Positions 1 to 64,000 of a stretch of 64,000 bases of DNA are shown piece by piece (the stretch's first letter is position 1; every line of letters starts with the position of its first letter). The stretch lies in the NCBI RefSeq assembly GCF_013626205.1, contig NZ_QHJE01000001.1, positions 124,001 to 188,000 of the forward strand, written 5' to 3'. Both the position numbers and the translations under genes were made by a program. The notes under the pieces were generated by a model. It saw only the letters and a program-made list of their open reading frames with translations, did no database searches and had not been told where the DNA came from. Source of the stretch: Hyphomicrobium methylovorum (GTDB taxonomy: Bacteria; Pseudomonadota; Alphaproteobacteria; Rhizobiales; Hyphomicrobiaceae).

Positions 1-16
1 TCCATTCCTTGGTCAT
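1..16 (-). CDS. 5' end of an unidentified gene running off the window
   Basis: An ATG on the minus strand at 16-14 follows a GGAG ribosome binding site eight bases upstream. It opens a frame beginning MTKEW, of which only five codons lie in the window. It sits 167 bases downstream of rfbB on the same strand, where dTDP-sugar genes often follow. The visible residues do not match the usual starts of rfbA (nucleotidyltransferase) or rfbD (Rossmann reductase), so no function is assigned. Confidence 0.4.
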
Positions 17-183
17 CGCGTGTTCTCCATCGAGGGTTACGATGCCGTCGCTCGTTGCTGATACGGAGCCTGTGCTCGTTTTCGACGGCCGCACATCCCG
101 CGTCTTTTCGCGGCGCACATTCAAGGGCAGCTCTGGCAATTCTTTCCGGGATTCGGCATGCCGAACGATCTAGTGCGGACGAT

Positions 184-1278
184 CTAGTCTTGCTCGGAGC
201 CGACAGCCACTGCGGCTGGCGCGACTTCCGCAGCAAGAAGACCAAGGCGAGTGCCGGAATAAACACCTTGGCGCAGTGGGCGCCACCACGCATCGTTATT
301 CAGATACCATTCGATGGTCGCCGCAATTCCGCTCGCAAATGTCTGCTCGGCGCGCCAGCCGAGTTCGGTTTCGATTTTTGTGGGATCGATCGCGTAGCGC
401 CGGTCGTGTCCGGGGCGATCCGCAACGTAAGTGATGAGATCGCGTCGTCTTCTGGATGTCGGGCGGTGGGCATCGAGACTATCGCAAATCTGCTCGACAA
501 CCGCGATGTTCTCCATCGGTGCGCGACCGCCGACATTATATGTTTCACCGATCTTTCCGCGCTCCAATACGCACGTCAGCGCTTTGACGTGATCGTCGAC
601 GTATAGCCAATCTCGCACTTGCCTGCCGTCGCCATAAACGGGCAGTGGTTTCTCCTCTAGCGCGTTCAGCAGCACGAGCGGGATTAGCTTTTCCGGAAAA
701 TGATACGGGCCGTAGTTATTCGAGCAGTTCGTAATCAATGTCGGCAAGCCGTATGTCTCGCGCCACGCGCTCACAAGATGGTCGGACGATGCCTTGCTGG
801 CGGAGTAGGGCGAACGCGGATCATACGGTGTCGTTTCAACGAAGAAGCCGTCTCCTGGCAGCGTGCCGTAAACCTCGTCCGTGGAGACGTGAAGGAATCG
901 GAATGCCGACTTCGCATCACCGCGAAGATCCGACCAATAATGCCGCGACGCCTCGAGCAGCACGTGCGTCCCTAGGATGTTGGTCTTGATGAACTCCGCC
1001 GAACCCGTGATCGATCGATCGACGTGGCTCTCAGCCGCGAGATGCATGACGGCTTGCGGCGCGACGTTGCTTAAGACGCTGCCCATGGCGTCCGCGTCGC
1101 AAATATCTGCGTGTACGAAATGATAATTCGGATGGTTGGCGATCGGCGCGAGCGACGCAGGATTGGCTGCATAGGTCAGCTTATCGACATTCACGACTGT
1201 CCAGCCGCGGACGCCAACGAGATAGCGCACCAGCGCCGAGCCGATGAACCCCGCTCCGCCCGTTACGACAACGCGCAT
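184..1278 (-). CDS. rfbB: dTDP-glucose 4,6-dehydratase
   Basis: The product (364 aa) converts dTDP-glucose to dTDP-4-keto-6-deoxyglucose, the second step of dTDP-rhamnose and related deoxysugar synthesis, in the cytoplasm. It is an extended short-chain dehydrogenase with the NAD-binding GGAGFIGS motif at residues 7-14, AAESHVDRS at 81-89, STDEVYG at 132-138 and the catalytic Y158-x3-K162 in YSASK. Length and motif spacing are those of the RmlB family. The start is the ATG directly before the Rossmann strand, which leaves no room for a longer N-terminus. The other rml genes are not visible, although a same-strand gene begins at the window edge. The call is firm; the deoxysugar end product is unknown. 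Confidence 0.95.
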
Positions 1279-1460
1279 AGTCTCTCCCCCGCCCCTTCAA
1301 TGCGCCCCACAATGTCCCCAGTGCATACCAGAGGATGCCCGGCGGCCAGAGGGTGCAATCGTGTGATCCCTACAAAGACCTTCGGACTGGGGCTTAAATG
1401 CACACGTAGATTGCGCGCAGTCATGCGGCTTGGCGGCAAGTCGCCACTCGGCTGGCGGAC

Positions 1461-2531
1461 TCAGATCGAGAGTTCGAGCTGAGCATCTTCGTCTGAAGCG
1501 AATTTTGAAACCGAAACACCGACCAGCCGAATGCCTATCGCAACGGGGTAAACAGATCGCACTAAGGCGACGCTGATCTCGTGGAGAAGCTCGCGCGAGG
1601 TCACTGGACGTGAAGCTGTCCGGCTGCGCGTGACAATGCGGAAGTCTGCGTATTTGATTTTGACGGTAACGGTCGCGCCGAAGCTTTGGTTCTTCTCGCA
1701 CCACGCCCAGACATCATCAGCCATTTCGAGCACGCCTGCTTCGACATCGGTGGGGCGAATGCGGTCTTCGGAAAAGGTTGTCTCAGAGCCGGATGATTTG
1801 CGCGGCCGATTGGGCTCAACAGGGCGGTCATCTTCGCCGCGGGCGATGGCGTAATACCACGCGCCTGCTTTTCCAAAATGCTCTTCGAGAAAGTTGAGCG
1901 AGCGCGCCTTCAGATCGCCGCCCGTCTGTATGCCCAGCGCGTTGAGCTTCTCCGCCGTCACCGGCCCCACTCCGTGAAACTTCTTCACCGGCAAGCCTTC
2001 GATGAATTCGGCGCCGCGCTGTGGCGGGATTACGAATTGGCCATTGGGTTTGCGCATATCGGAGGCGAGTTTGGCGAGAAACTTGTTGTACGACACGCCA
2101 GCCGAAGCCGTGAGTCCGGTTTCGGCGAGGATTTGAGCGCGGATCTCCGTGGCGGTCATGGCGGCGGTGGGAAGGCCTCGCAAATTCTCCGTTACGTCGA
2201 GATAGGCTTCGTCGAGCGAAAGCGGTTCGAAGAGAGGCGTGTACTCCGCAAAAATTTGACGAATCTGCTGTGAGACCGCGCGATAGACTTCAAAGCGCGG
2301 GGGCACGAAAATGATGTCGGGGCATTGCCGGATCGCTGTCGTCGACGGCATGGCAGAGCGTACGCCGAATGCGCGCGCCTCATAGCTCGCGGCCGCAACG
2401 ACCCCGCGCTTGGCGCCGAATCCAACCGCCAGCGGCTTCCCGCGCAGTTCGGGATTATCGCGCTGCTCGACCGACGCATAAAACGCGTCCATGTCGATGT
2501 GGATGATTTTTCGGACCGTGCCTCCGTGCAT
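1461..2531 (-). CDS. dinB: DNA polymerase IV (Y-family translesion polymerase)
   Basis: This is a 356-aa Y-family polymerase for error-prone bypass of damaged template bases. The N-terminal catalytic block IIHIDMDAFYASVEQ carries Asp13, and SLDEAYLD carries Asp107 and Glu108, so all three metal-binding acidic residues are present. Helix-hairpin-helix (GVGPVTAEKLNALGI) and little-finger regions follow. The C-terminus lacks an obvious QLxLF-type clamp peptide but ends DAQLELSI, which may serve. No upstream Shine-Dalgarno is visible. The ATG lies in the loop of a perfect 6-bp hairpin (2521-2537), so initiation may be structure-controlled. No GTTC-N7-GTTC LexA box was seen upstream. Confidence 0.95.
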   Translation of the reverse strand: MHGGTVRKIIHIDMDAFYASVEQRDNPELRGKPLAVGFGAKRGVVAAASYEARAFGVRSAMPSTTAIRQCPDIIFVPPRFEVYRAVSQQIRQIFAEYTPLFEPLSLDEAYLDVTENLRGLPTAAMTATEIRAQILAETGLTASAGVSYNKFLAKLASDMRKPNGQFVIPPQRGAEFIEGLPVKKFHGVGPVTAEKLNALGIQTGGDLKARSLNFLEEHFGKAGAWYYAIARGEDDRPVEPNRPRKSSGSETTFSEDRIRPTDVEAGVLEMADDVWAWCEKNQSFGATVTVKIKYADFRIVTRSRTASRPVTSRELLHEISVALVRSVYPVAIGIRLVGVSVSKFASDEDAQLELSI

Positions 2532-2642
2532 CGGAGGAGATTAGCATAGGGCCGGCTTTGGCCAATATTGCTCCGGGGGCACCATCGACGTTCGATCCAC
2601 ACCCGCGCAGGTACTGCGCGACATTCTCTCGCGCGTTTCTTA

Positions 2643-2852
2643 TCAATTTCCTGAGGGACTGGAGACGCCTGCCATCAGGAGAATGACATAAGCTACGATG
2701 CAAATCGCAGCCACACCGACAACCGTCGCGATCGAGCGGCCGAACGGAAATCTCCGCTCTTCCTTTTCCGCCGTGTTACCGGGCAGACGTTGGGGGGTGT
2801 TCGGATTCTGGCCCGGGATATGTCCGGGTTCGAGAGACTTCGGGTCGGCCAT
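2643..2852 (-). CDS. small single-pass membrane protein
   Basis: A 69-aa protein of unknown function. The N-terminal half is polar and Pro/Gly/Asn-rich (GHIPGQNPNTPQRLPGN), then comes a basic stretch and one strong transmembrane helix (about residues 40-62, ATVVGVAAICIVAYVILLMAG) ending in a short polar tail. The start at 2852 was chosen over an upstream ATG because GAGGGCGG lies just in front of it. It begins 14 bases after the DUF4142 gene and is probably co-transcribed with it. Similar short proline-rich membrane proteins are common in Rhizobiales, but I do not recognise a named family. Confidence 0.7.
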   Translation of the reverse strand: MADPKSLEPGHIPGQNPNTPQRLPGNTAEKEERRFPFGRSIATVVGVAAICIVAYVILLMAGVSSPSGN

Positions 2853-2865
2853 GTTTTTCCGCCCT

Positions 2866-3375
2866 CTATTTTCGAACCTTAGGTTCAAGATCCTTCACCA
2901 TCTGCAAATGATGCCGAAGTGTCGGCAACAGGTCGTTGGCAAAGGTTTTTAACGCAGGCGTTGGACCGCTCGTGGCGTAGGCCTCAAACTTTGCGACGGC
3001 GTCTTCATGCGCCTTGAGTTGCTCCTGGGTGTACGACGCATCAAACCCAGCCTCGGTCGTGAACACGCGAAGCTTTGCATATTTGGCCGTGTGAGCAACA
3101 TCGAGGGAATCCGCAGGCGGCTGAATACTGGCTTCCGCAAGAGCGGCCTTGAATTTTTGTCCTGCCGCCGTGTGATCCGTAATCATTTGCTGAGCGAAAT
3201 TTCGAACGTCAGCCGCCTTTCCGTACTTTAGGGCCAGCTCACTCGTATCGATTTCGAACTTATTCGAAACAGCGACATCAGCGACAAAATCATGAGTAGC
3301 CTTCGGAACTTCGGCGGCTTCAACGGCGGTCGCAAATAAGCAGGAAATAGCCAAAAGCGGCGTTAGGTTTTTCAT
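2866..3375 (-). CDS. DUF4142 family periplasmic protein
   Basis: A 169-aa exported protein. A Sec signal peptide (MKNLTPLLAISCLFATAVEAAE) is followed by a four-helix, ferritin-like DUF4142 domain with the family pattern F-V-x-D-V-A-V-S-N-K-F-E...LALKYG...VRNFAQQMITDHTAAG. Family members are periplasmic, often stress-induced, and of unknown biochemical function. The start at 3375 is set by a GGAGGAACC ribosome binding site; a more upstream ATG would precede that site and break the signal peptide. The small membrane protein at 2643-2852 follows closely. The domain call is confident; the role is not known. Confidence 0.9.
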   Translation of the reverse strand: MKNLTPLLAISCLFATAVEAAEVPKATHDFVADVAVSNKFEIDTSELALKYGKAADVRNFAQQMITDHTAAGQKFKAALAEASIQPPADSLDVAHTAKYAKLRVFTTEAGFDASYTQEQLKAHEDAVAKFEAYATSGPTPALKTFANDLLPTLRHHLQMVKDLEPKVRK

Positions 3376-3492
3376 CGGCGGTTCCTCCAGAAACTTCACC
3401 GACAATGCCCGCCGCGAGCAATCGTTCCGAAGTTCGTCTTTCGGTTGAAGCTATGAGCCGGGTGTGGAGTCTCAGTACTGGACTGAAATCAT

Positions 3493-3569
3493 TGGCGATC
3501 CCGGCAGGATTTGAACCTGCGACCCTCTGCTTAGAAGGCAGATGCTCTATCCAACTGAGCTACGGGATC
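3493..3569 (-). tRNA. tRNA-Arg (anticodon TCT)
   Basis: Read on the minus strand the segment folds as a canonical tRNA. The 7-bp acceptor GATCCCG/CGGGATC is intact, the anticodon loop is CTTCTAA with anticodon TCT (decodes AGA/AGG), and the T-arm contains GGTTCAAATCC. The discriminator is G and the 3' CCA is encoded. Total length is 77 nt with CCA. It lies between the DUF4142 gene and the OFA-type transporter. Confidence 0.97.
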
Positions 3570-3786
3570 GTTTTGGCGCGTTCGCTCTCTTTCTTAACAG
3601 AGAGCCGCCTGAGGCCATTTTCAAGGCCAGAACACCGATAATCGGGGCGTTTCCGAAACGCAAGGCCGCTAGGCCCCCTGCAACGGCCACAATTATTGTA
3701 CACCGGCCAGTTGAATGCTTCAGCCGCACAGTGCAAGAAAAGGGAAAAAGCTGCGACTGCGGCTTCATTTCAGTGGGGAAACACGC

Positions 3787-5433
3787 ATGGCAACGTTGAG
3801 TGCCGCCGAGACGCCGGCGCCGGGACTTCTTGACCGCGCGCGCATCATCGCGAAACCTGGGTTCAATCGCTGGCTTGTGCCTCCGGCGGCCCTCGCGATC
3901 CACCTCTGCATCGGAATGAGCTACGGTCTCAGCGTGTTTTGGCTGCCGATGGCGCAGGCCCTTGGCGTTACCAAGCCGGTGAGCTGCCCTGACATGACGA
4001 TCGCCCAGGCGTTGTTCACGACGACCTGCGACTGGAACGTCAGCGACCTGCTTGTCACTTTCACAATCGGTATCGTTTTCCTCGGCATCTCGGCCGCTGC
4101 CTTTGGTGGTTGGCTGGAACGCGCGGGTCCGCGTCGTGCGGGTGTTGCAGCGGCACTTTGCTGGGGCGGCGGGTTTCTCATTTCTGCATTCGCCGTCTAC
4201 ATCCATCAGCTCTGGCTTTTATGGATCGGCCTCGGCGTCATCGGCGGCATTGGCCTTGGCCTCGGCTACATCTCCCCGGTCTCGACGCTCATCAAATGGT
4301 TTCCGGACCGGCGCGGTATGGCAACCGGCATGGCCATCATGGGCTTCGGCGGCGGCGCGATGATCGGTTCACCGCTCGCAATCCTGCTGATGAACCACTT
4401 CAAGAGCGATCACTCTGTCGGCGTCTGGGAAGCCATGGCGGTGATGGGCTGCATCTATCTCGTCGCGATGCTGTGCGGCGCGTTCGGCTACCGCGTGCCG
4501 CCCGACAACTGGAAGCCCGATGGCTGGGTCGAGCCGCATGACCGTGCGCATGCCATGATTACGACGGGCCATGTTCATCTCGATAACGCTCACAAGACAC
4601 CGCAGTTCTGGTTGATCTGGACGGCGCTGACGATGAACGTCTCGGCGGGCATCGGCGTTCTGGCAATGGCCTCGCCCATGCTGCAGGAAATCTTCGCCGG
4701 ATCTCTCATCGGGCAACCGGGCATCAAGTTTGGCGATCTCGATGTCGGGCAGCATGCCGCCGTCGCGGCGATCGCGGGCGGCTTTGTCAGCCTGCTCTCG
4801 CTGTTCAACAGCGGCGGGCGATTCCTCTGGGCATTCTTCTCCGACAAGATCGGACGCAAGGCGACGTACTACTGCTTCTTCCTTCTCGGCATCGCGCTTT
4901 ATGCCATCGCGCCGTCGTTGGCGCATATGGGATCGATCGCACTGTTCGTCGCCGCGTTCTGCGTCATCATCACGATGTACGGCGGCGGCTTCTCGACATT
5001 GCCAGCGTACCTCGCCGATATCTTCGGAACGAAGTTCGTTGGAGCCATCCATGGCCGGCTGCTGACGGCGTGGTCGCTGGCCGGTGTGCTCGGACCGTTG
5101 GTGATCGGCTACATTCGCGATGCGCAGATCGCGGCGGGCGTGCCGCGTGCGCTCGTTTATGACCGGACGATGTATATTCTGACGGGCTTCCTGCTCGTAG
5201 GCTTGATTGCCAACTCGCTCATTCGTCCTGTGGCGCAGAAATGGATGATGAGCGAGGCCGAGATGGAATCGCTACAAGCGGCTACGCCAGGGTCCAATGC
5301 CACCAAGGGCGGCCAAGGTATTGGCTTCGGCGGCCTCACGCCGGGCGCGCTGATCGCCTGGATCGCGGTCGGAATTCCGTTCCTGTGGGGTGTCTGGAAT
5401 ACGCTCACGAAGGCCGTGGCGCTGTTCGGCTAA
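3787..5433 (+). CDS. MFS transporter, oxalate/formate antiporter (OFA) family
   Basis: A 548-aa inner-membrane carrier with 12 or more predicted helices. It shows the OFA hallmarks: an N-terminal GMSYGLSVFWLPMAQALG helix, WFPDRRGMATGMAIMGFGGGAM after TM5 and GGRFLWAFFSDKIGRKATYYCFF between the halves. OFA members exchange dicarboxylates such as oxalate for formate, or move other small carboxylates; the substrate here cannot be read from sequence. An insertion between TM2 and TM3 carries two cysteines (VSCPDM, TTCDWN), which is longer than in OxlT. The start at 3787 has GGGGAAAC upstream; a longer start at 3715 would add an Arg/Lys-rich stretch not typical of the family. It is monocistronic. 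Confidence 0.88.
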   Translation: MATLSAAETPAPGLLDRARIIAKPGFNRWLVPPAALAIHLCIGMSYGLSVFWLPMAQALGVTKPVSCPDMTIAQALFTTTCDWNVSDLLVTFTIGIVFLGISAAAFGGWLERAGPRRAGVAAALCWGGGFLISAFAVYIHQLWLLWIGLGVIGGIGLGLGYISPVSTLIKWFPDRRGMATGMAIMGFGGGAMIGSPLAILLMNHFKSDHSVGVWEAMAVMGCIYLVAMLCGAFGYRVPPDNWKPDGWVEPHDRAHAMITTGHVHLDNAHKTPQFWLIWTALTMNVSAGIGVLAMASPMLQEIFAGSLIGQPGIKFGDLDVGQHAAVAAIAGGFVSLLSLFNSGGRFLWAFFSDKIGRKATYYCFFLLGIALYAIAPSLAHMGSIALFVAAFCVIITMYGGGFSTLPAYLADIFGTKFVGAIHGRLLTAWSLAGVLGPLVIGYIRDAQIAAGVPRALVYDRTMYILTGFLLVGLIANSLIRPVAQKWMMSEAEMESLQAATPGSNATKGGQGIGFGGLTPGALIAWIAVGIPFLWGVWNTLTKAVALFG

Positions 5434-5565
5434 CGAGATACGCTTTGCGGCGGCTACCTACGGGTAAGCCCGCCGCTGAGCACTACTCAGACTATTGGAA
5501 ACACTGCGCACCCCGTCCGATCGCGAAATGCGATGCGGCGCCGTTGAAAGCCCGGTCGCGCTCGA

Positions 5566-5871
5566 TCAGTGCGTCCAGTTGGTGGTGCGGCCGTATCGGA
5601 AGTTGTCGGCGTAGGATTTCCGGATCGGCTTACGCGGCTTCGGCTCGGTAAGCGTGAAGGCGATGCCTTCGCGCGTCGCGTATGCGATCGCTTCTTCCTT
5701 CGTATCGAATTCGAGGCGAACCTGGGGCTGCGTTTCGCGTGCGCTTGTCCAGCCCATCAGAGGGTCGGCACGGCGTGGCGTCGTGTACTCGAATTCGAGC
5801 ACCCAGTCCTTCGTCCGCGCTTCACCGGATTGCATAGCGGTTCTCGCCGGCTTGTAGATGCGCGCGGTCAT
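5566..5871 (-). CDS. NADH dehydrogenase accessory subunit, NDUFS4 family
   Basis: A 101-aa homologue of the mitochondrial complex I 18-kDa subunit, found in alphaproteobacteria as a peripheral stabilising subunit of NADH:quinone oxidoreductase. The family pattern is complete: ARIYKPARTAMQSGEA, W-V-L-E-F-E, DPLMGWTSA, the strand V-R-L-E-F-D-T-K-E-E-A-I-A-Y-A, and the C-terminal KSYADNFRYGR. It is not next to the nuo operon, which is usual for this gene. It starts with ATG 137 bases downstream of the TonB receptor gene on the same strand. Confidence is high because the whole domain aligns end to end with the family. Confidence 0.93.
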   Translation of the reverse strand: MTARIYKPARTAMQSGEARTKDWVLEFEYTTPRRADPLMGWTSARETQPQVRLEFDTKEEAIAYATREGIAFTLTEPKPRKPIRKSYADNFRYGRTTNWTH

Positions 5872-6008
5872 TGTCGAGCCTCTTCGTGTCGTATTCCTCG
5901 TGAACCTAGGATATCCGGGTTCACGGAAAAAGCGACCAGTCGAGGTGCGGCATAGCTTCCGCTCTACGAGCGGGCAAGCGGATCTGGCTTGGGAGCCCTG
6001 CCCTCGCC

Positions 6009-8327
6009 CTACCAGCGGTAGCGCAGGCTTCCGATGACCATGCGCCCCTGGTCGAGATAGCAGTAGCCGGACGAGCAGACATCTTCGCGGCGATCGAAGA
6101 CGTTGTTGGCGTTGACCTGCAGGCGGGCACCGGTGAACTTCGGATCGAGTTCGCCGAGGTCATAGTGCAGTGCGCCGTCCAAGAACGCATGGGCGTTGTT
6201 CTTGAAGGTGTTCTCGTCGTTGCCGAAGCTGGTGCCGATGTAGCGGACGCCGAGCCCCATGCCGAGCCCGCGGAACATGCCGGTGCGCAGCGTATAGTCA
6301 CCCCAAATCGAGAACGTATGGCGCGGGATGCTGGAGAGGTCGTTGCCGTAGTTGCCTTCGGCATCGTCTTCGATCTGCATCGCGATGTATGAGTACGACG
6401 CCAGCAGGCTCAGGCCATTGCTGAGTGTCGTGTTGCCCTCGATCTCGAAGCCGCGCGAGCGCAGGACGCCCCGCTGCACGAGCACGGTGGTGATGATGCC
6501 GTTTTCCTCTTCGAACGGCTCGTTGACGAGACCGTTCTTCTGCGTGATGTCGAAAATGGCCGACGAGATGGATGCGTTTGCGCCTGGAACAAAATACTTG
6601 AAGCCAAGCTCTTTCGATTCCGCGGTTGCCGCCTTGAACGGATTGCCGTCCGTGTCCGTGCCGGTATTGGGCAGGAACGAGGTGCCATAAGCGACATACG
6701 GCGCGAAGCCAGAGTCGAACAAATATGACAGCGCCGCTTTGCCGGACCAGGCTTCGTCGTGCTGGCGCTCCGTGGTCTTTGGATCGCCGTCGTCCGTCGT
6801 ATCGTTCGTCGTTTTCGTATCGACCCAATCGTGCCGCCCGCCCAATGTGAGAATCCAGCGGCCGAGCTTGATCTGATCCTGCAGATACGTGCCGATCATG
6901 AACTGCTTCTGCGACGTCAGCTCCGTGATGTTCGGCGTCGGAATGAACTGCTGTCCATAGTTGTAGTTGACAAGCGGCGGCACGCCTGTCGAGGCGTCGC
7001 CGTATCCGTAGTTTTCGGTGTACGAAACGTAGGCCATGTCTACGCCCGCAAGCACGGTATGCTTGAGCGGTCCGGTGGCGAAGCGCGCCTCGGCCTGGTT
7101 GTCCATGTTGAAGACATGGACGTTGCTTTCGATAACACCGTTGGCGCGATCCCAGACGTTCGGCGCGGTCTCTTCGATGATGTCGATGTATTCGCCGGTC
7201 GAGTCGAGATGGGAGTACCGTGCCTTCTGACGTACGGTGAGGATGCCGTTGACGCGATGGTCGATCTCGTAGCCGATCCGCTCCTGCGTCTGGCTGAACG
7301 TGTTGAAGTTCGGGTCGCCCGACCAGATGTCCGTGCGGCGCGGGCGCAGCGGATCGCTTAAGTCATTCCACCAGGCCATGTTGCCACCGGTCTTGGCGTC
7401 CATGTATTCGCCGAGGATCGTGACCTTGGTGTCGGGGTCGAGTTTGAAGGAGACGGCGGGCGCAATATAGATGCGATCGTCCGGCACGCCGTATGCTTCG
7501 GTGTTGGCTTCGCGGACGAGGCCCGTCAAGCGATAGAGCACGTCGCTGCCCGGCGCGATGGGGCCCGAGAAATCGAAGTTGCCTTGAAAGCGATCATAGC
7601 TTCCGCCGATGAGTTCGATCTCATGGAACGGCGTTGCCGTCGGCCGCTTGTCATACATGTCTACGATGCCGCCAGCATTGCTCGCGCCATAGAGCGTCGA
7701 GGACGGTCCGCGCAGAATCGTAATGCTTTCGAGCCCATACGGCTCGGTCCGGAATTGGCCGAAGCTGCTCGATATCTGGCGCAGTCCGTCGCGATAGATG
7801 CCGGAGTACGACGCGTCGAACCCGCGGATGTAGAAATTGTCGAAGCGTGGATCGAAGCCCGAGTTGTTGACGCGCGTGCCCGGAACGTAGCCGAATGCAT
7901 CGGACAGACTTTGCGGCTTGCGGTCTTCGAGCTGCTTACGCGTCACAGTCGAGATGGACTGCGGAATTTCCTTCACCGGCGTGTCGGTCTTGGTTGCGAC
8001 CGAGCTTTCGACTGACACATAGCCGTCCGTCGTGGTCAGCGGCACGCTGCTGCCGTCGCTTGGCTGCTGGTCGATTGCGAAATCTGGCGCGGGAGAGATC
8101 GTCGCTTGCGCTACGGGTGCCGACTTGATCTTCGCGGCCTTGGTAGACTTCTTCTTCGCTGGCTTCTTGGCACTGGCGTCGCCCTGGACGACAACCTCGG
8201 GCAATTGCGTCGTCGCCGCCTGATTTGTCGAGTCCGTCTGTTGCGCATGGGCCGAAATCGACGCAATCGACGAGCCGCAAGCGAATGCGAACAGCGCCAA
8301 CACATTGGCGCTCGTTCCCTTCAACAT
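6009..8327 (-). CDS. TonB-dependent siderophore receptor
   Basis: A 772-aa outer-membrane receptor of the FhuA/FhuE class for Fe(III)-siderophore uptake. The signal peptide (residues 1-29) is followed by a TonB-box-like LPEVVVQGD (42-50), a Lys/Ala-rich linker (51-70), and a plug domain with IPQSISTVTRKQLEDRKPQSL, FYIRGFD and LRGPSSTLYGASNAGG. A 22-strand barrel follows, ending in aromatic RYRW. The Lys-rich linker between TonB box and plug is unusual and recurs in the second receptor at 41397. No siderophore synthesis or ABC genes adjoin it; the RND metal-efflux pair is divergent across a 319-base gap. The ligand is unknown. Confidence 0.93.
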   Translation of the reverse strand: MLKGTSANVLALFAFACGSSIASISAHAQQTDSTNQAATTQLPEVVVQGDASAKKPAKKKSTKAAKIKSAPVAQATISPAPDFAIDQQPSDGSSVPLTTTDGYVSVESSVATKTDTPVKEIPQSISTVTRKQLEDRKPQSLSDAFGYVPGTRVNNSGFDPRFDNFYIRGFDASYSGIYRDGLRQISSSFGQFRTEPYGLESITILRGPSSTLYGASNAGGIVDMYDKRPTATPFHEIELIGGSYDRFQGNFDFSGPIAPGSDVLYRLTGLVREANTEAYGVPDDRIYIAPAVSFKLDPDTKVTILGEYMDAKTGGNMAWWNDLSDPLRPRRTDIWSGDPNFNTFSQTQERIGYEIDHRVNGILTVRQKARYSHLDSTGEYIDIIEETAPNVWDRANGVIESNVHVFNMDNQAEARFATGPLKHTVLAGVDMAYVSYTENYGYGDASTGVPPLVNYNYGQQFIPTPNITELTSQKQFMIGTYLQDQIKLGRWILTLGGRHDWVDTKTTNDTTDDGDPKTTERQHDEAWSGKAALSYLFDSGFAPYVAYGTSFLPNTGTDTDGNPFKAATAESKELGFKYFVPGANASISSAIFDITQKNGLVNEPFEEENGIITTVLVQRGVLRSRGFEIEGNTTLSNGLSLLASYSYIAMQIEDDAEGNYGNDLSSIPRHTFSIWGDYTLRTGMFRGLGMGLGVRYIGTSFGNDENTFKNNAHAFLDGALHYDLGELDPKFTGARLQVNANNVFDRREDVCSSGYCYLDQGRMVIGSLRYRW

Positions 8328-8646
8328 GGATGCCCCCCGGCAAAATGAATAAATTGATGCCTGTGCGTAGCGCGCTGACCCGACGCGTCAAGGGCTATTG
8401 TAGACCAAAAAGGAATAAAATTATCCGGCGTGTCCGATGGGTATCCGACCAGCGGCTTAAAGCTCTATTCGAGACTTTTTCCCACCTCGGCTAATACGCT
8501 TCCGGACTGGGTTCTCATCGCTTTTGCTAAAACCTAGCCAACCTCTCATCAACCGGCACCGGGATCGTCGCTTGGTGAACGCCGCATCTGATGACTGTGA
8601 CTAATCACAGTAGACCGTCCGCGCGCTCCGTCTACTTATCGCGCAG
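8328..8646. other. intergenic region between divergent TonB receptor and RND genes
   Basis: A 319-base non-coding stretch holding both divergent promoters. An A/T-rich patch near 8395-8430 is the likely promoter side for the receptor. An 18-bp perfect dyad at 8594-8611 sits beside the RND genes and is listed separately. I recognised no Fur, Irr or RirA box. Confidence 0.6.
8594..8611. promoter_or_regulatory. 18-bp palindromic operator candidate upstream of RND efflux genes
   Basis: ACTGTGA-CTAA-TCACAGT is a perfect inverted repeat with 7-bp arms and a 4-bp spacer, 36 bases before the first codon of the adaptor gene. The arms resemble CRP/FNR half-sites (TGTGA/TCACA), but the spacer is 4 rather than 6 bp. 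It could bind the NarL-type regulator encoded at 13240-13843. The dyad is visible in sequence; the binding protein is inference. Confidence 0.55.
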
Positions 8647-9867
8647 GTGGTTTCCGGACTCGCTGTCATGCTCAAGTGGAAATATTTGGTTCTGATCGTG
8701 CTCTGCGGCGCGGCGCTGGTTTCGTTCTTTCTCTACGCCGACGCAGGCATCGATAAGGCTCGCGCTCCATCGACTGAGGCGAGCAAAGCCGCTGCGGCGA
8801 TAACCTCCCCGCAGAACACCGACACAGTCGTGCTCTCGAATGACCAGATTACGTCTTTGAAAATCGCGCCGGCGCACGAGAAAATATTCAGCGATGAGAA
8901 AGAAGAAATCGGAACGATCAGCTTCAACGAAGACCTGACCGTTCAAGTCTATCCGCCGTACGCGGGCCGCATCATTTCGGTGTTCGGAGAGACGGGGCAA
9001 AACGTCAAGAAGGGCGATATCCTCTTCACTTTGGATAGCCCTGATCTTCTTCAAGCCGTGTCGTCGGTCATTTCTGCTGCGGGCGTCTCTGAACTGACGA
9101 CCCGGAATTTGAAACGCTTGCGCGAACTCCTCAAGACGCATGCCACAGCAGAAAAAGATGTCGAGCAGGCAATCTCCGATCAGCAGAGCGCAGAGGGCGC
9201 GCTGCACACTGCACGGAACACGTTGCACGTCTTCGGCAAGACTGACGCGGAAATAGATAACATCATTGAACATCGGCTGGCAGATGCGACCCTGATCGTC
9301 AAAAGCCCGGTCGATGGGCGCATCACGCTGCGCAATGCCTCTCCCGGTCTCTTCGTTCAACCCGGTAGCGGCGTGGCTCCCTACACCGTGGCTAATATGG
9401 ATACGATGTGGATGATCGCGAACGTTCCTGAGATGGACAGTCCGGCATTCCGGCCCGGTCAGCGTGTCCAAGTTAAAGTGGATGCTTTTCCGGGGCGCTC
9501 ATTCGATGGACAGATCACGTTGGTTGACGCGATGGTCGACCCCAACACGCGGCGCGTTCTCGTTCGCTCTGAAGTCAAAAATCCCGATCACGAGTTGCGC
9601 TCCGGCATGTTCTCTAAATTTGTGATCTGGACGGGAGATCCCTCTCCGTCGATCGCGGTGCCTCTCAATGCGGTCGTGCGTGAAGGTGACGGATCGATGA
9701 CGGTTTGGGTTTCGGAGGGAGCGAATGCCTTCGGGCGCCGCGTCATTCAAACGGGCGCTGCGCAAGACGGGTTCTGGCAAATCCTCAAGGGGCTGAAATC
9801 CGGCGAGCGTGTGGTCGCCGAAGGTGGCCTTTTCCTTTCCAACGAAAGTTCCGGCGCAACCGAATAA
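8647..9867 (+). CDS. RND efflux periplasmic adaptor (membrane fusion protein), CzcB-like
   Basis: A 406-aa HlyD/CzcB-type adaptor bridging the inner-membrane RND pump and an outer-membrane channel. An N-terminal membrane anchor (LVLIVLCGAALVSFFLYA) precedes a lipoyl/barrel-sandwich half (AGRIISVFGETGQNVKKGDILFTLDSPDL), an alpha-hairpin, the second half (VKSPVDGRITLRNASPG), a beta-barrel and a membrane-proximal domain (LNAVVREGDGSMTVWV). Translation may begin at GTG 8647 or ATG 8668; neither has a clear ribosome binding site. The RND permease gene follows after 69 bases. No outer-membrane factor gene is nearby, so the pair must share a channel encoded elsewhere. Confidence 0.9.
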   Translation: MVSGLAVMLKWKYLVLIVLCGAALVSFFLYADAGIDKARAPSTEASKAAAAITSPQNTDTVVLSNDQITSLKIAPAHEKIFSDEKEEIGTISFNEDLTVQVYPPYAGRIISVFGETGQNVKKGDILFTLDSPDLLQAVSSVISAAGVSELTTRNLKRLRELLKTHATAEKDVEQAISDQQSAEGALHTARNTLHVFGKTDAEIDNIIEHRLADATLIVKSPVDGRITLRNASPGLFVQPGSGVAPYTVANMDTMWMIANVPEMDSPAFRPGQRVQVKVDAFPGRSFDGQITLVDAMVDPNTRRVLVRSEVKNPDHELRSGMFSKFVIWTGDPSPSIAVPLNAVVREGDGSMTVWVSEGANAFGRRVIQTGAAQDGFWQILKGLKSGERVVAEGGLFLSNESSGATE

Positions 9868-9936
9868 GCGAATAACTCCGCAAGTTTTCCGCGCAATGCG
9901 CTGCCCTCCTCCCGCAATTCATTCCAGGTCAATCTG

Positions 9937-12900
9937 TTGCTGAAGAAACTGCTCATCATCGGGTTGACCCAGCGACTGCTCGTGCTGCTCGCGCTCGCAG
10001 GTTTTGGCGTCGCGGGCCTCTATGCCTTCACTCATCTCAACATCGAAGCGTATCCGAATCCGGCACCTGTCATTCTTGAGATCACCGCGCAAGCGCCCGG
10101 CCTCTCAGCCGAAGAGATGGAGCGTTACTACACCATTCCGATGGAAGTCGGTCTTGCGGCCACGCCGGGCGTCAGCGTGATCCGATCGACTTCGTTTTAC
10201 GGTCTCTCCTTCGTCCGCGTCGTCTTCAAATACGATATCGACTATTATTTTGCCCTGACGCGCGCAGCTTTCAGTCTGCAGCAAAACGTAAGTCTTCCAA
10301 ATGGCGTTCAGCCAACGATCCAGAGCTCAAGTCTCGTCGGAGAGGTGTATCGATATCAGTTGGTCGGGCCACCGCATTACGGACTGACCAATCTCCGGAC
10401 GCTGCAAGACTGGGTGATCCAGCGACGCCTGCTGACCGTCGAAGGCGTCGTGCAGGTTAATACCTGGGGCGGGACGACCAAGGAATTTGAAGTCGAGGTG
10501 AACCTCGACAAGCTCGATCGTTACAACGTGACGATCCCGCAAGTCATCGCCGCGATCGGAAACGCGAATATCAACGTCGGTGGTCGCACAATCAATTTCG
10601 GCCAGCAATCCGTCAACATTCGCGGCATCGGTCTGTTCGACAGCGGCGGAGAAGACGACCTGCGAAACGGATATCGCGTCAACGATATCGAGAATGTGGT
10701 TCTCACTCAGGCGAACGGCGCGCCGATCACGATCAAGGATATTGCGAAAGTCACGGTCGGATATGTGCCACGCTTGGGAAAAGCGGGCATGAACACGCAA
10801 GACGATGTCGTCGCTGCGATCGTGGTGATGAATCCCACGATGCACACGAACGACGTGTTGCCGAGGATCAAAGCCGAAGTTCAGAAAATGAACGTGGATG
10901 GGACCTTGCCACCAGGTGTCAAGCTCGTCCCCTTTTACGACCGCAGCGGGCTCGTCGGAATTACGACGGCGACCGTCATGCACAACGTGCTCTTCGGGTG
11001 CCTCCTCATTTTCTTAATTCAGTGGACGTTTCTCGGCGATCTAAGGAGCGCAATTATCGTCGGGATCAACATTCCGTTTGCGCTGCTATTCAGTATCATC
11101 ATTCTCGTGCTGCGCGGTGAGGACGCGAACCTGCTGTCTCTTGGCGCGGTCGATTTCGGCATCATCGTGGATGCGGCGGTCATCCTCGTCGAAAACGTAT
11201 TCCGGAATTTGCAAGCCGGATCGGCGCAGAGAGCGAGCCTGCTGCAGAGCCTTCGGAACGGCGCCTATGGCCCCGATCCGAGCCAACCGAAGGCCAATTC
11301 GACGGACGCCACCTGGACCGATCGCATGCGTCTGATCTTCATCAGCGGTGCGCAGGTGGACAAATCCATCCTGTTCTCAACGATGATCATCGTTGCGGCA
11401 TTCATCCCGTTGTTTGCTATGGAGGGTGTCGAGGGTCGGATTTTCGGACCAATGGCGCGGACATACGCTTACGCGCTTTCCGGTGCGTTGCTCGCTTGCT
11501 TCACGATTACCCCGTGCCTCTGCTCACTTTTGCTTCCCGACAAAGTGCATGAGGTCGAAACGAGGGTCGTTAAAGTTCTGCGGCGCGTTTATTCGCGGCT
11601 TCTCGGATTGTCGCTCTCGTTTCGCAAGTTGACGGTTGCACTCGGCGTAGTGGCGGTTGCGGTGGCTGGTCTTGCGGCTTCTCGGCTCGGTAGCGAATTC
11701 ATGCCGACGCTCGAAGAAGGCAATCTCTGGATAAGAGTGTCGATGCCGCCGACGATCTCGCTCGAAGCAGGAATGCCCATCGTTCAGAAGGTTCGGGAGA
11801 TCATCTATCATCACCCCGAAGTTATTTCCGTCGTTTCGCAGCACGGACGGCCGGACAACGGAAGCGACGCGGCGGGGTTCAACAACGCCGAATTCTTTGC
11901 GCCCCTAAAGCCATACGCCGAGTGGCCGGCGGGCTTCACGAAGGAGGACCTTATTGAAGACATTCGGAAGGAGGTCACCAGCAAGTTTTCCGGCATCGGT
12001 TTGAATTTCTCGCAGTACATTCAAGACAACGTTCAAGAGCAGCTTTCCGGCGTTAAAGGTGCAAACTCGATCAAAATCATAGGGCCCAATCTAGGCAAGC
12101 TTCAGAAGATCGCCGAAGACGTCGTCAAGGAAATATCGTCGGTTCGCGGAATTACGGATGTCGGCGTGTTTCCTGTGCTGGGCCAACCCAATCTCAACAT
12201 CAAGATCAATCGGCAACAGGCCGCCCGCTATGGTTTGAACGCTGGCGACATGACGGCTGTTATCCAGGCGGCCCTTGGCGGCGCGGAGGCAACCACGCTC
12301 CTCGAAGCCGATCGGCAGTTCGCCGTAACGGTGAGACTCGCTGCCGAGTATCGCGAAAACATCGACCGCATTCGGAAAATCCGTGTCGGTATTCCGACGC
12401 CGAGCGGTACGAACGCCTACGTGCCACTTTCCGAACTCGCCGATATCAACCTCGAAACAGGCGCGTCCTATATCTATCACGAATCCAACCAGCGCTACAT
12501 TCCGGTAAAGTTCAGCGTTCGCGACCGCGACCTGTCCAGCGCGATCATGGAAGCTCAAGAGCGGATCGCGAAATCGATAAAGCTTGAGCCGGGATATCGC
12601 ATCGATTGGGCGGGCGAATATCAATGGCTTCAGCAGGCCAAGCAAAGGCTCACGATCATCATTCCGATCACGCTCGTTTTGGTTTTCCTGATGCTCTACG
12701 TGCTGTTCAAATCCTGGCGGGACAGCTTCATGGCGCTACTCGGAATTCCCTTTTCCATTTGCGGCGGCATATTTGCGCTCTACGCCATGAATCTGCCGTT
12801 CAGCATTAGCGCGGCGATCGGGTTCATTTCGCTCTTCGGCGTGTCTGTCATGAGCGCGGTGTTGTTGATCAACGCCTATAAGGAGTCGCTGGCAAAGGGC

Positions 12901-13179
12901 CTGTCATCCGTCAATGCAATGTTCGAAGCGGGCGAACGGCAAATGCGACCGATCCTCATGATGACGCTATCGGCATGCATCGGACTGCTGCCTGCAGCAC
13001 TTTCAACCGGGATCGGTAGCCAGATCCAGCGTCCACTCGCGACAGTGATCGTCGGCGGCATGCTTATCGGTCCGGTGATGCTGCTGCTGGTCGTGCCGGC
13101 TCTGTTCGTCATGCTCGGCGGAAGAAATCCGGACAGTAAAATCTCCGAAAAACCGCAAGAGGATGACGTTCATGAGTAG
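9937..13179 (+). CDS. heavy-metal efflux RND permease, CzcA family
   Basis: A 1080-aa proton-driven pump of the HME class. Transmembrane helix 4 has the divalent-cation signature DFGIIVDAAVILVEN with Asp406, Asp412 and Glu419, the same spacing as the proton-relay D-x5-D-x6-E of CzcA. Twelve helices and two large periplasmic loops are evident, including AGEYQWLQQAKQRL before TM8. The likely start is TTG 9937, which gives the standard N-terminus LKKLLIIGLTQRLLVLLALA. Substrate could be Co/Zn/Cd/Ni. It is preceded by its adaptor and followed, convergently, by a two-component response regulator gene. The family call is firm and the metal is unknown. Confidence 0.93.
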   Translation: MLKKLLIIGLTQRLLVLLALAGFGVAGLYAFTHLNIEAYPNPAPVILEITAQAPGLSAEEMERYYTIPMEVGLAATPGVSVIRSTSFYGLSFVRVVFKYDIDYYFALTRAAFSLQQNVSLPNGVQPTIQSSSLVGEVYRYQLVGPPHYGLTNLRTLQDWVIQRRLLTVEGVVQVNTWGGTTKEFEVEVNLDKLDRYNVTIPQVIAAIGNANINVGGRTINFGQQSVNIRGIGLFDSGGEDDLRNGYRVNDIENVVLTQANGAPITIKDIAKVTVGYVPRLGKAGMNTQDDVVAAIVVMNPTMHTNDVLPRIKAEVQKMNVDGTLPPGVKLVPFYDRSGLVGITTATVMHNVLFGCLLIFLIQWTFLGDLRSAIIVGINIPFALLFSIIILVLRGEDANLLSLGAVDFGIIVDAAVILVENVFRNLQAGSAQRASLLQSLRNGAYGPDPSQPKANSTDATWTDRMRLIFISGAQVDKSILFSTMIIVAAFIPLFAMEGVEGRIFGPMARTYAYALSGALLACFTITPCLCSLLLPDKVHEVETRVVKVLRRVYSRLLGLSLSFRKLTVALGVVAVAVAGLAASRLGSEFMPTLEEGNLWIRVSMPPTISLEAGMPIVQKVREIIYHHPEVISVVSQHGRPDNGSDAAGFNNAEFFAPLKPYAEWPAGFTKEDLIEDIRKEVTSKFSGIGLNFSQYIQDNVQEQLSGVKGANSIKIIGPNLGKLQKIAEDVVKEISSVRGITDVGVFPVLGQPNLNIKINRQQAARYGLNAGDMTAVIQAALGGAEATTLLEADRQFAVTVRLAAEYRENIDRIRKIRVGIPTPSGTNAYVPLSELADINLETGASYIYHESNQRYIPVKFSVRDRDLSSAIMEAQERIAKSIKLEPGYRIDWAGEYQWLQQAKQRLTIIIPITLVLVFLMLYVLFKSWRDSFMALLGIPFSICGGIFALYAMNLPFSISAAIGFISLFGVSVMSAVLLINAYKESLAKGLSSVNAMFEAGERQMRPILMMTLSACIGLLPAALSTGIGSQIQRPLATVIVGGMLIGPVMLLLVVPALFVMLGGRNPDSKISEKPQEDDVHE

Positions 13180-13239
13180 CACTCATGCCCGCGGTTCGTT
13201 CTTGATCGGCGCTTCTGGTTGGCAGAACGCAAAAGGACT

Positions 13240-13843
13240 TCAGGCTTTGATGATGCCTTGGATGGCAGCTTTGACGGCGGCTTCGGTACGCGTCGAGACG
13301 TTGAGCTTGGCGCGCGCGGCGTCGGCGTGGAAATCGACAGTTCTCTTTGCGACTCCGAGGATATCTGCAATCTCCGAAGAGGTCTTACCCCGTGCGACCC
13401 AGGTCAGAATTTCCGCTTCGCGGTCCGTGATGGAATGTGTGGCTGGCGCCTTGCGAGGATTTTCACCGAGCCGCCGCGCGATCATGGTGCCAAGAATTTC
13501 AAAGTCGATCGGTTTGGTAACATAGTCATCAGCGCCGAGCCGTCGGCCCTTCAAACTCATTCTCCCGATCGGCAAGCGCCGTCAGAAACATGAAAGGTAA
13601 ATCGGAAAATCTCGCCGACAACGAAGTCAAGCGTTCCAGGATTTCGAATCCCGACATGACAGGCATGCTGATGTCCGATAAAACGAGGTCCGGCGCATCT
13701 GTCAGGATCGAACTGAAACCTTGGTGTCCGTCGTAAGCGGTCAACACTTGGTAGCCGAGATCGCTCAGCTCCTCAGCGATGACAGCAGCGGTCTCTCGGT
13801 CGTCCTCGATACAGAGAATCTTTTTCTTGGCTTCGGTTCTCAT
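13240..13843 (-). pseudogene. NarL-type response regulator, split by a single-base frameshift
   Basis: A receiver domain (KKILCIEDDRETA, phospho-acceptor in LVLSDISMPVMSG) runs in one frame until about 13550. There it goes out of frame and ends at ADRENEFEGPTARR. The missing remainder, LKGRRLGADDYVTKPIDF, which includes the conserved receiver Lys, and a LuxR-type HTH (SITDREAEILTWVARGKTSSE) continue in another frame to 13240. Removing one T from the TTT run (plus-strand AAA 13553-13555) joins both parts into a normal 200-aa protein. The start is ATG 13843, with an alternative TTG at 13879. It is divergent from a sensor kinase gene and is probably its partner. It may be a real mutation or a sequencing indel. 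Confidence 0.8.
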
Positions 13844-13927
13844 GACAGGACTGTATTCCTTTTCGGCCGATGTTTTCAATTTCGACGCGCGTTGTCATAG
13901 ACCTGCGCTGATCGGCAGGAAATCGCC

Positions 13928-15544
13928 ATGCTAAAGTCGAGCGTTCATTTCATACGCACGCAACTCGCGTTGATCTTCCTGTGCATTCTGGGGCTGGTTA
14001 TGCTCCTGGGCCTGTTCAGCATTTCCCTCTTGCATAATCTCAATAATCTTTCCGAGGCCGTTGCCGAACAATGGTTACCTACGACGCGAGCGATCGGCGA
14101 TCTCAATAACTACACGTCCGATTTCCGTGCCGTCGAAGGAAGCTACCTTCTTGCCTCGAATGAAGAGCAGGTCTCCTCTGTGCTTCTGGAAATGAAACGG
14201 CTTTCGGCTGAGATCAACGACGCCAAGCTTCGCTTTGAAGCCATCGCTCACGACCCGGCAGACCTCAAGCTCTACCGCCAATGGGAAGCTGAGTGGGCAA
14301 AATATCAGGAGTTGGTCACGACGCAGCGCGCGCTTGTTCATAGCGGCAAGAACGACCAGGCGATTGCCGCCTACATGAATCTATCCGGCGCCGCTTACGA
14401 TGCGGAGAGCCACATGCTCGACGTTCTGACCAGTCAGATCGTCAAGAATGCTCAAACAGCCAAGGAGCAGTTAAGCGGAGGCTACAGCTCCTCACTGACA
14501 CTTGTCTGGCTTACCATTCTTATTGTCGGCCTGATCGTTGCGGCTTCGCTGCTCTATATTCGCAGGCTCATTTCTCTGCCGCTCAGACATCTCACGGACT
14601 GCATGCACCGGCTGGCCCGCAACGATACGAGCGTCGAGATTCTCGGCACACAATGGCGCAATGAAATCGGCGAGATGGCGCGAGCGGCGGTGGTCTTTCG
14701 CAGCAACGCCATTGATTTGATGCGCAGCAGGGCCATTCTCGCCAATCAAGCTTCAGCGCTCGAAGAGCAGCTCGTTCAAGAACAGACCCTCGTTGCCAAC
14801 CAGCGGAATTTCGTGTCGATGGCCTCGCATGAATTTCGCACGCCTTTGACGATCATCGACGCGCATGCGCGCAGGCTGGCGAAGACGTCGGGCAATCTTC
14901 CAGACGTCGTTGATCGCGCCACAAAAATCAGATCGGCGGTTTCGCGCATGACGCACGCGATCAATAATCTTCTGACCACGTCGCGCGTGATGGACGGCAT
15001 CGTTCCTGAGTTCGCGAATTCGGAGATCGATCTTGGTCAGCTTCTCGTGGAAGTCTGCCAGCTTCACCGAGACGTCGATCCGCGGGCGGACATCAGGGAA
15101 GATTATCGCGGCGATCTCAAAGTCGACGGCGACCAGACGCTGCTTTTTTATGTGTTCAGCAACATCCTCGCGAATGCGATCAAGTACTCGCCGGATGGAG
15201 GTGCCATTCGCGTAACCGCGGCGCCGGTGCCGTCCGGAATAAAAGTTTCGATTACGGACCACGGCATCGGCATACCGGACGAAGATCTCGCTCATTTGTT
15301 CGAACGCTTCCGCAGGGGAAGCAATGTCGCGAGCATTGTTGGCACTGGCGTCGGGCTGTTCCTGGCAAAGATGGTGCTCGACTCGCACGAGGCAAGAATC
15401 GACGTCACCAGCAAGGTGGGTGAAGGGTCGTGTTTCACTGTTTGGCTGCCGACGCCTTTGCAGGGTGCTGGCGTCGTCGAACACGTCGGACCGCTCGCGT
15501 GGTTGGTTGTCGCTCGCGAACCGGAGATCGTTCTGCGCGCCTAA
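13928..15544 (+). CDS. membrane sensor histidine kinase
   Basis: A 538-aa kinase. An N-terminal TM helix (about 13-37) and a periplasmic four-helix-bundle sensor resembling the 4HB-MCP fold lead to a second TM helix (about 193-213) and a HAMP linker (RRLISLPLRHLTDCMHRLARND). The HisKA box is FVSMASHEFRTPLT with His301. The ATPase domain has the N box NILANAIKYSPDG, the G1 box DHGIGIPDEDL and the G2 box GTGVGLFLAK. It is divergent from the frameshifted NarL-type regulator and lies near the metal RND genes, so it could sense envelope or metal stress. If the regulator is truly broken, this kinase is orphaned. Its signal is not known. Confidence 0.92.
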   Translation: MLKSSVHFIRTQLALIFLCILGLVMLLGLFSISLLHNLNNLSEAVAEQWLPTTRAIGDLNNYTSDFRAVEGSYLLASNEEQVSSVLLEMKRLSAEINDAKLRFEAIAHDPADLKLYRQWEAEWAKYQELVTTQRALVHSGKNDQAIAAYMNLSGAAYDAESHMLDVLTSQIVKNAQTAKEQLSGGYSSSLTLVWLTILIVGLIVAASLLYIRRLISLPLRHLTDCMHRLARNDTSVEILGTQWRNEIGEMARAAVVFRSNAIDLMRSRAILANQASALEEQLVQEQTLVANQRNFVSMASHEFRTPLTIIDAHARRLAKTSGNLPDVVDRATKIRSAVSRMTHAINNLLTTSRVMDGIVPEFANSEIDLGQLLVEVCQLHRDVDPRADIREDYRGDLKVDGDQTLLFYVFSNILANAIKYSPDGGAIRVTAAPVPSGIKVSITDHGIGIPDEDLAHLFERFRRGSNVASIVGTGVGLFLAKMVLDSHEARIDVTSKVGEGSCFTVWLPTPLQGAGVVEHVGPLAWLVVAREPEIVLRA

Positions 15545-15623
15545 AAGCCGCCGGTCCGCTAAACGTCCAGGGACGCAGCGGCGTCCAGCTTAATCTGAAA
15601 TCTTAGCTTTCAGGCTTAAGTAT

Positions 15624-15700
15624 TGGTCGGGGCGACATGATTCGAACACGCGACCCTCTGCTCCCAAAGCAGATGCTCTACCAGGCTGAGCTACGCCCCG
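15624..15700 (-). tRNA. tRNA-Pro (anticodon TGG)
   Basis: On the minus strand: acceptor CGGGGCG/CGCCCCG, D-arm TAGCTCAGCCTGGTAGAGC, anticodon stem TCTGC/GCAGA with loop containing TGG, T-arm with GTTCGAATC, discriminator A, and encoded CCA. Length is 77 nt. It is isolated between the sensor kinase and a Pro/Ala-rich protein gene. Confidence 0.97.
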
Positions 15701-15962
15701 ACGTAATTTCCGGAGCTTCTAGCACGTTCATCGCGCCGCACAAATGGGATTTGGCCGCCTGACAGGGCTCTTTGGCCGCGGCCTGGGCCGTTTGGCGGGG
15801 GAGCGGCCGGGCAAGTGTCGATAATGGGCCACTTTACACAGCGGAATGGCACTCTGAGCAATTGCCCGCTTTGCCTGCGGGGTGGCGAGGGAGTACCTCT
15901 TTGGCAGCGCCGGGCTCCGACACGATTGGCCCGGTTTGCGTGTAGCGTTTTGTGAGTTCGTG

Positions 15963-16859
15963 ATGTCGTTGCTGCGTTCCATTTCGGCGTTCCACGCCAC
16001 ATCGCTCAGAAGCGTGCTTGCTTGCGCGCTCGCGGTGGGCGCAGGGGCTGCATATTACTCCGCGATCGATTGGGACGACGTGGCTATGGCGACAAGCGCC
16101 GAAGCCGTAACGATGCCGCCTATCGTGCGCGCATCGCCCGATAATTTGCGCGGCAGCCAACATCAACCTTTCCGTTTAGAGCATTCGGAACCTACCGCAG
16201 ATGATCTAGCTCCGGTCACGCACGCTGCGGCTCCACCAGTTGTAACTGCTCCAAAAAATGAGCTGCTCTACACTGGCTCTCTCACCTCGCCAGCGGCGGC
16301 CGCAACTGCCTCAGAATTCCCCATCGCTCGGGTTGAGGCTGCTTCGCCACCTGCGCCCGAGAAATCCATGTTGGATCATGCCTGGGCGCCCGCTGCGATG
16401 CTGGTACCGCCGAGTGATCCTAAGGCCAGTGTCGTCGCCGATCGTCCCGCGCCCGCTCCTGCGCAGGATGCGCGCGTGAAAGATGCCTCACTGCATTCTC
16501 CCTTCGCGGGACGAACGATGACGGCAAGTGCGGGCGATCCGAAGGATGATGATACGTTGCGAGCGGCCGTGAGGTCGTCTGTAGCTCTCGCGCCGTTCGG
16601 AGAAACGCATGAGGCGACAGAGCGTGCCGCTGCGCCCATCGTCGCCGAGCCAATTCCGGCGCCAACTTCAACGCGCGTCGAACCCGCTATGGCGGCTGAC
16701 AGCGAAGATTCGGACATTGCGCCGACACCTCCACCCGCCAAGAAGCCGGCTGCTCGCGCCGCCAAGACGGGACAGCGAAAAGCCGTGAAGCCTCAAGGAT
16801 CTGCGCTTGAAGAGGGCTTCTATTCCCTCCAGCGCGAGATTTCTTCGTTCTTCAATTAA
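15963..16859 (+). CDS. Ala/Pro-rich exported or membrane-anchored protein of unknown function
   Basis: A 298-aa protein I do not recognise. After about 12 residues there is a hydrophobic segment (SVLACALAVGAGAAYYSA) that may be a signal anchor. A long, low-complexity Ala/Pro/Thr/Glu-rich region lacking cysteines follows and should be disordered. Near the C-terminus a Lys/Ala-rich patch (PPPAKKPAARAAKTGQRK) precedes a short conserved-looking amphipathic end, EEGFYSLQREISSFFN. The ATG at 15963 was preferred over 15882 because the hydrophobic segment then sits at the N-terminus; no strong ribosome binding site is seen for either. It could span the periplasm or act as a scaffold. Confidence 0.65.
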   Translation: MSLLRSISAFHATSLRSVLACALAVGAGAAYYSAIDWDDVAMATSAEAVTMPPIVRASPDNLRGSQHQPFRLEHSEPTADDLAPVTHAAAPPVVTAPKNELLYTGSLTSPAAAATASEFPIARVEAASPPAPEKSMLDHAWAPAAMLVPPSDPKASVVADRPAPAPAQDARVKDASLHSPFAGRTMTASAGDPKDDDTLRAAVRSSVALAPFGETHEATERAAAPIVAEPIPAPTSTRVEPAMAADSEDSDIAPTPPPAKKPAARAAKTGQRKAVKPQGSALEEGFYSLQREISSFFN

Positions 16860-16933
16860 GTCTTGCTGTTGCGAGAAGCCGAAGCGCGGGCAAAGGCTGT
16901 TTTCGCTTACTCAGAAGCGTGCCGTTTCCATTC

Positions 16934-17467
16934 TCAGCGCGCGGGAGCGTTCTCGAATAGCTTGTAGCGGACTTTATCGCCTGGCTTGATGCCAAGGCGC
17001 TCTGCCGCTCCACCCGCAATTTCCAGAACCGCTGAAACGCGCGAGCCTGAGGAAATCACACGCTCGGATAGCGGCTCCGTGCGTTCCTCGATGCGTGCGA
17101 TCGTGCCGTCGGCGCGAATGAAGATCATATCGAGCGGGATGTAGGTATTGCGCATCCACATCGTGATGATGCGCTCCGGTCCGTAGGGGAAGAGCATCCC
17201 CGCGGTGTCCGGTAACGAGCTGCGATACATCAAGCCGAGAGATTTTTCCGCTTCGGTCGAAGCGATCTCAATCGTGAAGCTGTGCCCTTGTCCGCCCGCA
17301 GCGGGTACGATCGTCAGCTTGTCCTGACGCATCTTCGCGGCCGCGAAGCGAACGACGTCGAACTCGACACTGACCGCGGAAAGAGCCGACTGAGCCATAA
17401 CAGCCAAAACAAAGAGGGCCACGTATCTCGTGACCCTCTTTATAAAACTCAATGACGACTTTGCCAT
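16934..17467 (-). CDS. DUF192 family exported protein
   Basis: A 177-aa protein with a Sec signal peptide (MAKSSLSFIKRVTRYVALFVLAVMAQSALSA) and a DUF192 domain: EIASTEAEKSLGLMYRSSLPDTAGMLF, then MWMRNTYIPLDMIFIRADGTI, then VLEIAGGAAERLGIKPGDKV. Members are small periplasmic beta-barrel proteins of unknown role. It starts 11 bases after the double cold-shock gene on the same strand. A strong intrinsic terminator (17406-17441) is embedded in the codons for the signal peptide, so transcription from the upstream gene should be attenuated here. The family is certain and the function unknown. Confidence 0.9.
   Translation of the reverse strand: MAKSSLSFIKRVTRYVALFVLAVMAQSALSAVSVEFDVVRFAAAKMRQDKLTIVPAAGGQGHSFTIEIASTEAEKSLGLMYRSSLPDTAGMLFPYGPERIITMWMRNTYIPLDMIFIRADGTIARIEERTEPLSERVISSGSRVSAVLEIAGGAAERLGIKPGDKVRYKLFENAPAR
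17406..17441 (-). terminator. intrinsic terminator inside the DUF192 signal-peptide codons
   Basis: On the minus strand an AAAGAGGG/CCCTCTTT stem continues, after one mismatch, into CACG/CGTG with a 5-nt loop, and is followed by TTTGTTTT. Twelve pairs plus a U-rich tract fit a rho-independent terminator. It lies 26-61 bases inside the DUF192 coding region and shortly after the cold-shock gene stop, so it probably ends most cold-shock mRNA and attenuates DUF192 expression. Confidence 0.6.
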
Positions 17468-17478
17468 GTGCCTCGCGC

Positions 17479-18075
17479 TTAGTTACGCGACGGCAGCCCC
17501 GTTGGCACGCCGTCTGGCCGTAGTTCGGCAGCCATGCAGCCCTTCGAACCGTAACCCCAGCGGACCTGTACGATCTGACCGGGACGCAGCTCTGTGAAGC
17601 CGAAGCGCCGTAACGTTTCCATATGGCAGAAGATATCGGGCGTTCCCTCGCCGCGTGTCAAGAAGCCGAAACCGCGGACGCGGTTAAACCACTTGACGTA
17701 GGCCCTCTCCCACTCGCTTTCCGGCTGCACGATGACGTGTGTGCGCTGCGGAAGCTGCGAAGGGTGAATCGCGGTGCTTTCATCCATGCTGAGGATGCGG
17801 AACGCCTGCATGCCCTTCGGCCTGCGGAGAACTTCGCAATGCACGCGCGCGCCTTCATAAGCGGTTTGGAAGCCGCCTGCGCGGAGGCAAGTTACGTGAA
17901 GAAGAATGTCCGGAAGACCATTGTCCGGAACAATGAAGCCGTAGCCTTTGGAAGCGTCAAACCACTTTATCATGCCGGCGATCTCGAAAACCTCGACCGC
18001 CGCGTCATCCAAGACCTCGGGGCCGGCTAAATCCGGCTCAAAACCCGAAAGGTCGGGACGCTTTGTATCCCCCAT
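17479..18075 (-). CDS. cold-shock protein with two CSD domains
   Basis: A 198-aa nucleic-acid-binding protein with duplicated cold-shock domains. The first begins GMIKWFDASKGYGFIVPDNG and reads DILLHVTCL, and the second begins AYVKWFNRVRGFGFLTRGEG and reads DIFCHMETL. Both keep the aromatic RNP1/RNP2 surfaces (KGYGFI, RGFGFL). Double-CSD proteins are typical of alphaproteobacteria, where they act as RNA chaperones or antiterminators. The start is ATG 18075 with GGGGTAG upstream; a GTG one codon earlier is also possible. It is followed by the DUF192 gene, and its upstream region is the long motif-rich gap at 18076-18599. Confidence 0.93.
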   Translation of the reverse strand: MGDTKRPDLSGFEPDLAGPEVLDDAAVEVFEIAGMIKWFDASKGYGFIVPDNGLPDILLHVTCLRAGGFQTAYEGARVHCEVLRRPKGMQAFRILSMDESTAIHPSQLPQRTHVIVQPESEWERAYVKWFNRVRGFGFLTRGEGTPDIFCHMETLRRFGFTELRPGQIVQVRWGYGSKGCMAAELRPDGVPTGLPSRN

Positions 18076-18599
18076 CACTTGCTACCCCGCATACTGTGCG
18101 TCAAACGATAAAACTTGCTTCGCAGTTCTTGCCAGTCCGACCGCATGGATCCGGAAGAGCCCTCTTCAGATCCAAGCATCGCGGCAACACTGCTAGGCTG
18201 CGCAAACCATAGCATCGGCGTTTCTTACCGCTAGCGGCTTTTTTTGAACGCCCCCCTTGACGCTTCATCCACCAGCATCAATCCACATCGTGTAATGGTG
18301 CTTAAATGTATGATAGCACAGCGAGAAAATACGTTTACGATTCATCCCCAGGTTCGCGTTTGTGGATTGTTCGCAACGGGATTTCGTCCACACCCCAGGA
18401 CGAGTTTGTGGCGCGAATCACTCCACCTAGTGATTCGAAATTTCGGACTGATTCGCTATGGATTCAGAGATAAGTGAAACGTGCTCGCCATGAGTTATCC
18501 AATGGTCATGCACAATGAGCTGCAATCCGTACACAGCCCGGTGCCGCCGTTGCTACGCACAATCGAAACACTGTGTGGCAGAGATGCCTCTCTGGCGAA
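18076..18599. other. 524-base intergenic region with GANTC and DnaA-box-like clusters
   Basis: This gap carries no credible gene. It holds five GANTC (CcrM methylation) sites within 127 bases (18339, 18415, 18432, 18450, 18461), a 9-bp-arm inverted repeat at 18414-18437, and several DnaA-box-like 9-mers. These are CAATCCACA at 18279, its inverse TGTGGATTG at 18361, and TTATCCAAT at 18495. It also contains an AT-richer patch at 18300-18345. It could be a cell-cycle-controlled promoter region for the cold-shock or flavoprotein genes, or an origin-like element. Confidence 0.45.
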
Positions 18600-19850
18600 A
18601 TGCAGATCGATGATGGCGAGCACAACGTGAGCGCGCCAACCATTGCAGCACGCGAAATCGCAATCATAGGCGCGGGTCCTGCGGGGTTATTCGCGGCCGA
18701 AACAATCGCCGCGAAGGGACATCGCGTCACGATCTACGAACGCATGCCTTCGCCGGCGCGAAAATTCCTGCTGGCGGGGCGCGGCGGGCTCAATCTCACG
18801 CATAGCGAGGATCTGTCCGCGTTTCTGGCGCGCTACGGTACGGAGGCAGACAGGATCCGTGCGGCCGTTACCGACTTTCCTGCCGCGGAGCTCATCCAAT
18901 GGGCGGACGGCCTTGGAGCTGAGACCTTTGTGGGCTCGAGCGGACGCATATTTCCAAAATCTATGAAAGCGTCTCCGCTGCTGCGTGCGTGGCTGCGACG
19001 GCTCGACGGCCTCGGCGTGACGATCCGCACGCGCCATCGGTGGGTCGGCTTCGGAGAGAACGGCGCGCTTGTATTCGAAACGCCGGACGATGCCGCGCTG
19101 CGCGTAACTCCGGCTGCAACGCTCCTCGCGCTCGGTGGTGCGAGCTGGCCCCGGCTCGGCTCTAATGGGCAATGGACGAAGATACTCGACAATGCGGGCG
19201 TGGGGTTGACGCCGCTCTCTCCGGCGAACTGCGGCGTGACCGTCGCGTGGTCGGCGATCTTTCGTGACCGGTTCGAGGGCTCTGCGCTGAAGCGCGTTGC
19301 TCTTTCCGTTGGAGAGGATCGCGCACGCGGTGAAGCGATCGTGACACGCGGCGGACTGGAGGGCGGCGTCGTTTACGCGCTTGGACCAGCCATCCGCGAA
19401 CGCCTCACTCGCGATGGATTTGCAGAGGCCGCCATAGATCTGAAGCCGGATATGACCGCGGCCGAAATCCAAAGCCGCCTCTCGAAGCCGCGCGGAAAGA
19501 CGTCGATGACGAATTTTCTGCGCAAAGCGGTAGCGCTCGATCCGGTTGCGATCGGGCTGCTGCGCGAAAGTCGATTACCGCTCGGTCCCGACGCTCTCGC
19601 ACATCATATCAAAGCAACGACGGTGCGCGTCACCGGTCTTGCAGGCATGGACCGCGCCATCTCGACAGCGGGTGGCATCGCGTGGCGAAGCGTCGATGAC
19701 CGACTGATGCTTACATCACGACCCGGCGTGTTCGTTGCCGGAGAGATGCTCGACTGGGAAGCGCCGACGGGCGGCTATCTTTTGCAAGGCACGTTTGCAA
19801 CGGCGGCGAAGTCTGCTCGAGGACTGCTCGATTGGCTTTCGACGCACTAG
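18600..19850 (+). CDS. HI0933-type (TIGR03862-like) NAD(P)/FAD-dependent oxidoreductase
   Basis: A flavoprotein of about 416 aa. Its N-terminal FAD-binding motif is [21 protein letters not shown], followed by [17 protein letters not shown], which is diagnostic for the HI0933-like family. A C-terminal stretch [16 protein letters not shown]...[28 protein letters not shown]-like completes the fold. The physiological reaction is not established for this family; some members have been linked to RNA or sulfur chemistry. Starts at 18600 (ATG), 18627 (GTG, with GGCGAG upstream) or 18573 (GTG) are possible. It is a lone gene facing away from the motif-rich gap and convergent with csoR. Confidence 0.88.
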   Translation: [416 protein letters not shown]

Positions 19851-19887
19851 CGCTGCTTTGCGGAACCGGGCACGGCGCCGCGCATTG

Positions 19888-20172
19888 TCAACGTGATGCG
19901 CGCGAAAGAACGTCCATCAACTCAGCAACCTTGCGGCGCTGCTCGGCGGCATTCCCGCTTGCAATCGCGTGCTCAACGCAATGGCCAACATGGTCGCGCA
20001 GCACCTCTTCCTCCACGCGGCGAAGCGCAGCGCGGACTGCGGAGATCTGCGTCACCACATCGATGCAGTAGCGGTCCTCTTCGACCATCTTTGCAAGGCC
20101 GCGCACCTGTCCCTCTATCCGGTTCAGGCGCTTCAGGCATGCAGCTTTCATGGGCTTTTGCATTCTTGACAT
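19888..20172 (-). CDS. csoR: CsoR-family copper-sensing repressor
   Basis: A 94-aa all-helical repressor that releases DNA on binding Cu(I). The metal ligands Cys, His and Cys appear in RYCIDVV and DHVGHC, with the H-x3-C spacing of copper CsoR proteins. The family start pattern CLKRLNRIEGQVRGLAKMVEEDRYC is intact. ATG 20172 was chosen because longer versions would run across operator 1; 20163 is an alternative. It is divergent from copA, and two dyads of CsoR type lie between them (20172-20190 and 20211-20227). Nickel (RcnR-like) or formaldehyde (FrmR-like) sensing is unlikely given the ligands and the copA neighbour. Confidence 0.9.
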   Translation of the reverse strand: MSRMQKPMKAACLKRLNRIEGQVRGLAKMVEEDRYCIDVVTQISAVRAALRRVEEEVLRDHVGHCVEHAIASGNAAEQRRKVAELMDVLSRASR

Positions 20173-20190
20173 ATACCCCCATAGGGTATA
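20172..20190. promoter_or_regulatory. CsoR operator 1
   Basis: TATACCC-CCATA-GGGTATA is a 19-bp perfect dyad with a 5-bp centre. It matches the G/C-tract-flanked-by-TA form of CsoR operators. It abuts the csoR start codon, so binding would autoregulate csoR. Confidence 0.8.
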
Positions 20191-20210
20191 CTTCGTCAAT
20201 AGCAGGAATG

Positions 20211-20227
20211 ATACCCCCTCCGGGTAT
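20211..20227. promoter_or_regulatory. CsoR operator 2
   Basis: ATACCC-CCTCC-GGGTAT is a 17-bp dyad of the same design, 15 bases before the copA start. Its centre is 38 bp from that of operator 1. One site faces each divergent gene. Confidence 0.8.
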
Positions 20228-20241
20228 TCGAGCGAGGCAAC

Positions 20242-22635
<2,394 letters not shown>

Positions 22636-22639
22636 GCAC

Positions 22640-22665
22640 GCGCTTGGGGCGGATCGCCCCAGCGC
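22640..22665. terminator. bidirectional hairpin between convergent copA and mgtC
   Basis: GCGCTTGGGGCG-GAT-CGCCCCAGCGC forms a near-perfect stem of about 11 pairs just after the copA stop and next to the mgtC stop. There is no U-tract, so it may act as a weak terminator or as an mRNA 3'-end stabiliser. Confidence 0.45.
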
Positions 22666-23379
22666 CTAGTGCGTGCCCTCGTCGATGATTTCAAACGAGC
22701 GACAGTTGAAATTCTTTTCGACCAGTTGCAGCAGCGCGAGCGGCGGGCCAGCCGTTGCCTTTTGACTCCAGCGCACCTCGAATGTCGTGACGCGGTGATC
22801 GGCAACGGCATTCCTGGTTTGCCGCAAGAAGCGCGCACTCCACCCTGCCTGCTGGAAGACTCTGGCGATGTTTTCGACGGCCGCATCCGAAGTTTCAGAC
22901 ACAATCACGACACGCGCGCGTTTCTGCCGGGAGATGTTCAGATCGAGGTGACGAAGCGTGACCAACGTCAGGTAGATCAACGCCGTCGCGGCGATGCCGA
23001 GCAGAATTTGCCCGCCGCCGAAGCACAGACCAATGATCGTTACACTCCAGAGCGTGGCGGCTGTCGTCAGCCCGGAAACCATTGCGCCGCGCTTGAGGAT
23101 TGCTCCGCCGCCGATGAAGCCAACGCCGGTCAAGACGCCGAGCGGCAAGCGCATCATATCCAGCGAGACGAACGATCCTGGAGTCTTGCCGCTCAGGCTC
23201 AGCAGAAGATTGACCTGGATCATCGCTAGGGACGCTGCCAGCGCCACCAGGATTGTCGTGCGGAGACCGGCGCTGTGGCTGCCCGTTTCGCGATCCAAGC
23301 CGATGATCGCGGCGGCGGCAATCGTCAGCATCAGGCGAAGAGCGATATCCAGTGTTGTGGGGTGCAGGGGCATGTCCAT
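22666..23379 (-). CDS. MgtC/SapB family membrane protein
   Basis: A 237-aa inner-membrane protein with four to five helices at the N-terminus and a soluble C-terminal ACT-like domain (about 155-230). The MgtC signature is clear: AAAAIIGLDRETGSHSAGLRTTILVALAAS, then LGVLTGVGFIGGGAILK and GLTTAATLWSVTIIGL. MgtC proteins limit F-ATP synthase activity or support growth in low Mg2+ in pathogens; in environmental bacteria the role is uncertain. AGGA precedes ATG 23379 at good spacing. The 237-base upstream region carries three consecutive dyads (23423-23499) that could form a regulatory leader. Confidence 0.9.
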   Translation of the reverse strand: MDMPLHPTTLDIALRLMLTIAAAAIIGLDRETGSHSAGLRTTILVALAASLAMIQVNLLLSLSGKTPGSFVSLDMMRLPLGVLTGVGFIGGGAILKRGAMVSGLTTAATLWSVTIIGLCFGGGQILLGIAATALIYLTLVTLRHLDLNISRQKRARVVIVSETSDAAVENIARVFQQAGWSARFLRQTRNAVADHRVTTFEVRWSQKATAGPPLALLQLVEKNFNCRSFEIIDEGTH

Positions 23380-23422
23380 GGCGCGTTCCTATTGGATGCC
23401 TATTGGATAAGGCGCCATGATT

Positions 23423-23499
23423 GCGCTTTTCGTTCCGAAATGAAATCGGAACGAAAGCGCGACGGCGTTCGGTGAGCAAACGCCGTCGTTACGCGTAAC
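23423..23499 (-). other. three tandem dyads in the mgtC upstream region
   Basis: Read toward mgtC on the minus strand: a 12-bp perfect palindrome GTTACGCGTAAC (23488-23499). Next is a hairpin with GACGGCGTT/AACGCCGTC arms (23461-23487). Last is a long hairpin of about 15 bp with one bulge (23423-23460; arms GCGCTTTTCGTTCCGA and TCGGAACGAAAGCGC). They abut one another between pccB and mgtC. They may terminate pccB mRNA, or form a leader controlling mgtC as in Salmonella mgtC. Confidence 0.5.
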
Positions 23500-23616
23500 C
23501 GAGCCGGGGTCGGACGCGTCAGGGCAAGGCTCTTGCGCGTACTGCGCTCGGGCTTTGCGAGTTGGAAGGAAGTCAGTACGGGCGTGAGGCCTGCGACGGC
23601 CAGCCGCCCGCCAGGA

Positions 23617-25149
23617 TCACAACGGAATGTTGTCGTGCTTCTTCCAGGGATTTTCGAGGGTCTTGTTGCGCAACATGTTGAGCGCGCGGCAGATCCGCTT
23701 TCTCGTCGTCGAAGGCTTGATGACCTCGTCGATGTAGCCGCGTTCCGCTGCCACGAACGGATTGGCGAAGCGTTCCTTGTATTCGTCGATGCGTGCCTGG
23801 ATCTTCTCCGGATCGCCAAGCTCGGAACGGTAGAGAATTTCGGCGGCGCCCTTGGCGCCCATCACCGCGATTTCTGCCGTCGGCCATGCGTAGTTCACGT
23901 CACCGCGGATGTGCTTCGAGCTCATGACGTCGTAGGCGCCGCCGTATGCCTTGCGCGTGATAACGGTGATCTTCGGAACGGTCGCTTCCGCGTAGGCGAA
24001 GAGCAACTTGGCGCCGTGCTTGATGAGGCCGCCGTATTCCTGTGCGGTTCCCGGCAGGAAGCCTGGAACGTCAACCAAGGTCACGATCGGAATCTCGAAG
24101 CAGTCGCAGAAGCGGACGAAGCGCGCGGCCTTGCGCGAGGCATCTGAATCGAGCACGCCTGCGAGCACCATCGGCTGGTTCGCGACGATGCCGACGCTGC
24201 GCCCTTCCATGCGCGCGAAACCGGTGACGATGTTTTTCGCGAAGGCTTCCTGAATTTCGAAGAAGTCAGCCTCGTCGGCAAGCTTCAGGATCAGTTCCTT
24301 GATGTCGTACGGCTTGTTCGGATTCTCCGGGATGAGCGTATCAAGCGAACGGTCGATGCGCTCAGGGTCGTCCTTGGAGATGAGCTCGGGCACGCCCGTC
24401 TTGTTGCTCGACGGAAGGAAGTCCATCAGGCGGCGCATCTGCAGCAGCGCTTCGACGTCATTCTCGTAAGCGCGGTCTGCGATGGACGACTTGGTCGTGT
24501 GAACTCTGGCGCCGCCGAGTTCTTCCGCCGTTACCGTTTCGTTGGTGACGGTCTTCACCACGTCCGGGCCGGTCACGAACATATAGCTCGTGTCCTTGAC
24601 CATGAAGATGAAGTCCGTCATCGCGGGCGAATAGACGTCGCCGCCGGCGCACGGTCCCATGATGACGGAGATCTGCGGGATGACGCCGGATGCCAGCACG
24701 TTGCGCTGAAACACTTCGCCGTAGCCGCCGAGCGCATCGACGCCTTCTTGAATACGCGCGCCACCAGCATCGAAGAGGCCGATGATCGGGGCGCGGTTTT
24801 TCAGCGCCATGTCTTGAATCTTGGTGATCTTCTTGGCGTGCGTCTCGGAGAGAGAACCGCCCATAACGGTGAAGTCTTTGGCGAAGACGTATACGACGCG
24901 GCCGTTGATCGTGCCCCAGCCGGTGACGACGCCGTCTCCCGGAATTTTGGTCTTCTCCATGCCGAAGTCGGTGCAGCGATGCTCGACGAACATATCGAAT
25001 TCTTCGAAGGAGCCCTCGTCCATCATCAATTCGATGCGTTCGCGCGCGGTGAGTTTGCCCTTCTTGTGCTGAGCCGATATGCGCGCTGTGCCGCCGCCGA
25101 GACGGGCATTGTCACGACGCTTTTCGAGCTCGGCGATGATGTCTTTCAT
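23617..25149 (-). CDS. pccB: acyl-CoA carboxylase beta subunit (propionyl-CoA carboxylase type)
   Basis: A 510-aa carboxyltransferase that moves CO2 from biotin to propionyl- or methylcrotonyl-type CoA esters. Both crotonase-like halves are present: [45 protein letters not shown] and [17 protein letters not shown] in the first; [35 protein letters not shown] and [30 protein letters not shown] in the second. The length and the C-terminus KKHDNIPL are those of PccB. Start 25149 excludes a non-conserved 21-residue extension. The biotin-carrying alpha subunit is not adjacent. The propionyl-CoA assignment over other acyl-CoAs is likely but not proven. Confidence 0.92.
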
Positions 25150-25275
25150 GGAGCTGGCACCCTGCTTATCGTTATGTTGAAGGCTCTCTAGCATGGCGGC
25201 ACCGGAGCGCAAACGCTTGGGTCTGCGACCGGACGCCCGCGAGGGATACGATCGCTCGACACTCGGAGATGCGCT

Positions 25276-25974
25276 TTAACCGGCGGGCGCCGTGGCCGCG
25301 GCAAGTTGGCGGCCGAAATCAGCGATTTTAACCTCGATGAAGCCCGCCCCCGCGATGGGTTCAACCGTCACCGCACGGGCTTGAGTGGTGGCCCAGGGCA
25401 AGGTTGTACCGACGAAATCGACGACGGGCTCGGCGAGGACGCGGTTGCCGCCAAGGCGCTTCATGTGCCGGTCTGCCTCAGACCGGCTGGCGAAGACGTG
25501 AAGCAGAGAGTCGGTCGGCCCGGACTTGGCGCTAGCGGGCGTCAGCAGGGGGCCTTCGTCATTGGCGAGCAAATAGACTTCGCCCCGCCCGCGCGCTGCC
25601 TTGGCGTATCCGGGAAGCGACTCCAGCTTCAGGCGGATCTGAAGATCGATCGGATCGACCTCAGCTTCGATCGGGTCCGACACCCAATCGGTACCGGCGA
25701 AGCCCTTGGCGGTTGCGATGCCTGGCAGGATGTCGGCGGCGAAGGCCGTCAGCGGAATGTCCTGCAGGTCTTTGTTGCCTGCCAGAGCTTCCGCCCAGCG
25801 GCCCGCTTCGATCGGACTTGACCAAAAGAGCTGGACCGTGCGCCCGGACACCTTTTGCGACGGAACCGACGCGTTCTCTTCGTCGGCCAGTGTCAGTACG
25901 CGGCCTTCGCTGACGGCACGGCGCACGAACCGGTCGCGTTGGGCAAGTTCGGGAATGCGCGGCATGCGCAGCAT
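25276..25974 (-). CDS. DUF2750-like protein with an internal duplication
   Basis: A protein of about 232 aa made of two similar halves. Half one reads RVLTLADEENASVPSQ...VQLFWSSPIEAGRWAEAL. Half two reads EVYLLANDEGPLLTP...LHVFASRSEADRHMKRL. This pattern (strand, acidic turn, Pro, aromatic strand, S-x-x-E-A-x-R/D helix) resembles DUF2750, whose function is unknown. No signal peptide or membrane segment was seen. The frame stays open to a GTG at 26058, four bases after the acyltransferase stop, so coupled initiation there is possible; 25974 is the first ATG before the conserved part. It lies in a run of minus-strand genes. Confidence 0.65.
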   Translation of the reverse strand: MLRMPRIPELAQRDRFVRRAVSEGRVLTLADEENASVPSQKVSGRTVQLFWSSPIEAGRWAEALAGNKDLQDIPLTAFAADILPGIATAKGFAGTDWVSDPIEAEVDPIDLQIRLKLESLPGYAKAARGRGEVYLLANDEGPLLTPASAKSGPTDSLLHVFASRSEADRHMKRLGGNRVLAEPVVDFVGTTLPWATTQARAVTVEPIAGAGFIEVKIADFGRQLAAATAPAG

Positions 25975-26061
25975 CGGGGCTGGACCATCGGCTTGCGAAT
26001 CACTCTTGAGTATGATTGCCGGGAGCGCCGTGGTTCTACAAGGGCCACGAAAGCTCACCCT

Positions 26062-28035
26062 TCAACGTTTGGTACCTTGGGGTTCCAGGACCGCAGAGTG
26101 CTCCTCGAAAATTCTTTCGATCAGACCTCCGAGGCGAGCCACCCCGCGCGGGCTGAGGTGATTGTCGTCGACGTAGAGGGCGTATCCGTCACCGGAGGCC
26201 GCGCAAGCGATTTCGTTGCACAGGGCTTGGTGCGGATAGAGAACGCGGACACCTGTCCGGTTCTCCTCATCTTTGAGAATTTGCAAAACCTCGCCGTTGC
26301 GCGCGTTGAATTCGGCGCGAGGAAGCGACGCGTCGTGCGGCTTACCGTCGATCATTGCGCGCGTCATGACGCGTGGTACGTCGAACAGCGGTTCGGGAAT
26401 TGGACCGACAAGTGTGATCTTCGGCTGGAACGCAAGCAGCCGCTCGAGTGTGTAACCGAGCGCCGTTCTGAGCGGCATGCCGAGAGGATGGAGATCAGCT
26501 TCGTCTTTGGCGGTGGTGGGAGGGCGAATGTAGCCCGCCCAGCGCGCAGCGACGATAACGTGAGTGATCGCTCCGCTTTTCAGAAGCGCGAATGTCTGAT
26601 CGGCGGCGTCAACGCACTTCAGCGGGATGAAGGCGTCGACAAGATTCGCAATCACCAGCGGAGCGCATCCGCCGCGCGAGATGAAGTAGCCCTTCAGGCC
26701 CCTCGACTTCGCTGCCGCGGAAACGGCTGGCGCGAGCACGCGGCCGTGGGAATCCCCCCACAGAACGAACGTGGCAGTTGGGGCGGCCGTGTCGCCGATC
26801 AAACAATTCGATTGTGTCCCCCACGATTGGGGATCGCCGCTGCATAGACCGGGCGTCAAAAGCTCCGTCGGATTGGAGCTGGTGAACGCCGCGACCTCCG
26901 GGCCGAACCGGTTTTTCCAGCCCCCGCTCGCGATCAGCGCTTGAACGGGAATGAGCGCGACCGCCGTGGAAGCTAGAGCTGTGCCCAGCACGAATGGCCT
27001 GCCGCGCGGAGACGTCGAGACATTGGTCCGAATGGGCTTCTCAATGAAGTAGTACGTCAGCGTGGCGCAGACGACGGCAAGCGCGATGAGACCCACGCGA
27101 TCTGCGGGCGAGTCGAAGGGTTCCGGCAGCAGGCTCGCAAAGACGAAGATGGGCCAGTGCCACAGGTAAAGCGGATAAGAGATTTTTCCGACGAAGACCA
27201 TCGGCGCCACGGAGAGCCCGCGACTGACGAACGAACCGCCGCCGAGGCCGGACCAAATGACGAGCGCGGTTCCAACGGTCGGCAGTAATGCGGCCAGTCC
27301 CGGGAACGGTGTCTTTGCGGTGAACATGATTGCGGCGGTGAGGATCATACTCACGCCCGCGATGCCCACGATTGCGCGTGGGATAGTTGCCAGGGGCCGG
27401 ATGAAGGGCGACGCCAGTGCAACGCCAATCATCAATTCAAACGCGCGTGCGTGGGGCCAGTAGAATGCCTTCGTGCCGCCGCGCAGAACTCCGCGCTGAG
27501 AGAGCCAGAGGAAGATTGCGAAAATGGCAGCGAAGATGAGCCAGCCGCGCGCATTGCGCGAACGAAGCAGCGGCGCCAACAACAAAGGTGCAATGAGATA
27601 GAACTGCTCTTCAACGCCCAGCGACCACGTGTGCAGCATCGGCTGCGTCTCGAGCGCCGGCTGGAAGTAGTCTCCAGCGCGGCTAAAAAAGAAATTCGAA
27701 TAGAAGAGCAGTGTCGCGCGCACCGAGTAAGCGAACGTCAGCAGATCTTGCGGGATGACCAGAATGAACATCGCGGCAATCGCCGATGCGATGATGACGA
27801 CGAACAGCGCGGGCAATATTCGCCGTGCGCGGCGCGCATAAAACTGCGCGATCGAAAAGCGACCTTCAGCGACATCGCGGGAAATGATGGACGCGATGAG
27901 ATAGCCGGAGATTACGAAGAAGACGTCGACGCCGATGAAGCCGCCCGAAAAGAAGCCCAGCTTGGCGTGAAACAAAATGACCAGCGCGACAGCGAGCGCG
28001 CGGAGGCCGTCGATATCAGCACGGTATCCGATCAT
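26062..28035 (-). CDS. OafA/YrhL-type acyltransferase with C-terminal SGNH domain
   Basis: A 657-aa membrane O-acyltransferase. The acyltransferase-3 domain fills the first 380 residues or so with ten helices. It opens with YRADIDGLRALAVALVILFHA, which contains the catalytic-type His, and continues with GVDVFFVISGYLI and FYARRARRILPAL. A soluble SGNH hydrolase-like domain follows, with LWGDSHGRVLAPA (block I) and the Ser/Asp-His block DDNHLSPRGVARLG. Such fusions transfer acetyl groups to lipopolysaccharide, O-antigen or exopolysaccharide in the envelope. ATG 28035 starts directly at the first helix. The acceptor is unknown; the rfbB gene at the left edge indicates that deoxysugar polymers are made. 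Confidence 0.92.
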   Translation of the reverse strand: MIGYRADIDGLRALAVALVILFHAKLGFFSGGFIGVDVFFVISGYLIASIISRDVAEGRFSIAQFYARRARRILPALFVVIIASAIAAMFILVIPQDLLTFAYSVRATLLFYSNFFFSRAGDYFQPALETQPMLHTWSLGVEEQFYLIAPLLLAPLLRSRNARGWLIFAAIFAIFLWLSQRGVLRGGTKAFYWPHARAFELMIGVALASPFIRPLATIPRAIVGIAGVSMILTAAIMFTAKTPFPGLAALLPTVGTALVIWSGLGGGSFVSRGLSVAPMVFVGKISYPLYLWHWPIFVFASLLPEPFDSPADRVGLIALAVVCATLTYYFIEKPIRTNVSTSPRGRPFVLGTALASTAVALIPVQALIASGGWKNRFGPEVAAFTSSNPTELLTPGLCSGDPQSWGTQSNCLIGDTAAPTATFVLWGDSHGRVLAPAVSAAAKSRGLKGYFISRGGCAPLVIANLVDAFIPLKCVDAADQTFALLKSGAITHVIVAARWAGYIRPPTTAKDEADLHPLGMPLRTALGYTLERLLAFQPKITLVGPIPEPLFDVPRVMTRAMIDGKPHDASLPRAEFNARNGEVLQILKDEENRTGVRVLYPHQALCNEIACAASGDGYALYVDDNHLSPRGVARLGGLIERIFEEHSAVLEPQGTKR

Positions 28036-28115
28036 CAGATAACGCCCGTGTCCCCAACTCTCCGGCCGTCCACGAAATCGCGGCTCCGGCCCCCCACGTC
28101 CTCATGATCCCGTCT

Positions 28116-28919
28116 TCAGGCAGCCAGCGCCGCCAGCCATCGGCATGCGGCACGGAACTCGATTTCGCGTCCGCGCCGGCGCGCCGCCCCTTCGGCGTCT
28201 TCGCCCCAATGGGCAATCTGGTAGTCCTCATCCACATGAGCGGCGGCCCATGCGTCGTCCGGAGAAATGTCCTGGCGATCAAGCGCCAGCGCCAAGAGCG
28301 CCGAACCCGTAAGTGTCGTCAAGACGTGCAACCCGGTCAGGCGATAGGCATTGTGGGGACGCAGCGAATTTGCCACTGCGTCCAGCGTCTCCTGGGGCTG
28401 CGGCACGAACATAATGCCGTTTACGATCCGAAATTGGGCGTCCAGTTCCGCTTCGGCGCGCGCGACGATCGGGTTCCAGCATTCCGCCTGGAGAATTCGA
28501 AGTTTCTCAGGACTTTCCGCCCGGTAGCAGAGGAAATCACTTCCGGCATAGGAAACGATATCGGCGGCGACGGAGTCCATTGCTTCGCTTACCGCGTCGA
28601 TTGCCGTGTTCGCGAAACGCGTCAGCGGCATGCGGGATGGATTGATCTCTTTTTCCTGCGCGTCCCATTCGTCACGAATAGCGTCCGCCAGTTCGCGCGT
28701 CGGCAGGCGCAGCGTCCGTTTCTTCGGCGTTTTGATCGTGCGCCCGTCGAGCAGAATTTCCCAGGCCCCCGGCTCTCCGGCGACGGTCACTTCGGTATAG
28801 AAGCGCCGTGCAAGTGGCTTCGTCAGGCTGTCGCTAATTTTGCTTTTTTGCGGGGCGTTTGCCGCCTGCTCCAGGTCGCGCCGATGATCGTTGCCGAAGT
28901 TCGCTTCTTTTTCGCTCAT
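28116..28919 (-). CDS. ATP12 family F1-ATPase assembly chaperone
   Basis: A 267-aa homologue of mitochondrial ATP12, which binds the F1 alpha subunit before assembly; it occurs in alphaproteobacteria. After a polar leader the conserved part reads KPLARRFYTEVTVAGEPGAWEILLDGRTIKTPKKRTLRLPTREL, then EWDAQEKEINPSRMPLTRFANTAID, then YAGSDFLCYRA, ending with HVDEDYQIAHWGEDAEGAARR. The start at 28919 overlaps the stop of the upstream HAD gene by four bases (ATGA), showing translational coupling. The frame is open further upstream, but that part is only the antisense frame of the HAD gene. Confidence is high. Confidence 0.92.
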   Translation of the reverse strand: MSEKEANFGNDHRRDLEQAANAPQKSKISDSLTKPLARRFYTEVTVAGEPGAWEILLDGRTIKTPKKRTLRLPTRELADAIRDEWDAQEKEINPSRMPLTRFANTAIDAVSEAMDSVAADIVSYAGSDFLCYRAESPEKLRILQAECWNPIVARAEAELDAQFRIVNGIMFVPQPQETLDAVANSLRPHNAYRLTGLHVLTTLTGSALLALALDRQDISPDDAWAAAHVDEDYQIAHWGEDAEGAARRRGREIEFRAACRWLAALAA

Positions 28920-29596
28920 GCGGCGCGGCTCTTGGTGCGCCACGCGGATTCGATTGCAGCGGGCAATTCGGCGAAGCTCCGGACAATGGCACCTGCACCG
29001 GCATCGACCAACTCGTCGACGCTGTGATAGCCCCAGGAAACGCCGATGGGGAACACCCCGACTGCGCGCGCCATTGCGATGTCGTAGCTGGTGTCGCCGA
29101 CCATAACAGTGGCTTCGGGTTTGGTGTCGGTTTCGGCCATCGCCCGCACCAGCATCGAGGGATCGGGTTTCGAGGGATGGTCGTCGGCCGTCTGAATGGT
29201 GGCGAATGCCGTCAGCCAACCTTCCCTCTCGAGCAGCCTGTCGATGCCCCGACGAGCCTTGCCGGTTGCGATGCCGAGCATGTGTTCATTGCTCGCTACA
29301 TACCGGTCGATCGTTTCCTTTGCATTCGGGAACAAAACGTCGGCATCGGCCAAGTCGCGATGCAGCGTTCGGAACGCCACCTTGTAGCGTTCGGCGAGTT
29401 CCGCACGCGTTGCGTATTCCGCTTCAGGCGCGAGGGCCGAGCAGGCTTCAAAGAGCGACAATCCAACGACGGCCAGAATCCGCTCGCGCGTCGGCGGGAC
29501 CATGCGCTGGCTCGTGAAAGCGTGCTCCATGGCCCTGACGATGCCGACCTGACTATCGACGATCGTTCCGTCGCAATCGAAAACGACTAGTTTCAT
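28916..29596 (-). CDS. HAD-superfamily phosphatase (phosphoglycolate phosphatase-like)
   Basis: A 226-aa HAD-IA hydrolase. Motif I is VFDCDGTIVDSQ with the nucleophile Asp near residue 6. Motif II is GIATGKARRGIDRLL. Motif III/IV is KPDPSMLVRA...MVGDTSYDIAMARAVG. A helical cap lies between motifs I and II. The fold and motif spacing fit Gph-type phosphoglycolate phosphatases, but other small phosphate esters are possible. Start 29596 begins right at the motif I strand; an upstream ATG would add 18 residues without conservation. It is coupled to ATP12 by a 4-base overlap, an arrangement seen in other alphaproteobacteria. Confidence 0.9.
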   Translation of the reverse strand: MKLVVFDCDGTIVDSQVGIVRAMEHAFTSQRMVPPTRERILAVVGLSLFEACSALAPEAEYATRAELAERYKVAFRTLHRDLADADVLFPNAKETIDRYVASNEHMLGIATGKARRGIDRLLEREGWLTAFATIQTADDHPSKPDPSMLVRAMAETDTKPEATVMVGDTSYDIAMARAVGVFPIGVSWGYHSVDELVDAGAGAIVRSFAELPAAIESAWRTKSRAA

Positions 29597-29728
29597 GGGC
29601 CGGATTTTAGCAATGGAGCGCAGGTGGCGCAATTCGACCCCTGCCCGCAAGAGCCGGGCGCGACGCTACGCCATGGGCGTTTACCTGAATGGCGCTCGCA
29701 AAGAGCCGATCAGGCTCTGCCGCCTGAA

Positions 29729-30859
29729 TTATTCAGCAACAATCGCCGTGTTGGAAACGCCGAGATCGGCGATCTGGTTCTGGGTTCGACCTGCCGCGTC
29801 GGGCGAAAACGGCCCGATCCGAACCCGGTAGGCTTGCCCGCCGTCCCGGCTGGAGATCGGTGCGACTTCGACCGGACCGAGTGCTCCGAGTTCACGGCGC
29901 ATCCGTTCAGCGTTCGATCGCTCGCGGAAGATGCCGACCTGCACATAGCTTCGTCCTGAGCCAAAGGGGGCTGCCGTCTCGCGCGGGGCGTAGGGCATCC
30001 GGCGATCGTCAAAATTTCCAAGGCTCGCTGTTTCGGCAGGACGCGGCATCGGGGCGGCGGCACTCCGCTGCGGCGGGGGCTTTCCGGCGAGACCCGCGCG
30101 ATAACCGAGTGCCGACCATCCGCCTTGCTGAGCGTTTTGACGTGCATTCGTATCATAGCGCTGCGGCGGGGCTTCGCGCGCGGACGCAACGGCCATCGGA
30201 GGCAACGGCGCACGATTGGGGCGCTGCCACTGCTGTGGTTGCTGCCGCTGTTGGGCGAACAGGTATTCGCGCTCGCGCCGATCGTCGCCATTCAGCGGCG
30301 CGCGCCCGGCGTACTGAACGCGCACACGAGCGCGGCCCTTGTTTACGTAGCCCAACTGGCTTGCAGCGGCGTGCGACATGTCAATGATGCGATCGTTGAC
30401 GTAGGGACCGCGATCGTTGACGCGAACGAGAACGCTTTTGCCGTTGTCGAGATTGGTGACGACGGCGTAGCTCGGCAGCGGCATGGTGGGATGAGCAGCC
30501 GTCAAGGCGCGGGCGTCAAAGACTTCGCCGTTTGCTGTCCGGCGGCCATGGAAATCGTCGCCGTACCAGGACGCGACGCCACTGGCCTGGTAATTCGGAT
30601 CTTCGTGCGGCACGTACCAGCGTCCGGCTACCTTGTAGGGCGAACCAAGCTTGTAATGTCCGCCACCTTTGCGGAAGGCGTGCGGAGCAACTCTCGGGCT
30701 GGTCGAAACGCCGTATTCGCTTTCGGTAAAGACTGGGCGTGAGACGCCGCCGATCGTACGAGCGGGCGGATTGCTCGAGCAGGCGGTCAATAACGCCGAC
30801 GCGGTCATCGCCAGCCCAACGTTCGTCGTCAGGCGGCCTAGAGGGCCTCTGCTCATCAT
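29729..30859 (-). CDS. rlpA: RlpA family septal-ring lipoprotein with DPBB and SPOR domains
   Basis: A 376-aa envelope lipoprotein. The N-terminus has a lipobox (ASALLTAC). A double-psi beta-barrel follows, with GVASWYGDDFHGRRTANGE and VLVRVNDRGPYVNDRIIDMS containing the catalytic-type residues of RlpA lytic transglycosylases. A Gln/Pro/Arg-rich linker comes next, and then a C-terminal SPOR domain (VQVGIFRERSNAERMRREL) that binds denuded septal peptidoglycan. The start is ATG 30859 (a second ATG follows at once), which places the lipobox properly. It is a lone gene. The enzymatic versus structural role cannot be settled from sequence. Confidence 0.93.
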   Translation of the reverse strand: MMSRGPLGRLTTNVGLAMTASALLTACSSNPPARTIGGVSRPVFTESEYGVSTSPRVAPHAFRKGGGHYKLGSPYKVAGRWYVPHEDPNYQASGVASWYGDDFHGRRTANGEVFDARALTAAHPTMPLPSYAVVTNLDNGKSVLVRVNDRGPYVNDRIIDMSHAAASQLGYVNKGRARVRVQYAGRAPLNGDDRREREYLFAQQRQQPQQWQRPNRAPLPPMAVASAREAPPQRYDTNARQNAQQGGWSALGYRAGLAGKPPPQRSAAAPMPRPAETASLGNFDDRRMPYAPRETAAPFGSGRSYVQVGIFRERSNAERMRRELGALGPVEVAPISSRDGGQAYRVRIGPFSPDAAGRTQNQIADLGVSNTAIVAE

Positions 30860-31258
30860 ACGCGAACTCAACTCAATACGCTTACGCCCGCCCAGCGCAC
30901 CCTCAACGCGCACGAAAGCACACGAGGTTGGCCGAAGCTTGCTTCAATGATGGCAAAGAGCGCTTAGGATCGGGTTAAACACGCTGGAGTTTTGCCTGGA
31001 TTGCCGACCGGCGCGCTTGCGGACGGGCATATCCAATGGGCGGCGTCGCAGAGAGACATTGGTTGTAGAGCTATTGCGAAAACCTGCCTGCGGCGGTTTC
31101 GGCCATGGACGGATGGCCGCCAGCGTCAGAGACGGCCTTGTCGCGCGGACTTCGACCCAGTAAGAGGCAGGTATTCCGGCAAGACTTCCGCCTGTGCGAT
31201 GCGCTACCAAGATCGTGCAACGCTTTGCTTCAAGGCCGATAGTCGGGATGGATTACCT
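30860..31258. other. intergenic region rlpA to tRNA-Ser
   Basis: A stretch of 399 bases holding the rlpA promoter (minus strand) and the tRNA-Ser promoter (plus strand). The open frames here are short and Arg/Pro-rich with no ribosome binding site. I see no gene, repeat or clear structure. Confidence 0.5.
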
Positions 31259-31348
31259 GGAGGGGTGGTCGAGTGGTTTAAGGCTCCGGTCTTGAAAACC
31301 GGCGTGGGCGCAAGTCCACCGTGGGTTCGAATCCCACCCCCTCCGCCA
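31259..31348 (+). tRNA. tRNA-Ser (anticodon TGA)
   Basis: A class II tRNA of 90 nt with the acceptor GGAGGGG/CCCCTCC, the anticodon loop CTTGAAA (anticodon TGA) between CCGGT and ACCGG stems, a long variable arm (GTGGGCGCAAGTCCAC), T-loop GTTCGAATC, discriminator G and encoded CCA. Confidence 0.97.
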
Positions 31349-31514
31349 TTTTATAATCTCGGTATCGTACATCTGAGCGTTCGGGTTGAGCCCGACATTC
31401 ACGCCCGCGTAGCCGCGCTGTTGTCAGCACGCGTGCGATACGGCGGCAACGTCAATACGTAGTCGACCTTCAAATCGTTCGCCATTGTGTTGGTGGTGTC
31501 CGCTATGCACAGCG

Positions 31515-31545
31515 CAAAAAGGCCGACCACTCTCAGTTGTCGACC
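31515..31545 (-). terminator. intrinsic terminator of the oxidase-ridA operon
   Basis: On the minus strand GGTCGAC pairs with GTCGGCC (one G-U pair) around an 11-nt loop, followed by TTTTT. It lies 22 bases after the ridA stop. Confidence 0.6.
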
Positions 31546-31566
31546 AGATTGCGCCGGCGCGGTTCA

Positions 31567-31962
31567 TCACTGGATGATTGCGTATGCCTCGATCTCGACT
31601 TTCTGCCACTGCCTGATCATGGACGTGACCTGAACGAGCGTGCTCGCCGGGCGGATCGCATCGAATGTTTCGAGATGCGCGCGCGCCACGTCGTCGGCAT
31701 CATTGACATCGCGCAAATAGACAACGGTGCGAACGACATTCGAAGTCGACGCACCTGCATCCGCGAGAGCTTTCTCTATAATGTCGAGTGCGGCACGGGC
31801 CTGCGTATAGGCATCACTTTTTTCATAACCGGCAGGCGCACATGTTCCCGAGACATGGACGTCGTTTCCGACGCGGACGGCTCGTGAATATCCAAACACA
31901 GACTCATACGCACCACCCGACGAAATGTTGGTGCGTTTGTCAGACAATTTTTGTTTGCTCAT
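31567..31962 (-). CDS. RidA family reactive imine/enamine deaminase
   Basis: A 131-aa YjgF/YER057c/UK114 protein. Family members form trimers and hydrolyse reactive imines and enamines made by PLP- or FAD-dependent enzymes. The pattern GAYESVFGYSRAVRVGNDVHVSGTCAP, then DIIEKALADAGASTSNVVRTVVYLRDVNDADDVARAH, then RPASTLVQVTSMIRQWQKVEIEAYAI covers the whole fold, including the Arg that binds the substrate carboxylate (in RPAST). Start 31962 has GAGGA five bases upstream. It follows the FAD oxidase gene by 20 bases and is almost certainly in one transcript with it, which suggests that it clears the imine the oxidase produces. Confidence 0.92.
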   Translation of the reverse strand: MSKQKLSDKRTNISSGGAYESVFGYSRAVRVGNDVHVSGTCAPAGYEKSDAYTQARAALDIIEKALADAGASTSNVVRTVVYLRDVNDADDVARAHLETFDAIRPASTLVQVTSMIRQWQKVEIEAYAIIQ

Positions 31963-31982
31963 AATCGGTCCTCGTATTGCCT

Positions 31983-33341
31983 TTACTTTTGCATCGCGTC
32001 GCGCACGCGATACCAAGTCTCGACGACCGGGACCGCGTGTTTGGCGATGGGGTGGAGGGGAAAACTCGGAAACGTCAGATCGTCAAACGCCGTGCGGCCA
32101 TCGGGATCGCCGAGAAGCCGCAGCGCGATTTTGTTTCCAAAGTACGTCGCTCGCGAAACGCCGGTACCGCAATAGCCGAGCGCATAGTGGATACCCTGTC
32201 GCGTACGTCCAAGATGGGGAACCTCATCGAACGTGTATCCGATAAGGCCGTCCCACCCGTGGGTGACCTTCACATCCGAAAGCTCCGGAAAGACATGAAG
32301 CATATCGCGCGCGAGATGTCGGAATGCCGACGGGGATGCTCTGTCGACCAAGCGACCTACGCGACCGCCCCAGATAATGCGCCGCTCGGATGGCGCGCGA
32401 CGGTAATAGTAGAAGACGCGGTTTGTATTTCCGTAGACCCGATTTTTGGGCAATAATTTCGCCAACAGCGTTTCGGGAATTTCGTCGGTCGCGATAAGGG
32501 CTGACCCTATCGGCACGATGCGGCGCTGCAATTCGGGGACGACGCCGCCCGTATAGCCGTTCGTCGCGATAATTGTTTCGCGACACCGGAGGTCGCCTTT
32601 GGCCGTCTTGACGGTGAACCCCTCGGGAGTTTCGTCAATCGAGAAGACCTCCGCGTGTCCGACAATAACTCCACCGGCCGATCTTACTTTATCAATAAGA
32701 CCCTGATGATAAAGGCCTGGATGAAGTGAAGCATCGTTGGGCAGAACCGAACCCCCAAAAAATGCGTCCGATCCAATTTCGCTATGCTGTTCGGATTTCG
32801 GAACCATAAAACTTTCGACGCCCGCGACGCTTTTTAAATCCTCCATATCGCGCGCCATGGCCTCGAAGTGAGACGGGTGCATCGCGCCCCGAAAGCGGCC
32901 ACAACGCTGGAAATAACATTCGATGTTTTCGCTCGATATGAGATGCTCGATGTAGTCGAGCATGCGCGTGCCTTCACGCAGAAGCTCTTCCGCCTTTCTG
33001 CGCCCGCGCAATTCTATCAGCTTCTTCACTCGAAATTTTTGATTGCCGCTGCCAATCTGACCACCGTTGCGCGTGCTGGCTCCAAATCCCGGAACATCGC
33101 GTTCAAGCACGACAACGGACCGGCCACGTTTTAGCAACGTGAGAGCTGCGGAAAGACCGGTAAAACCGGAACCGACAATCGCCACATCCGTCTGGGCCGG
33201 TAAGGCATCAGATATCTCTGTGTCACGCGGCGCGGCCATCCACCAATACGGCTGCAACGTCATTGCTTCGCTTGGCAACGAGTGGCCACGCGCCAAGTCC
33301 GTAGCGCGCAACTCATCGCATCGCACATTCATGCGGCCCAT
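31983..33341 (-). CDS. FAD-dependent amine/amino-acid oxidase (PuuB/OrdL/DadA-like)
   Basis: A 452-aa flavoenzyme of the DAO superfamily. After a short lead with YWWMAAPRDT the FAD motif is DVAIVGSGFTGLSAALTLL (about 52-70), followed by PGFGASTRNGGQIGSGNQKF, which is the PuuB/OrdL signature. The C-terminal WDGLIGYTFDEVPHLGR...YALGYCGTGVSRATYFGNKIA closes the FAD site. PuuB oxidises gamma-glutamylputrescine; here the likely substrate is an N-alkylglutamate or gamma-glutamyl amide made by the divergent gmaS-mgsABC genes. The start at 33341 has GGAG upstream; ATG 33332 is possible. No mgdABCD genes are present, so this enzyme may perform the dehydrogenase step. That role is inference. Confidence 0.88.
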   Translation of the reverse strand: MGRMNVRCDELRATDLARGHSLPSEAMTLQPYWWMAAPRDTEISDALPAQTDVAIVGSGFTGLSAALTLLKRGRSVVVLERDVPGFGASTRNGGQIGSGNQKFRVKKLIELRGRRKAEELLREGTRMLDYIEHLISSENIECYFQRCGRFRGAMHPSHFEAMARDMEDLKSVAGVESFMVPKSEQHSEIGSDAFFGGSVLPNDASLHPGLYHQGLIDKVRSAGGVIVGHAEVFSIDETPEGFTVKTAKGDLRCRETIIATNGYTGGVVPELQRRIVPIGSALIATDEIPETLLAKLLPKNRVYGNTNRVFYYYRRAPSERRIIWGGRVGRLVDRASPSAFRHLARDMLHVFPELSDVKVTHGWDGLIGYTFDEVPHLGRTRQGIHYALGYCGTGVSRATYFGNKIALRLLGDPDGRTAFDDLTFPSFPLHPIAKHAVPVVETWYRVRDAMQK

Positions 33342-33404
33342 CCCAATCGACTCCGGCAAACAGTCAAAATCGCTTCGCTGCGTGTTTATACACATACAAA
33401 TATA

Positions 33405-33419
33405 TTGCACACAATGCAA
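33405..33419. promoter_or_regulatory. operator candidate between oxidase and gmaS (site A)
   Basis: TTGCA-CACAA-TGCAA is a 15-bp dyad (17 bp counting the flanking A/T pair) in the divergent promoter region, about 64 bases before the oxidase start and 78 before gmaS. Two near-identical sites lie upstream of the regulator and permease genes, which implies a shared local regulator. Confidence 0.7.
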
Positions 33420-33496
33420 TTTTATTGTATTCGCCATGCCCGGGAAGAAATGCGCCAACGCTGTCTAAACAGCATAAAAAAACGCCCGAGGATCAT

Positions 33497-34894
33497 ATGA
33501 ATTCACTCGATCACTGGAATTGGCGGGTGTCGCCGGGACAACAGGCTACTCCGGAAAATCTGACCATCGCCTCCGCTCAGCAGTTCTTAGCGCAAAACAA
33601 TATCAGGTACGTCCTGGCTCAGTTTGTCGACATCTACGGCGTCGCGAAAAGCAAGGCCGTTCCTGTGAGCCATTTTGAAGACATTCTGAGCGACGGTGTC
33701 GGCTTTGCCGGAGGGGGCGTGTTCGGCATGCGGCTTGCTCCGCATGAAGCCGAGTACATGCTGGTTGGCGATCTTTCTACTCTCAAGCTTTTGCCGTGGG
33801 CGCCCGGCTACGCTCGTGTGATGGGTACCGGCACTGTCGGCGGCAAGCCGCATATGATGGACACGCGCAATATCCTGAAGGCGCAAATCGATCGCTTAGG
33901 CCAGCGCGGCTGGACACTAAATACCGGAATCGAACCGGAATTCAGTTTGCTCGAGCGGCGATCGGATGGCGAGGTGCGTCCGCTCGACGATACCGACACC
34001 CTGCAAAAGCCAGCATACGATTATCGCGGACTATCACGTGCCAGAACATTTCTGGAGCGGGTGACCGAAAGTCTTCAGGCGCTTGATATCGACGTCTATC
34101 AGATCGACCATGAAGACGCGAATGGTCAGTACGAGATCAATTTTAAATACGCCGATGCGCTGACCTCCGCCGATCACGTTACGCTCTTCAAGATGGCTGC
34201 CGCCGAGATCGCACATGAGCTTGGCGCTATCTGCTCGTTCATGCCGAAGCCGAAGAGTTCGATGACCGGCAATGGTATGCATATTCATTGCTCGATCGTT
34301 GATGAGGCCGGAAAAAATCTATTTCACGACGCGTCTGACTCGAGCGGAATGGGCCTGTCAAAGCTCGCATACTCCTTCACTGCTGGAATTCTCGAGCACG
34401 CCAAAGCGCTCACCGCGCTGCTCGCGCCGTCGGTCAATTCCTACAAACGTCTCGTCAACGGACGCACCGCATCCGGAACGACATGGGCGCCGGTCTTCGT
34501 CACTTACGGGGATAATAATCGCACTGCCATGGTGCGCATTCCCTATGGACGTATTGAATTAAGGGTCGGCGATTCCGGCATGAATCCCTATCTGGCGCAG
34601 GCCGCACTCATTGCTGCCGGGCTCGACGGCGTAGAGCGCAATCTCGATCCCGGCCCACCTCAGAATATCAATTTCTACGCGCTGACACCTGCCGCCATCG
34701 CAGCAAGCAATATCGATATCTTACCGCAAAGCCTCTCGGAGGCGCTCGATGCGCTTGAGCGGAGTCCTCTTTTTAAAGCGAGACTAGGCGCCGACTTCAT
34801 CGACGAGTTCATCTCGCTGAAGCGCGAGGAATGGTTGGATTACCATCGGCACGTCTCCGATTGGGAAACTCGACGATATCTCACCTTCTTCTAA
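33497..34894 (+). CDS. gmaS: gamma-glutamylmethylamide synthetase / GlnT-type glutamine synthetase homologue
   Basis: A 465-aa ligase of the glutamine synthetase superfamily, in the GlnT/GMAS clade. It would join an amine to the gamma-carboxyl of glutamate using ATP. Core motifs are GIEPEFSLLER, IDHEDANGQYEINFKYADAL (Asp/Glu metal ligands from residue 204), FMPKPKSSMTGNGMHIHCS and SYKRLVNGRTASGTTWAP with RIELRVGD near the end. GAGGATCAT precedes ATG 33497. It leads the gmaS-mgsABC transcript, which favours amine activation over ammonia assimilation. Methylamine is the default substrate; ethylamine, isopropylamine or another primary amine is possible. The family is sure and the substrate is inference. 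Confidence 0.85.
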   Translation: MNSLDHWNWRVSPGQQATPENLTIASAQQFLAQNNIRYVLAQFVDIYGVAKSKAVPVSHFEDILSDGVGFAGGGVFGMRLAPHEAEYMLVGDLSTLKLLPWAPGYARVMGTGTVGGKPHMMDTRNILKAQIDRLGQRGWTLNTGIEPEFSLLERRSDGEVRPLDDTDTLQKPAYDYRGLSRARTFLERVTESLQALDIDVYQIDHEDANGQYEINFKYADALTSADHVTLFKMAAAEIAHELGAICSFMPKPKSSMTGNGMHIHCSIVDEAGKNLFHDASDSSGMGLSKLAYSFTAGILEHAKALTALLAPSVNSYKRLVNGRTASGTTWAPVFVTYGDNNRTAMVRIPYGRIELRVGDSGMNPYLAQAALIAAGLDGVERNLDPGPPQNINFYALTPAAIAASNIDILPQSLSEALDALERSPLFKARLGADFIDEFISLKREEWLDYHRHVSDWETRRYLTFF

Positions 34895-34915
34895 GAACAC
34901 CGACAGGAGAGAATT

Positions 34916-35815
34916 ATGTGTGGAATAGCGGGTCTTTTCATCAAAGACACGAAGCTTCAACCGCAGCTTGGATCGTTGCTCGCCGATATGACGTCCACGT
35001 TATGTAGCCGAGGACCAGATTCCGCGGGCTTCGCGATCTATAGCGAACCGCACTCAGGACGGACAAAGCTGACAATTGCGGGGCCAACAAAAAGTTACGA
35101 CATCGCCAAGGCCAGCAAGAAGCTCGTCGAAGCGATCGATAACACTGCGCTTGTCACGATACGTCACTCCCATGCGGTCGTGACGCTGAAGTCTGATGAC
35201 GTGTTGCGCGCCGAAGGCTGGCTTGCTGAGCATTTTCCGGAAGTCAGCGTCGTGAGTTCCGGCCAGCGGCTCGAAATTTATAAAGAGGTCGGGTATCCCG
35301 ATCACGTTGCCAAGGAATTTGGCATCGCAAAGATGTCGGGCAGTCACGGCATTTCACATACGCGCATGGCGACCGAGTCGGCGGTGACGACCAATGGTGC
35401 GCATCCCTTCTCAACGGGCGCCGACCAATGTCTCGTACATAACGGGTCTCTTTCCAACCATGCTTCGCTCCGAAGAGACTTGAGACGCGAAGGCATAAAG
35501 ATCTCCACGCAAAACGATACCGAGGTCGCGGCCGGCTACCTGACTTTGCAGATGAAAAGGGGCCAGTCGCTCGAAGGCGCGCTCAAGTCGAGCCTCGATG
35601 ATCTCGATGGATTTTTCACGTTTGTGGTCGGCACCGAAAGCGGCTTCGGCGTTCTACGCGATCCAATCGCCTGCAAACCTGCAGTGATGGCGGAAACCGA
35701 CGCGTACGTCGCATTCGGCTCCGAATACAAAACTTTGACGTGCCTCCCGGGAATTAAGGGCGCGCGCGTGTGGGAGCCGAAACCGGCAACAGTTTATTTC
35801 TGGGAGCATACCTGA
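34916..35815 (+). CDS. mgsA: N-methylglutamate synthase subunit A (class II glutamine amidotransferase, GlxB-like)
   Basis: A 299-aa Ntn-hydrolase domain protein. Cys2 in MCGIAGLF is the N-terminal nucleophile after Met removal. Other glutaminase-site motifs are RGPDSAGFAIYS, SHTRMATESAVTTNGAHPFSTG and LVHNGSLSNHASLR. It corresponds to the amidotransferase part of glutamate synthase as a separate subunit. In the NMG pathway the complex transfers methylamine from gamma-glutamylmethylamide to 2-oxoglutarate-derived glutamate. AGGAGAG lies upstream of the ATG. It follows gmaS by 21 bases and abuts mgsB with no gap. The synteny with mgsB and mgsC makes the assignment strong. The GlxB name from rhizobia refers to the same family. 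Confidence 0.87.
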   Translation: MCGIAGLFIKDTKLQPQLGSLLADMTSTLCSRGPDSAGFAIYSEPHSGRTKLTIAGPTKSYDIAKASKKLVEAIDNTALVTIRHSHAVVTLKSDDVLRAEGWLAEHFPEVSVVSSGQRLEIYKEVGYPDHVAKEFGIAKMSGSHGISHTRMATESAVTTNGAHPFSTGADQCLVHNGSLSNHASLRRDLRREGIKISTQNDTEVAAGYLTLQMKRGQSLEGALKSSLDDLDGFFTFVVGTESGFGVLRDPIACKPAVMAETDAYVAFGSEYKTLTCLPGIKGARVWEPKPATVYFWEHT

Positions 35816-36505
35816 ATGACATCGGTTGACTTGGCAAAAACGTCAGTTCGGGAGCTCAATGCCGCGCTCCATAAGCTCAACAAAGATACGAACGACACGC
35901 TTTGGACGATCACAAATCCAAACGGCGAACATGCAATAGCCGTTGGCATCGATGCGCCAACGACGCTGAATATCGATGGCAACGTCGGATACTACTGCGG
36001 CGGCATGAACAAGCTGGCCAACATCGTCATCGACGGTAGCGCAGGACAGGGCGTCGGCGAAAACATGATGTCCGGCCGTATTCACGTCAAAGGTGACGCG
36101 AGTCAAAGCGCCGGAGCAACCGGTCGCGGCGGCTTGTTGGTTGTCGACGGCAATGCATCGGCACGTTGCGGCATCTCGATGAAGGGCATCGACATCGTCG
36201 TCAAAGGCGATATCGGACACCTCTCGGCATTCATGGGGCAGAACGGCCGGCTCGTCGTTTTCGGAGAAGCGGGCGAAGCACTCGGGGATTCTCTTTACGA
36301 GGCTCATATTTTCGTCCGAGGCCCCGTCGCCAGTCTCGGTGCCGACTGCATCGAGAAAGACATGCGCGACGAACACAAAGCCGAGCTTCTGGAGCTGCTC
36401 AAGGCCACTGGCGAAGCCCATAAAATCGATATCGCCGAATTCCGGCGATATGGGTCGGCACGCAAACTCTATAATTTCAACATCGATAATGCAGGAGCGT
36501 ACTAA
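35816..36505 (+). CDS. mgsB: N-methylglutamate synthase subunit B (GltB C-terminal/GXGXG domain, GlxC-like)
   Basis: A 229-aa protein corresponding to the right-handed beta-helix (GXGXG) domain at the C-terminus of glutamate synthase. The repeat is visible as YYCGGMNKLANIVIDGSAGQGVGENMMSG, then AGATGRGGLLVVDGNASARCG, then GHLSAFMGQNGRLVVFGEAGEALGDSLYEA. It probably has a structural and channelling role between the amidotransferase and FMN subunits. Its ATG follows the mgsA stop directly, and its stop overlaps the mgsC start by one base, so the three subunits should be made in equal amounts. Confidence is high from sequence and synteny. Confidence 0.88.
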   Translation: MTSVDLAKTSVRELNAALHKLNKDTNDTLWTITNPNGEHAIAVGIDAPTTLNIDGNVGYYCGGMNKLANIVIDGSAGQGVGENMMSGRIHVKGDASQSAGATGRGGLLVVDGNASARCGISMKGIDIVVKGDIGHLSAFMGQNGRLVVFGEAGEALGDSLYEAHIFVRGPVASLGADCIEKDMRDEHKAELLELLKATGEAHKIDIAEFRRYGSARKLYNFNIDNAGAY

Positions 36506-37842
36506 TGACCAAGTTCGAGAGGAATTGGCTCCCAACACCTCCTCGCAAATCCGCTACGTTCGACGATGTCACGATGGCGGAGATCCGCCGTGCCGCTGCG
36601 ACCGGCATCTATGATATTCGCGGCGGCGGCTCCAAGCGCCGGCTTCCGAATTTCGATGATCTGCTGCTTCTCGGAGCGTCGATGTCGCGCTATCCCCTCG
36701 AAGGGTATCGCGAGAAATGCGGGACGGGCGTGGTGCTTGGAACGCGCTTTGCGAAAAAGCCCATTGAGCTGTCCATTCCCATCACGATTGCCGGCATGAG
36801 CTTTGGCTCTTTGTCTGCAAATGCTAAGGAAGCTCTTGGTCGCGGCGCATCCTTATCCGGCACATCGACAACGACGGGTGACGGCGGAATGACGCCGGAG
36901 GAGCGCGGCCAATCAAAAACGCTCGTCTATCAGTATTTGCCGTCCCGGTATGGCATGAACCCTGACGATTTGCGCAAAGCCGACGCGATCGAAATCGTCA
37001 TTGGGCAGGGCGCGAAGCCAGGTGGCGGCGGCATGCTGCTCGGTCAGAAGATTTCCGATCGCGTGGCGCAGATGCGCCAGCTTCCCAAAGGTATCGACCA
37101 GCGATCCGCTTGTCGCCATCCTGACTGGACCGGTGCAGACGATCTGGAAATAAAGATTCACGAGCTGCGCGAGATAACGGACTGGGAAAAGCCGATCTAC
37201 CTTAAGGTCGGCGCTAGTCGGCCCTACTTCGACGTCGCGCTGGCGGTGAAGGCTGGAGCTGACGTCATCGTTCTTGACGGCATGCAAGGCGGCACCGCGG
37301 CCACGCAGGAAGTATTTATCGAGCACGTCGGTATCCCGCTCCTCTCGGCCATTCGCCCGGCGGTGCAAGCGCTGCAAGATCTCGGCATGCATCGAAAGGT
37401 TCAGCTTATCGTTTCAGGCGGCATTCGAAATGGAGCCGACGTCGCAAAAGCTCTGGCACTCGGCGCCGATGCGGTGGCGATCGGAACCGCGGCCCTCATA
37501 GCGCTTGGCGACAACGATCCGAAATGGGAGGCCGAATACAAGGAGCTTGGCACGACGGCCGGCTGCTACGACGACTGGCACGAGGGCCGAGATCCGGCGG
37601 GCATCACGACGCAAACCCCCGAACTGATGCAGCGGCTCGATCCGATTGCCGCTGGACGGCGGTTAGCCAACTTTCTGAAGGTCATGACGCTCGAAGCGCA
37701 GACACTCGCGCGGGCGTGCGGCAAGAACCATGTCCACAATCTCGAGCCGGAAGACCTCGCGGCGCTCACGATTGAGGCCTCAGCAATGGCCGGGGTGCCT
37801 TTGGCTGGAAGCAACTGGATTCCCGGCTTGGGGAGCCTCTAG
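36505..37842 (+). CDS. mgsC: N-methylglutamate synthase subunit C (FMN-binding GltS-type, GlxD-like)
   Basis: A 445-aa FMN-dependent synthase barrel. FMN and 2-oxoglutarate site motifs include ITIAGMSFGSLSANAKEALG, TTTGDGGMTPEERG, GQGAKPGGGGMLLGQKI, VLDGMQGGTAATQE and VSGGIRNGADVAKALALGADAVAIGTAAL. Where glutamate synthase carries three cysteines for a 3Fe-4S cluster, this protein shows only one in GCYDDWHEGRDPAGITTQ. That suggests the cluster is absent or differently ligated, as far as I recall a trait of this subfamily. It ends the operon; a GC-rich hairpin (37864-37887) separates it from the convergent regulator gene. Confidence 0.88.
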   Translation: MTKFERNWLPTPPRKSATFDDVTMAEIRRAAATGIYDIRGGGSKRRLPNFDDLLLLGASMSRYPLEGYREKCGTGVVLGTRFAKKPIELSIPITIAGMSFGSLSANAKEALGRGASLSGTSTTTGDGGMTPEERGQSKTLVYQYLPSRYGMNPDDLRKADAIEIVIGQGAKPGGGGMLLGQKISDRVAQMRQLPKGIDQRSACRHPDWTGADDLEIKIHELREITDWEKPIYLKVGASRPYFDVALAVKAGADVIVLDGMQGGTAATQEVFIEHVGIPLLSAIRPAVQALQDLGMHRKVQLIVSGGIRNGADVAKALALGADAVAIGTAALIALGDNDPKWEAEYKELGTTAGCYDDWHEGRDPAGITTQTPELMQRLDPIAAGRRLANFLKVMTLEAQTLARACGKNHVHNLEPEDLAALTIEASAMAGVPLAGSNWIPGLGSL

Positions 37843-37863
37843 CACGATTGCGCGGTAGCATAA

Positions 37864-37887
37864 CTCCGGGGGCTCGAGCTCCCGGAG
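37864..37887. terminator. bidirectional hairpin between mgsC and the regulator gene
   Basis: CTCCGGG and CCCGGAG (7 bp) flank a palindromic GCTCGAGC core with one mismatch, giving a 24-base hairpin between convergent genes. There is no U-tract, so termination would be partial or Rho-assisted. Confidence 0.5.
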
Positions 37888-37905
37888 ACATTCAAAGCAG
37901 CTCGA

Positions 37906-38559
37906 TCACTCTCCATACATAATGATCGCTATAAACTTGATGCGATCATCGAGCAGCTTTTCCGGACCGTGAACCACGTTGCCGGAAAACGTAAAAGCAT
38001 CGCCCGGTTCGATCAGATAAGTGTGATCTCCGAAGCGATATTCCATTCGCCCCTGGAGCATATAAATGAATTCCGCTCCAGGATGAGAAAATCGTGGGTA
38101 CGATTCGCTTTTCTTATCCATCTCGATGAAGAAGGGTTCGAAAAGTTTTCGGGGTCCCCTATCGTAAGACAGGAGGCGATAGGTGTGTCCGTACTTCGTA
38201 CCCACCCGAACGACTTCCATTTGCTCCGAGCGTTTGACGAGCTGTGCGCTGCCTTGGGTCATATCCGTCTCCCGAAAGAGATCGGAGAGCCCGATGCCGA
38301 CTGCCGCACAAAGTCTTTCAAGGGAGTCCAGGCTTGCGGTGGCCATGCCGTTCTCGATGCGGCTCAGCATGGCGCTCGACAAGCCAGCTCCGACACTCAA
38401 GTCAGACAGCGTGAGATTGGCGGCCAAGCGATGCCGCTTAATAACAGCCCCGATCCGTTGTTCCAGCGGCACGTGGGCATGGTCACGTCTCTGGCTCAAT
38501 TCCAGTGCCGACGGCTTGGCATCTCCCTGTTTTTTGGTTCCAGACTTTTCCTTTGCCAT
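37906..38559 (-). CDS. XRE-family regulator with C-terminal cupin domain (PuuR-like)
   Basis: A 217-aa transcription factor. A Lys-rich N-terminal lead precedes an XRE helix-turn-helix (RIGAVIKRHRLAANLTLSDLSVGAGLSSAMLSRIENG). After a linker comes a cupin domain (PRFSHPGAEFIYMLQGRMEYRFGDHTYLIEPGDAFTFSG) that should bind a small ligand. PuuR, which represses putrescine degradation, has this layout. Start 38559 was chosen because AGAAAGG precedes it, and because longer versions would overlap operator B1. It is divergent from the APC permease, and paired 15-bp sites (38679-38713) lie between; the same motif occurs before gmaS. It is probably the repressor or activator of the whole amine cluster. 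Confidence 0.88.
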   Translation of the reverse strand: MAKEKSGTKKQGDAKPSALELSQRRDHAHVPLEQRIGAVIKRHRLAANLTLSDLSVGAGLSSAMLSRIENGMATASLDSLERLCAAVGIGLSDLFRETDMTQGSAQLVKRSEQMEVVRVGTKYGHTYRLLSYDRGPRKLFEPFFIEMDKKSESYPRFSHPGAEFIYMLQGRMEYRFGDHTYLIEPGDAFTFSGNVVHGPEKLLDDRIKFIAIIMYGE

Positions 38560-38678
38560 CGTAAGCCTTTCTGAATCGACCCTTTTATCGACGTAGGCCG
38601 ACGAGTCCGTTGTCTTCTGCATAGCGCGATATTTGCCCCGCACAAAGTACGGGCGCCCAATTCCCTCCAAATAACGAG

Positions 38679-38693
38679 ATGCAAACAATGCAA
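38679..38693. promoter_or_regulatory. operator candidate site B1 (regulator/permease promoter)
   Basis: ATGCA-AACAA-TGCAA matches site A at 33405-33419 in 13 of 15 positions. It lies between the divergent regulator and permease genes. Its centre is 20 bp, two helical turns, from that of site B2. Confidence 0.7.
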
Positions 38694-38698
38694 ATATC

Positions 38699-38713
38699 TT
38701 GCATGTGATGCAT
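38699..38713. promoter_or_regulatory. operator candidate site B2 (regulator/permease promoter)
   Basis: TTGCA-TGTGA-TGCAT is the third copy; read on the minus strand it is ATGCA-TCACA-TGCAA. With B1 it forms a tandem pair on the same helix face, as expected for cooperative binding. Confidence 0.68.
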
Positions 38714-38789
38714 TATTGCGAGAATATGCTGCGGGAATTTTTGACGAGCGACTCAAACACCAAAAAAAATCACCTAGGGAGTCTCACGC

Positions 38790-40544
38790 ATGACGCTGCT
38801 CACGCGAGCTGAAGAAATAAGTCCCAATCCACAATCTGCCGAAGTCGGCGGTCTCCATCGCACCATTAATTGGAAAGGCGCATTCTGGATCGCTAGCGGC
38901 GTACCTGCGCTTGTGATGATTTCGATTGGTGGAATGGGGGCCACGGCCGGCAAGCTCGCGTTTCTGGTGTGGACCGTTTCGGTGTTGATGGGGCTGTGCC
39001 AAGCTTACAGCTACGCAGAGATCGCCGGACTATTCGCCAACAAATCGGGTGGCGCCGCCGTCTATGGCGCTGCTGCTTGGTTGCGCTACAGCAAAATCAT
39101 CGCACCGCTGTCAGTCTGGGCCAACTGGTATGCTTGGACACCGGTGCTCTCCCTCGGCTGCACGATCGCGGCGGGATACATTCTGAATGCGATAGCGCCG
39201 CTTCCCGTTTTCACACCGGAGTCGCCGGAAGTTCTAGCCTGGCTGCATTCCGCAGCGAACGCTGCTGCCATTGACGGCAAGACCACAGCAGAAGCAGCCA
39301 AAATCGCCATCGCGGCGCTTACCGAAGCCGGTACGCCGATGTTGCGCAGTTTCACGCTCGCCAATTTCTCATTTTTTGGTCTCGTCAACATCGAGATCGG
39401 CTCGACCTTCTTCATCGGCGCGGCTTTGATGCTGATGGCGTTTGCGATCCAGCACCGCGGCGTTCTTGGGACGGCCCGCGTGCAGATGTGGATCGGCCTC
39501 ATGGTCATCGTCCCGATGCTGATCGTTGGAATCGTGCCGTTCTTCAATGGTAGCGTTCACAGCGAGAACTATTTTCCGCTCATGCCGCCGGTCGGAGAAT
39601 GGAGCAACGCCGGATGGACCCAGCTCTTTGGCGCCCTTTTCATCGCCGGATGGTCCACCTACGCCTTCGAGACGGCCGTTTGCTACACGCGTGAGTTCAA
39701 GAATCCGGCGGTTGACACCAAGAAATCAATCGTGAGTGCCGGACTCCTTTGCGTGGTGCTCTATTCGCTGGTGGCAGCGACGTTCCAAGGCTATCTCGGC
39801 CTTGACGGCATGACGTCACCCGGCATCGTGGATGGAACGGGCGTTGCGGCCGCGATGGGCCGGATGGTCGGCAGCGGATCAACGTTCGTCACACATCTTC
39901 TGGAAATGATGATGGTGATGGCCCTGATCCTCGCAATCATGATGGCGATGGCCGGTTCGTCTCGCACACTTTACCAGGGAGGCCTCGATGGGTGGCTCCC
40001 GAAATATCTTTCGCACACGAACGAGCACGGCGCGCCAACCAAAGCCATGTGGACCGATCTGGTCTTCAATCTCGGCCTACTCTCATTTGCGTCGTCAGAT
40101 ACGAATGCCTACTATTTCATCCTGTCGATCTCCAACGTCGGCTATATGATTTTCATCTTCCTGAATCTGCAGTCCGTGTGGATTCATCGCATCGATAGCC
40201 CCGATATTCCGCGGCCCTATCGTACACCCAATTGGTTGGTTGCCGTGAACGTGGGGCTCGGATTCTTCAACCTTCTGTTGATGGGTGCTGGCGCAAAAGT
40301 CTGGGGTAATCCGAATGCGCTCTGGTACGGCATCGGCTTTGGTCTCCTGATCCTTCCGGTATTTTTCTATCGGCACTATGTCCAAGACAAAGGTCAGTTT
40401 CCTGACCATATGCTGATGGATCTCGGTCTCAAGAGCCAGGATCTCGGGGCACGGCGCGCCGGCATGCTCCCCTACCTTGCGCTGGCGGTTGGCGCGGGCG
40501 TGGTCCTGTTCGGACACTATTACTTCCAACTTCCTCCTGCGTAA
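38790..40544 (+). CDS. APC superfamily amino acid/amine permease
   Basis: A 584-aa inner-membrane permease with about 12-13 helices. APC hallmarks include FWIASGVPALVMISIGGMGATAG in TM1, SYAEIAGLFANKSGGAAVYGA in TM3 and FETAVCYTREFKNPAVDTKKSI in the TM6-7 region. Extra length lies in the loop after TM4 (about residues 125-190). GGGAGTC precedes the ATG. Its promoter region is shared with the XRE-cupin regulator and carries operators B1 and B2. It probably imports the amine or N-alkyl amino acid processed by gmaS-mgsABC and the FAD oxidase. A strong terminator follows at 40550. Confidence 0.9.
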   Translation: MTLLTRAEEISPNPQSAEVGGLHRTINWKGAFWIASGVPALVMISIGGMGATAGKLAFLVWTVSVLMGLCQAYSYAEIAGLFANKSGGAAVYGAAAWLRYSKIIAPLSVWANWYAWTPVLSLGCTIAAGYILNAIAPLPVFTPESPEVLAWLHSAANAAAIDGKTTAEAAKIAIAALTEAGTPMLRSFTLANFSFFGLVNIEIGSTFFIGAALMLMAFAIQHRGVLGTARVQMWIGLMVIVPMLIVGIVPFFNGSVHSENYFPLMPPVGEWSNAGWTQLFGALFIAGWSTYAFETAVCYTREFKNPAVDTKKSIVSAGLLCVVLYSLVAATFQGYLGLDGMTSPGIVDGTGVAAAMGRMVGSGSTFVTHLLEMMMVMALILAIMMAMAGSSRTLYQGGLDGWLPKYLSHTNEHGAPTKAMWTDLVFNLGLLSFASSDTNAYYFILSISNVGYMIFIFLNLQSVWIHRIDSPDIPRPYRTPNWLVAVNVGLGFFNLLLMGAGAKVWGNPNALWYGIGFGLLILPVFFYRHYVQDKGQFPDHMLMDLGLKSQDLGARRAGMLPYLALAVGAGVVLFGHYYFQLPPA

Positions 40545-40549
40545 CACGC

Positions 40550-40580
40550 AACCCGCGCGGCTCGACCGCGCGGGTTTGTT
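40550..40580 (+). terminator. intrinsic terminator after the APC permease
   Basis: AACCCGCGCGG and CCGCGCGGGTT form an 11-bp perfect stem with loop CTCGA, followed by a TGTTTG tract. It starts six bases after the permease stop. Confidence 0.75.
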
Positions 40581-40601
40581 TGCAGCACAATAGGAATGAC
40601 C

Positions 40602-40742
40602 ATGTCGAAAGAAATTCTTTGTGCTGCAGACGACGCGCGGATCCCATCACGCAGTGGTCGCCGCTGGCAAGAAGTGCACAGCAACCGCTCAGTGATTGGA
40701 TCGATTTCGCACCACTTGCTCTATCTGGGCGATCCCTACTGA
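40602..40742 (+). CDS. candidate 46-aa small protein between two terminators
   Basis: ATG 40602 is preceded by TAGGA six bases upstream and opens a 46-codon frame beginning MSKEILCAADDARIPSRSGR and ending LLYLGDPY. There is no signal peptide or membrane helix; it is mixed charged with three His and one Cys. It is flanked by a strong terminator upstream (40550-40580) and another downstream (40774-40806), so it could be an independent short transcript or a read-through product of the permease mRNA. I do not recognise a family. An alternative is a small RNA with a fortuitous frame. Confidence 0.4.
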   Translation: MSKEILCAADDARIPSRSGRRWQEVHSNRSVIGSISHHLLYLGDPY

Positions 40743-40773
40743 CGCTTTCCGAAGCCCGAGGCGTTAGGAACTT

Positions 40774-40806
40774 GCCGCGAGAGATAATCTCTTGCGGCCT
40801 TTTTTA
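40774..40806 (+). terminator. intrinsic terminator downstream of the 46-aa frame
   Basis: GCCGCGAGAGA pairs with TCTCTTGCGGC (one G-U) around the loop TAA, followed by CTTTTTT. This is a textbook rho-independent structure, placed 32 bases after the small frame. Confidence 0.8.
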
Positions 40807-41396
40807 TGAGCCCGTGCGATCTGCGACACGAGCAAACGCGAACGCAAAGACCTCGAACTTCTGACGGTCGTCACTGAAAGATCGAACGGTTGAGTTCGTC
40901 CGCTTACTGCGTTGATGCAGCCATTCCGCATTTGAGGCATCTCCGGTCGCCATTTATCGACCGTGACACCGATGATTGTCGCCAAACCCTCTGCATCGAG
41001 CCGGCAAATGATCATATTACGAATTTCTATTTGTGACATCGATATAGTTGTGTAACTATGTCGGCACATCTGACGCCGGGGGGGCGTAGAGCGGTCGGGG
41101 GGAGTCGTGTCGGAGTTTGTATGCGCTGCACTTTTGGCAGCCACATCTGTTTGTTTTGCCGATTATCGAAGACGCAACGTCGGTAAACGCACTGCGAAAA
41201 ACGGCGGTTTGACACCGGGCGAAGTGCGCGTTCCAGCAACGCGCGCCGACGCGCGAATCCGCGCGACTTAGCGCGCCTAGAGGCTTCTGGCGAAGCCAAT
41301 CAACGCGCTTACAGCCAAACAACAAACAGCTGAGCCCATGTCGCCTGAGCAAATGGCGGCGGCAGGTTTGCACATGCGAATTTGGAAGGGGTTACA
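40807..41396. other. intergenic region upstream of the second TonB receptor
   Basis: A 590-base region without a convincing gene. A frame on the minus strand (to about 41144) has no ribosome binding site and looks random. It contains the 16-bp dyad at 41044-41059 and G-rich runs at 41078-41102. I found no cobalamin riboswitch (btuB box) or recognisable iron box, so how the receptor is controlled remains open. Confidence 0.5.
41044..41059. promoter_or_regulatory. 16-bp dyad upstream of the TonB receptor operon
   Basis: ATAGTT-GTGT-AACTAT is a perfect inverted repeat of 6-bp arms, about 340 bases before the receptor start, flanked by GACAT and ATGTC. It is a possible repressor site; no binding protein can be named. 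Confidence 0.35.
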
Positions 41397-43814
41397 ATGA
41401 TAAAAAGATACTTTGCACTGAGCGGTACACTGCTTCTGATGCCGATGTCCGCCTTTGCGCAGGACGCGGAACCGGGTCTCGTCGAAGGATCGCTTCCGGC
41501 CGTCACCGTCTACTCGGAGAAGCAAGCTCAACAAGCGAAGCGCAAGGTCGCGAAGAAAAAGAGCGCTTCCAAAAATTCGCAGTCACCTGCGGCTAGCGCG
41601 CCAAATCCGTCTATGAGCGATGCTGATTTATCGCCAGTGACGTCAACCGGACTTGGGCTGGATAGCCAGGGTGTCAGGCCGCCGTCCGTTACGGCGCAAA
41701 CCGTCGGCGGCGTGATCATCAGCGACCCGACGCCGGGCCGAGTGAGCAGCGTGAGTCGGGAGGGTTTGAACATCCTCGGCGGCGCCGGGCAATCGAGCTT
41801 TTATCAAGCTGCCGATATCATCCCATCTGTCCTGGTATCGAGCCCGGACCCCTTCGGTCTCAGCAATTCGCGGAACATCAATATCGGGGGCAAGTCCGAT
41901 TTTCATCTTTCGCGCAATATCAACGGGCTGCCCATCATGGGCATCGTTGGTGCCAACGATCTCTACGATCTTCAGAACATCTCTCGGCTTGACGTGTATC
42001 GAGGCGTTATTCCTGCCGATCGAAGTCTCGGCATTTCAAATGCCACGGGTGTGATCGACCAAATCATTCTCGGGCCGCAGGATGCGCCATCCGTGTTCGC
42101 GGAGCAGAGTTTCGGATCATGGAACTTTAACAAGACCTTCGCGCGCATCGATACCGGCGTGCTTAGCACCGGTACACAGCTCTTCATTTCAGGTTCCACG
42201 GCAAGCGCCGACAAATGGTCAGGCGGCGGAGACGAGTCGCGGGATAGCTTTGCATTGGGTCTGAGCCAGAGGATCGGAAGCGACCTCAAGGTAGATTTCA
42301 ATGCGGTCTATACCAAGTTCGATGGCAATCCCTATAAGGCGCTCACCTTTGCGCAGACAAAAAAACTCTCCGCCAACTACGGTCTGGACTACGACAAGAC
42401 ATTCGATCCGACCAACCCGACGAACTATTACAAGTTCAACAAGGTCAGCTCCGAAGACTATGCGTTCTTTGCAAACGTGGATTACCGCTTTGCGCCGGGC
42501 CAGCACCTCGTTTTCAAGCCCTACTACTGGAACAATGACGGCGTGCAGTACAACGGCTTGGCCCCAGTCAAGCAGGTGCAGATTTGGCGCCAGCAGAATG
42601 ATAACCTTGGTGGCGTGCTCGAATATAACGGCCAGTTCGCGAGCGGAACGGATGTGACGGCTGGTTACTGGTGGCAGTCGTTGGCGCCGCCGCCGCCGCC
42701 AACCGATCAGCGTCGATTTAAAATTTCATCCACGGGCGAACTCAGTTTCTCCAACTGGAATACGATCGCGAAGATCGACAACTTCGTTATCAATAGCCCC
42801 TACGTTCAAGTTACACAGTCGCTCGGATCCGTCACGGTGTCGGGAGGCGTGCGCTACATGAGTCTCGGCGCGCCGGACATGCACTATTATATGACGGCCG
42901 GAGTTCCGAACGGCACGCTGGACGATGCCTTGTCATATCCAGGTCTGACTGAGTACGGCGACGCGTTTGTGACCGCGCGAGACTACAACGAGTTCCTGCC
43001 GAACATCGCGATTACGAAAGAATTCGGCAACGGGTGGAGCACGAACTTCGCTTACGGGCGCAATTTTGGCCGGCCTGACTGGGGACCCCAGGCGAGCAAC
43101 TACATAAGCAACCGCGCGGCATTTCAGTCCAGGGGCGTCGATCTCCAGGATCTCGTGGACAATGTTCGGCCGGAAATCGCTGACCAGTTCTCCGCGCAGC
43201 TTCGCTATAGCGGCTCAGGATTGACCGTTGTTCCAGGCGTCTTCTATTCGAAGCACGACAATAAGCAGGTGAAGATCAACGACCCTGCCCTCAACAATCT
43301 CGCGTATTTCGTGGGAACGGGATCAAGCACGGAGTACGGCGCAGAACTGCAAGCGTCCTATAACTTCGGATCGCAATTCTTCGCGTTCGGATCGGCAACA
43401 CTTTCGTCCGAAACCTTTGATGGTGACACCCAGACGTTAAGCGGCGGCGTTCCAATCGCGACGAACGGCAAGCAAATTCCCAACACGCCAAAAGCGATGT
43501 TGAAGGCTGGCGTTACCTATACGTGGAACGACCTCGCATTCACTCCTGTCGTTCGCATCATCGGTGAGCGGTATGGCGATGCGCAGAACCTGAACAAGGT
43601 GCCAGGCTATACGGTTGCCGATTTCAACGTGGCTTACAACGTTCGACAGAAGTTCGGTTTCGAAGAGGCAACGCTGAAATTGGGCGTCGTGAATATCCTC
43701 GACAAACAATACATCTCGCAAATATCGCCGAACGATACGGACTTGAGTTCGGATGCCCAGTATTACGTCGGTGCTCCTCGAACATTTATCGGGACCGTCG
43801 CGGTAAAGTTCTGA
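41397..43814 (+). CDS. TonB-dependent outer-membrane receptor for a metal chelate
   Basis: An 805-aa receptor. The signal peptide (MIKRYFALSGTLLLMPMSAFA) is followed by a TonB-box-like LPAVTVYS (33-40), a Lys/Ser/Ala-rich linker (about 47-70), a plug with FYQAADIIPSVLVSS, NINIGGKSDFHLSRNINGLP and LDVYRGVIPADRSLG, and a barrel ending in VGAPRTFIGTVAVKF. GGAAGGGG lies before ATG 41397. It is followed by a terminator/attenuator and then ABC uptake genes and an LLM monooxygenase, so it imports the ligand of that system. The class is not cleanly FhuA, BtuB or FecA from what I can see. The chelate could be iron, cobalt or a lanthanide. Confidence 0.9.
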   Translation: MIKRYFALSGTLLLMPMSAFAQDAEPGLVEGSLPAVTVYSEKQAQQAKRKVAKKKSASKNSQSPAASAPNPSMSDADLSPVTSTGLGLDSQGVRPPSVTAQTVGGVIISDPTPGRVSSVSREGLNILGGAGQSSFYQAADIIPSVLVSSPDPFGLSNSRNINIGGKSDFHLSRNINGLPIMGIVGANDLYDLQNISRLDVYRGVIPADRSLGISNATGVIDQIILGPQDAPSVFAEQSFGSWNFNKTFARIDTGVLSTGTQLFISGSTASADKWSGGGDESRDSFALGLSQRIGSDLKVDFNAVYTKFDGNPYKALTFAQTKKLSANYGLDYDKTFDPTNPTNYYKFNKVSSEDYAFFANVDYRFAPGQHLVFKPYYWNNDGVQYNGLAPVKQVQIWRQQNDNLGGVLEYNGQFASGTDVTAGYWWQSLAPPPPPTDQRRFKISSTGELSFSNWNTIAKIDNFVINSPYVQVTQSLGSVTVSGGVRYMSLGAPDMHYYMTAGVPNGTLDDALSYPGLTEYGDAFVTARDYNEFLPNIAITKEFGNGWSTNFAYGRNFGRPDWGPQASNYISNRAAFQSRGVDLQDLVDNVRPEIADQFSAQLRYSGSGLTVVPGVFYSKHDNKQVKINDPALNNLAYFVGTGSSTEYGAELQASYNFGSQFFAFGSATLSSETFDGDTQTLSGGVPIATNGKQIPNTPKAMLKAGVTYTWNDLAFTPVVRIIGERYGDAQNLNKVPGYTVADFNVAYNVRQKFGFEEATLKLGVVNILDKQYISQISPNDTDLSSDAQYYVGAPRTFIGTVAVKF

Positions 43815-43825
43815 GGAACGGCGTA

Positions 43826-43857
43826 GGGGATGGCTTCGGCCATCCCCACTTTTCTTG
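43826..43857 (+). terminator. UUCG-loop terminator/attenuator between receptor and binding-protein genes
   Basis: GGGGATGGC-TTCG-GCCATCCCC is a perfect 9-bp stem closed by a UUCG tetraloop and followed by ACTTTTCTT. It lies 11 bases after the receptor stop and 39 before the next gene, so it should reduce expression of the ABC genes relative to the receptor. Confidence 0.8.
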
Positions 43858-43895
43858 CGGTCGGTGACGTTCGTTTCAGACTTGGATTTCTTATC

Positions 43896-44942
43896 ATGCT
43901 CGACCGACGCCCGGCGATCCGAAATTTAGCGGCGCTCTGGCTCGCTGGCTTGCTCGTCTTGATAGCGGGTACGTCACCGGTCGCCGCTGGGCGCGTTCTG
44001 ACTGACATGGCAGGGCGCGCGGTTGCTTTGCCGGACAAGGTTTCTCGGGTTGGAACGATTGGCGCCGTGCCCGTACTTAACAGTTTCGTTTTCGCGATGG
44101 GGGAAGCATCTTCGATCGCGAACAACCTGCCGCCTAATCTTGGCGGTCCGCGTTGGCGCTTTCAGTATGTCGTAGCTCCGGAGCTTACGAACCGCCCGAT
44201 CATTCAATCCGGACAGGGCCCGAATATCGAAGGCGTGATCGAGGCCGCACCGGATGTCGTGCTGACCATGGACCGGACGACGATCGACCTGCTTGGCCGC
44301 AGCAACATTCCGGTGCTTTACCTTTCCTGGCAGAAGCCAGACGACGTTAAAGCGGTGATGCGTTTGCTGGGCGAGCTTTATGGCAAGCAGGAAAGCGCCG
44401 ACGCGTACAACCGCTATTTCGATCAGATCATCGGAACTGTCGCTCGGCGTATCGATGGCTTGAAGGATGAGCAGCGGCCACGCGTACTCTACGCTAATCT
44501 TCAGCGCATGACGCAGCCGCATAAAATCGCGGAATGGTGGATTTCCAAGGCAGGCGGGCGGAGCGTCACCGACGATGGACGTGTTGGCGAAGCATTCAAC
44601 TTCTCGACCGAGCAAGTGCTGACATGGAACCCCGAAGTCATCATCGTCACGTCGGAACAGGAAGTCGCTGACGCTTATGCGGATGCGCGACTTGCCAATG
44701 TCTCGGCTATCAAGAACAAGCGCGTCTACCCAATCCCAATGGGCGTCCACGTGTGGGGGAATCGCACGGTTGAGCAGCCGCTCACGATCCTCTGGGTGTC
44801 GAAATTGCTCCACCCGGATCTGTTCTCGGATATCGCGATCGAGGACGAAGTGCGATCGTTCTACAGCCGGTTTTTCAAGACGGACCTCAGCCAGAAAGAT
44901 ATCAGCACGATCCTGTCGGGCAGCGCAGGCGCCACCAAGTGA
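43896..44942 (+). CDS. ABC transporter periplasmic binding protein (FecB/BtuF type)
   Basis: A 348-aa class III binding protein. The N-terminal signal (AALWLAGLLVLIAGTSPVAAG) has no lipobox cysteine. The two lobes contain VLTDMAGRAVALPDKVSRVGTIG, then APDVVLTMDRTTIDLLGRSNIPVLYLSW, a helical backbone, and a second lobe with NFSTEQVLTWNPEVIIVTSEQEVADAY and VYPIPMGVHVWG. Start 43896 excludes a stretch that would overlap the terminator hairpin. It is second in the operon and presents the chelate to the FecCD-type permease. The ligand is unknown; the Trp/Asn-rich pocket residues do not identify it. Confidence 0.88.
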   Translation: MLDRRPAIRNLAALWLAGLLVLIAGTSPVAAGRVLTDMAGRAVALPDKVSRVGTIGAVPVLNSFVFAMGEASSIANNLPPNLGGPRWRFQYVVAPELTNRPIIQSGQGPNIEGVIEAAPDVVLTMDRTTIDLLGRSNIPVLYLSWQKPDDVKAVMRLLGELYGKQESADAYNRYFDQIIGTVARRIDGLKDEQRPRVLYANLQRMTQPHKIAEWWISKAGGRSVTDDGRVGEAFNFSTEQVLTWNPEVIIVTSEQEVADAYADARLANVSAIKNKRVYPIPMGVHVWGNRTVEQPLTILWVSKLLHPDLFSDIAIEDEVRSFYSRFFKTDLSQKDISTILSGSAGATK

Positions 44943-45002
44943 TGACACTCTTGAACTGAGGATCAGAGCTGCTGCCATGACGGCGGCAATTTGAGGGAAC
45001 GA

Positions 45003-46097
45003 ATGGTCAATAGCGCAGATACGGATCGGATCTACGGTCACTCGGCGGGAATTTCATCCGAGAATTCTCAGCGCAAGACGCGCCTATTCCGGATTGGGCT
45101 TTCCGGTTGTGCCGGCGGATTGGAGGCGATTTCTTCGTCAAACCTGCTTGATCTCGCCGAAAAGGCAGAGGCGCTCGGCTTTGACGGGTTGTGGCTCAAT
45201 GAAGAGCATTTTCAAGGCAGCGTCATCGAAGTCGAAGGGCGACGTTGTCATTCGCCTCTCATTCTCGCATCGGCAATCCTGGCGCGCACACGGACATTGC
45301 GCGTGGGATTCTCAGTCTTGCTGCTGGCACTCCATCATCCCGTGAGACTCGCCGAAGAAATCGCGACACTCGATGTGATATCGGACGGCCGGGTCGATTT
45401 CGGAATCTCGCGTGGTGGTAATGGTCGTTATCTTGAGGTTTACGGCGTTGATCCGGATAGCGTGAACGAACGCTTCCAATCGACGCTCACGTTTCTCCAG
45501 AGCGCCTGGCAGGACGGCAAGATGCCGTTCGGCGAAAACGCCTACTCGATCGAGCCTAAGCCGATCCAGAAACCGCATCCGCCCATTTTCATCGGAACCT
45601 ATTCGGATGAAACCGCAGCTTGGGCTGCACGGGAGGGGCACGCGCTTATCTGCCATGGCATCAACAGCATGGCCAATCAGCGGCGTATCCTGCGGGCTTT
45701 CACCGACGCCGGCGGTGATGCCGGGCAAGTTCCGTTTGGACGATTTGTCTACGTCAGCGAGACGGATGCAAGTGCGCGGGAGGAACTTTGGCCAACGGTT
45801 CTCAACCTCACTGGAAGACTGAAAGGCTTCGGCATCTTCAATCGCAAGGGGATCATCGCCGAGCAGGAACTCGAACCCGAAGCTTTCTATCGTGAGATGG
45901 TCATCGCGGGCAGCCCCGAAACGTGCTCTCGGAGAATCCTCGAACTCAACGCGGAACTCGGCATAACGTATCTCAATGCACTTAGCGCATTCTTCGGCTT
46001 CCTGCCGCTGGACCTGCTCAATCGCTCTCTCACGCTTCTAGCCCGTGACGTCCAGCCCCTCGTCGAAAAAGGACTGATGGCCAGGGCCCGCGCATGA
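45003..46097 (+). CDS. LLM-class flavin-dependent monooxygenase inside the uptake operon
   Basis: A 364-aa luciferase-like TIM-barrel enzyme. Motifs are AEKAEALGFDGLWLNEEHF, ILARTRTLRVGFSVLLLALHHPVRLAEEIATLDVISDGR, FGISRGGNGRYLEVYGVD and PHPPIFIGTYSDETAAWAAREGH. It would use FMNH2 and O2 supplied by a separate reductase. AGGGA precedes ATG 45003, and its stop overlaps the permease start (ATGA). NtaA and EmoA, which break nitrilotriacetate and EDTA, belong to the same superfamily, so a role in degrading the imported chelator is reasonable. The family is sure; the substrate is inference. An N-terminal polar lead of about 30 residues is extra. Confidence 0.88.
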   Translation: MVNSADTDRIYGHSAGISSENSQRKTRLFRIGLSGCAGGLEAISSSNLLDLAEKAEALGFDGLWLNEEHFQGSVIEVEGRRCHSPLILASAILARTRTLRVGFSVLLLALHHPVRLAEEIATLDVISDGRVDFGISRGGNGRYLEVYGVDPDSVNERFQSTLTFLQSAWQDGKMPFGENAYSIEPKPIQKPHPPIFIGTYSDETAAWAAREGHALICHGINSMANQRRILRAFTDAGGDAGQVPFGRFVYVSETDASAREELWPTVLNLTGRLKGFGIFNRKGIIAEQELEPEAFYREMVIAGSPETCSRRILELNAELGITYLNALSAFFGFLPLDLLNRSLTLLARDVQPLVEKGLMARARA

Positions 46098-47113
46098 TGC
46101 GTGGATCCGCCAAAGGGCCGATGTTTCTGCTCGGTCTGATATTGCTTGGTGCGATGATCCTATCGCTTACGCTCGGGCGCTATCCGCTGAGTATCGGCGA
46201 TATCAGTGCATTTTTTCAGGCCGCGATCGGGCTTCGAGAGATTGAACCCGTACGCTATGCGCTATTGCAAAATATCATCGTCGAGATCCGCTTGCCCCGT
46301 ATCCTGGCAGCCGTGTTGATTGGCGCAGCACTTTCGATTTCCGGCGCCGCTTTTCAGGCAGTCTTTCGCAACCCTCTCGTCTCACCGGGCATTCTTGGCG
46401 TGCTCGGAGGTGCGGGATTCGGAGCGGCGATTGGCTTATTGATCTCCGGTCACTGGATTGTCGTCCAGTTGATGGCTTTTGCTATGGCGATCCTGGCAGT
46501 GGGGCTTGCTGTACTGATCGCGAGACTGTTCGGAACGGGATCGATGCTGACGCTCATCCTTGGCGGCATTATCAGCAGCGCATTGTTCACAGCGATGCTC
46601 TCAATCGTAAAGTATACCGCTGATCCATATAATCAGCTGCCGGCAATCGTCTATTGGCTGATGGGAAGCCTTCAGGGCGTAGAGCTGAAGCATATCTCTA
46701 TTGTCGTCGTGCCGATTTTAGCTGGCATCGTGGGACTGACACTGTGCGGCCGGGCACTCGATGCATTGTCGATGGGTGACGATGAAGCGCGCGCGCTTGG
46801 AGTTCCCGTCAAGACGGTCCGCTATGGCGTGATCGTGGCCGCGACGCTTGTCTCCGCTTTGTCGGTATCGATTGCAGGCATCATTGGCTGGATCGGGCTG
46901 GTCATACCGAACTTCGCGCGTCTCCTGTTCGGGCCCGCCAACGCCCGCCTGATTCCTCTCAGCGCGATGCTCGGAGCGTTGTTTCTTCTTTGCGCCGATT
47001 GTCTCGCGCGGGCGTTGACACCCGCCGAAATTCCTATCGGAATCGTGACAGAGCTACTCGGCATCCCGGCACTTCTCTTTGTGCTCGGGCGTGCGCGCCG
47101 GGCGTGGGTCTAG
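46094..47113 (+). CDS. FecCD-family ABC transporter permease
   Basis: A 339-aa permease with about ten helices. Its family motifs are VEIRLPRILAAVLIGAALSISGAAFQAVFRNPLVSPGILGVLGGAGFGAAIG, GGIISSALFTA, WLMGSLQG, DEARALGV (coupling helix contact with the ATPase) and SIAGIIGWIGLVIPNFARLLFG. It starts within the last codons of the monooxygenase gene (ATGA overlap), and the ATPase gene starts 19 bases after its stop. A single permease gene implies a homodimer. It moves the iron-siderophore-, cobalamin- or heme-like substrate delivered by the binding protein. Confidence 0.92.
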   Translation: MMRGSAKGPMFLLGLILLGAMILSLTLGRYPLSIGDISAFFQAAIGLREIEPVRYALLQNIIVEIRLPRILAAVLIGAALSISGAAFQAVFRNPLVSPGILGVLGGAGFGAAIGLLISGHWIVVQLMAFAMAILAVGLAVLIARLFGTGSMLTLILGGIISSALFTAMLSIVKYTADPYNQLPAIVYWLMGSLQGVELKHISIVVVPILAGIVGLTLCGRALDALSMGDDEARALGVPVKTVRYGVIVAATLVSALSVSIAGIIGWIGLVIPNFARLLFGPANARLIPLSAMLGALFLLCADCLARALTPAEIPIGIVTELLGIPALLFVLGRARRAWV

Positions 47114-47132
47114 CAGTCGATCGTGTAGGCAG

Positions 47133-47969
47133 ATGGAAGCACCTTTCGAAATCTCATCCGACGTTCCCTCCGGTTGCCGCATCGAAGCACGCGATCTCCA
47201 TTTCCTGTTCGATGATCGCGATGTCTTGAAGGGGGTCAATCTTGCGCTTGGGCCGGGAGAAGTTGTGTCGCTGCTTGGTGCCAATGGCGCCGGAAAAACC
47301 ACGTTGCTGCGCCTGCTGCTGGGATTGGAGTCTCCCTCGCGAGGACAGGTTCTGATCGGGAGAACGGCTCTCGAGTCGCTGTCCCGCCGTCAAATCGCAA
47401 CGCGCGTCGCTTACGTGCCCCAAGTGCACACGACGCCGTTTCCCTACACGGTTCGTGAGGTTGTCGTCATGGGGCTGCCGAAAGGCAGCCTGTTGAGCAG
47501 CCCCTCCGAGACAGACCACGACGTGGTGCGGACGGTACTTGAGAAGCTCAGGATTTGGCACCTCGCGGATCGCATCTACAGCGGAATCTCGGGAGGCGAG
47601 CGCCAATTGACTCTTATTGCACGCGCGTTGGCTCAGGAAGCTTCAACTCTGATCTTGGACGAACCGCTGGCGAATTTGGACTTTGGGTATCAAGTCGTCC
47701 TTGCTCAGCATTTGAACGACCTAGCGAAAGAAGGTCATGCCATCTTGATGAGCGGTCACGATCCTCAGTTCGCGTACCATGTGTCAACGCGGATTGCTCT
47801 CCTCATCGATGGCCGCCTCGCGCAAGACGGCCCGCCCCACCAAGTTTTGAACAGCGCGAGCCTGCGGAAGCTTTACGGAATTGACGTGGAGTGCGTCTCG
47901 CTCAGTAAAAATCGCGTAGCGTTCTTTCCCTCAGTAATGCTATCGGCCGGCGTTCAAAACGAAGCATAA
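47133..47969 (+). CDS. FecE/BtuD-type ABC transporter ATPase
   Basis: A 278-aa nucleotide-binding subunit. Walker A is LLGANGAGKTTLLRLL, the Q-loop is AYVPQVHTTPFPYTVREVVVMG, the signature is ISGGERQLTLIARAL, Walker B is STLILDEPLANLDFG, and the H-loop is LMSGHDPQFAYHVS. The signature reads GGERQL, close to the usual SGGQRQR of iron-chelate importers. Start 47133 has TAGGCAG upstream; an earlier in-frame codon would overlap the permease. It is the last gene of the uptake operon. A 10-bp inverted repeat (47972-47981/48050-48059) lies in the convergent intergenic space after it. Confidence 0.92.
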   Translation: MEAPFEISSDVPSGCRIEARDLHFLFDDRDVLKGVNLALGPGEVVSLLGANGAGKTTLLRLLLGLESPSRGQVLIGRTALESLSRRQIATRVAYVPQVHTTPFPYTVREVVVMGLPKGSLLSSPSETDHDVVRTVLEKLRIWHLADRIYSGISGGERQLTLIARALAQEASTLILDEPLANLDFGYQVVLAQHLNDLAKEGHAILMSGHDPQFAYHVSTRIALLIDGRLAQDGPPHQVLNSASLRKLYGIDVECVSLSKNRVAFFPSVMLSAGVQNEA

Positions 47970-48071
47970 AACTCGTAGGACTCGACGTAGCCTAGAGCAG
48001 TATGCTTCGTTGCCATCACCACTCATATTCATCACACCGAGCGTCGGTGGTCCTACGAGATTGTGTCGCGG

Positions 48072-49592
48072 TCAGTGATGTGCGCGCAAACGTCTGCCAT
48101 GCCCTGCCAAGGTGAAGAACACCACGACCGACAGCGCGGCGATCGCTACGCCAGCCGTCATCAGGAGCGCCGCATGAGTCTTGGTGAAGGCCGCCTTGCC
48201 TGCTTCGATCAATGCCGCGCCCTGCTCGCCTGCAAGCTGGTTCGCAATGATGTAGGTGTCGCCGATCGTTCTGGACGCCTGCTCTGCGAAATCATGTGAC
48301 AGGCCGGACGGCAGCTCGATGGCGCGGCTGAACATTCTCGCCATGAAGACTCCGAACAGAGTGATCCCGAGACCGCTTCCAAGTTCGTAGCCCGTCGCTT
48401 CCAGCGAACCCGCTGCACCGCCCTTGCTCGCATCGACAGCGCCCATGATCGCGATTGATGAGGCCGTCAGCCCGATGCTGAGCGTGAGCCCGACAGCGGC
48501 AAGCGCGGCCGGAACAGAAAGGCCCGGATCGTGGAAATCGCTTTGCCCGAGGAACACCAGCGCACCCGCCGAAACCGCGAGTGAAACGGTTGCGACACTC
48601 CGCAAGCCAAACCGATTGGACAGGTAGCCCGCAACGGGACCGCCCACGGCGGCGGCGGCCATGATCGGGATCATCCAGATTCCTGCCTGCAGTGGCGTCT
48701 TATCGAGGACGTATTGCAGTTCCTGCGCCAGCGTCAGCTCGACGCCTGCCAGCGCACCCGAAGCAACCATGGCCATGATCAGGCCGGTGATGATCGCCGG
48801 ATGAGACAGCAGTGATAGGTCCAGCATCGGATCGGGCGAACGGAGCTGCTTGTGCGCGAACAGCGCCAGAACCGCGACGCCGAACACGACCACGAAGGCG
48901 ATGACCGCCAGAGGTTTCGTGCCTCCGAACCCGGCCTTGATGCCGTACACCAGAGATATCATGCCGACGATCAGCAGCAGTGCCTGACCGATGGCCCATT
49001 TGCCGGGCGTCGTCTGCTCGTTGCGCGGTAGCAACAAATAGCAAGCCAGCGCGACCACGAGCATGACCGGTACGTTGATCAGGAAGACCGACCCCCACCA
49101 GAAGTGCTCGAGAAAAGCGCCGCCAACGAGCGGACCCACTGCAGCCCCGGCCGCTCCGACCATACCCCAAAGTCCAAGCGCCATGGCGCGCTCGTCATCG
49201 TCCTCGAAGGTCTTGCGGATCAGGCCCAGAACGCAAGGCAAGATCATCGCGCCACCCAGGGCCAGAAGCACGCGAGCGGCGATCAGCATTGCGGGGCTCT
49301 GGGCGAACGCAGCCCACGCGGAGGCCACTCCGAAGATGCCAAGGCCGATGAGCAGGATCTTGCGGTTGCCAACTCGGTCCGCAAGCGTGCCCATAGGCAC
49401 GAGAAGGCCCGCCATCAGAAGCGGGTAGATATCAATAATCCAGAGCACTTCGGTGCCCGAAGCATTCAGCGATTGGGTCAGCGTCGGGACGGCGACATGC
49501 AAGATCGTCATGTCGAGTACCACCGGCAGAAACGCCAGCGTTACGGCGACCAGTACGAGCCAACGGTTGGTTGGAAGATCGGCGGCTGTCAT
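48072..49592 (-). CDS. DHA2-family MFS drug efflux pump (SmvA-like)
   Basis: A 506-aa, 14-helix drug:H+ antiporter. Signatures are LDMTILHVAVPTLTQSLNAS (motif D1), GTLADRVGNRKILLIGLG (motif A) and GAAGAAVGPLVGGAFLEHFWWGSVFLINVPVML (motif C with the DHA2 WxWxFxIN variant). It resembles SmvA/QacA-type exporters of quaternary ammonium compounds and dyes. It is divergent from a TetR regulator over 84 bases, with a palindrome at 49628-49645 between. Induction by pump substrates through release of TetR is expected. The substrate range is inference. Confidence 0.92.
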   Translation of the reverse strand: MTAADLPTNRWLVLVAVTLAFLPVVLDMTILHVAVPTLTQSLNASGTEVLWIIDIYPLLMAGLLVPMGTLADRVGNRKILLIGLGIFGVASAWAAFAQSPAMLIAARVLLALGGAMILPCVLGLIRKTFEDDDERAMALGLWGMVGAAGAAVGPLVGGAFLEHFWWGSVFLINVPVMLVVALACYLLLPRNEQTTPGKWAIGQALLLIVGMISLVYGIKAGFGGTKPLAVIAFVVVFGVAVLALFAHKQLRSPDPMLDLSLLSHPAIITGLIMAMVASGALAGVELTLAQELQYVLDKTPLQAGIWMIPIMAAAAVGGPVAGYLSNRFGLRSVATVSLAVSAGALVFLGQSDFHDPGLSVPAALAAVGLTLSIGLTASSIAIMGAVDASKGGAAGSLEATGYELGSGLGITLFGVFMARMFSRAIELPSGLSHDFAEQASRTIGDTYIIANQLAGEQGAALIEAGKAAFTKTHAALLMTAGVAIAALSVVVFFTLAGHGRRLRAHH

Positions 49593-49627
49593 CTCTCACC
49601 TGGACAAAGATTACGTCCACTCATATA

Positions 49628-49645
49628 AATACATACGTATGGATT
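49628..49645. promoter_or_regulatory. TetR-type operator candidate
   Basis: AATACATACGTATGGATT contains a perfect 10-bp core CATACGTATG with further symmetric outer pairs. It lies midway between the divergent MFS and TetR genes. Confidence 0.65.
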
Positions 49646-49676
49646 TGAAAGTGGATAATGGCAGGGGAATGACGAA

Positions 49677-50219
49677 TTGGGCAGAAAACCGACGATCACG
49701 CGAGAGCGGCTGCTTGAAATCGCAGACAAAATCGTTCGCAGCGAAGGCGCCGCAGGACTGACGATCGATGCCCTGGCCAGAGCAGCCAACATCTCGAAGG
49801 GCGGCGTCCAGTACTCGTTTGCGTCGAAGGACGACTTGATCCGTGCGCTAGTCGAGCGATGGACGCAGAAATTCGACGAGCTGCTTGGAGAGATGGACGG
49901 CCTTTCGGCCGTCGATCTCATCCGACAATACATCAAGGTCACGCGCGACTCTCAGCCGGCCATGAACGCCAAGATGGCTGGCCTGATGATTGCCTACATC
50001 CAGAACCCGGAAAACCTCACGGAAACCCGTCAATGGTATCGTTCGATGCTTGAGCGCCTCGGTGGTGAAACGAACGAGGCGCAGGCGGCCCGCGTCGCGC
50101 TGCTGGCAGTCGAGGGACTGTTCTTGTTGCGCATTACCGGCATAGACGAGCACGGGGAATGGAGCGCCTTCCTGAACGACGTCGAAAGCGTCTTCGAGCG
50201 TCTGCTCGAAAAACGATGA
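49677..50219 (+). CDS. TetR/AcrR family repressor
   Basis: A 180-aa repressor. The N-terminal HTH is TITRERLLEIADKIVRSEGAAGLTIDALARAANISKGGVQYSFASKDDLIRALVERW, with the typical Y-x-F-x-S-K-x-x-L end. The C-terminal helical ligand domain is divergent (SQPAMNAKMAGLMIAYIQNPE) and resembles the C-terminal domain seen in SmvR-type regulators. Translation begins at TTG 49677, with AGGGGA eight bases upstream; the nearby ATG 49669 is in another frame. It probably represses the divergent DHA2 pump and itself through the palindrome at 49628-49645. Confidence 0.9.
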   Translation: MGRKPTITRERLLEIADKIVRSEGAAGLTIDALARAANISKGGVQYSFASKDDLIRALVERWTQKFDELLGEMDGLSAVDLIRQYIKVTRDSQPAMNAKMAGLMIAYIQNPENLTETRQWYRSMLERLGGETNEAQAARVALLAVEGLFLLRITGIDEHGEWSAFLNDVESVFERLLEKR

Positions 50220-50264
50220 GCCGCCTAAGTTCGTTCGAAGAGAATGGGACCGATCGATCTCCCG

Positions 50265-51050
50265 TCATTGGACGGGGCGTAAACCCAGATCGCTGATATC
50301 GACCTTTTTACTCCCCTTGGGTGGCGCGAAGACATAGCTCTGTGGTTCTGAGTTTTCGTTTTGCCACGTGTATAAATTCGTTTGGTGGCTGCCTTCGTCA
50401 GGACTTCGAATGACGGTCTTGCACGGGAGCGGAACACCATCCTTCCGAAGCCAAGCCGTCCATATGTCGGAGTCCGTCTGAGACTCGTACCGAATGTCGT
50501 AGCGGACGCACGTCTGGTCGCCGATGCGGTCAACACCTGCCTTTGTGACCTTCACGTCGCTGTCGCCGCGCGAGATGTTGCCAACAAGCCCAATGAATTG
50601 CAGCACCCGCGCTTGGAGCGCGGCTAGTCCCGTAAATATGTTTAGAGCGTCTATCGGCCGTTCGGTGGCCGGTCGCTGTGCGTACTTGTTCGTTTTTCCA
50701 TCGTAGATGGTGAAGTCCTTGCCATCGGACGTCATCAGATAGGAGAAGCCGCTGCCCGTAAGCTCGATGCGCAATAAATTTGGCCGCCCGACATAGAATT
50801 GCGCACGCCCTCGTGAGGCGCCAAGCGACATATTCTTCGCATCGTATGACGTTACGAAGCTGATCGTGTTATTTCTTAGGTATTCATCCAAGCGACTAAA
50901 TACATTGCGTGGATCGTTGGCATCGGTTTCGTCGGTAATTTGAGATGCACTGTTTTCCGCAAGACTTGAACCCGCAAAAAACGGTCCCAGCGCCAAGAAA
51001 AATAAAAATGGAATTAAATGCGTTTTCGGAAACAAGCTGAGTATTTTCAT
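50265..51050 (-). CDS. DUF2092 periplasmic protein (LolA-like fold)
   Basis: A 261-aa exported protein. The Sec signal peptide (FPKTHLIPFLFFLALGPFFAGSSLA) is followed by a DUF2092 domain: a leading helix (VFSRLDEYLRN), strands ISFVTSYDAKNM and RGRAQFYVGRPNLLRIEL, GKDFTIYDGKTNKYAQRPA, and a C-terminal QTCVRYDIRYE plus WTAWLRKDGVPLPCKTVI with one Cys pair. The fold is akin to LolA/LolB, so a lipid- or hydrophobe-binding role is possible, though none is known. GAGG precedes ATG 51050. It is single and unrelated to its neighbours. Confidence 0.88.
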   Translation of the reverse strand: MKILSLFPKTHLIPFLFFLALGPFFAGSSLAENSASQITDETDANDPRNVFSRLDEYLRNNTISFVTSYDAKNMSLGASRGRAQFYVGRPNLLRIELTGSGFSYLMTSDGKDFTIYDGKTNKYAQRPATERPIDALNIFTGLAALQARVLQFIGLVGNISRGDSDVKVTKAGVDRIGDQTCVRYDIRYESQTDSDIWTAWLRKDGVPLPCKTVIRSPDEGSHQTNLYTWQNENSEPQSYVFAPPKGSKKVDISDLGLRPVQ

Positions 51051-51380
51051 TTCAGCCTCACGCTGGATACAATAGCACCCGCCCGCTTGGCAGCACTCTT
51101 CTGCCGATAACATTCAGTAGTCAAACAAATACGCTCTTGCGCTGCACCAGAATGCGCCTGGCGTTTAACTATGCCGTGGTCAGATGATCGTCAAAGGCGG
51201 TCGGCACGTATTGCACTCGGTTATTCCGGATCCCTTAGTCAGGATCGGCGCGAGAATACTATTCACGAAAGTTGTTTGCTATTCTTTCGCATGTCTCGTC
51301 GCGCGTTTCTTTCGCTCAATCTATTTTATATTTAGCTATTTAGCATGCGCATTCAGATAAGCGCCGTCCTGCGAGCGGAC
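51051..51380. other. AT-richer intergenic region
   Basis: A 330-base stretch between the DUF2092 start and the end of the broken LysR gene. It is visibly more AT-rich than its surroundings, especially 51255-51350. I see no gene, tRNA or strong hairpin. It should contain the DUF2092 promoter. Confidence 0.45.
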
Positions 51381-52283
51381 TTATTGCAGGAGCTGTTTTT
51401 TGAGCAGCGTTTCGAGCCAATCGGCAAAGACCTGCAATCGGCGCGACAGATGCTGCCTGTGCGGATAAAGCAAAGTCATTGGCATGGGTTCCGCGCGGTG
51501 ATGGGGCATAACCTCAATCAGCTCGCCCGCTTCCAGGTGACTGCGGACGTCATAGGCCGGGATCTGGATAAGCCCGAGCCCTGCCAGGCAGCAGGCGATG
51601 TACGCTTCCGCGCTATTCACGGTGATCCGCCCGCGCAACGGCGTCGTGCGACGCGCGTCGTGTTCGATCCACTCCCAGTCTTCGACCCGCCCGCTCGAAG
51701 GCGATGCGTAATTGACTGCCCAATGATGTTCGAGATCGTCTGACGTCTAAGGAGTTCCATGGCGTTTCAAATAAGCCGGACTTGCGACATTGATGAGCGG
51801 CAGCTTGCCGATGGGCCGCGATATCAGACCGGAGTCGCTCAACGGACCGACGCGCACGACGCAATCGACGCCGTCCTCCACCAGGTTCACCGCGCGGTCG
51901 GTGACACCGAGATCGATGTCGATCTGCGGATAGCGCTCAAGAAACTCCGGAAGTGCCGGTGCGATAATCAGGCGCCCGATGCGGCCTGGCACGTCGATCC
52001 GCAGCTTGCCTGACGGTTGCGCCTCCGTCTGCCGGAACAGATTTTCGGTGTCTTCAACATCGGCGACAACGCGCTGGCAACGCTCATAAAGGGCAACGCC
52101 CTCCTGCGTCGGCGAAACTTTGCGTGTTGTGCGATGGAGCAACCTCACACCGACACGCCCTTCCAGTTCCTGGACAGCCGCCGAAACGGAAGAGCGCGGC
52201 ACGCCGAGTGTATCGGCGGCGCGGGTGAAACTCGAACACTCGACAACGCGGGCAAAGATGCGGAACAGATCGATGCGATCCAA
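51381..52283 (-). pseudogene. LysR family regulator interrupted by an in-frame amber codon
   Basis: A 300-codon LysR gene. The HTH (IFARVVECSSFTRAADTLGVPRSSVSAAVQELE) and first half of the effector domain are intact up to SPAYLKRHGTP. There a TAG at 51749-51747 (codon 179) stops the frame. The same frame then continues without interruption as TSDDLEHHWAVNYASPSSG...VEDWEWIEH to a normal C-terminus. A single base change (for example AAG to TAG) explains it. The start is TTG 52283. It is divergent from an SDR gene that is also damaged, so the pair seems to be decaying. The N-terminal part could still bind DNA. Confidence 0.85.
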
Positions 52284-52423
52284 AGGAGTGAGGGCCTTCC
52301 ATTGGTCGGAATTTCTGACAAGTGATGTCAGAATGGTCGTATTTATCTGAGAATACTAGACGATATGCTTGCCCCGATAAACGCGGCGCTCACACGGCCG
52401 CAACCGGCTCAGGAGGCCAACCC

Positions 52424-53196
52424 ATGACCGACCACAGCATCAAGGGCAAAACCGTCATCATCGCGGCGGAGGTAAAAACCTCGGCGGGTTGATCGCACGC
52501 GATCTTGCCGCCCACGGCGCGAAAGCGATCGCTGTTCATTACAACAGCAAGGCCAGCAAGGCCGAAGCTGATGAGACAGTGGCCGCAATCAAGTCGGCTG
52601 GTGCTCAAGGTGCCGCCTTTCAGGCGGACCTGACAACGGCGGGCGCTGTTGAAACGCTTTTCGCCGATGCGATCGCCGCCATCGGCAGACCGGACATCGC
52701 GATCAATACAGTCGGCAAGGTGCTCAAGAAGCCAATCGTCGAAATTTCCGAAGCCGAGTATGACGAGATGAGCGCGGTCAACGCGAAGTCGGCTTTCTTC
52801 TTCATCAAGGAAGCGGGCAAGCATCTCAACGACAACGGCAAGCTATTGACGCTTGTCACATCATTGCTCGGCGCCTATACGCCCTTCTATTCGAGCTATG
52901 CGGGCACCAAAGCTCCGGTTGAGCACTTTACGCGCGCGGCCTCCAAGGAATTCGGTGCACGCGGCATCTCGGTGACGGCGATCGGTCCGGGCCCAATGGA
53001 CACGCCGTTTTTCTATCCGGCCGAAGGCGGGGATGCGGTTGCTTATCACAAGACCGCCGCAGCACTCTCCGGGTTCTCCAAGACTGGCCTGACCGACATC
53101 GAGGATATCGTGCCCTACATCCGCTTTATGGTATCGGACGGCTGGTGGATGACTGGGCAGACCATCCTCGTCAACGGCGGCTACACGACCAAATAG
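52424..53196 (+). pseudogene. short-chain dehydrogenase with a one-base deletion in the cofactor motif
   Basis: AGGAGG precedes ATG 52424 and the frame starts MTDHSIKGKTVIIA. It then shifts and stops at a TGA 21 codons later. The rest of a normal SDR runs in another frame from about 52489: LIARDLAAHGAKAIAVHYNSKA, NTVG, catalytic YAGTK, and WWMTGQTILVNGGYT at the end. Restoring one G in GCGGCGG (52463-52469) gives the expected GGGKNLGGLIARDL cofactor loop. Reinitiation from TTG 52489 would lack the NAD(P) motif. The adjacent regulator is also broken. A sequencing indel cannot be excluded. Confidence 0.82.
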
Positions 53197-53304
53197 ACGC
53201 TCGCCAATAATGGGGAGCGCCATCCGGACGCGGGCCCGGCGACTGTTCGGCAGTGCACACTTTCCGCTAGCATTGCGGCATCCCTAACTGACCGGAGGTG
53301 ACGA

Positions 53305-55110
53305 ATGGCCGTCGAGACCGCGACCCACGCAGCCGAAGCCGCCCATGCTGGCTTCGACCTCGTCCCGGTCGTTGTGCTGCTCGCCGCTGCGGTCGTCTCC
53401 GTTCCAATTTTTAAGAAGATCGGCCTCGGTTCGGTGCTCGGCTATCTGGCGGCCGGGCTGGCCATCGGGCCATTTGGCATCGGGCTGTTCTCCGATCCGC
53501 AATCGATCCTGCACGTCGCGGAACTCGGCGTCGTCATGTTCCTGTTCATTATCGGGCTGGAGATGCAGCCGTCGCGTCTCTGGTCGATGCGTGGAGAGAT
53601 CTTCGGGCTGGGGCTCGTGCAGGTCGGATTGTGCATCGCGCTTCTCACGTGCGTGGGACTCGAGCTCAATTATTCGTTCGCGCAGAGCTTCGTTGCGGGC
53701 ACCGGCTTCGTGCTCACCTCCACCGCTGTCGTGATGCAGATGCTGGAGGAGCGCCACGCCCTCGCTGCGCAGAAAGGGCGGCGGATTGTTGCCATTCTGC
53801 TGTTCGAAGACCTCGCCATCGTGCCGCTGCTAGCGGCGGTTGTCTTCCTTGCGCCCGGAGGGGCGGACACCACGCTCACCCACCGGCTCGTCTCGGTCGG
53901 CATCGGGCTCGGCTCGATCGCCGCGCTGATCGTCGCCGGACGCTATTTGCTCGATCCGATGTTCGCCATGCTCGGGCGGGCGAAGGCGCGCGAGGTGATG
54001 ACAGCCGCCGCGCTGCTGGTGGTGCTCGGTGCTGCGCTCGCCATGCAGCTTGGTGGACTCTCCATGGCGATGGGAGCCTTCCTTGCTGGTGTGCTGCTGT
54101 CGGAATCCTCGTTCCGTCACCAACTCGAGGCCGATATCGAACCGTTCCGCGGTGTCTTGCTCGGACTTTTCTTCCTTGGCGTGGGAATGGCGCTCGATCT
54201 CGGTGTGATCGCTGCCAACTGGCGGCTGATCGCGATTTCGGTCGCCGCCTACATGGTGCTGAAGATGATCGGCATCTATGTCGTTGCGCGGCTGTTCCGA
54301 GCCGGCAATCGTGAAGCGATCGAGCGCGCAGTGCTGATGGCGCAGGGAGGTGAGTTCGCCTTCGTGCTCTATGCTACCGCGATGCAAGTCGGCCTCATCG
54401 ACGCCGAGGCAAACGCCGTTCTCACCGCCACCATCATCGTCTCGATGGCGCTGACGCCGCTCATGATCATCGCCCATGACCGGCTGATGCCGAAGCGTCC
54501 GCCCTCGCTTCACGGCGTCGAGGTTGCGGAAAACCTGTCCGCCAGTGTTTTGATGGTTGGCTTCGGCCGCGTCGGACAGATCGTCAGCCAGCCACTACTC
54601 GGGAATGGCTGTTCGGTATCCCTGATCGAGATCGATCCCGACCTGATCCGCGATGCGCAGAACTTTGGCTTCAAGGTCTATTACGGCGACGGCACTCGGC
54701 TCGACATCCTGCATGCCGCCGGTGCGGCTCAAGCACGGCTGATCATCGTGGCGGTGAACAACGCGGAAGCGGCGCTCAAGATCACCGAACTCGTCAAGGC
54801 GGAGTTCCCGCTGGTTCCTGTTCTGGTCCGGGCGATCGACCGTGAGCATGCCGCCGCGCTCACTCATGCCGGGGCCGACTTCCAGATCCGCGAGACCTTT
54901 GAATCGGCACTCGTCCTCGCTGACAAAGCGCTGGAGATGATGGACGTCTCCGAGGAAGAACGAGAGATCGTGATTACCGATATTCGGCGGCGTGACGCCG
55001 AGCGCTTGTCTTTGGAACTCGTGGGCGGGATGTACGACCTCGGCGCACGCAGCCTCGTTCTTGGCAATCTTCCGCTCAAGCCCGGCCGGCCCGAGGAGAC
55101 GGGCACGTAA
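53305..55110 (+). CDS. CPA2-family K+/H+ antiporter with TrkA-N domain (KefB/KefC-like)
   Basis: A 601-aa monovalent cation:proton antiporter. About 12-13 helices (residues 18-395) include LGSVLGYLAAGLAIGPFGIGL, VVMFLFIIGLEMQPSRLW, AGTGFVLTSTAVVMQ, LLFEDLAIVPLLA and GAFLAGVLLSESSFRHQ. A cytosolic RCK/TrkA-N domain follows (VLMVGFGRVGQIVSQPLLGNGCSVSLIEIDPDLI). This layout fits glutathione-gated Kef systems that acidify the cytoplasm during electrophile stress, which would suit a methylotroph exposed to formaldehyde. The regulatory site cannot be verified. GGAGGTGAC precedes the ATG. No ancillary kefF/G gene is nearby. Confidence 0.92.
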   Translation: MAVETATHAAEAAHAGFDLVPVVVLLAAAVVSVPIFKKIGLGSVLGYLAAGLAIGPFGIGLFSDPQSILHVAELGVVMFLFIIGLEMQPSRLWSMRGEIFGLGLVQVGLCIALLTCVGLELNYSFAQSFVAGTGFVLTSTAVVMQMLEERHALAAQKGRRIVAILLFEDLAIVPLLAAVVFLAPGGADTTLTHRLVSVGIGLGSIAALIVAGRYLLDPMFAMLGRAKAREVMTAAALLVVLGAALAMQLGGLSMAMGAFLAGVLLSESSFRHQLEADIEPFRGVLLGLFFLGVGMALDLGVIAANWRLIAISVAAYMVLKMIGIYVVARLFRAGNREAIERAVLMAQGGEFAFVLYATAMQVGLIDAEANAVLTATIIVSMALTPLMIIAHDRLMPKRPPSLHGVEVAENLSASVLMVGFGRVGQIVSQPLLGNGCSVSLIEIDPDLIRDAQNFGFKVYYGDGTRLDILHAAGAAQARLIIVAVNNAEAALKITELVKAEFPLVPVLVRAIDREHAAALTHAGADFQIRETFESALVLADKALEMMDVSEEEREIVITDIRRRDAERLSLELVGGMYDLGARSLVLGNLPLKPGRPEETGT

Positions 55111-55148
55111 CCTTGCGTGACTCGGTTTCACATTCCGCGACCCACGGC

Positions 55149-55982
55149 TCAAGCTCCGATGAGCGCGCCGGTTACGTGCAGTTCGGCGACGGCGATTTCG
55201 CCGTCGGTGATGTAGCGGTTGACCGGCCCAAAGCCCTCGCCCGGTTTGAACAACGTTGCGTGGCGGATGACTCCGCAGCCACTTAGCTCGCTGATGATGT
55301 ACTCGCGTTCGACGTTCGTATCCGCGTCGGTTGCGTGCGTGATCTGGAACGTGAGGCGCGTCAATGAGAGACCGGTATCGCGGGTTCCGGCGCCGACCCA
55401 AACCGCAAGGCCATCTCCGCTCGGCTTATCGTTGTTGAGCCAGAAATCGAGCGAACGTGCGTTTGCCTCTGCATGTGCCGCATCCTGCGCCCAGAAGCGA
55501 ACATGATGACGTTTGCGCGGACTATCGCCGATGGCTTTCTGAAAGCCGATGTCTTGTCCCCTGCCGAACAAATAGAGCGTGCTGAACGGCGCCGTCGGGT
55601 ATGGCGTGTTGAGCACGAATGCCTTCGCCATGCGCCAGGAACTCATGAGGTTCAGTTTGTCCGCCTCGACCCAGCCCGCTGCAGCGAACGCGGCGCGGAG
55701 TTGGCTTAGCGTTCCGACAAGGGCGAGGTTCACCGGATCGCCCGGCAGTCCATCTCCGGTGACTGTGAAACGTGGCACGTGCTTGCGCTGAAGAAACTTC
55801 AATCCCATGCGGACAGCGCGCGGAAGAATGACGTACGCCGCGAGCGCGTAGGTGATGGCGAGCGCCAGAATTGTCGGCGTGCGATGGTCGACGAAACGGA
55901 ACACATCAACGATCAGCCAAATGCTGACGACGCCAAGCGCGAGGATGGCTACGCGTCGCAGAAAAAGGAGGATGAGTCTCAC
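55149..55982 (-). CDS. LssY C-terminal domain membrane protein
   Basis: A 277-aa protein. Two N-terminal helices (about 8-30 and 36-57) precede a soluble region matching the LssY C-terminal domain: GDPVNLALVGTLSQLRAAFAAAGW, then PFSTLYLFGRGQDIGFQKAIGDSPRKRHHVRFW, then HATDADTNVEREYIISEL. The domain occurs fused to phospholipid phosphatases or as stand-alone membrane proteins such as this, and its activity is unknown. It is convergent with the KefC-like gene and leaves 38 bases between stops. Confidence 0.88.
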   Translation of the reverse strand: MRLILLFLRRVAILALGVVSIWLIVDVFRFVDHRTPTILALAITYALAAYVILPRAVRMGLKFLQRKHVPRFTVTGDGLPGDPVNLALVGTLSQLRAAFAAAGWVEADKLNLMSSWRMAKAFVLNTPYPTAPFSTLYLFGRGQDIGFQKAIGDSPRKRHHVRFWAQDAAHAEANARSLDFWLNNDKPSGDGLAVWVGAGTRDTGLSLTRLTFQITHATDADTNVEREYIISELSGCGVIRHATLFKPGEGFGPVNRYITDGEIAVAELHVTGALIGA

Positions 55983-56144
55983 GGAAGCCCCATGGACGAT
56001 TGGAACTGGCGTCGCCGGAGCCTCTTCTTAGCATGCGTTTGCATACGGACTATCGGGATTTGTCCGGCTACTTTCCAAATGGTTCAGATTGATCGCGAAA
56101 AGGCCTTATGCGGTAACTGCCTTGGGACAAGCGAAGTATGCTTT

Positions 56145-56372
56145 CTATGATTGGCGGGTTTTCGTTACGAACTCCCGCCAGGACATGCCAAGCGGACGCG
56201 CACTTTCTCGGAAAGACCAGATGCCGACTGCGAGCGTCAGCAAGACGAGCGCGCGTATGCTGTCGGACAGATCCGGCGTTCCGTGGATTAGCCCATGAAG
56301 CGCTGCCGCCACGCACATCGCACTCGCAAGCATCGCTCGTCGCGGCGCTTTTCCGTTCGTATTGTAGGCCAT
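56145..56372 (-). CDS. small hypothetical membrane protein
   Basis: A 75-aa protein with a basic N-terminus, two short hydrophobic stretches (about 14-30 and 40-53) and a polar C-terminus (SFRESARPLGMSWREFVTK). GAGG lies about nine bases before ATG 56372. No family is recognised and no operon partner adjoins it; the LssY-C gene ends 160 bases downstream on the same strand. Coding is supported by the ribosome binding site and the hydrophobic pattern only. Confidence 0.5.
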   Translation of the reverse strand: MAYNTNGKAPRRAMLASAMCVAAALHGLIHGTPDLSDSIRALVLLTLAVGIWSFRESARPLGMSWREFVTKTRQS

Positions 56373-56611
56373 TGTGATGCCTCGCGCGGTTGTTGCGCAG
56401 TCGGCATAGCGCGCTGTTCAATAGAACCAGCGTTCCGCGCGGCACAGGTGTTTGGCAACGTACCTTACGAGGCGGCTTTCAAATGAAGGGATGGATACAT
56501 CGCTGGACGTCGGTCGACTTCGTCTCGACTGAGAGTGGGCGTCTGATACGAAAAATGCCGGACGCGCAATTCGCGCATCCGGCACTCGATCCGTCTCTAA
56601 TCGTGCTGCGC

Positions 56612-56944
56612 TTAACCGCTGATGCGGGCAGCGCACGGTCTGGCGATGACGACGCATTTCGCGGTAACAACGGCGTTACGCGCGCAATCCCAACGAACGC
56701 CACGCGCACGGCTCAGGTTCGCGAATGCGCGGCCGTAACGAGCTTCGGCTTCGTCTTCCCAGTTGTAACGTGCGGCTTCGCGGGCGCGTTCGCTGCCCTT
56801 GCCGAGAATTCCTTTGCCGGTTGCGGATCCTTCAAGCGGTGCCTTGCACACGCCACGGTGATCCCAACGGCGGGCATCGGCCGACGACACAGAAAGGGCC
56901 AGGCCGGCGGCTGCCAGAACGATTGCGCCCCATTTTACTTGCAT
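56612..56944 (-). CDS. small exported cysteine-containing protein
   Basis: A 110-aa secreted protein. The signal peptide is MQVKWGAIVLAAAGLALSVSSADA. The mature part is basic, with a Trp/Tyr-rich middle (AARYNWEDEAEARYGRAFANLSRA) and a C-terminus with four Cys (WDCARNAVVTAKCVVIARPC plus GVCKAP). This pattern recurs in short Rhizobiales hypothetical proteins, I believe. AGGGGAGAAGACC precedes the ATG, and a good -35 hexamer (TTGACA on the minus strand, 57026-57031) lies about 82 bases upstream. Function unknown. Confidence 0.7.
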   Translation of the reverse strand: MQVKWGAIVLAAAGLALSVSSADARRWDHRGVCKAPLEGSATGKGILGKGSERAREAARYNWEDEAEARYGRAFANLSRARGVRWDCARNAVVTAKCVVIARPCAARISG

Positions 56945-57281
56945 TGGTCTTCTCCCCTAAGCGCCAAAAAAGCGGCGGCTGACTTGTAGATCAACATTGG
57001 TAAGAAGCCAAGTTGGCCAAGGGGTTGTCAACCGCCTGTCCCCAGCGGAGAGGGAACGTTTTCCCTCGCGTCTCCCGTATTCGAATTTGCTTGCAGGACA
57101 GCGGGTTGAAGAGGCGGCGCGACAGGAAGCTCGGTCGGTGCCGTCATTGAATGGAGTTCGGGTCCGTTCAAATGCGTCGCGTCCGTCTCCGAATAGCCAC
57201 GGTGCTGGAGGTTCAACTCCGACTTGGCTGCACGCCGGGATTGAAATGGCCGCTACTGAGCCCTGCCCCGTTTCGGCAGCG
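56945..57281. other. intergenic region with a promoter and a GAGGGAA dyad
   Basis: A 337-base gap. It contains TTGACA (minus strand, 57031-57026), a likely -35 for the small exported protein gene. It also contains a perfect dyad GAGGGAA-CGTT-TTCCCTC at 57050-57067. No gene is seen. Confidence 0.45.
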
Positions 57282-57680
57282 CTAAGATTGTCCCGCCGGG
57301 CGGAATGCCATGCGCATGGCCAGGAAGACGAACACCGCCGTCGCCAGGACCGACGCCAAGATCGCCAGCCGTTCCATTCCAGTCTGCTCAACGATGGCCC
57401 GCAGGATTCCCAAGCCCAAAAGGAACGACGCGACGTGGATCACCGCCATTACAGCTTGACCTTGCCAGCCGAGACGCGCGTCCGACAACAACGTCGGCGG
57501 AAACAGCAGAGCAGCGAGAGCGAGACCTGCTGCCCACGCGATTGCGTAAGACCATTCCGGAGCGAACGAGAAGAGGAGCAGCTGATAAAGCACGAGCGTG
57601 AGCGCGCCGCCGAGAAGACCGGCGCGGAGATATGATCGACCGGCGATCGAATTCGCTTTCGCGGTATCCAGTTCGCTCAT
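57282..57680 (-). CDS. GtrA-like four-helix membrane protein
   Basis: A 132-aa protein with four predicted helices: AGLLGGALTLVLYQLLLFSF, WSYAIAWAAGLALAALLF, VMAVIHVASFLLGLGIL and ILASVLATAVFVFLAMRMAF. The size, helix spacing and the last R-x-A-F are like the GtrA family, which helps flip lipid-linked sugars across the inner membrane. The match is from pattern only. ATG 57680 was preferred, with GGAG about ten bases upstream. It has no glycosyltransferase neighbour. A small membrane-protein frame lies 133 bases upstream on the same strand. Confidence 0.65.
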   Translation of the reverse strand: MSELDTAKANSIAGRSYLRAGLLGGALTLVLYQLLLFSFAPEWSYAIAWAAGLALAALLFPPTLLSDARLGWQGQAVMAVIHVASFLLGLGILRAIVEQTGMERLAILASVLATAVFVFLAMRMAFRPAGQS

Positions 57681-57813
57681 TGTCGTCAGGCTCCCATGAC
57701 TGCCGCAGATCCGCGTGGCGTTCCGCGGCATCATAGGCGTGGGATGGCCTCGCCATCAACATGCCCGCGGCGATAACCGTGACGGGCATAGATATCTGCA
57801 AGTTTCGGAAACG

Positions 57814-57960
57814 CTATTGCGACCGCATCATGCGGCGAATGCCGTGGTAGCCGAACCACGCCAGGAATATTGGCGAGAGCAGCACGAGCAGCGTGACGTC
57901 CGATGTCAACCCCACCACACGGCGCAGCTTGCCTCCGAAGCCCACGTTCGTCGGAGTCAT
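57814..57960 (-). CDS. candidate 48-aa membrane protein
   Basis: ATG 57960 opens a frame beginning MTPTNVGFGGKLRRVVG, with one transmembrane helix (DVTLLVLLSPIFLAWFGYHG) and a basic tail (IRRMMRSQ). The helix and positively charged flanks look natural. Only a weak GTGAG precedes the start. A longer frame continues upstream but is Arg/Val-rich and random in appearance. It is not a known family; coding is plausible only. Confidence 0.4.
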   Translation of the reverse strand: MTPTNVGFGGKLRRVVGLTSDVTLLVLLSPIFLAWFGYHGIRRMMRSQ

Positions 57961-58283
57961 AAACTCACAGCCCAGTTCTGGATGAACGTTCCGCGCGCGC
58001 TGATCGACGCTTGGCGGCATCGGCTTAGCGATGCCGTATGACACGCCCTGCGCCCGAAGGCGCGTCAGCGATCTCCATGCACGACGGCGAAAATCATGCG
58101 CGACGCGTGCGCGCGCATGATGATTTTGTACGACACGGCTCGTGCTTGCACGAACGACTGACTTCTGTACTGCCAAATTCAAGGAGCCTGGCTCACAACA
58201 CATTGCCCCCTAAAAAACTCTGAGGCGCAAACTCAGGATAGCTTCGATTGGTTCCGCGCGCGGTTGTCGCGCGCGCTGCAATC
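57961..58283. other. intergenic region downstream of eno with two hairpins
   Basis: A 323-base gap. A stem GCGCGCG-GTTGT-CGCGCGC (58256-58274) lies just after the eno stop and may end or protect its mRNA; no U-tract follows. A larger imperfect dyad (58090-58125; AAAATCATGCGCG against CGCGCATGATGATTTT) sits further downstream. No gene is seen. Confidence 0.45.
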
Positions 58284-59579
<1,296 letters not shown>

Positions 59580-59726
59580 TCAAATAGGGTTGATTCTTGA
59601 TGATTGGGCGCGTCTGTTAGACGTTCGCGCCGACTATTAGACGGTATCGCGCCGACGGCAAAGTCCCGTAGGGCCAAGACTGCCCTACCCTTTAGGCTAG
59701 GTCCGCAGACCAGGGAGTTCCACGAC

Positions 59727-60086
59727 ATGTCAAACCTTACGACCTGGACCGGCGGATGCCACTGCGGTCACGTGCGCTTCGAAGTCGAAACCGATCTGGC
59801 TCAGCTGGTGAGCTGCAATTGCTCGATCTGCCAGAAACGCGGATCCATTCTTGCGTTCGTACCCGCCGCAAATTTCAATTTGATTTCGGGTGACAGCGAC
59901 CTCACGGACTACCAGTTTGGCGGCAAAACGATCCATCATCTCTTCTGCAAAGTCTGCGGCGTGGCTTCTTTCGCCCGCGGCGAAAAGGGCACCAGCGGAC
60001 CGATGGTGGCAGTCAACGTTCGCTGCCTCGATGGTGTTGATGCAGGCGATCTCAGACCAAGCATGTTTGACGGACGGAGCCTTTAA
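59727..60086 (+). CDS. GFA/CENP-V family zinc-binding protein
   Basis: A 119-aa Mss4-like fold protein. Zinc ligands are in GGCHCGHVRFEVE, CNCSICQKRG and HLFCKVCGVASF. The family includes glutathione-dependent formaldehyde-activating enzyme, but most small members, this one included, lack proof of that activity. AGGGAG precedes ATG 59727. Its stop is only three bases from the queC start, so it is the first gene of the que operon here, although a link to queuosine is not evident. A role in thiol-adduct chemistry is possible. Confidence 0.88.
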   Translation: MSNLTTWTGGCHCGHVRFEVETDLAQLVSCNCSICQKRGSILAFVPAANFNLISGDSDLTDYQFGGKTIHHLFCKVCGVASFARGEKGTSGPMVAVNVRCLDGVDAGDLRPSMFDGRSL

Positions 60087-60089
60087 GTC

Positions 60090-60791
60090 GTGACCGATAA
60101 CGCGGCGCTTGTTCTGTTTTCTGGAGGCCAGGATTCGACGATTGTGCTCGCCTGGGCATTGCAGCGTTTCGACCGCGTCGAGACGATTGGATTCAGTTAC
60201 GGGCAGCGGCATACGGTCGAGCTCCGGCAACGCGAGATCATACGCGAGAAGCTCTCGGCTTCGTTCTCTTGGGCCAGTACGCTCGGTGAGGATGCAGTGC
60301 TCGATCTGCCTGCGCTCCAGTCCATCAGCGACACCGCGTTGACGCGCGAAAGCGAGATCACATTCGCGGCGAGCGGCCTGCCGACGACATTCGTTCCAGG
60401 GCGAAATTTACTGTTTCTCACGTATGCGGCAGCTCTGGCCTATCGGCGCGACATCGGTGCGCTTGCTGGCGGCATGTGCGAAACGGATTATTCGGGCTAT
60501 CCCGATTGCCGCAATGACACCATTCAGTCGCTCGCGCGCTCTCTCTCACTCGGCCTTGATCGGTCTGTCGTTATCGAGACGCCGTTGATGTTCGTCGATA
60601 AGGCCGGCGCCTGGGCAATGGCCGACGAACTCGGCGGATCGGCGTTGATCGACCTCATCGTTGAGGATACGCACACGTGCTATCTCGGGGACCGGACGCA
60701 CCGGCACGCCTGGGGTTATGGATGCGGCACCTGTCCTGCTTGCGTTTTGCGCGCGGACGGATGGGCAAAATGGCAAGAAAAGACGGCATAA
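60090..60791 (+). CDS. queC: 7-cyano-7-deazaguanine (preQ0) synthase
   Basis: A 233-aa ATP-dependent enzyme turning 7-carboxy-7-deazaguanine plus ammonia into preQ0. The PP-loop is [18 protein letters not shown]; other motifs are [32 protein letters not shown] and the zinc site [17 protein letters not shown]. It starts at GTG 60090, three bases after the GFA stop. It is followed by queE, queD and queF, giving every step from the 6-carboxytetrahydropterin stage to preQ1 except GTP cyclohydrolase (folE). Confidence 0.96.
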
Positions 60792-60839
60792 TCGGCGCAT
60801 CTGCCGACGGCCAGCGAACGGCAACGAGCCCAGCAAGTC

Positions 60840-61469
60840 ATGTATTCGGTTAAAGAGATTTTTTATACGCTGCAGGGTGAAGGCGCGAACGCCGGACGCG
60901 CCGCTGTCTTCTGCCGGTTTGCGGGCTGCAACCTTTGGAACGGGCGGGAAGCCGATCGCGCAGCAGCGGTCTGTCAGTTTTGCGACACTGACTTTGTCGG
61001 CACCGATGGAGACGGCGGCGGCAAATTCCGCACGGCGGAGTCTTTGGCGCAGGCATGCCGCGCCGTATGTTCGGCGCACGATAAGGATGCGTTGGTCGTG
61101 CTGACGGGCGGCGAGCCAATGCTGCAGGTCGACCAGGCGCTCGCTGACGCGTTGCACGCTGCGGGATTTACCATCGCGATCGAAACCAATGGGACATTAC
61201 CGGTGATCGATGGTGTCGATTGGATCTGCGTTTCGCCGAAAGCCGGATCGGAGTTGCTGCAGACGTCAGGTCACGAGTTGAAGCTCGTCTATCCGCAATC
61301 GGGCGTCGATCCGGCGGCATACCTCGATCTCGATTTCAAATTTCGCTTCCTGCAGCCTATGGATGGTCCGGCGCAGGAAGCCAATACGCGCGCCGCGGTG
61401 GCCTATTGCAAGGCGAACCCGGCCTGGCGCCTTTCGCTGCAAACCCACAAAATGCTCGGGATTCCTTAA
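60840..61469 (+). CDS. queE: 7-carboxy-7-deazaguanine synthase (radical SAM)
   Basis: A 209-aa radical SAM enzyme. The cluster cysteines have the C-x14-C-x2-C spacing typical of short QueE proteins, in FAGCNLW and AVCQFCDTDF. N-terminal SVKEIFYTLQGEGANAGRAAVF and VLTGGEPMLQVD are family signatures, with AIETNGTLPV and VSPKAG following. It rearranges 6-carboxytetrahydropterin to 7-carboxy-7-deazaguanine. The gene begins 48 bases after queC. A palindrome TTCCTTAAGGAA covers its stop codon (61462-61473). Confidence 0.95.
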   Translation: MYSVKEIFYTLQGEGANAGRAAVFCRFAGCNLWNGREADRAAAVCQFCDTDFVGTDGDGGGKFRTAESLAQACRAVCSAHDKDALVVLTGGEPMLQVDQALADALHAAGFTIAIETNGTLPVIDGVDWICVSPKAGSELLQTSGHELKLVYPQSGVDPAAYLDLDFKFRFLQPMDGPAQEANTRAAVAYCKANPAWRLSLQTHKMLGIP

Positions 61470-61556
61470 GGAAACGCGATGCCCCGCGCCAGCTTGCCGC
61501 GAACCCATTTGCCCGGTGGACTGGCGTAAACGGCGGAAATCCCCTATTGAGCGGCC

Positions 61557-61943
61557 ATGCAAATCTATAAGGAATTCAGGTTCGAGGCGGCCCATTTTCT
61601 GCCGTCGGCGGCGCCAGGAACGGCCAACGCGCGCGTGCACGGACATTCATTCCGCGCGCGTATCGTCATTGAAGGCGAGCCCAACGCAGACACCGGTTAC
61701 ATCTTCCATTTCGATGCGCTTGCTGATGCGCTGCGCGAAACCGAAGATGCACTCGATCATCGTCTCTTGAACGAGATTGAAGGATTGACCGCGCCGACCC
61801 TCGAACGGATCGCGATCTGGATTTGGAACCGGCTTTCAAACCGCGTTGCAGGACTGGCGCAGGTGGAAGTGCATCGTGACAGTTGCGGCGAAGGTTGCAT
61901 CTATCGAGGACCGTCTGCAGAGCAGCGGTTGGCGGCGGAGTAG
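61557..61943 (+). CDS. queD: 6-carboxytetrahydropterin synthase homologue, variant active site
   Basis: A 128-aa PTPS/QueD family protein. Zinc ligands are present in FEAAHFLP and VHGHSF, and the later catalytic Asp/His region is [27 protein letters not shown]. In E. coli QueD the catalytic Cys27 lies four residues before the HxH histidine (CGRLHGH). Here that segment is NARVHGH, so the cysteine is replaced by Asn. Cysteines occur only near the C-terminus (SCGEGC). It lies between queE and queF in a que operon, so its role is probably still QueD, perhaps with an altered mechanism. Confidence 0.88.
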
Positions 61944-61951
61944 AGAGCGCG

Positions 61952-62413
61952 ATGGCGGGCAAGTCACCTTCAGTCAAGCAGTTGGGGAAGTCAGTCGGAC
62001 TGCCGGCATCACCGGATGAGGCCGAACTGGAGCGTGTGCCCAATCCTCATTCCGATACGCATTATGCAGCGCGCTTCACGGCACCCGAATTCACGTCGCT
62101 CTGTCCGGTGACAGGTCAGCCGGATTTCGCGCATCTCGTGATCGATTATGTTCCGGGGAAATGGCTCGTCGAAAGCAAGTCGCTGAAGCTTTTCCTCGCC
62201 TCGTTCCGCAATCACGGCGCGTTTCACGAGGACTGCACGGTCGCCATCGGCAAGCGCATCGCCGATCTCATTGGGCCGCGGTATTTGAGGATTGGCGGGT
62301 ATTGGTATCCGCGGGGCGGGATACCGATCGACGTGTTCTGGCAGACAGGTTCACTGCCGAAGGACGTCTGGCTGCCCGATCAGGGCGTCCCAACGTACAG
62401 AGGACGGGGATAG
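61952..62413 (+). CDS. queF: NADPH-dependent preQ0 reductase (nitrile reductase)
   Basis: A 153-aa unimodular QueF that reduces the preQ0 nitrile to the preQ1 amine for queuosine. The catalytic Cys is in [16 protein letters not shown]; substrate-binding [23 protein letters not shown] is intact. Motif [14 protein letters not shown] is near the C-terminus. Start 61952 follows the queD stop by eight bases; an in-frame codon further upstream would overlap queD. The stop codon lies in the 3-nt loop of a 9-bp hairpin (62402-62422). Confidence 0.96.
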
Positions 62414-62422
62414 TCCCCGTCC
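62402..62422 (+). terminator. hairpin enclosing the queF stop codon
   Basis: GGACGGGGA-TAG-TCCCCGTCC is a perfect 9-bp stem whose loop is the queF stop codon. No U-tract follows, so it may stabilise the 3' end or terminate weakly before the convergent His-rich gene. Confidence 0.45.
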
Positions 62423-62473
62423 CCTGCAGATGACTTCACCGCGCTATAGAAAGAATAGCGGGCACCATCGGTC

Positions 62474-62767
62474 TTAGCGACGATGGTGGTGGTGACGGTG
62501 GTGATGGTGGCGATGATGGCGGTGGTGGTGGTGACGCCAGCCATAGTGACGATGACGGTAGTGACGGTGACGCCAGTGATTATGGCGATGGCGATAATGG
62601 CGATGATGCCAATGGCGATGACCAGCCTTCACAACCAAAGATGAGGCATCGGCGCGAGCGGCCGATTCAATGCCCGAAACGTTGCTGCCAACAGCGGCAG
62701 CCTGTGCGCCGGTTCCGGCAAGGCCGAGACCCAAGGCAAAGGCTACTGCCAAAATGAAATTACGCAT
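62474..62767 (-). CDS. histidine-rich exported protein
   Basis: A 97-aa secreted protein. The signal peptide is MRNFILAVAFALGLGLAGTGAQA. A short Ala/Ser segment (24-47) precedes a C-terminal half made almost only of His, Arg, Tyr and Trp in HR/HY repeats (HRHYRHRHN, WRHRHYRHRHYGWRHHHH, then HHRHH repeats to the end). Such tracts bind Ni, Zn, Cu or Co in the periplasm or on the cell surface. The repeats are built from GTGATGGTG-like codons and probably expanded by slippage. The ATG is good but no strong ribosome binding site is seen. It may be a metal-storage or buffering protein. Confidence 0.75.
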   Translation of the reverse strand: MRNFILAVAFALGLGLAGTGAQAAAVGSNVSGIESAARADASSLVVKAGHRHWHHRHYRHRHNHWRHRHYRHRHYGWRHHHHRHHRHHHHRHHHHRR

Positions 62768-63070
62768 TCAATTCTCCCGAGCTAGCTCTGCTACGTGATG
62801 CGCTTCCGTCCACACTTGGCTCCGGGATGAGGGAAACCGAGTTGTGTACGCAAGCGTTTTGCTTCGTTTATGACCAACACCCTGATCCCGAATGAGGTTC
62901 CCGGTGCTGACTTCGGCGGAGCTTCCGAACGTGTGCTTCACGCGCTCGAATGCTCATCCGTCGGTCCAACATGATAGACCGAGGTGCAAGTTCTAAGAGC
63001 ACTAGAGAGCAAATTCTAGGCGACTGGGTAAACGTAAGCTGAACAAAATCATGCTGATGGGGAGTTTCGC
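62768..63070. other. intergenic region upstream of the His-rich gene
   Basis: A 303-base gap with no gene. On the minus strand GGAAC (62901-62897) is followed after 17 bases by TGTT, a partial match to the EcfG stress-sigma promoter (GGAAC-N16/17-CGTT), about 110 bases before the His-rich gene. The match is weak. Confidence 0.35.
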
Positions 63071-63994
63071 TCAGCGATTTTCGGGAAGTGGGATGAATTC
63101 TTGCTCGTCTCCCGGGACAATATCGAAACGGCCTTGCCGCCAGTCTTCCTTCGCCGCGTCAATACGCTCCTGCGAACTGGACACGAAGTTCCACCAAATG
63201 TGGCGCGGCCCATCCATCGGTTCTCCGCCGAGCAGCATCAGGCGCGCATTCGTTTCCGCAAGAATCGAGATGCGATCGCCCGGCTTGAAGACGAGTAGCT
63301 GCCCGCCTTCGAAGCTCTGGCCCGCGATGTCGATGCGTCCCGAGACGACATAGACCGCACGCTCATCGTAATCCGGGTCGAGAGGCAAAATAGCGCCGGG
63401 TGCCAACACGGCTTCGGCATAAAAACTCGCGTGCGGAAACTTGGCCGGTGACGTGGCGCCGTAGACCGTTCCCATGATGACGCTCACGCGTTTCCCCTCA
63501 CCTTCCAGACGTGGCAGATCCGACGTCGAGTGATGGGAAAACCCCGGATCGGATTCCTCATGCGATTTGGGCAGCGCCATCCAGGATTGGATGCCGAACA
63601 GGTTCTGACCATCGACGCGAAGCTGGGGTTCGGTCCTTTCGGAGTGAACGATGCCGCGCCCTGCAGTCATCAGATTGACTTCGCCCGGCTTGATCGAAAG
63701 CGCCGTTCCAAGGCTATCGCGATGAAACATTTCGCCGTCGAACAAGAATGACACCGTCGCGAGGCCGATGTGGGGATGCGGGCGAACGTCGATCCCTTTT
63801 CCGGCAAGAAATTGAGCCGGGCCCATCTGATCGAAAAATATGAACGGTCCGACCATTTGCCGGCTTGCCGCGGGAAGCGCGCGACGAACTTCAAAGCCGC
63901 CGAGATCATGAGACCGTGGAATGATGACGTCTTCAATCGCGTCGCAGGATTTTGCGTCGCCCCGAATAGGATCTTTGTCGGTGAGCCAGCTCAT
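63071..63994 (-). CDS. pirin family protein
   Basis: A 307-aa bicupin. The N-terminal cupin holds the metal site in RPHPHIGLATVSFLFDGEMFHRDSLG and GEVNLMTAGRGIVHSERT, with the extra family motif LFGIQSWMALP. The C-terminal cupin has LPLDPDYDERAVYVVSGRIDIAGQ. Bacterial pirins such as YhhW can act as quercetin dioxygenases; others modulate metabolic enzymes. The physiological substrate here is unknown. The length is typical and ATG 63994 starts the family N-terminus. It is the last complete gene of the window. Confidence 0.93.
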   Translation of the reverse strand: MSWLTDKDPIRGDAKSCDAIEDVIIPRSHDLGGFEVRRALPAASRQMVGPFIFFDQMGPAQFLAGKGIDVRPHPHIGLATVSFLFDGEMFHRDSLGTALSIKPGEVNLMTAGRGIVHSERTEPQLRVDGQNLFGIQSWMALPKSHEESDPGFSHHSTSDLPRLEGEGKRVSVIMGTVYGATSPAKFPHASFYAEAVLAPGAILPLDPDYDERAVYVVSGRIDIAGQSFEGGQLLVFKPGDRISILAETNARLMLLGGEPMDGPRHIWWNFVSSSQERIDAAKEDWRQGRFDIVPGDEQEFIPLPENR

Positions 63995-64000
63995 ATATCC

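Follow-up and report, generated by a model that had tools for sequence, protein, structure and literature searches.

Within the 64,000-nucleotide stretch of Hyphomicrobium methylovorum DNA that we analyzed (the window), eight genes form a unit bounded by hairpins (Table 1). These are the genes of a Rid-family protein and a FAD oxidoreductase (FADox) on the minus strand, gmaS-mgsABC on the plus strand, the gene of an XRE-cupin regulator on the minus strand and that of a transporter of the trimethylamine N-oxide (TMAO) permease family on the plus strand. All genes named in the preliminary description (gmaS, mgsABC, oxidase, Rid, permease and regulator) were located as it stated and gave profile matches, and terminator-like hairpins were found at both ends, where it proposed terminators, one with a T run on the permease side and one with CTTTTT behind the Rid gene; the latter lay outside our listing of terminator-like hairpins, which had a loop limit of 8. 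The divergent arrangement it described was also recovered, except that the regulator had to be reassigned to the minus strand, where it is transcribed away from the permease, so that there are two divergent promoter regions. The FADox start was placed behind the operator, the mechanical ORF opening at 33458. The unit's ORFs did not include mgdABCD, and a 48-aa ORF behind the permease gave, besides itself, weak tblastn matches only.

Table 1 Features of the eight-gene unit (window positions; C1 coordinates in brackets).
Feature	Position	Strand	Evidence
Hairpin with CTTTTT, likely terminator, 3' of Rid gene	31505-31566	-	RNA fold -30.7 kcal/mol
Rid-family protein	31567-32016, likely start 31953	-	PF01042 79.8 bits; TIGR00004 54.7 bits, below the 106.25 cut-off
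Single-chain DAO-fold FAD oxidoreductase (FADox)	31983-33341	-	PF01266 196.4 bits
Operator TTGCACACAATGCAA, within FADox/gmaS divergent promoter	33405-33419 (C1:157405-157419)	.	Motif in 15/15 full cassettes
GmaS, gamma-glutamylmethylamide synthetase, Methylovorus mays (9QUR) lineage	33497-34894	+	TIGR03105 631 bits, cut-off 469.6
MgsA, glutamine amidotransferase-type NMG synthase subunit	34916-35815	+	PF13522 67 bits
MgsB, GXGXG subunit of NMG synthase	35816-36505	+	PF01493 39 bits
MgsC, FMN glutamate-synthase-type NMG synthase subunit	36505-37842	+	PF01645 296.8 bits
XRE-cupin transcriptional regulator	37906-38688	-	PF01381 and PF07883 above cut-off
Operators ATGCAAACAATGCAA and TTGCATGTGATGCAT, regulator/permease gap	38679-38713 (C1:162679-162693, C1:162699-162713)	.	
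APC permease, TMAO-permease family	38790-40544	+	NF053774 793.5 bits, cut-off 690
Intrinsic-terminator-like hairpin, 11 pairs, T run	40774-40798	+	Fold -19.1 kcal/mol

A common operator and a conserved gene order

Both divergent promoters are marked by the palindrome TTGCA-N5-TGCAA, whose copy TTGCACACAATGCAA has the outer arms TACAA and TTGTA. When the 15 loci with a full cassette (337,013 bp) were searched for WTGCAN5TGCAW, 34 out of 36 sites fell inside the FADox/gmaS and regulator/permease gaps (6,478 bp in all); among the controls the mirrored pattern gave 0 sites inside and 2 outside these regions, the spacing minus one 0 and 1, and the spacing plus one 0 and 3. The operator is present in the FADox/gmaS gap of all 15 full cassettes and in the regulator/permease gap of 12. 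The 34/36 count refers to these cassettes; given apart from it are nine standalone oxidase copies, which lack the operator, and two reduced modules, both with the operator ahead of the oxidase. Because the palindrome marks both divergent promoters, the unit can be called a regulon. The regulator, which is 40% identical to that of the canonical mgs locus and 46-48% identical to those beside gmaS on two plasmids, would bind this palindrome and respond to the amine or to the glutamyl derivative of that amine. PuuR was rejected as its identity, NF007408 giving 26 bits where 211 are required.

The preliminary description had suggested that the synteny of gmaS-mgsABC, oxidase and Rid be compared across the family and that the genome be searched for mgdABCD. 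In a collection with one genome per species, the same eight-gene order recurs in 15 out of 103 family genomes, the present one included, which excludes chance. Loci L006-L009, on the same contigs as L060, L064, L063 and L066, were counted once among the 15, and a cassette broken by a contig end (G035) was left out. Conserved gene order and common operator together uphold the view of GMAS, N-methylglutamate (NMG) synthase, single flavoprotein, Rid protein and permease as a co-regulated unit. When the genes flanking the unit in the window (RlpA and a TonB receptor) were used as queries in 11-gene-order checks, the other 14 loci with a full cassette gave no match to them. The cassette gmaS (gmaS2) was found in 15 of the 103 genomes, always adjoining the oxidase gene and never without it.

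The oxidase itself is separable from gmaS-mgsABC, as seen in the two reduced modules, which keep Rid-oxidase-regulator-permease and the operator while gmaS-mgsABC is absent, and in the nine standalone copies. In the oxidase tree, from which out-group loci with stops or fewer than 380 residues were left out, both reduced modules nest inside the cassette clade, and they may be recent losses of gmaS-mgsABC; the flanks of the two modules and of G055 have no genes in common and the deletion itself is not visible. No consistent partner of the standalone copies was found across the loci compared. In four genomes of the genus the standalone oxidase adjoins a luciferase-like monooxygenase and a molybdopterin oxidoreductase, and the remaining loci, including two contigs of only 4.9 and 6.0 kb, showed no common neighbour. 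Oxidase homologues outside the family (43-48% identity, the maximum being a lower bound from a class sample of 385 genomes with four candidates scored in each) have mixed surroundings with no common theme.

The NMG pathway is a widespread route of methylamine uptake. Absence of mgdABCD from the present genome is ruled out, the search having found it at C1:2.755-2.760 Mb together with a second mgsABC-gmaS. Canonical mgsC is present in 15/15 cassette genomes, and so is an MgdABCD-type enzyme encoded elsewhere, in two of them a divergent one only. The unit is thus a parallel module beside the canonical NMG pathway and not the self-contained replacement of MgdABCD first supposed. We propose that it is a mobile regulon of the Hyphomicrobiaceae, running parallel to the canonical pathway in the same cells. 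A search of open-licence PMC papers did not find a description of the eight-gene unit.

Predicted activities of the encoded proteins

By its type III glutamate-ammonia ligase family and its pocket, the cassette GmaS is a predicted gamma-glutamylmethylamide synthetase, rather than an enzyme making glutamine or another gamma-glutamylamine, scoring 598.7 bits to 9QUR (M. mays GMAS) and 303.7 bits to 7CQL. The seven methylamine-pocket residues described for RhGmaS in PMC7948447 (Y147, Q175, D177, E179, E186, N188 and K30') are all kept in the 14/14 cassette rows aligned, one cassette GmaS (G016) having been left out of the alignment, whereas a third type-III clade (10 rows) has S at 175 and D at 188 instead. 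A PuuA-type gamma-glutamylputrescine synthetase was rejected, since NF045547 reached 269.7 bits where 650 are required and TIGR03105 scored far better. Because this GmaS is nearest the M. mays enzyme and keeps the methylamine pocket, the amine is likely methylamine or a short alkylamine. The earlier suggestion of an amine other than methylamine is not supported; methylamine is the first candidate, though short alkylamines may also serve. The unit also encodes a three-subunit NMG synthase, whose MgsA, MgsB and MgsC are 61%, 66% and 85% identical to the canonical subunits of the same genome.

The permease passes the equivalog cut-off of NF053774 ("trimethylamine N-oxide permease") and is thus predicted to be a transporter of this family. 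It is the lowest-scoring of five permeases over that cut-off in the genome; among the other four, one lies beside Tmm/Tdm and one beside dmm.

In all 18 Rid copies the catalytic arginine is replaced by serine. Imine hydrolysis depends on that arginine (Arg105 of E. coli TdcF) and about 10% of RidA proteins likewise have serine, according to PMC4433059. The Rid protein therefore lacks the hallmark of an imine-hydrolysing RidA, and its score is also under the TIGR00004 cut-off. An ordinary imine deaminase was rejected on both counts, and the idea of a RidA clearing the imine is not supported.

In structural comparison the AlphaFold model of FADox (pLDDT 86.1, pTM 0.88) most resembled glycine oxidase (4ysh), the beta subunit of sarcosine oxidase (1vrq/2gag) and iminodiacetate oxidase (6pxs), which places the modelled fold closest to oxidases that act on amino acids, secondary ones included. 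The label "PuuB-like" found no clear support: the protein has the DAO fold, yet its 18 NCBIfam matches include no PuuB model and none above a curated cut-off. The best of them, TIGR03329 (putative aminophosphonate oxidoreductase), scores 142.3 bits where 632.8 are required, and FADox does not qualify as a PbfD-type enzyme of that family. The oxidase evolves faster than its neighbours (mean distance 0.38, against 0.18 for GmaS and 0.09 for MgsC), and its distances correlate with those of GmaS and MgsABC at 0.78-0.86, values that still include shared ancestry. MgsC is present in 26/26 oxidase-bearing genomes, so NMG should be available even without gmaS2; within the five oxidase-bearing genera this co-occurrence (26/26 versus 42/45) is not significant (P = 0.07).

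Proposed role and alternatives

We tentatively favour, at somewhat less than an even chance, a methylamine or very-short-alkylamine regulon parallel to the NMG pathway, in which FADox oxidises NMG. The permease would bring the amine into the cell, GmaS would form gamma-glutamylmethylamide and MgsABC would convert it to NMG. Least certain is what follows: FADox might turn NMG from the unit's and the canonical synthase into glutamate and free formaldehyde, giving the cell a second, folate-free outlet next to MgdABCD, and the Rid protein might assist by means other than canonical imine hydrolysis. Copies of the regulator-gmaS-mgsABC core adjoin dmm genes on two plasmids, which speaks for this proposal, as do the recurrent gene order, the operator, the constant pairing of gmaS2 with the oxidase, the GmaS lineage and pocket, the oxidase fold and the MgsC found in every oxidase-bearing genome. 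Against it, 15/15 cassette genomes already have an Mgd-type enzyme for NMG, the oxidase evolves faster than GmaS and MgsC, its co-occurrence with MgsC loses significance within the five genera, and the reduced modules and the nine operator-less standalone copies fit an oxidase with its own substrate.

NMG is accordingly the substrate we put first, with an imported N-methyl compound as a live rival, albeit a rather unlikely one. Here the permease would import an N-methyl amino acid or another secondary amine, which the flavoprotein would oxidise with release of methylamine, and gmaS-mgsABC would be an accessory trap producing NMG for the canonical MgdABCD, which is present to consume it. The four-gene core kept with its operator in two genomes without gmaS-mgsABC fits this scheme, as does the purifying selection that acts on the oxidase of those genomes (G060 versus G058, dN 0.172, dS 1.163). 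There is also a precedent, the DAO-family PbfC/PbfD being described in PMC10590968 as converting N-methyl-2-aminoethylphosphonate to phosphonoacetaldehyde and methylamine, not formaldehyde, and TIGR03329 is the best match of FADox, though far under its cut-off. However, the permease family and its four other members suggest simple methylated amines rather than N-methyl amino acids, the unit has no phosphonate or other dedicated substrate genes, and the reduced modules, lying inside the cassette clade, may be recent losses. More doubtful is a version in which permease, regulator, oxidase and Rid are the heart of the unit: an N-methylated compound would enter, the flavoenzyme and the Arg-less Rid would split off methylamine, and GMAS and NMG synthase would pass the methyl to the canonical NMG dehydrogenase.

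We consider it improbable that the unit serves another short amine (ethylamine or propylamine), from which GmaS2-MgsABC2 would make an N-alkylglutamate unusable by MgdABCD and the oxidase would release the aldehyde. GmaS2 is indeed only 37% identical to the canonical GmaS of the same genome, compared with 85% for MgsC, the amine scope of the M. mays GMAS is given in PMC12588301 as broader than that of the Rhodovulum enzyme, and RhGmaS itself accepts ethylamine (PMC7948447). GmaS2 nevertheless belongs to the lineage of true methylamine ligases with the whole pocket kept, plasmid copies of the core adjoin dimethylamine monooxygenase genes, the unit has no aldehyde dehydrogenase gene, and in the two genomes without gmaS-mgsABC the remainder would be useless. 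Plain redundancy, that is a spare operon scavenging methylamine nitrogen with oxidase and Rid as unrelated amine housekeeping under a shared regulator, would fit the canonical mgs and Mgd-type enzyme in 15/15 genomes, the changing surroundings of the standalone oxidases and the Rid without its catalytic arginine, but it is more improbable still given the fixed gene order, the operator before the oxidase in 15/15 full and 2/2 reduced modules and the finding of no gmaS2 without oxidase in 103 genomes.

Significance and relation to known systems

How the last step of the NMG pathway is wired (folate-bound versus free C1 product) is discussed differently by organism: methylene-H4F is predicted as the C1 product in Methyloversatilis universalis (PMC5023235), and for Methylobacterium extorquens PA1 formaldehyde is called the branch point (PMC5023228). 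If FADox is a true NMG oxidase, it would be a natural single-chain enzyme, hence a direct tool for testing this wiring and a simple means of making or assaying NMG. If it instead releases methylamine, the unit points to an unrecognised methylamine source, and if the permease-regulator-oxidase-Rid core is the heart, methylotrophy would gain a new entry point, and an Arg-less Rid protein would for the first time have a role alongside an oxidase. Both oxidase readings can be put to the test through the operator, the reduced modules and the standalone copies.

With the canonical NMG pathway, as described for M. universalis FAM5 (PMC5023235), the unit shares GmaS, the three-subunit NMG synthase and an XRE-cupin regulator. 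It differs in having a single flavoprotein and Rid instead of mgdABCD, and in its own operator, its own permease and a GmaS of another lineage. The regulator-gmaS-mgsABC core is also found in the glnT-glxBCD methylamine/dimethylamine islands of Pseudomonas aeruginosa RW109 plasmid 1 and Acinetobacter sp. PK01 (GmaS 60%, MgsC 81-82% and regulator 46-48% identical), which differ in carrying dmm-type genes together with one for an ammonium transporter; 19 kb of these islands gave no match to the oxidase, Rid or permease. Like the TMAO permease of Methylocella silvestris, the unit's permease is over the NF053774 cut-off, but with the lowest of five scores, and the Tmm/Tdm-linked permease is another copy. 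FADox shares with PbfC/PbfD and PuuB-type oxidases the PF01266 family of amine and amino-acid oxidation, but is under every curated cut-off and has different partner genes. As in the clusters of Rid and FAD amine oxidase genes described in PMC4433059, the Rid gene lies directly behind the FAD oxidase gene, but its product has serine for the catalytic arginine. Finally, by sequence comparison the genome holds two mutually divergent GmaS lineages, the cassette enzyme matching the M. mays GMAS 9QUR and the canonical one the Rhodovulum GMAS 7CQL (598.8 bits).

Layout and conservation of the unit

The eight genes form three transcription blocks (table), bounded at both ends by T-run hairpins. Family assignment was clear for GmaS (TIGR03105, 631 bits, cut-off 469.6), MgsC (PF01645), the permease (NF053774, 793.5 bits, cut-off 690), the regulator (HTH_3 and Cupin_2), the Rid protein (PF01042) and the oxidase (PF01266); among the 18 matches of the oxidase none reached a curated NCBIfam cut-off. 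The short ORF in the permease-terminator gap looks by eye like a universal stress protein reduced to its joined termini and is possibly a remnant; its first and last parts have weak tblastn counterparts (E 3 and 6) in two short stretches 3' of the permease in genome G080 (locus L171).

Features of the unit (window positions) and of related loci elsewhere in the same genome
Feature	Position	Strand
Eight-gene unit	~31505-40798	
Rid and FAD oxidase		minus
gmaS-mgsABC		plus
Regulator		minus
Permease		plus
48-aa ORF	40596-40742	plus
Canonical locus: TMAO-type permease, dmm-type genes, mgdABCD, second regulator-mgsABC-gmaS	C1:2.747-2.770 Mb	
Permease adjoining trimethylamine monooxygenase and TMAO demethylase	2.614 Mb	
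Two more TMAO-type permeases (L202, L201)	C1:2738927; 2469445	
Two more glutamine-synthetase-like genes (L015, L016)	C1:3281566; 3088022	

At a threshold of at least 65% identity, we found 27 oxidase orthologues in 26 of the 103 family genomes. The full unit is present in 15 of the 103, is interrupted by a contig end in one genome (G035), and occurs in G058 and G060 as reduced modules, Rid-oxidase-regulator-permease without gmaS-mgsABC; nine oxidase copies stand alone, one being a second copy in G066. Of the 22 genomes in the genus sample, 15 carry the oxidase; the full unit is present in 11. Unit-type GmaS (E < 1e-160) was found in 15 of the 103 genomes, always inside the unit, MgsC copies of at least 89% were found in the same 15, and no gmaS-mgsABC of the unit type without the oxidase was found in the 103. 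The genes flanking the unit in the window had no match in the other full-cassette loci read. Outside the family, a class sample of 385 genomes gave oxidase matches of up to 48% identity among the four candidates per genome that were scored, and in 72,556 plasmid records identity was 35-44% among the 25 matches listed of 83. Standalone oxidases in four genus genomes (L061, L062, L065 and L067) share a luciferase-like monooxygenase and a molybdopterin oxidoreductase as neighbours, with an APC permease also nearby in the first three.

Co-regulation and the position of the oxidase

The palindrome TTGCA-N5-TGCAA, searched as WTGCA-N5-TGCAW, occurs at 36 sites in the 15 full-unit loci (337,013 bp), 34 of them at most 20 bases from the divergent oxidase/gmaS and regulator/permease intergenic regions (6,478 bp). 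The mirrored pattern gave 0 sites inside these regions and 2 outside, a spacing shorter by one 0 and 1, and a spacing longer by one 0 and 3. All 15 full units carry one site in the oxidase/gmaS region, with outer arms TACAA and TTGTA in 11, and 12 of the 15 carry one or two in the regulator/permease region. The unit is real, conserved and co-regulated, that is, a regulon, and its own regulator would bind the palindrome.

In a 58-row tree of the oxidase, unit and standalone copies are interleaved, and well-supported branches require the "unit" label to have changed at least five times and the "standalone" label at least four times. The two reduced modules fall within the unit clade, with G055. 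Because both keep the operator before the oxidase and their oxidases are under purifying selection (dN 0.172, dS 1.163 between the two), and because none of the nine standalone copies has an operator within 400 bases, sequence comparison indicates that the oxidase is independent of its neighbouring gmaS-mgsABC.

The canonical pathway in the same genomes

The unit runs parallel to the canonical N-methylglutamate (NMG) pathway. A search of the genome for mgdABCD, suggested by the preliminary description, found these genes (MgdC, TIGR01372, 1371.8 bits, over 1164), and not under the unit's operator: the genome has 21 operator-pattern sites against 12 for the mirror image, with three inside the unit and none at the canonical locus. 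All 15 unit-bearing genomes have a further MgsC of 84-87% and an Mgd-type enzyme; MgdC is at least 64% identical to that of our genome in 13 of the 15 (our genome counted), and in G055 and G080 an Mgd-type enzyme of 34-37% adjoins canonical mgsA. The divergent Mgd-like set adjoining canonical mgsA in G055, G080, G058 and G035 (L211, L214, L215 and L217; MgdA 43-44% and MgdC 34-37% to our genome's counterparts) is perhaps another NMG dehydrogenase lineage. Of the two more TMAO-type permeases, one adjoins a glutamate formimidoyltransferase (TIGR02024, 262 bits) and the other has no recognised amine gene nearby.

The amine, the Rid protein and the role of the oxidase

The GmaS of the unit scores 598.7 bits to 9QUR and 303.7 to 7CQL and the canonical GmaS of the same genome the reverse (598.8 to 7CQL, 323.4 to 9QUR), these structures being the M. 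mays and Rhodovulum enzymes according to excerpts of PMC12588301; the two copies share 37% identity, against 85% for MgsC. Seven residues line the methylamine pocket of RhGmaS (PMC7948447, in part), and 14 of 14 unit rows conserve all of them; in ten rows from a third type-III clade found in the genus, positions 175 and 188 are occupied by Ser and Asp. Two plasmids carry the same regulator-gmaS-mgsABC core, there adjoining dmm-type genes. Because of the GmaS lineage, the conserved pocket and this plasmid core, methylamine is the first candidate amine. The preliminary description had thought another amine possible, and since RhGmaS also takes ethylamine (PMC7948447, in part) and the M. mays enzyme accepts a wider range of amines (PMC12588301, in part), the substrate may instead be a short alkylamine. 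The third clade (L098, L099, L101-L108; 40-42% to unit GmaS), which in L099, L107 and L108 directly adjoins a TMAO-type permease of 43-48%, likely serves another amine. By eye, one of the two more glutamine-synthetase-like genes faces away from a DAO oxidase gene (27% identity); the other adjoins aldehyde-dehydrogenase- and aminotransferase-like ORFs and perhaps marks a Puu-type locus.

The Rid protein had been assigned the clearing of the imine. According to excerpts of PMC4433059 and PMC5619798, RidA imine hydrolysis requires an arginine; Rid4-Rid7 lack this residue and are not believed to hydrolyse imines. All 18 Rid copies aligned (15 full units, G035 and the two reduced modules) have Ser at this position, so the key residue lends that role no support. 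PMC4433059 (in part) also records that about 10% of RidA proteins carry Ser and that clustering of Rid genes with those of FAD amine oxidases is frequent, so the Rid protein is still likely linked with the oxidase.

The structure model of the oxidase (pLDDT 86.1, pTM 0.88) is nearest in fold to glycine oxidase, L-proline dehydrogenase beta and heterotetrameric sarcosine oxidase beta, with iminodiacetate oxidase ranked lower. These neighbours, which oxidise amino acids or secondary amino acids, would suit NMG as substrate without singling it out. Our tentative preference is that the oxidase acts downstream, on NMG, which would be supplied by canonical GmaS and MgsABC too. MgsC is present in 26 of 26 oxidase-bearing genomes, an association not significant within the five genera concerned (P = 0.07). 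The oxidase might instead act upstream and release methylamine from an N-methyl compound that the cell has taken up, much as N-methyl-2-aminoethylphosphonate is treated by PbfC and PbfD (PMC10590968, in part). We consider this somewhat less likely, and favour action on NMG because the divergent promoter is shared and the permease family has a methylated-amine context. The regulon first described as a hybrid of the NMG and Puu pathways is a co-regulated, conserved unit, and we read it as a new form of the NMG pathway instead of such a hybrid.
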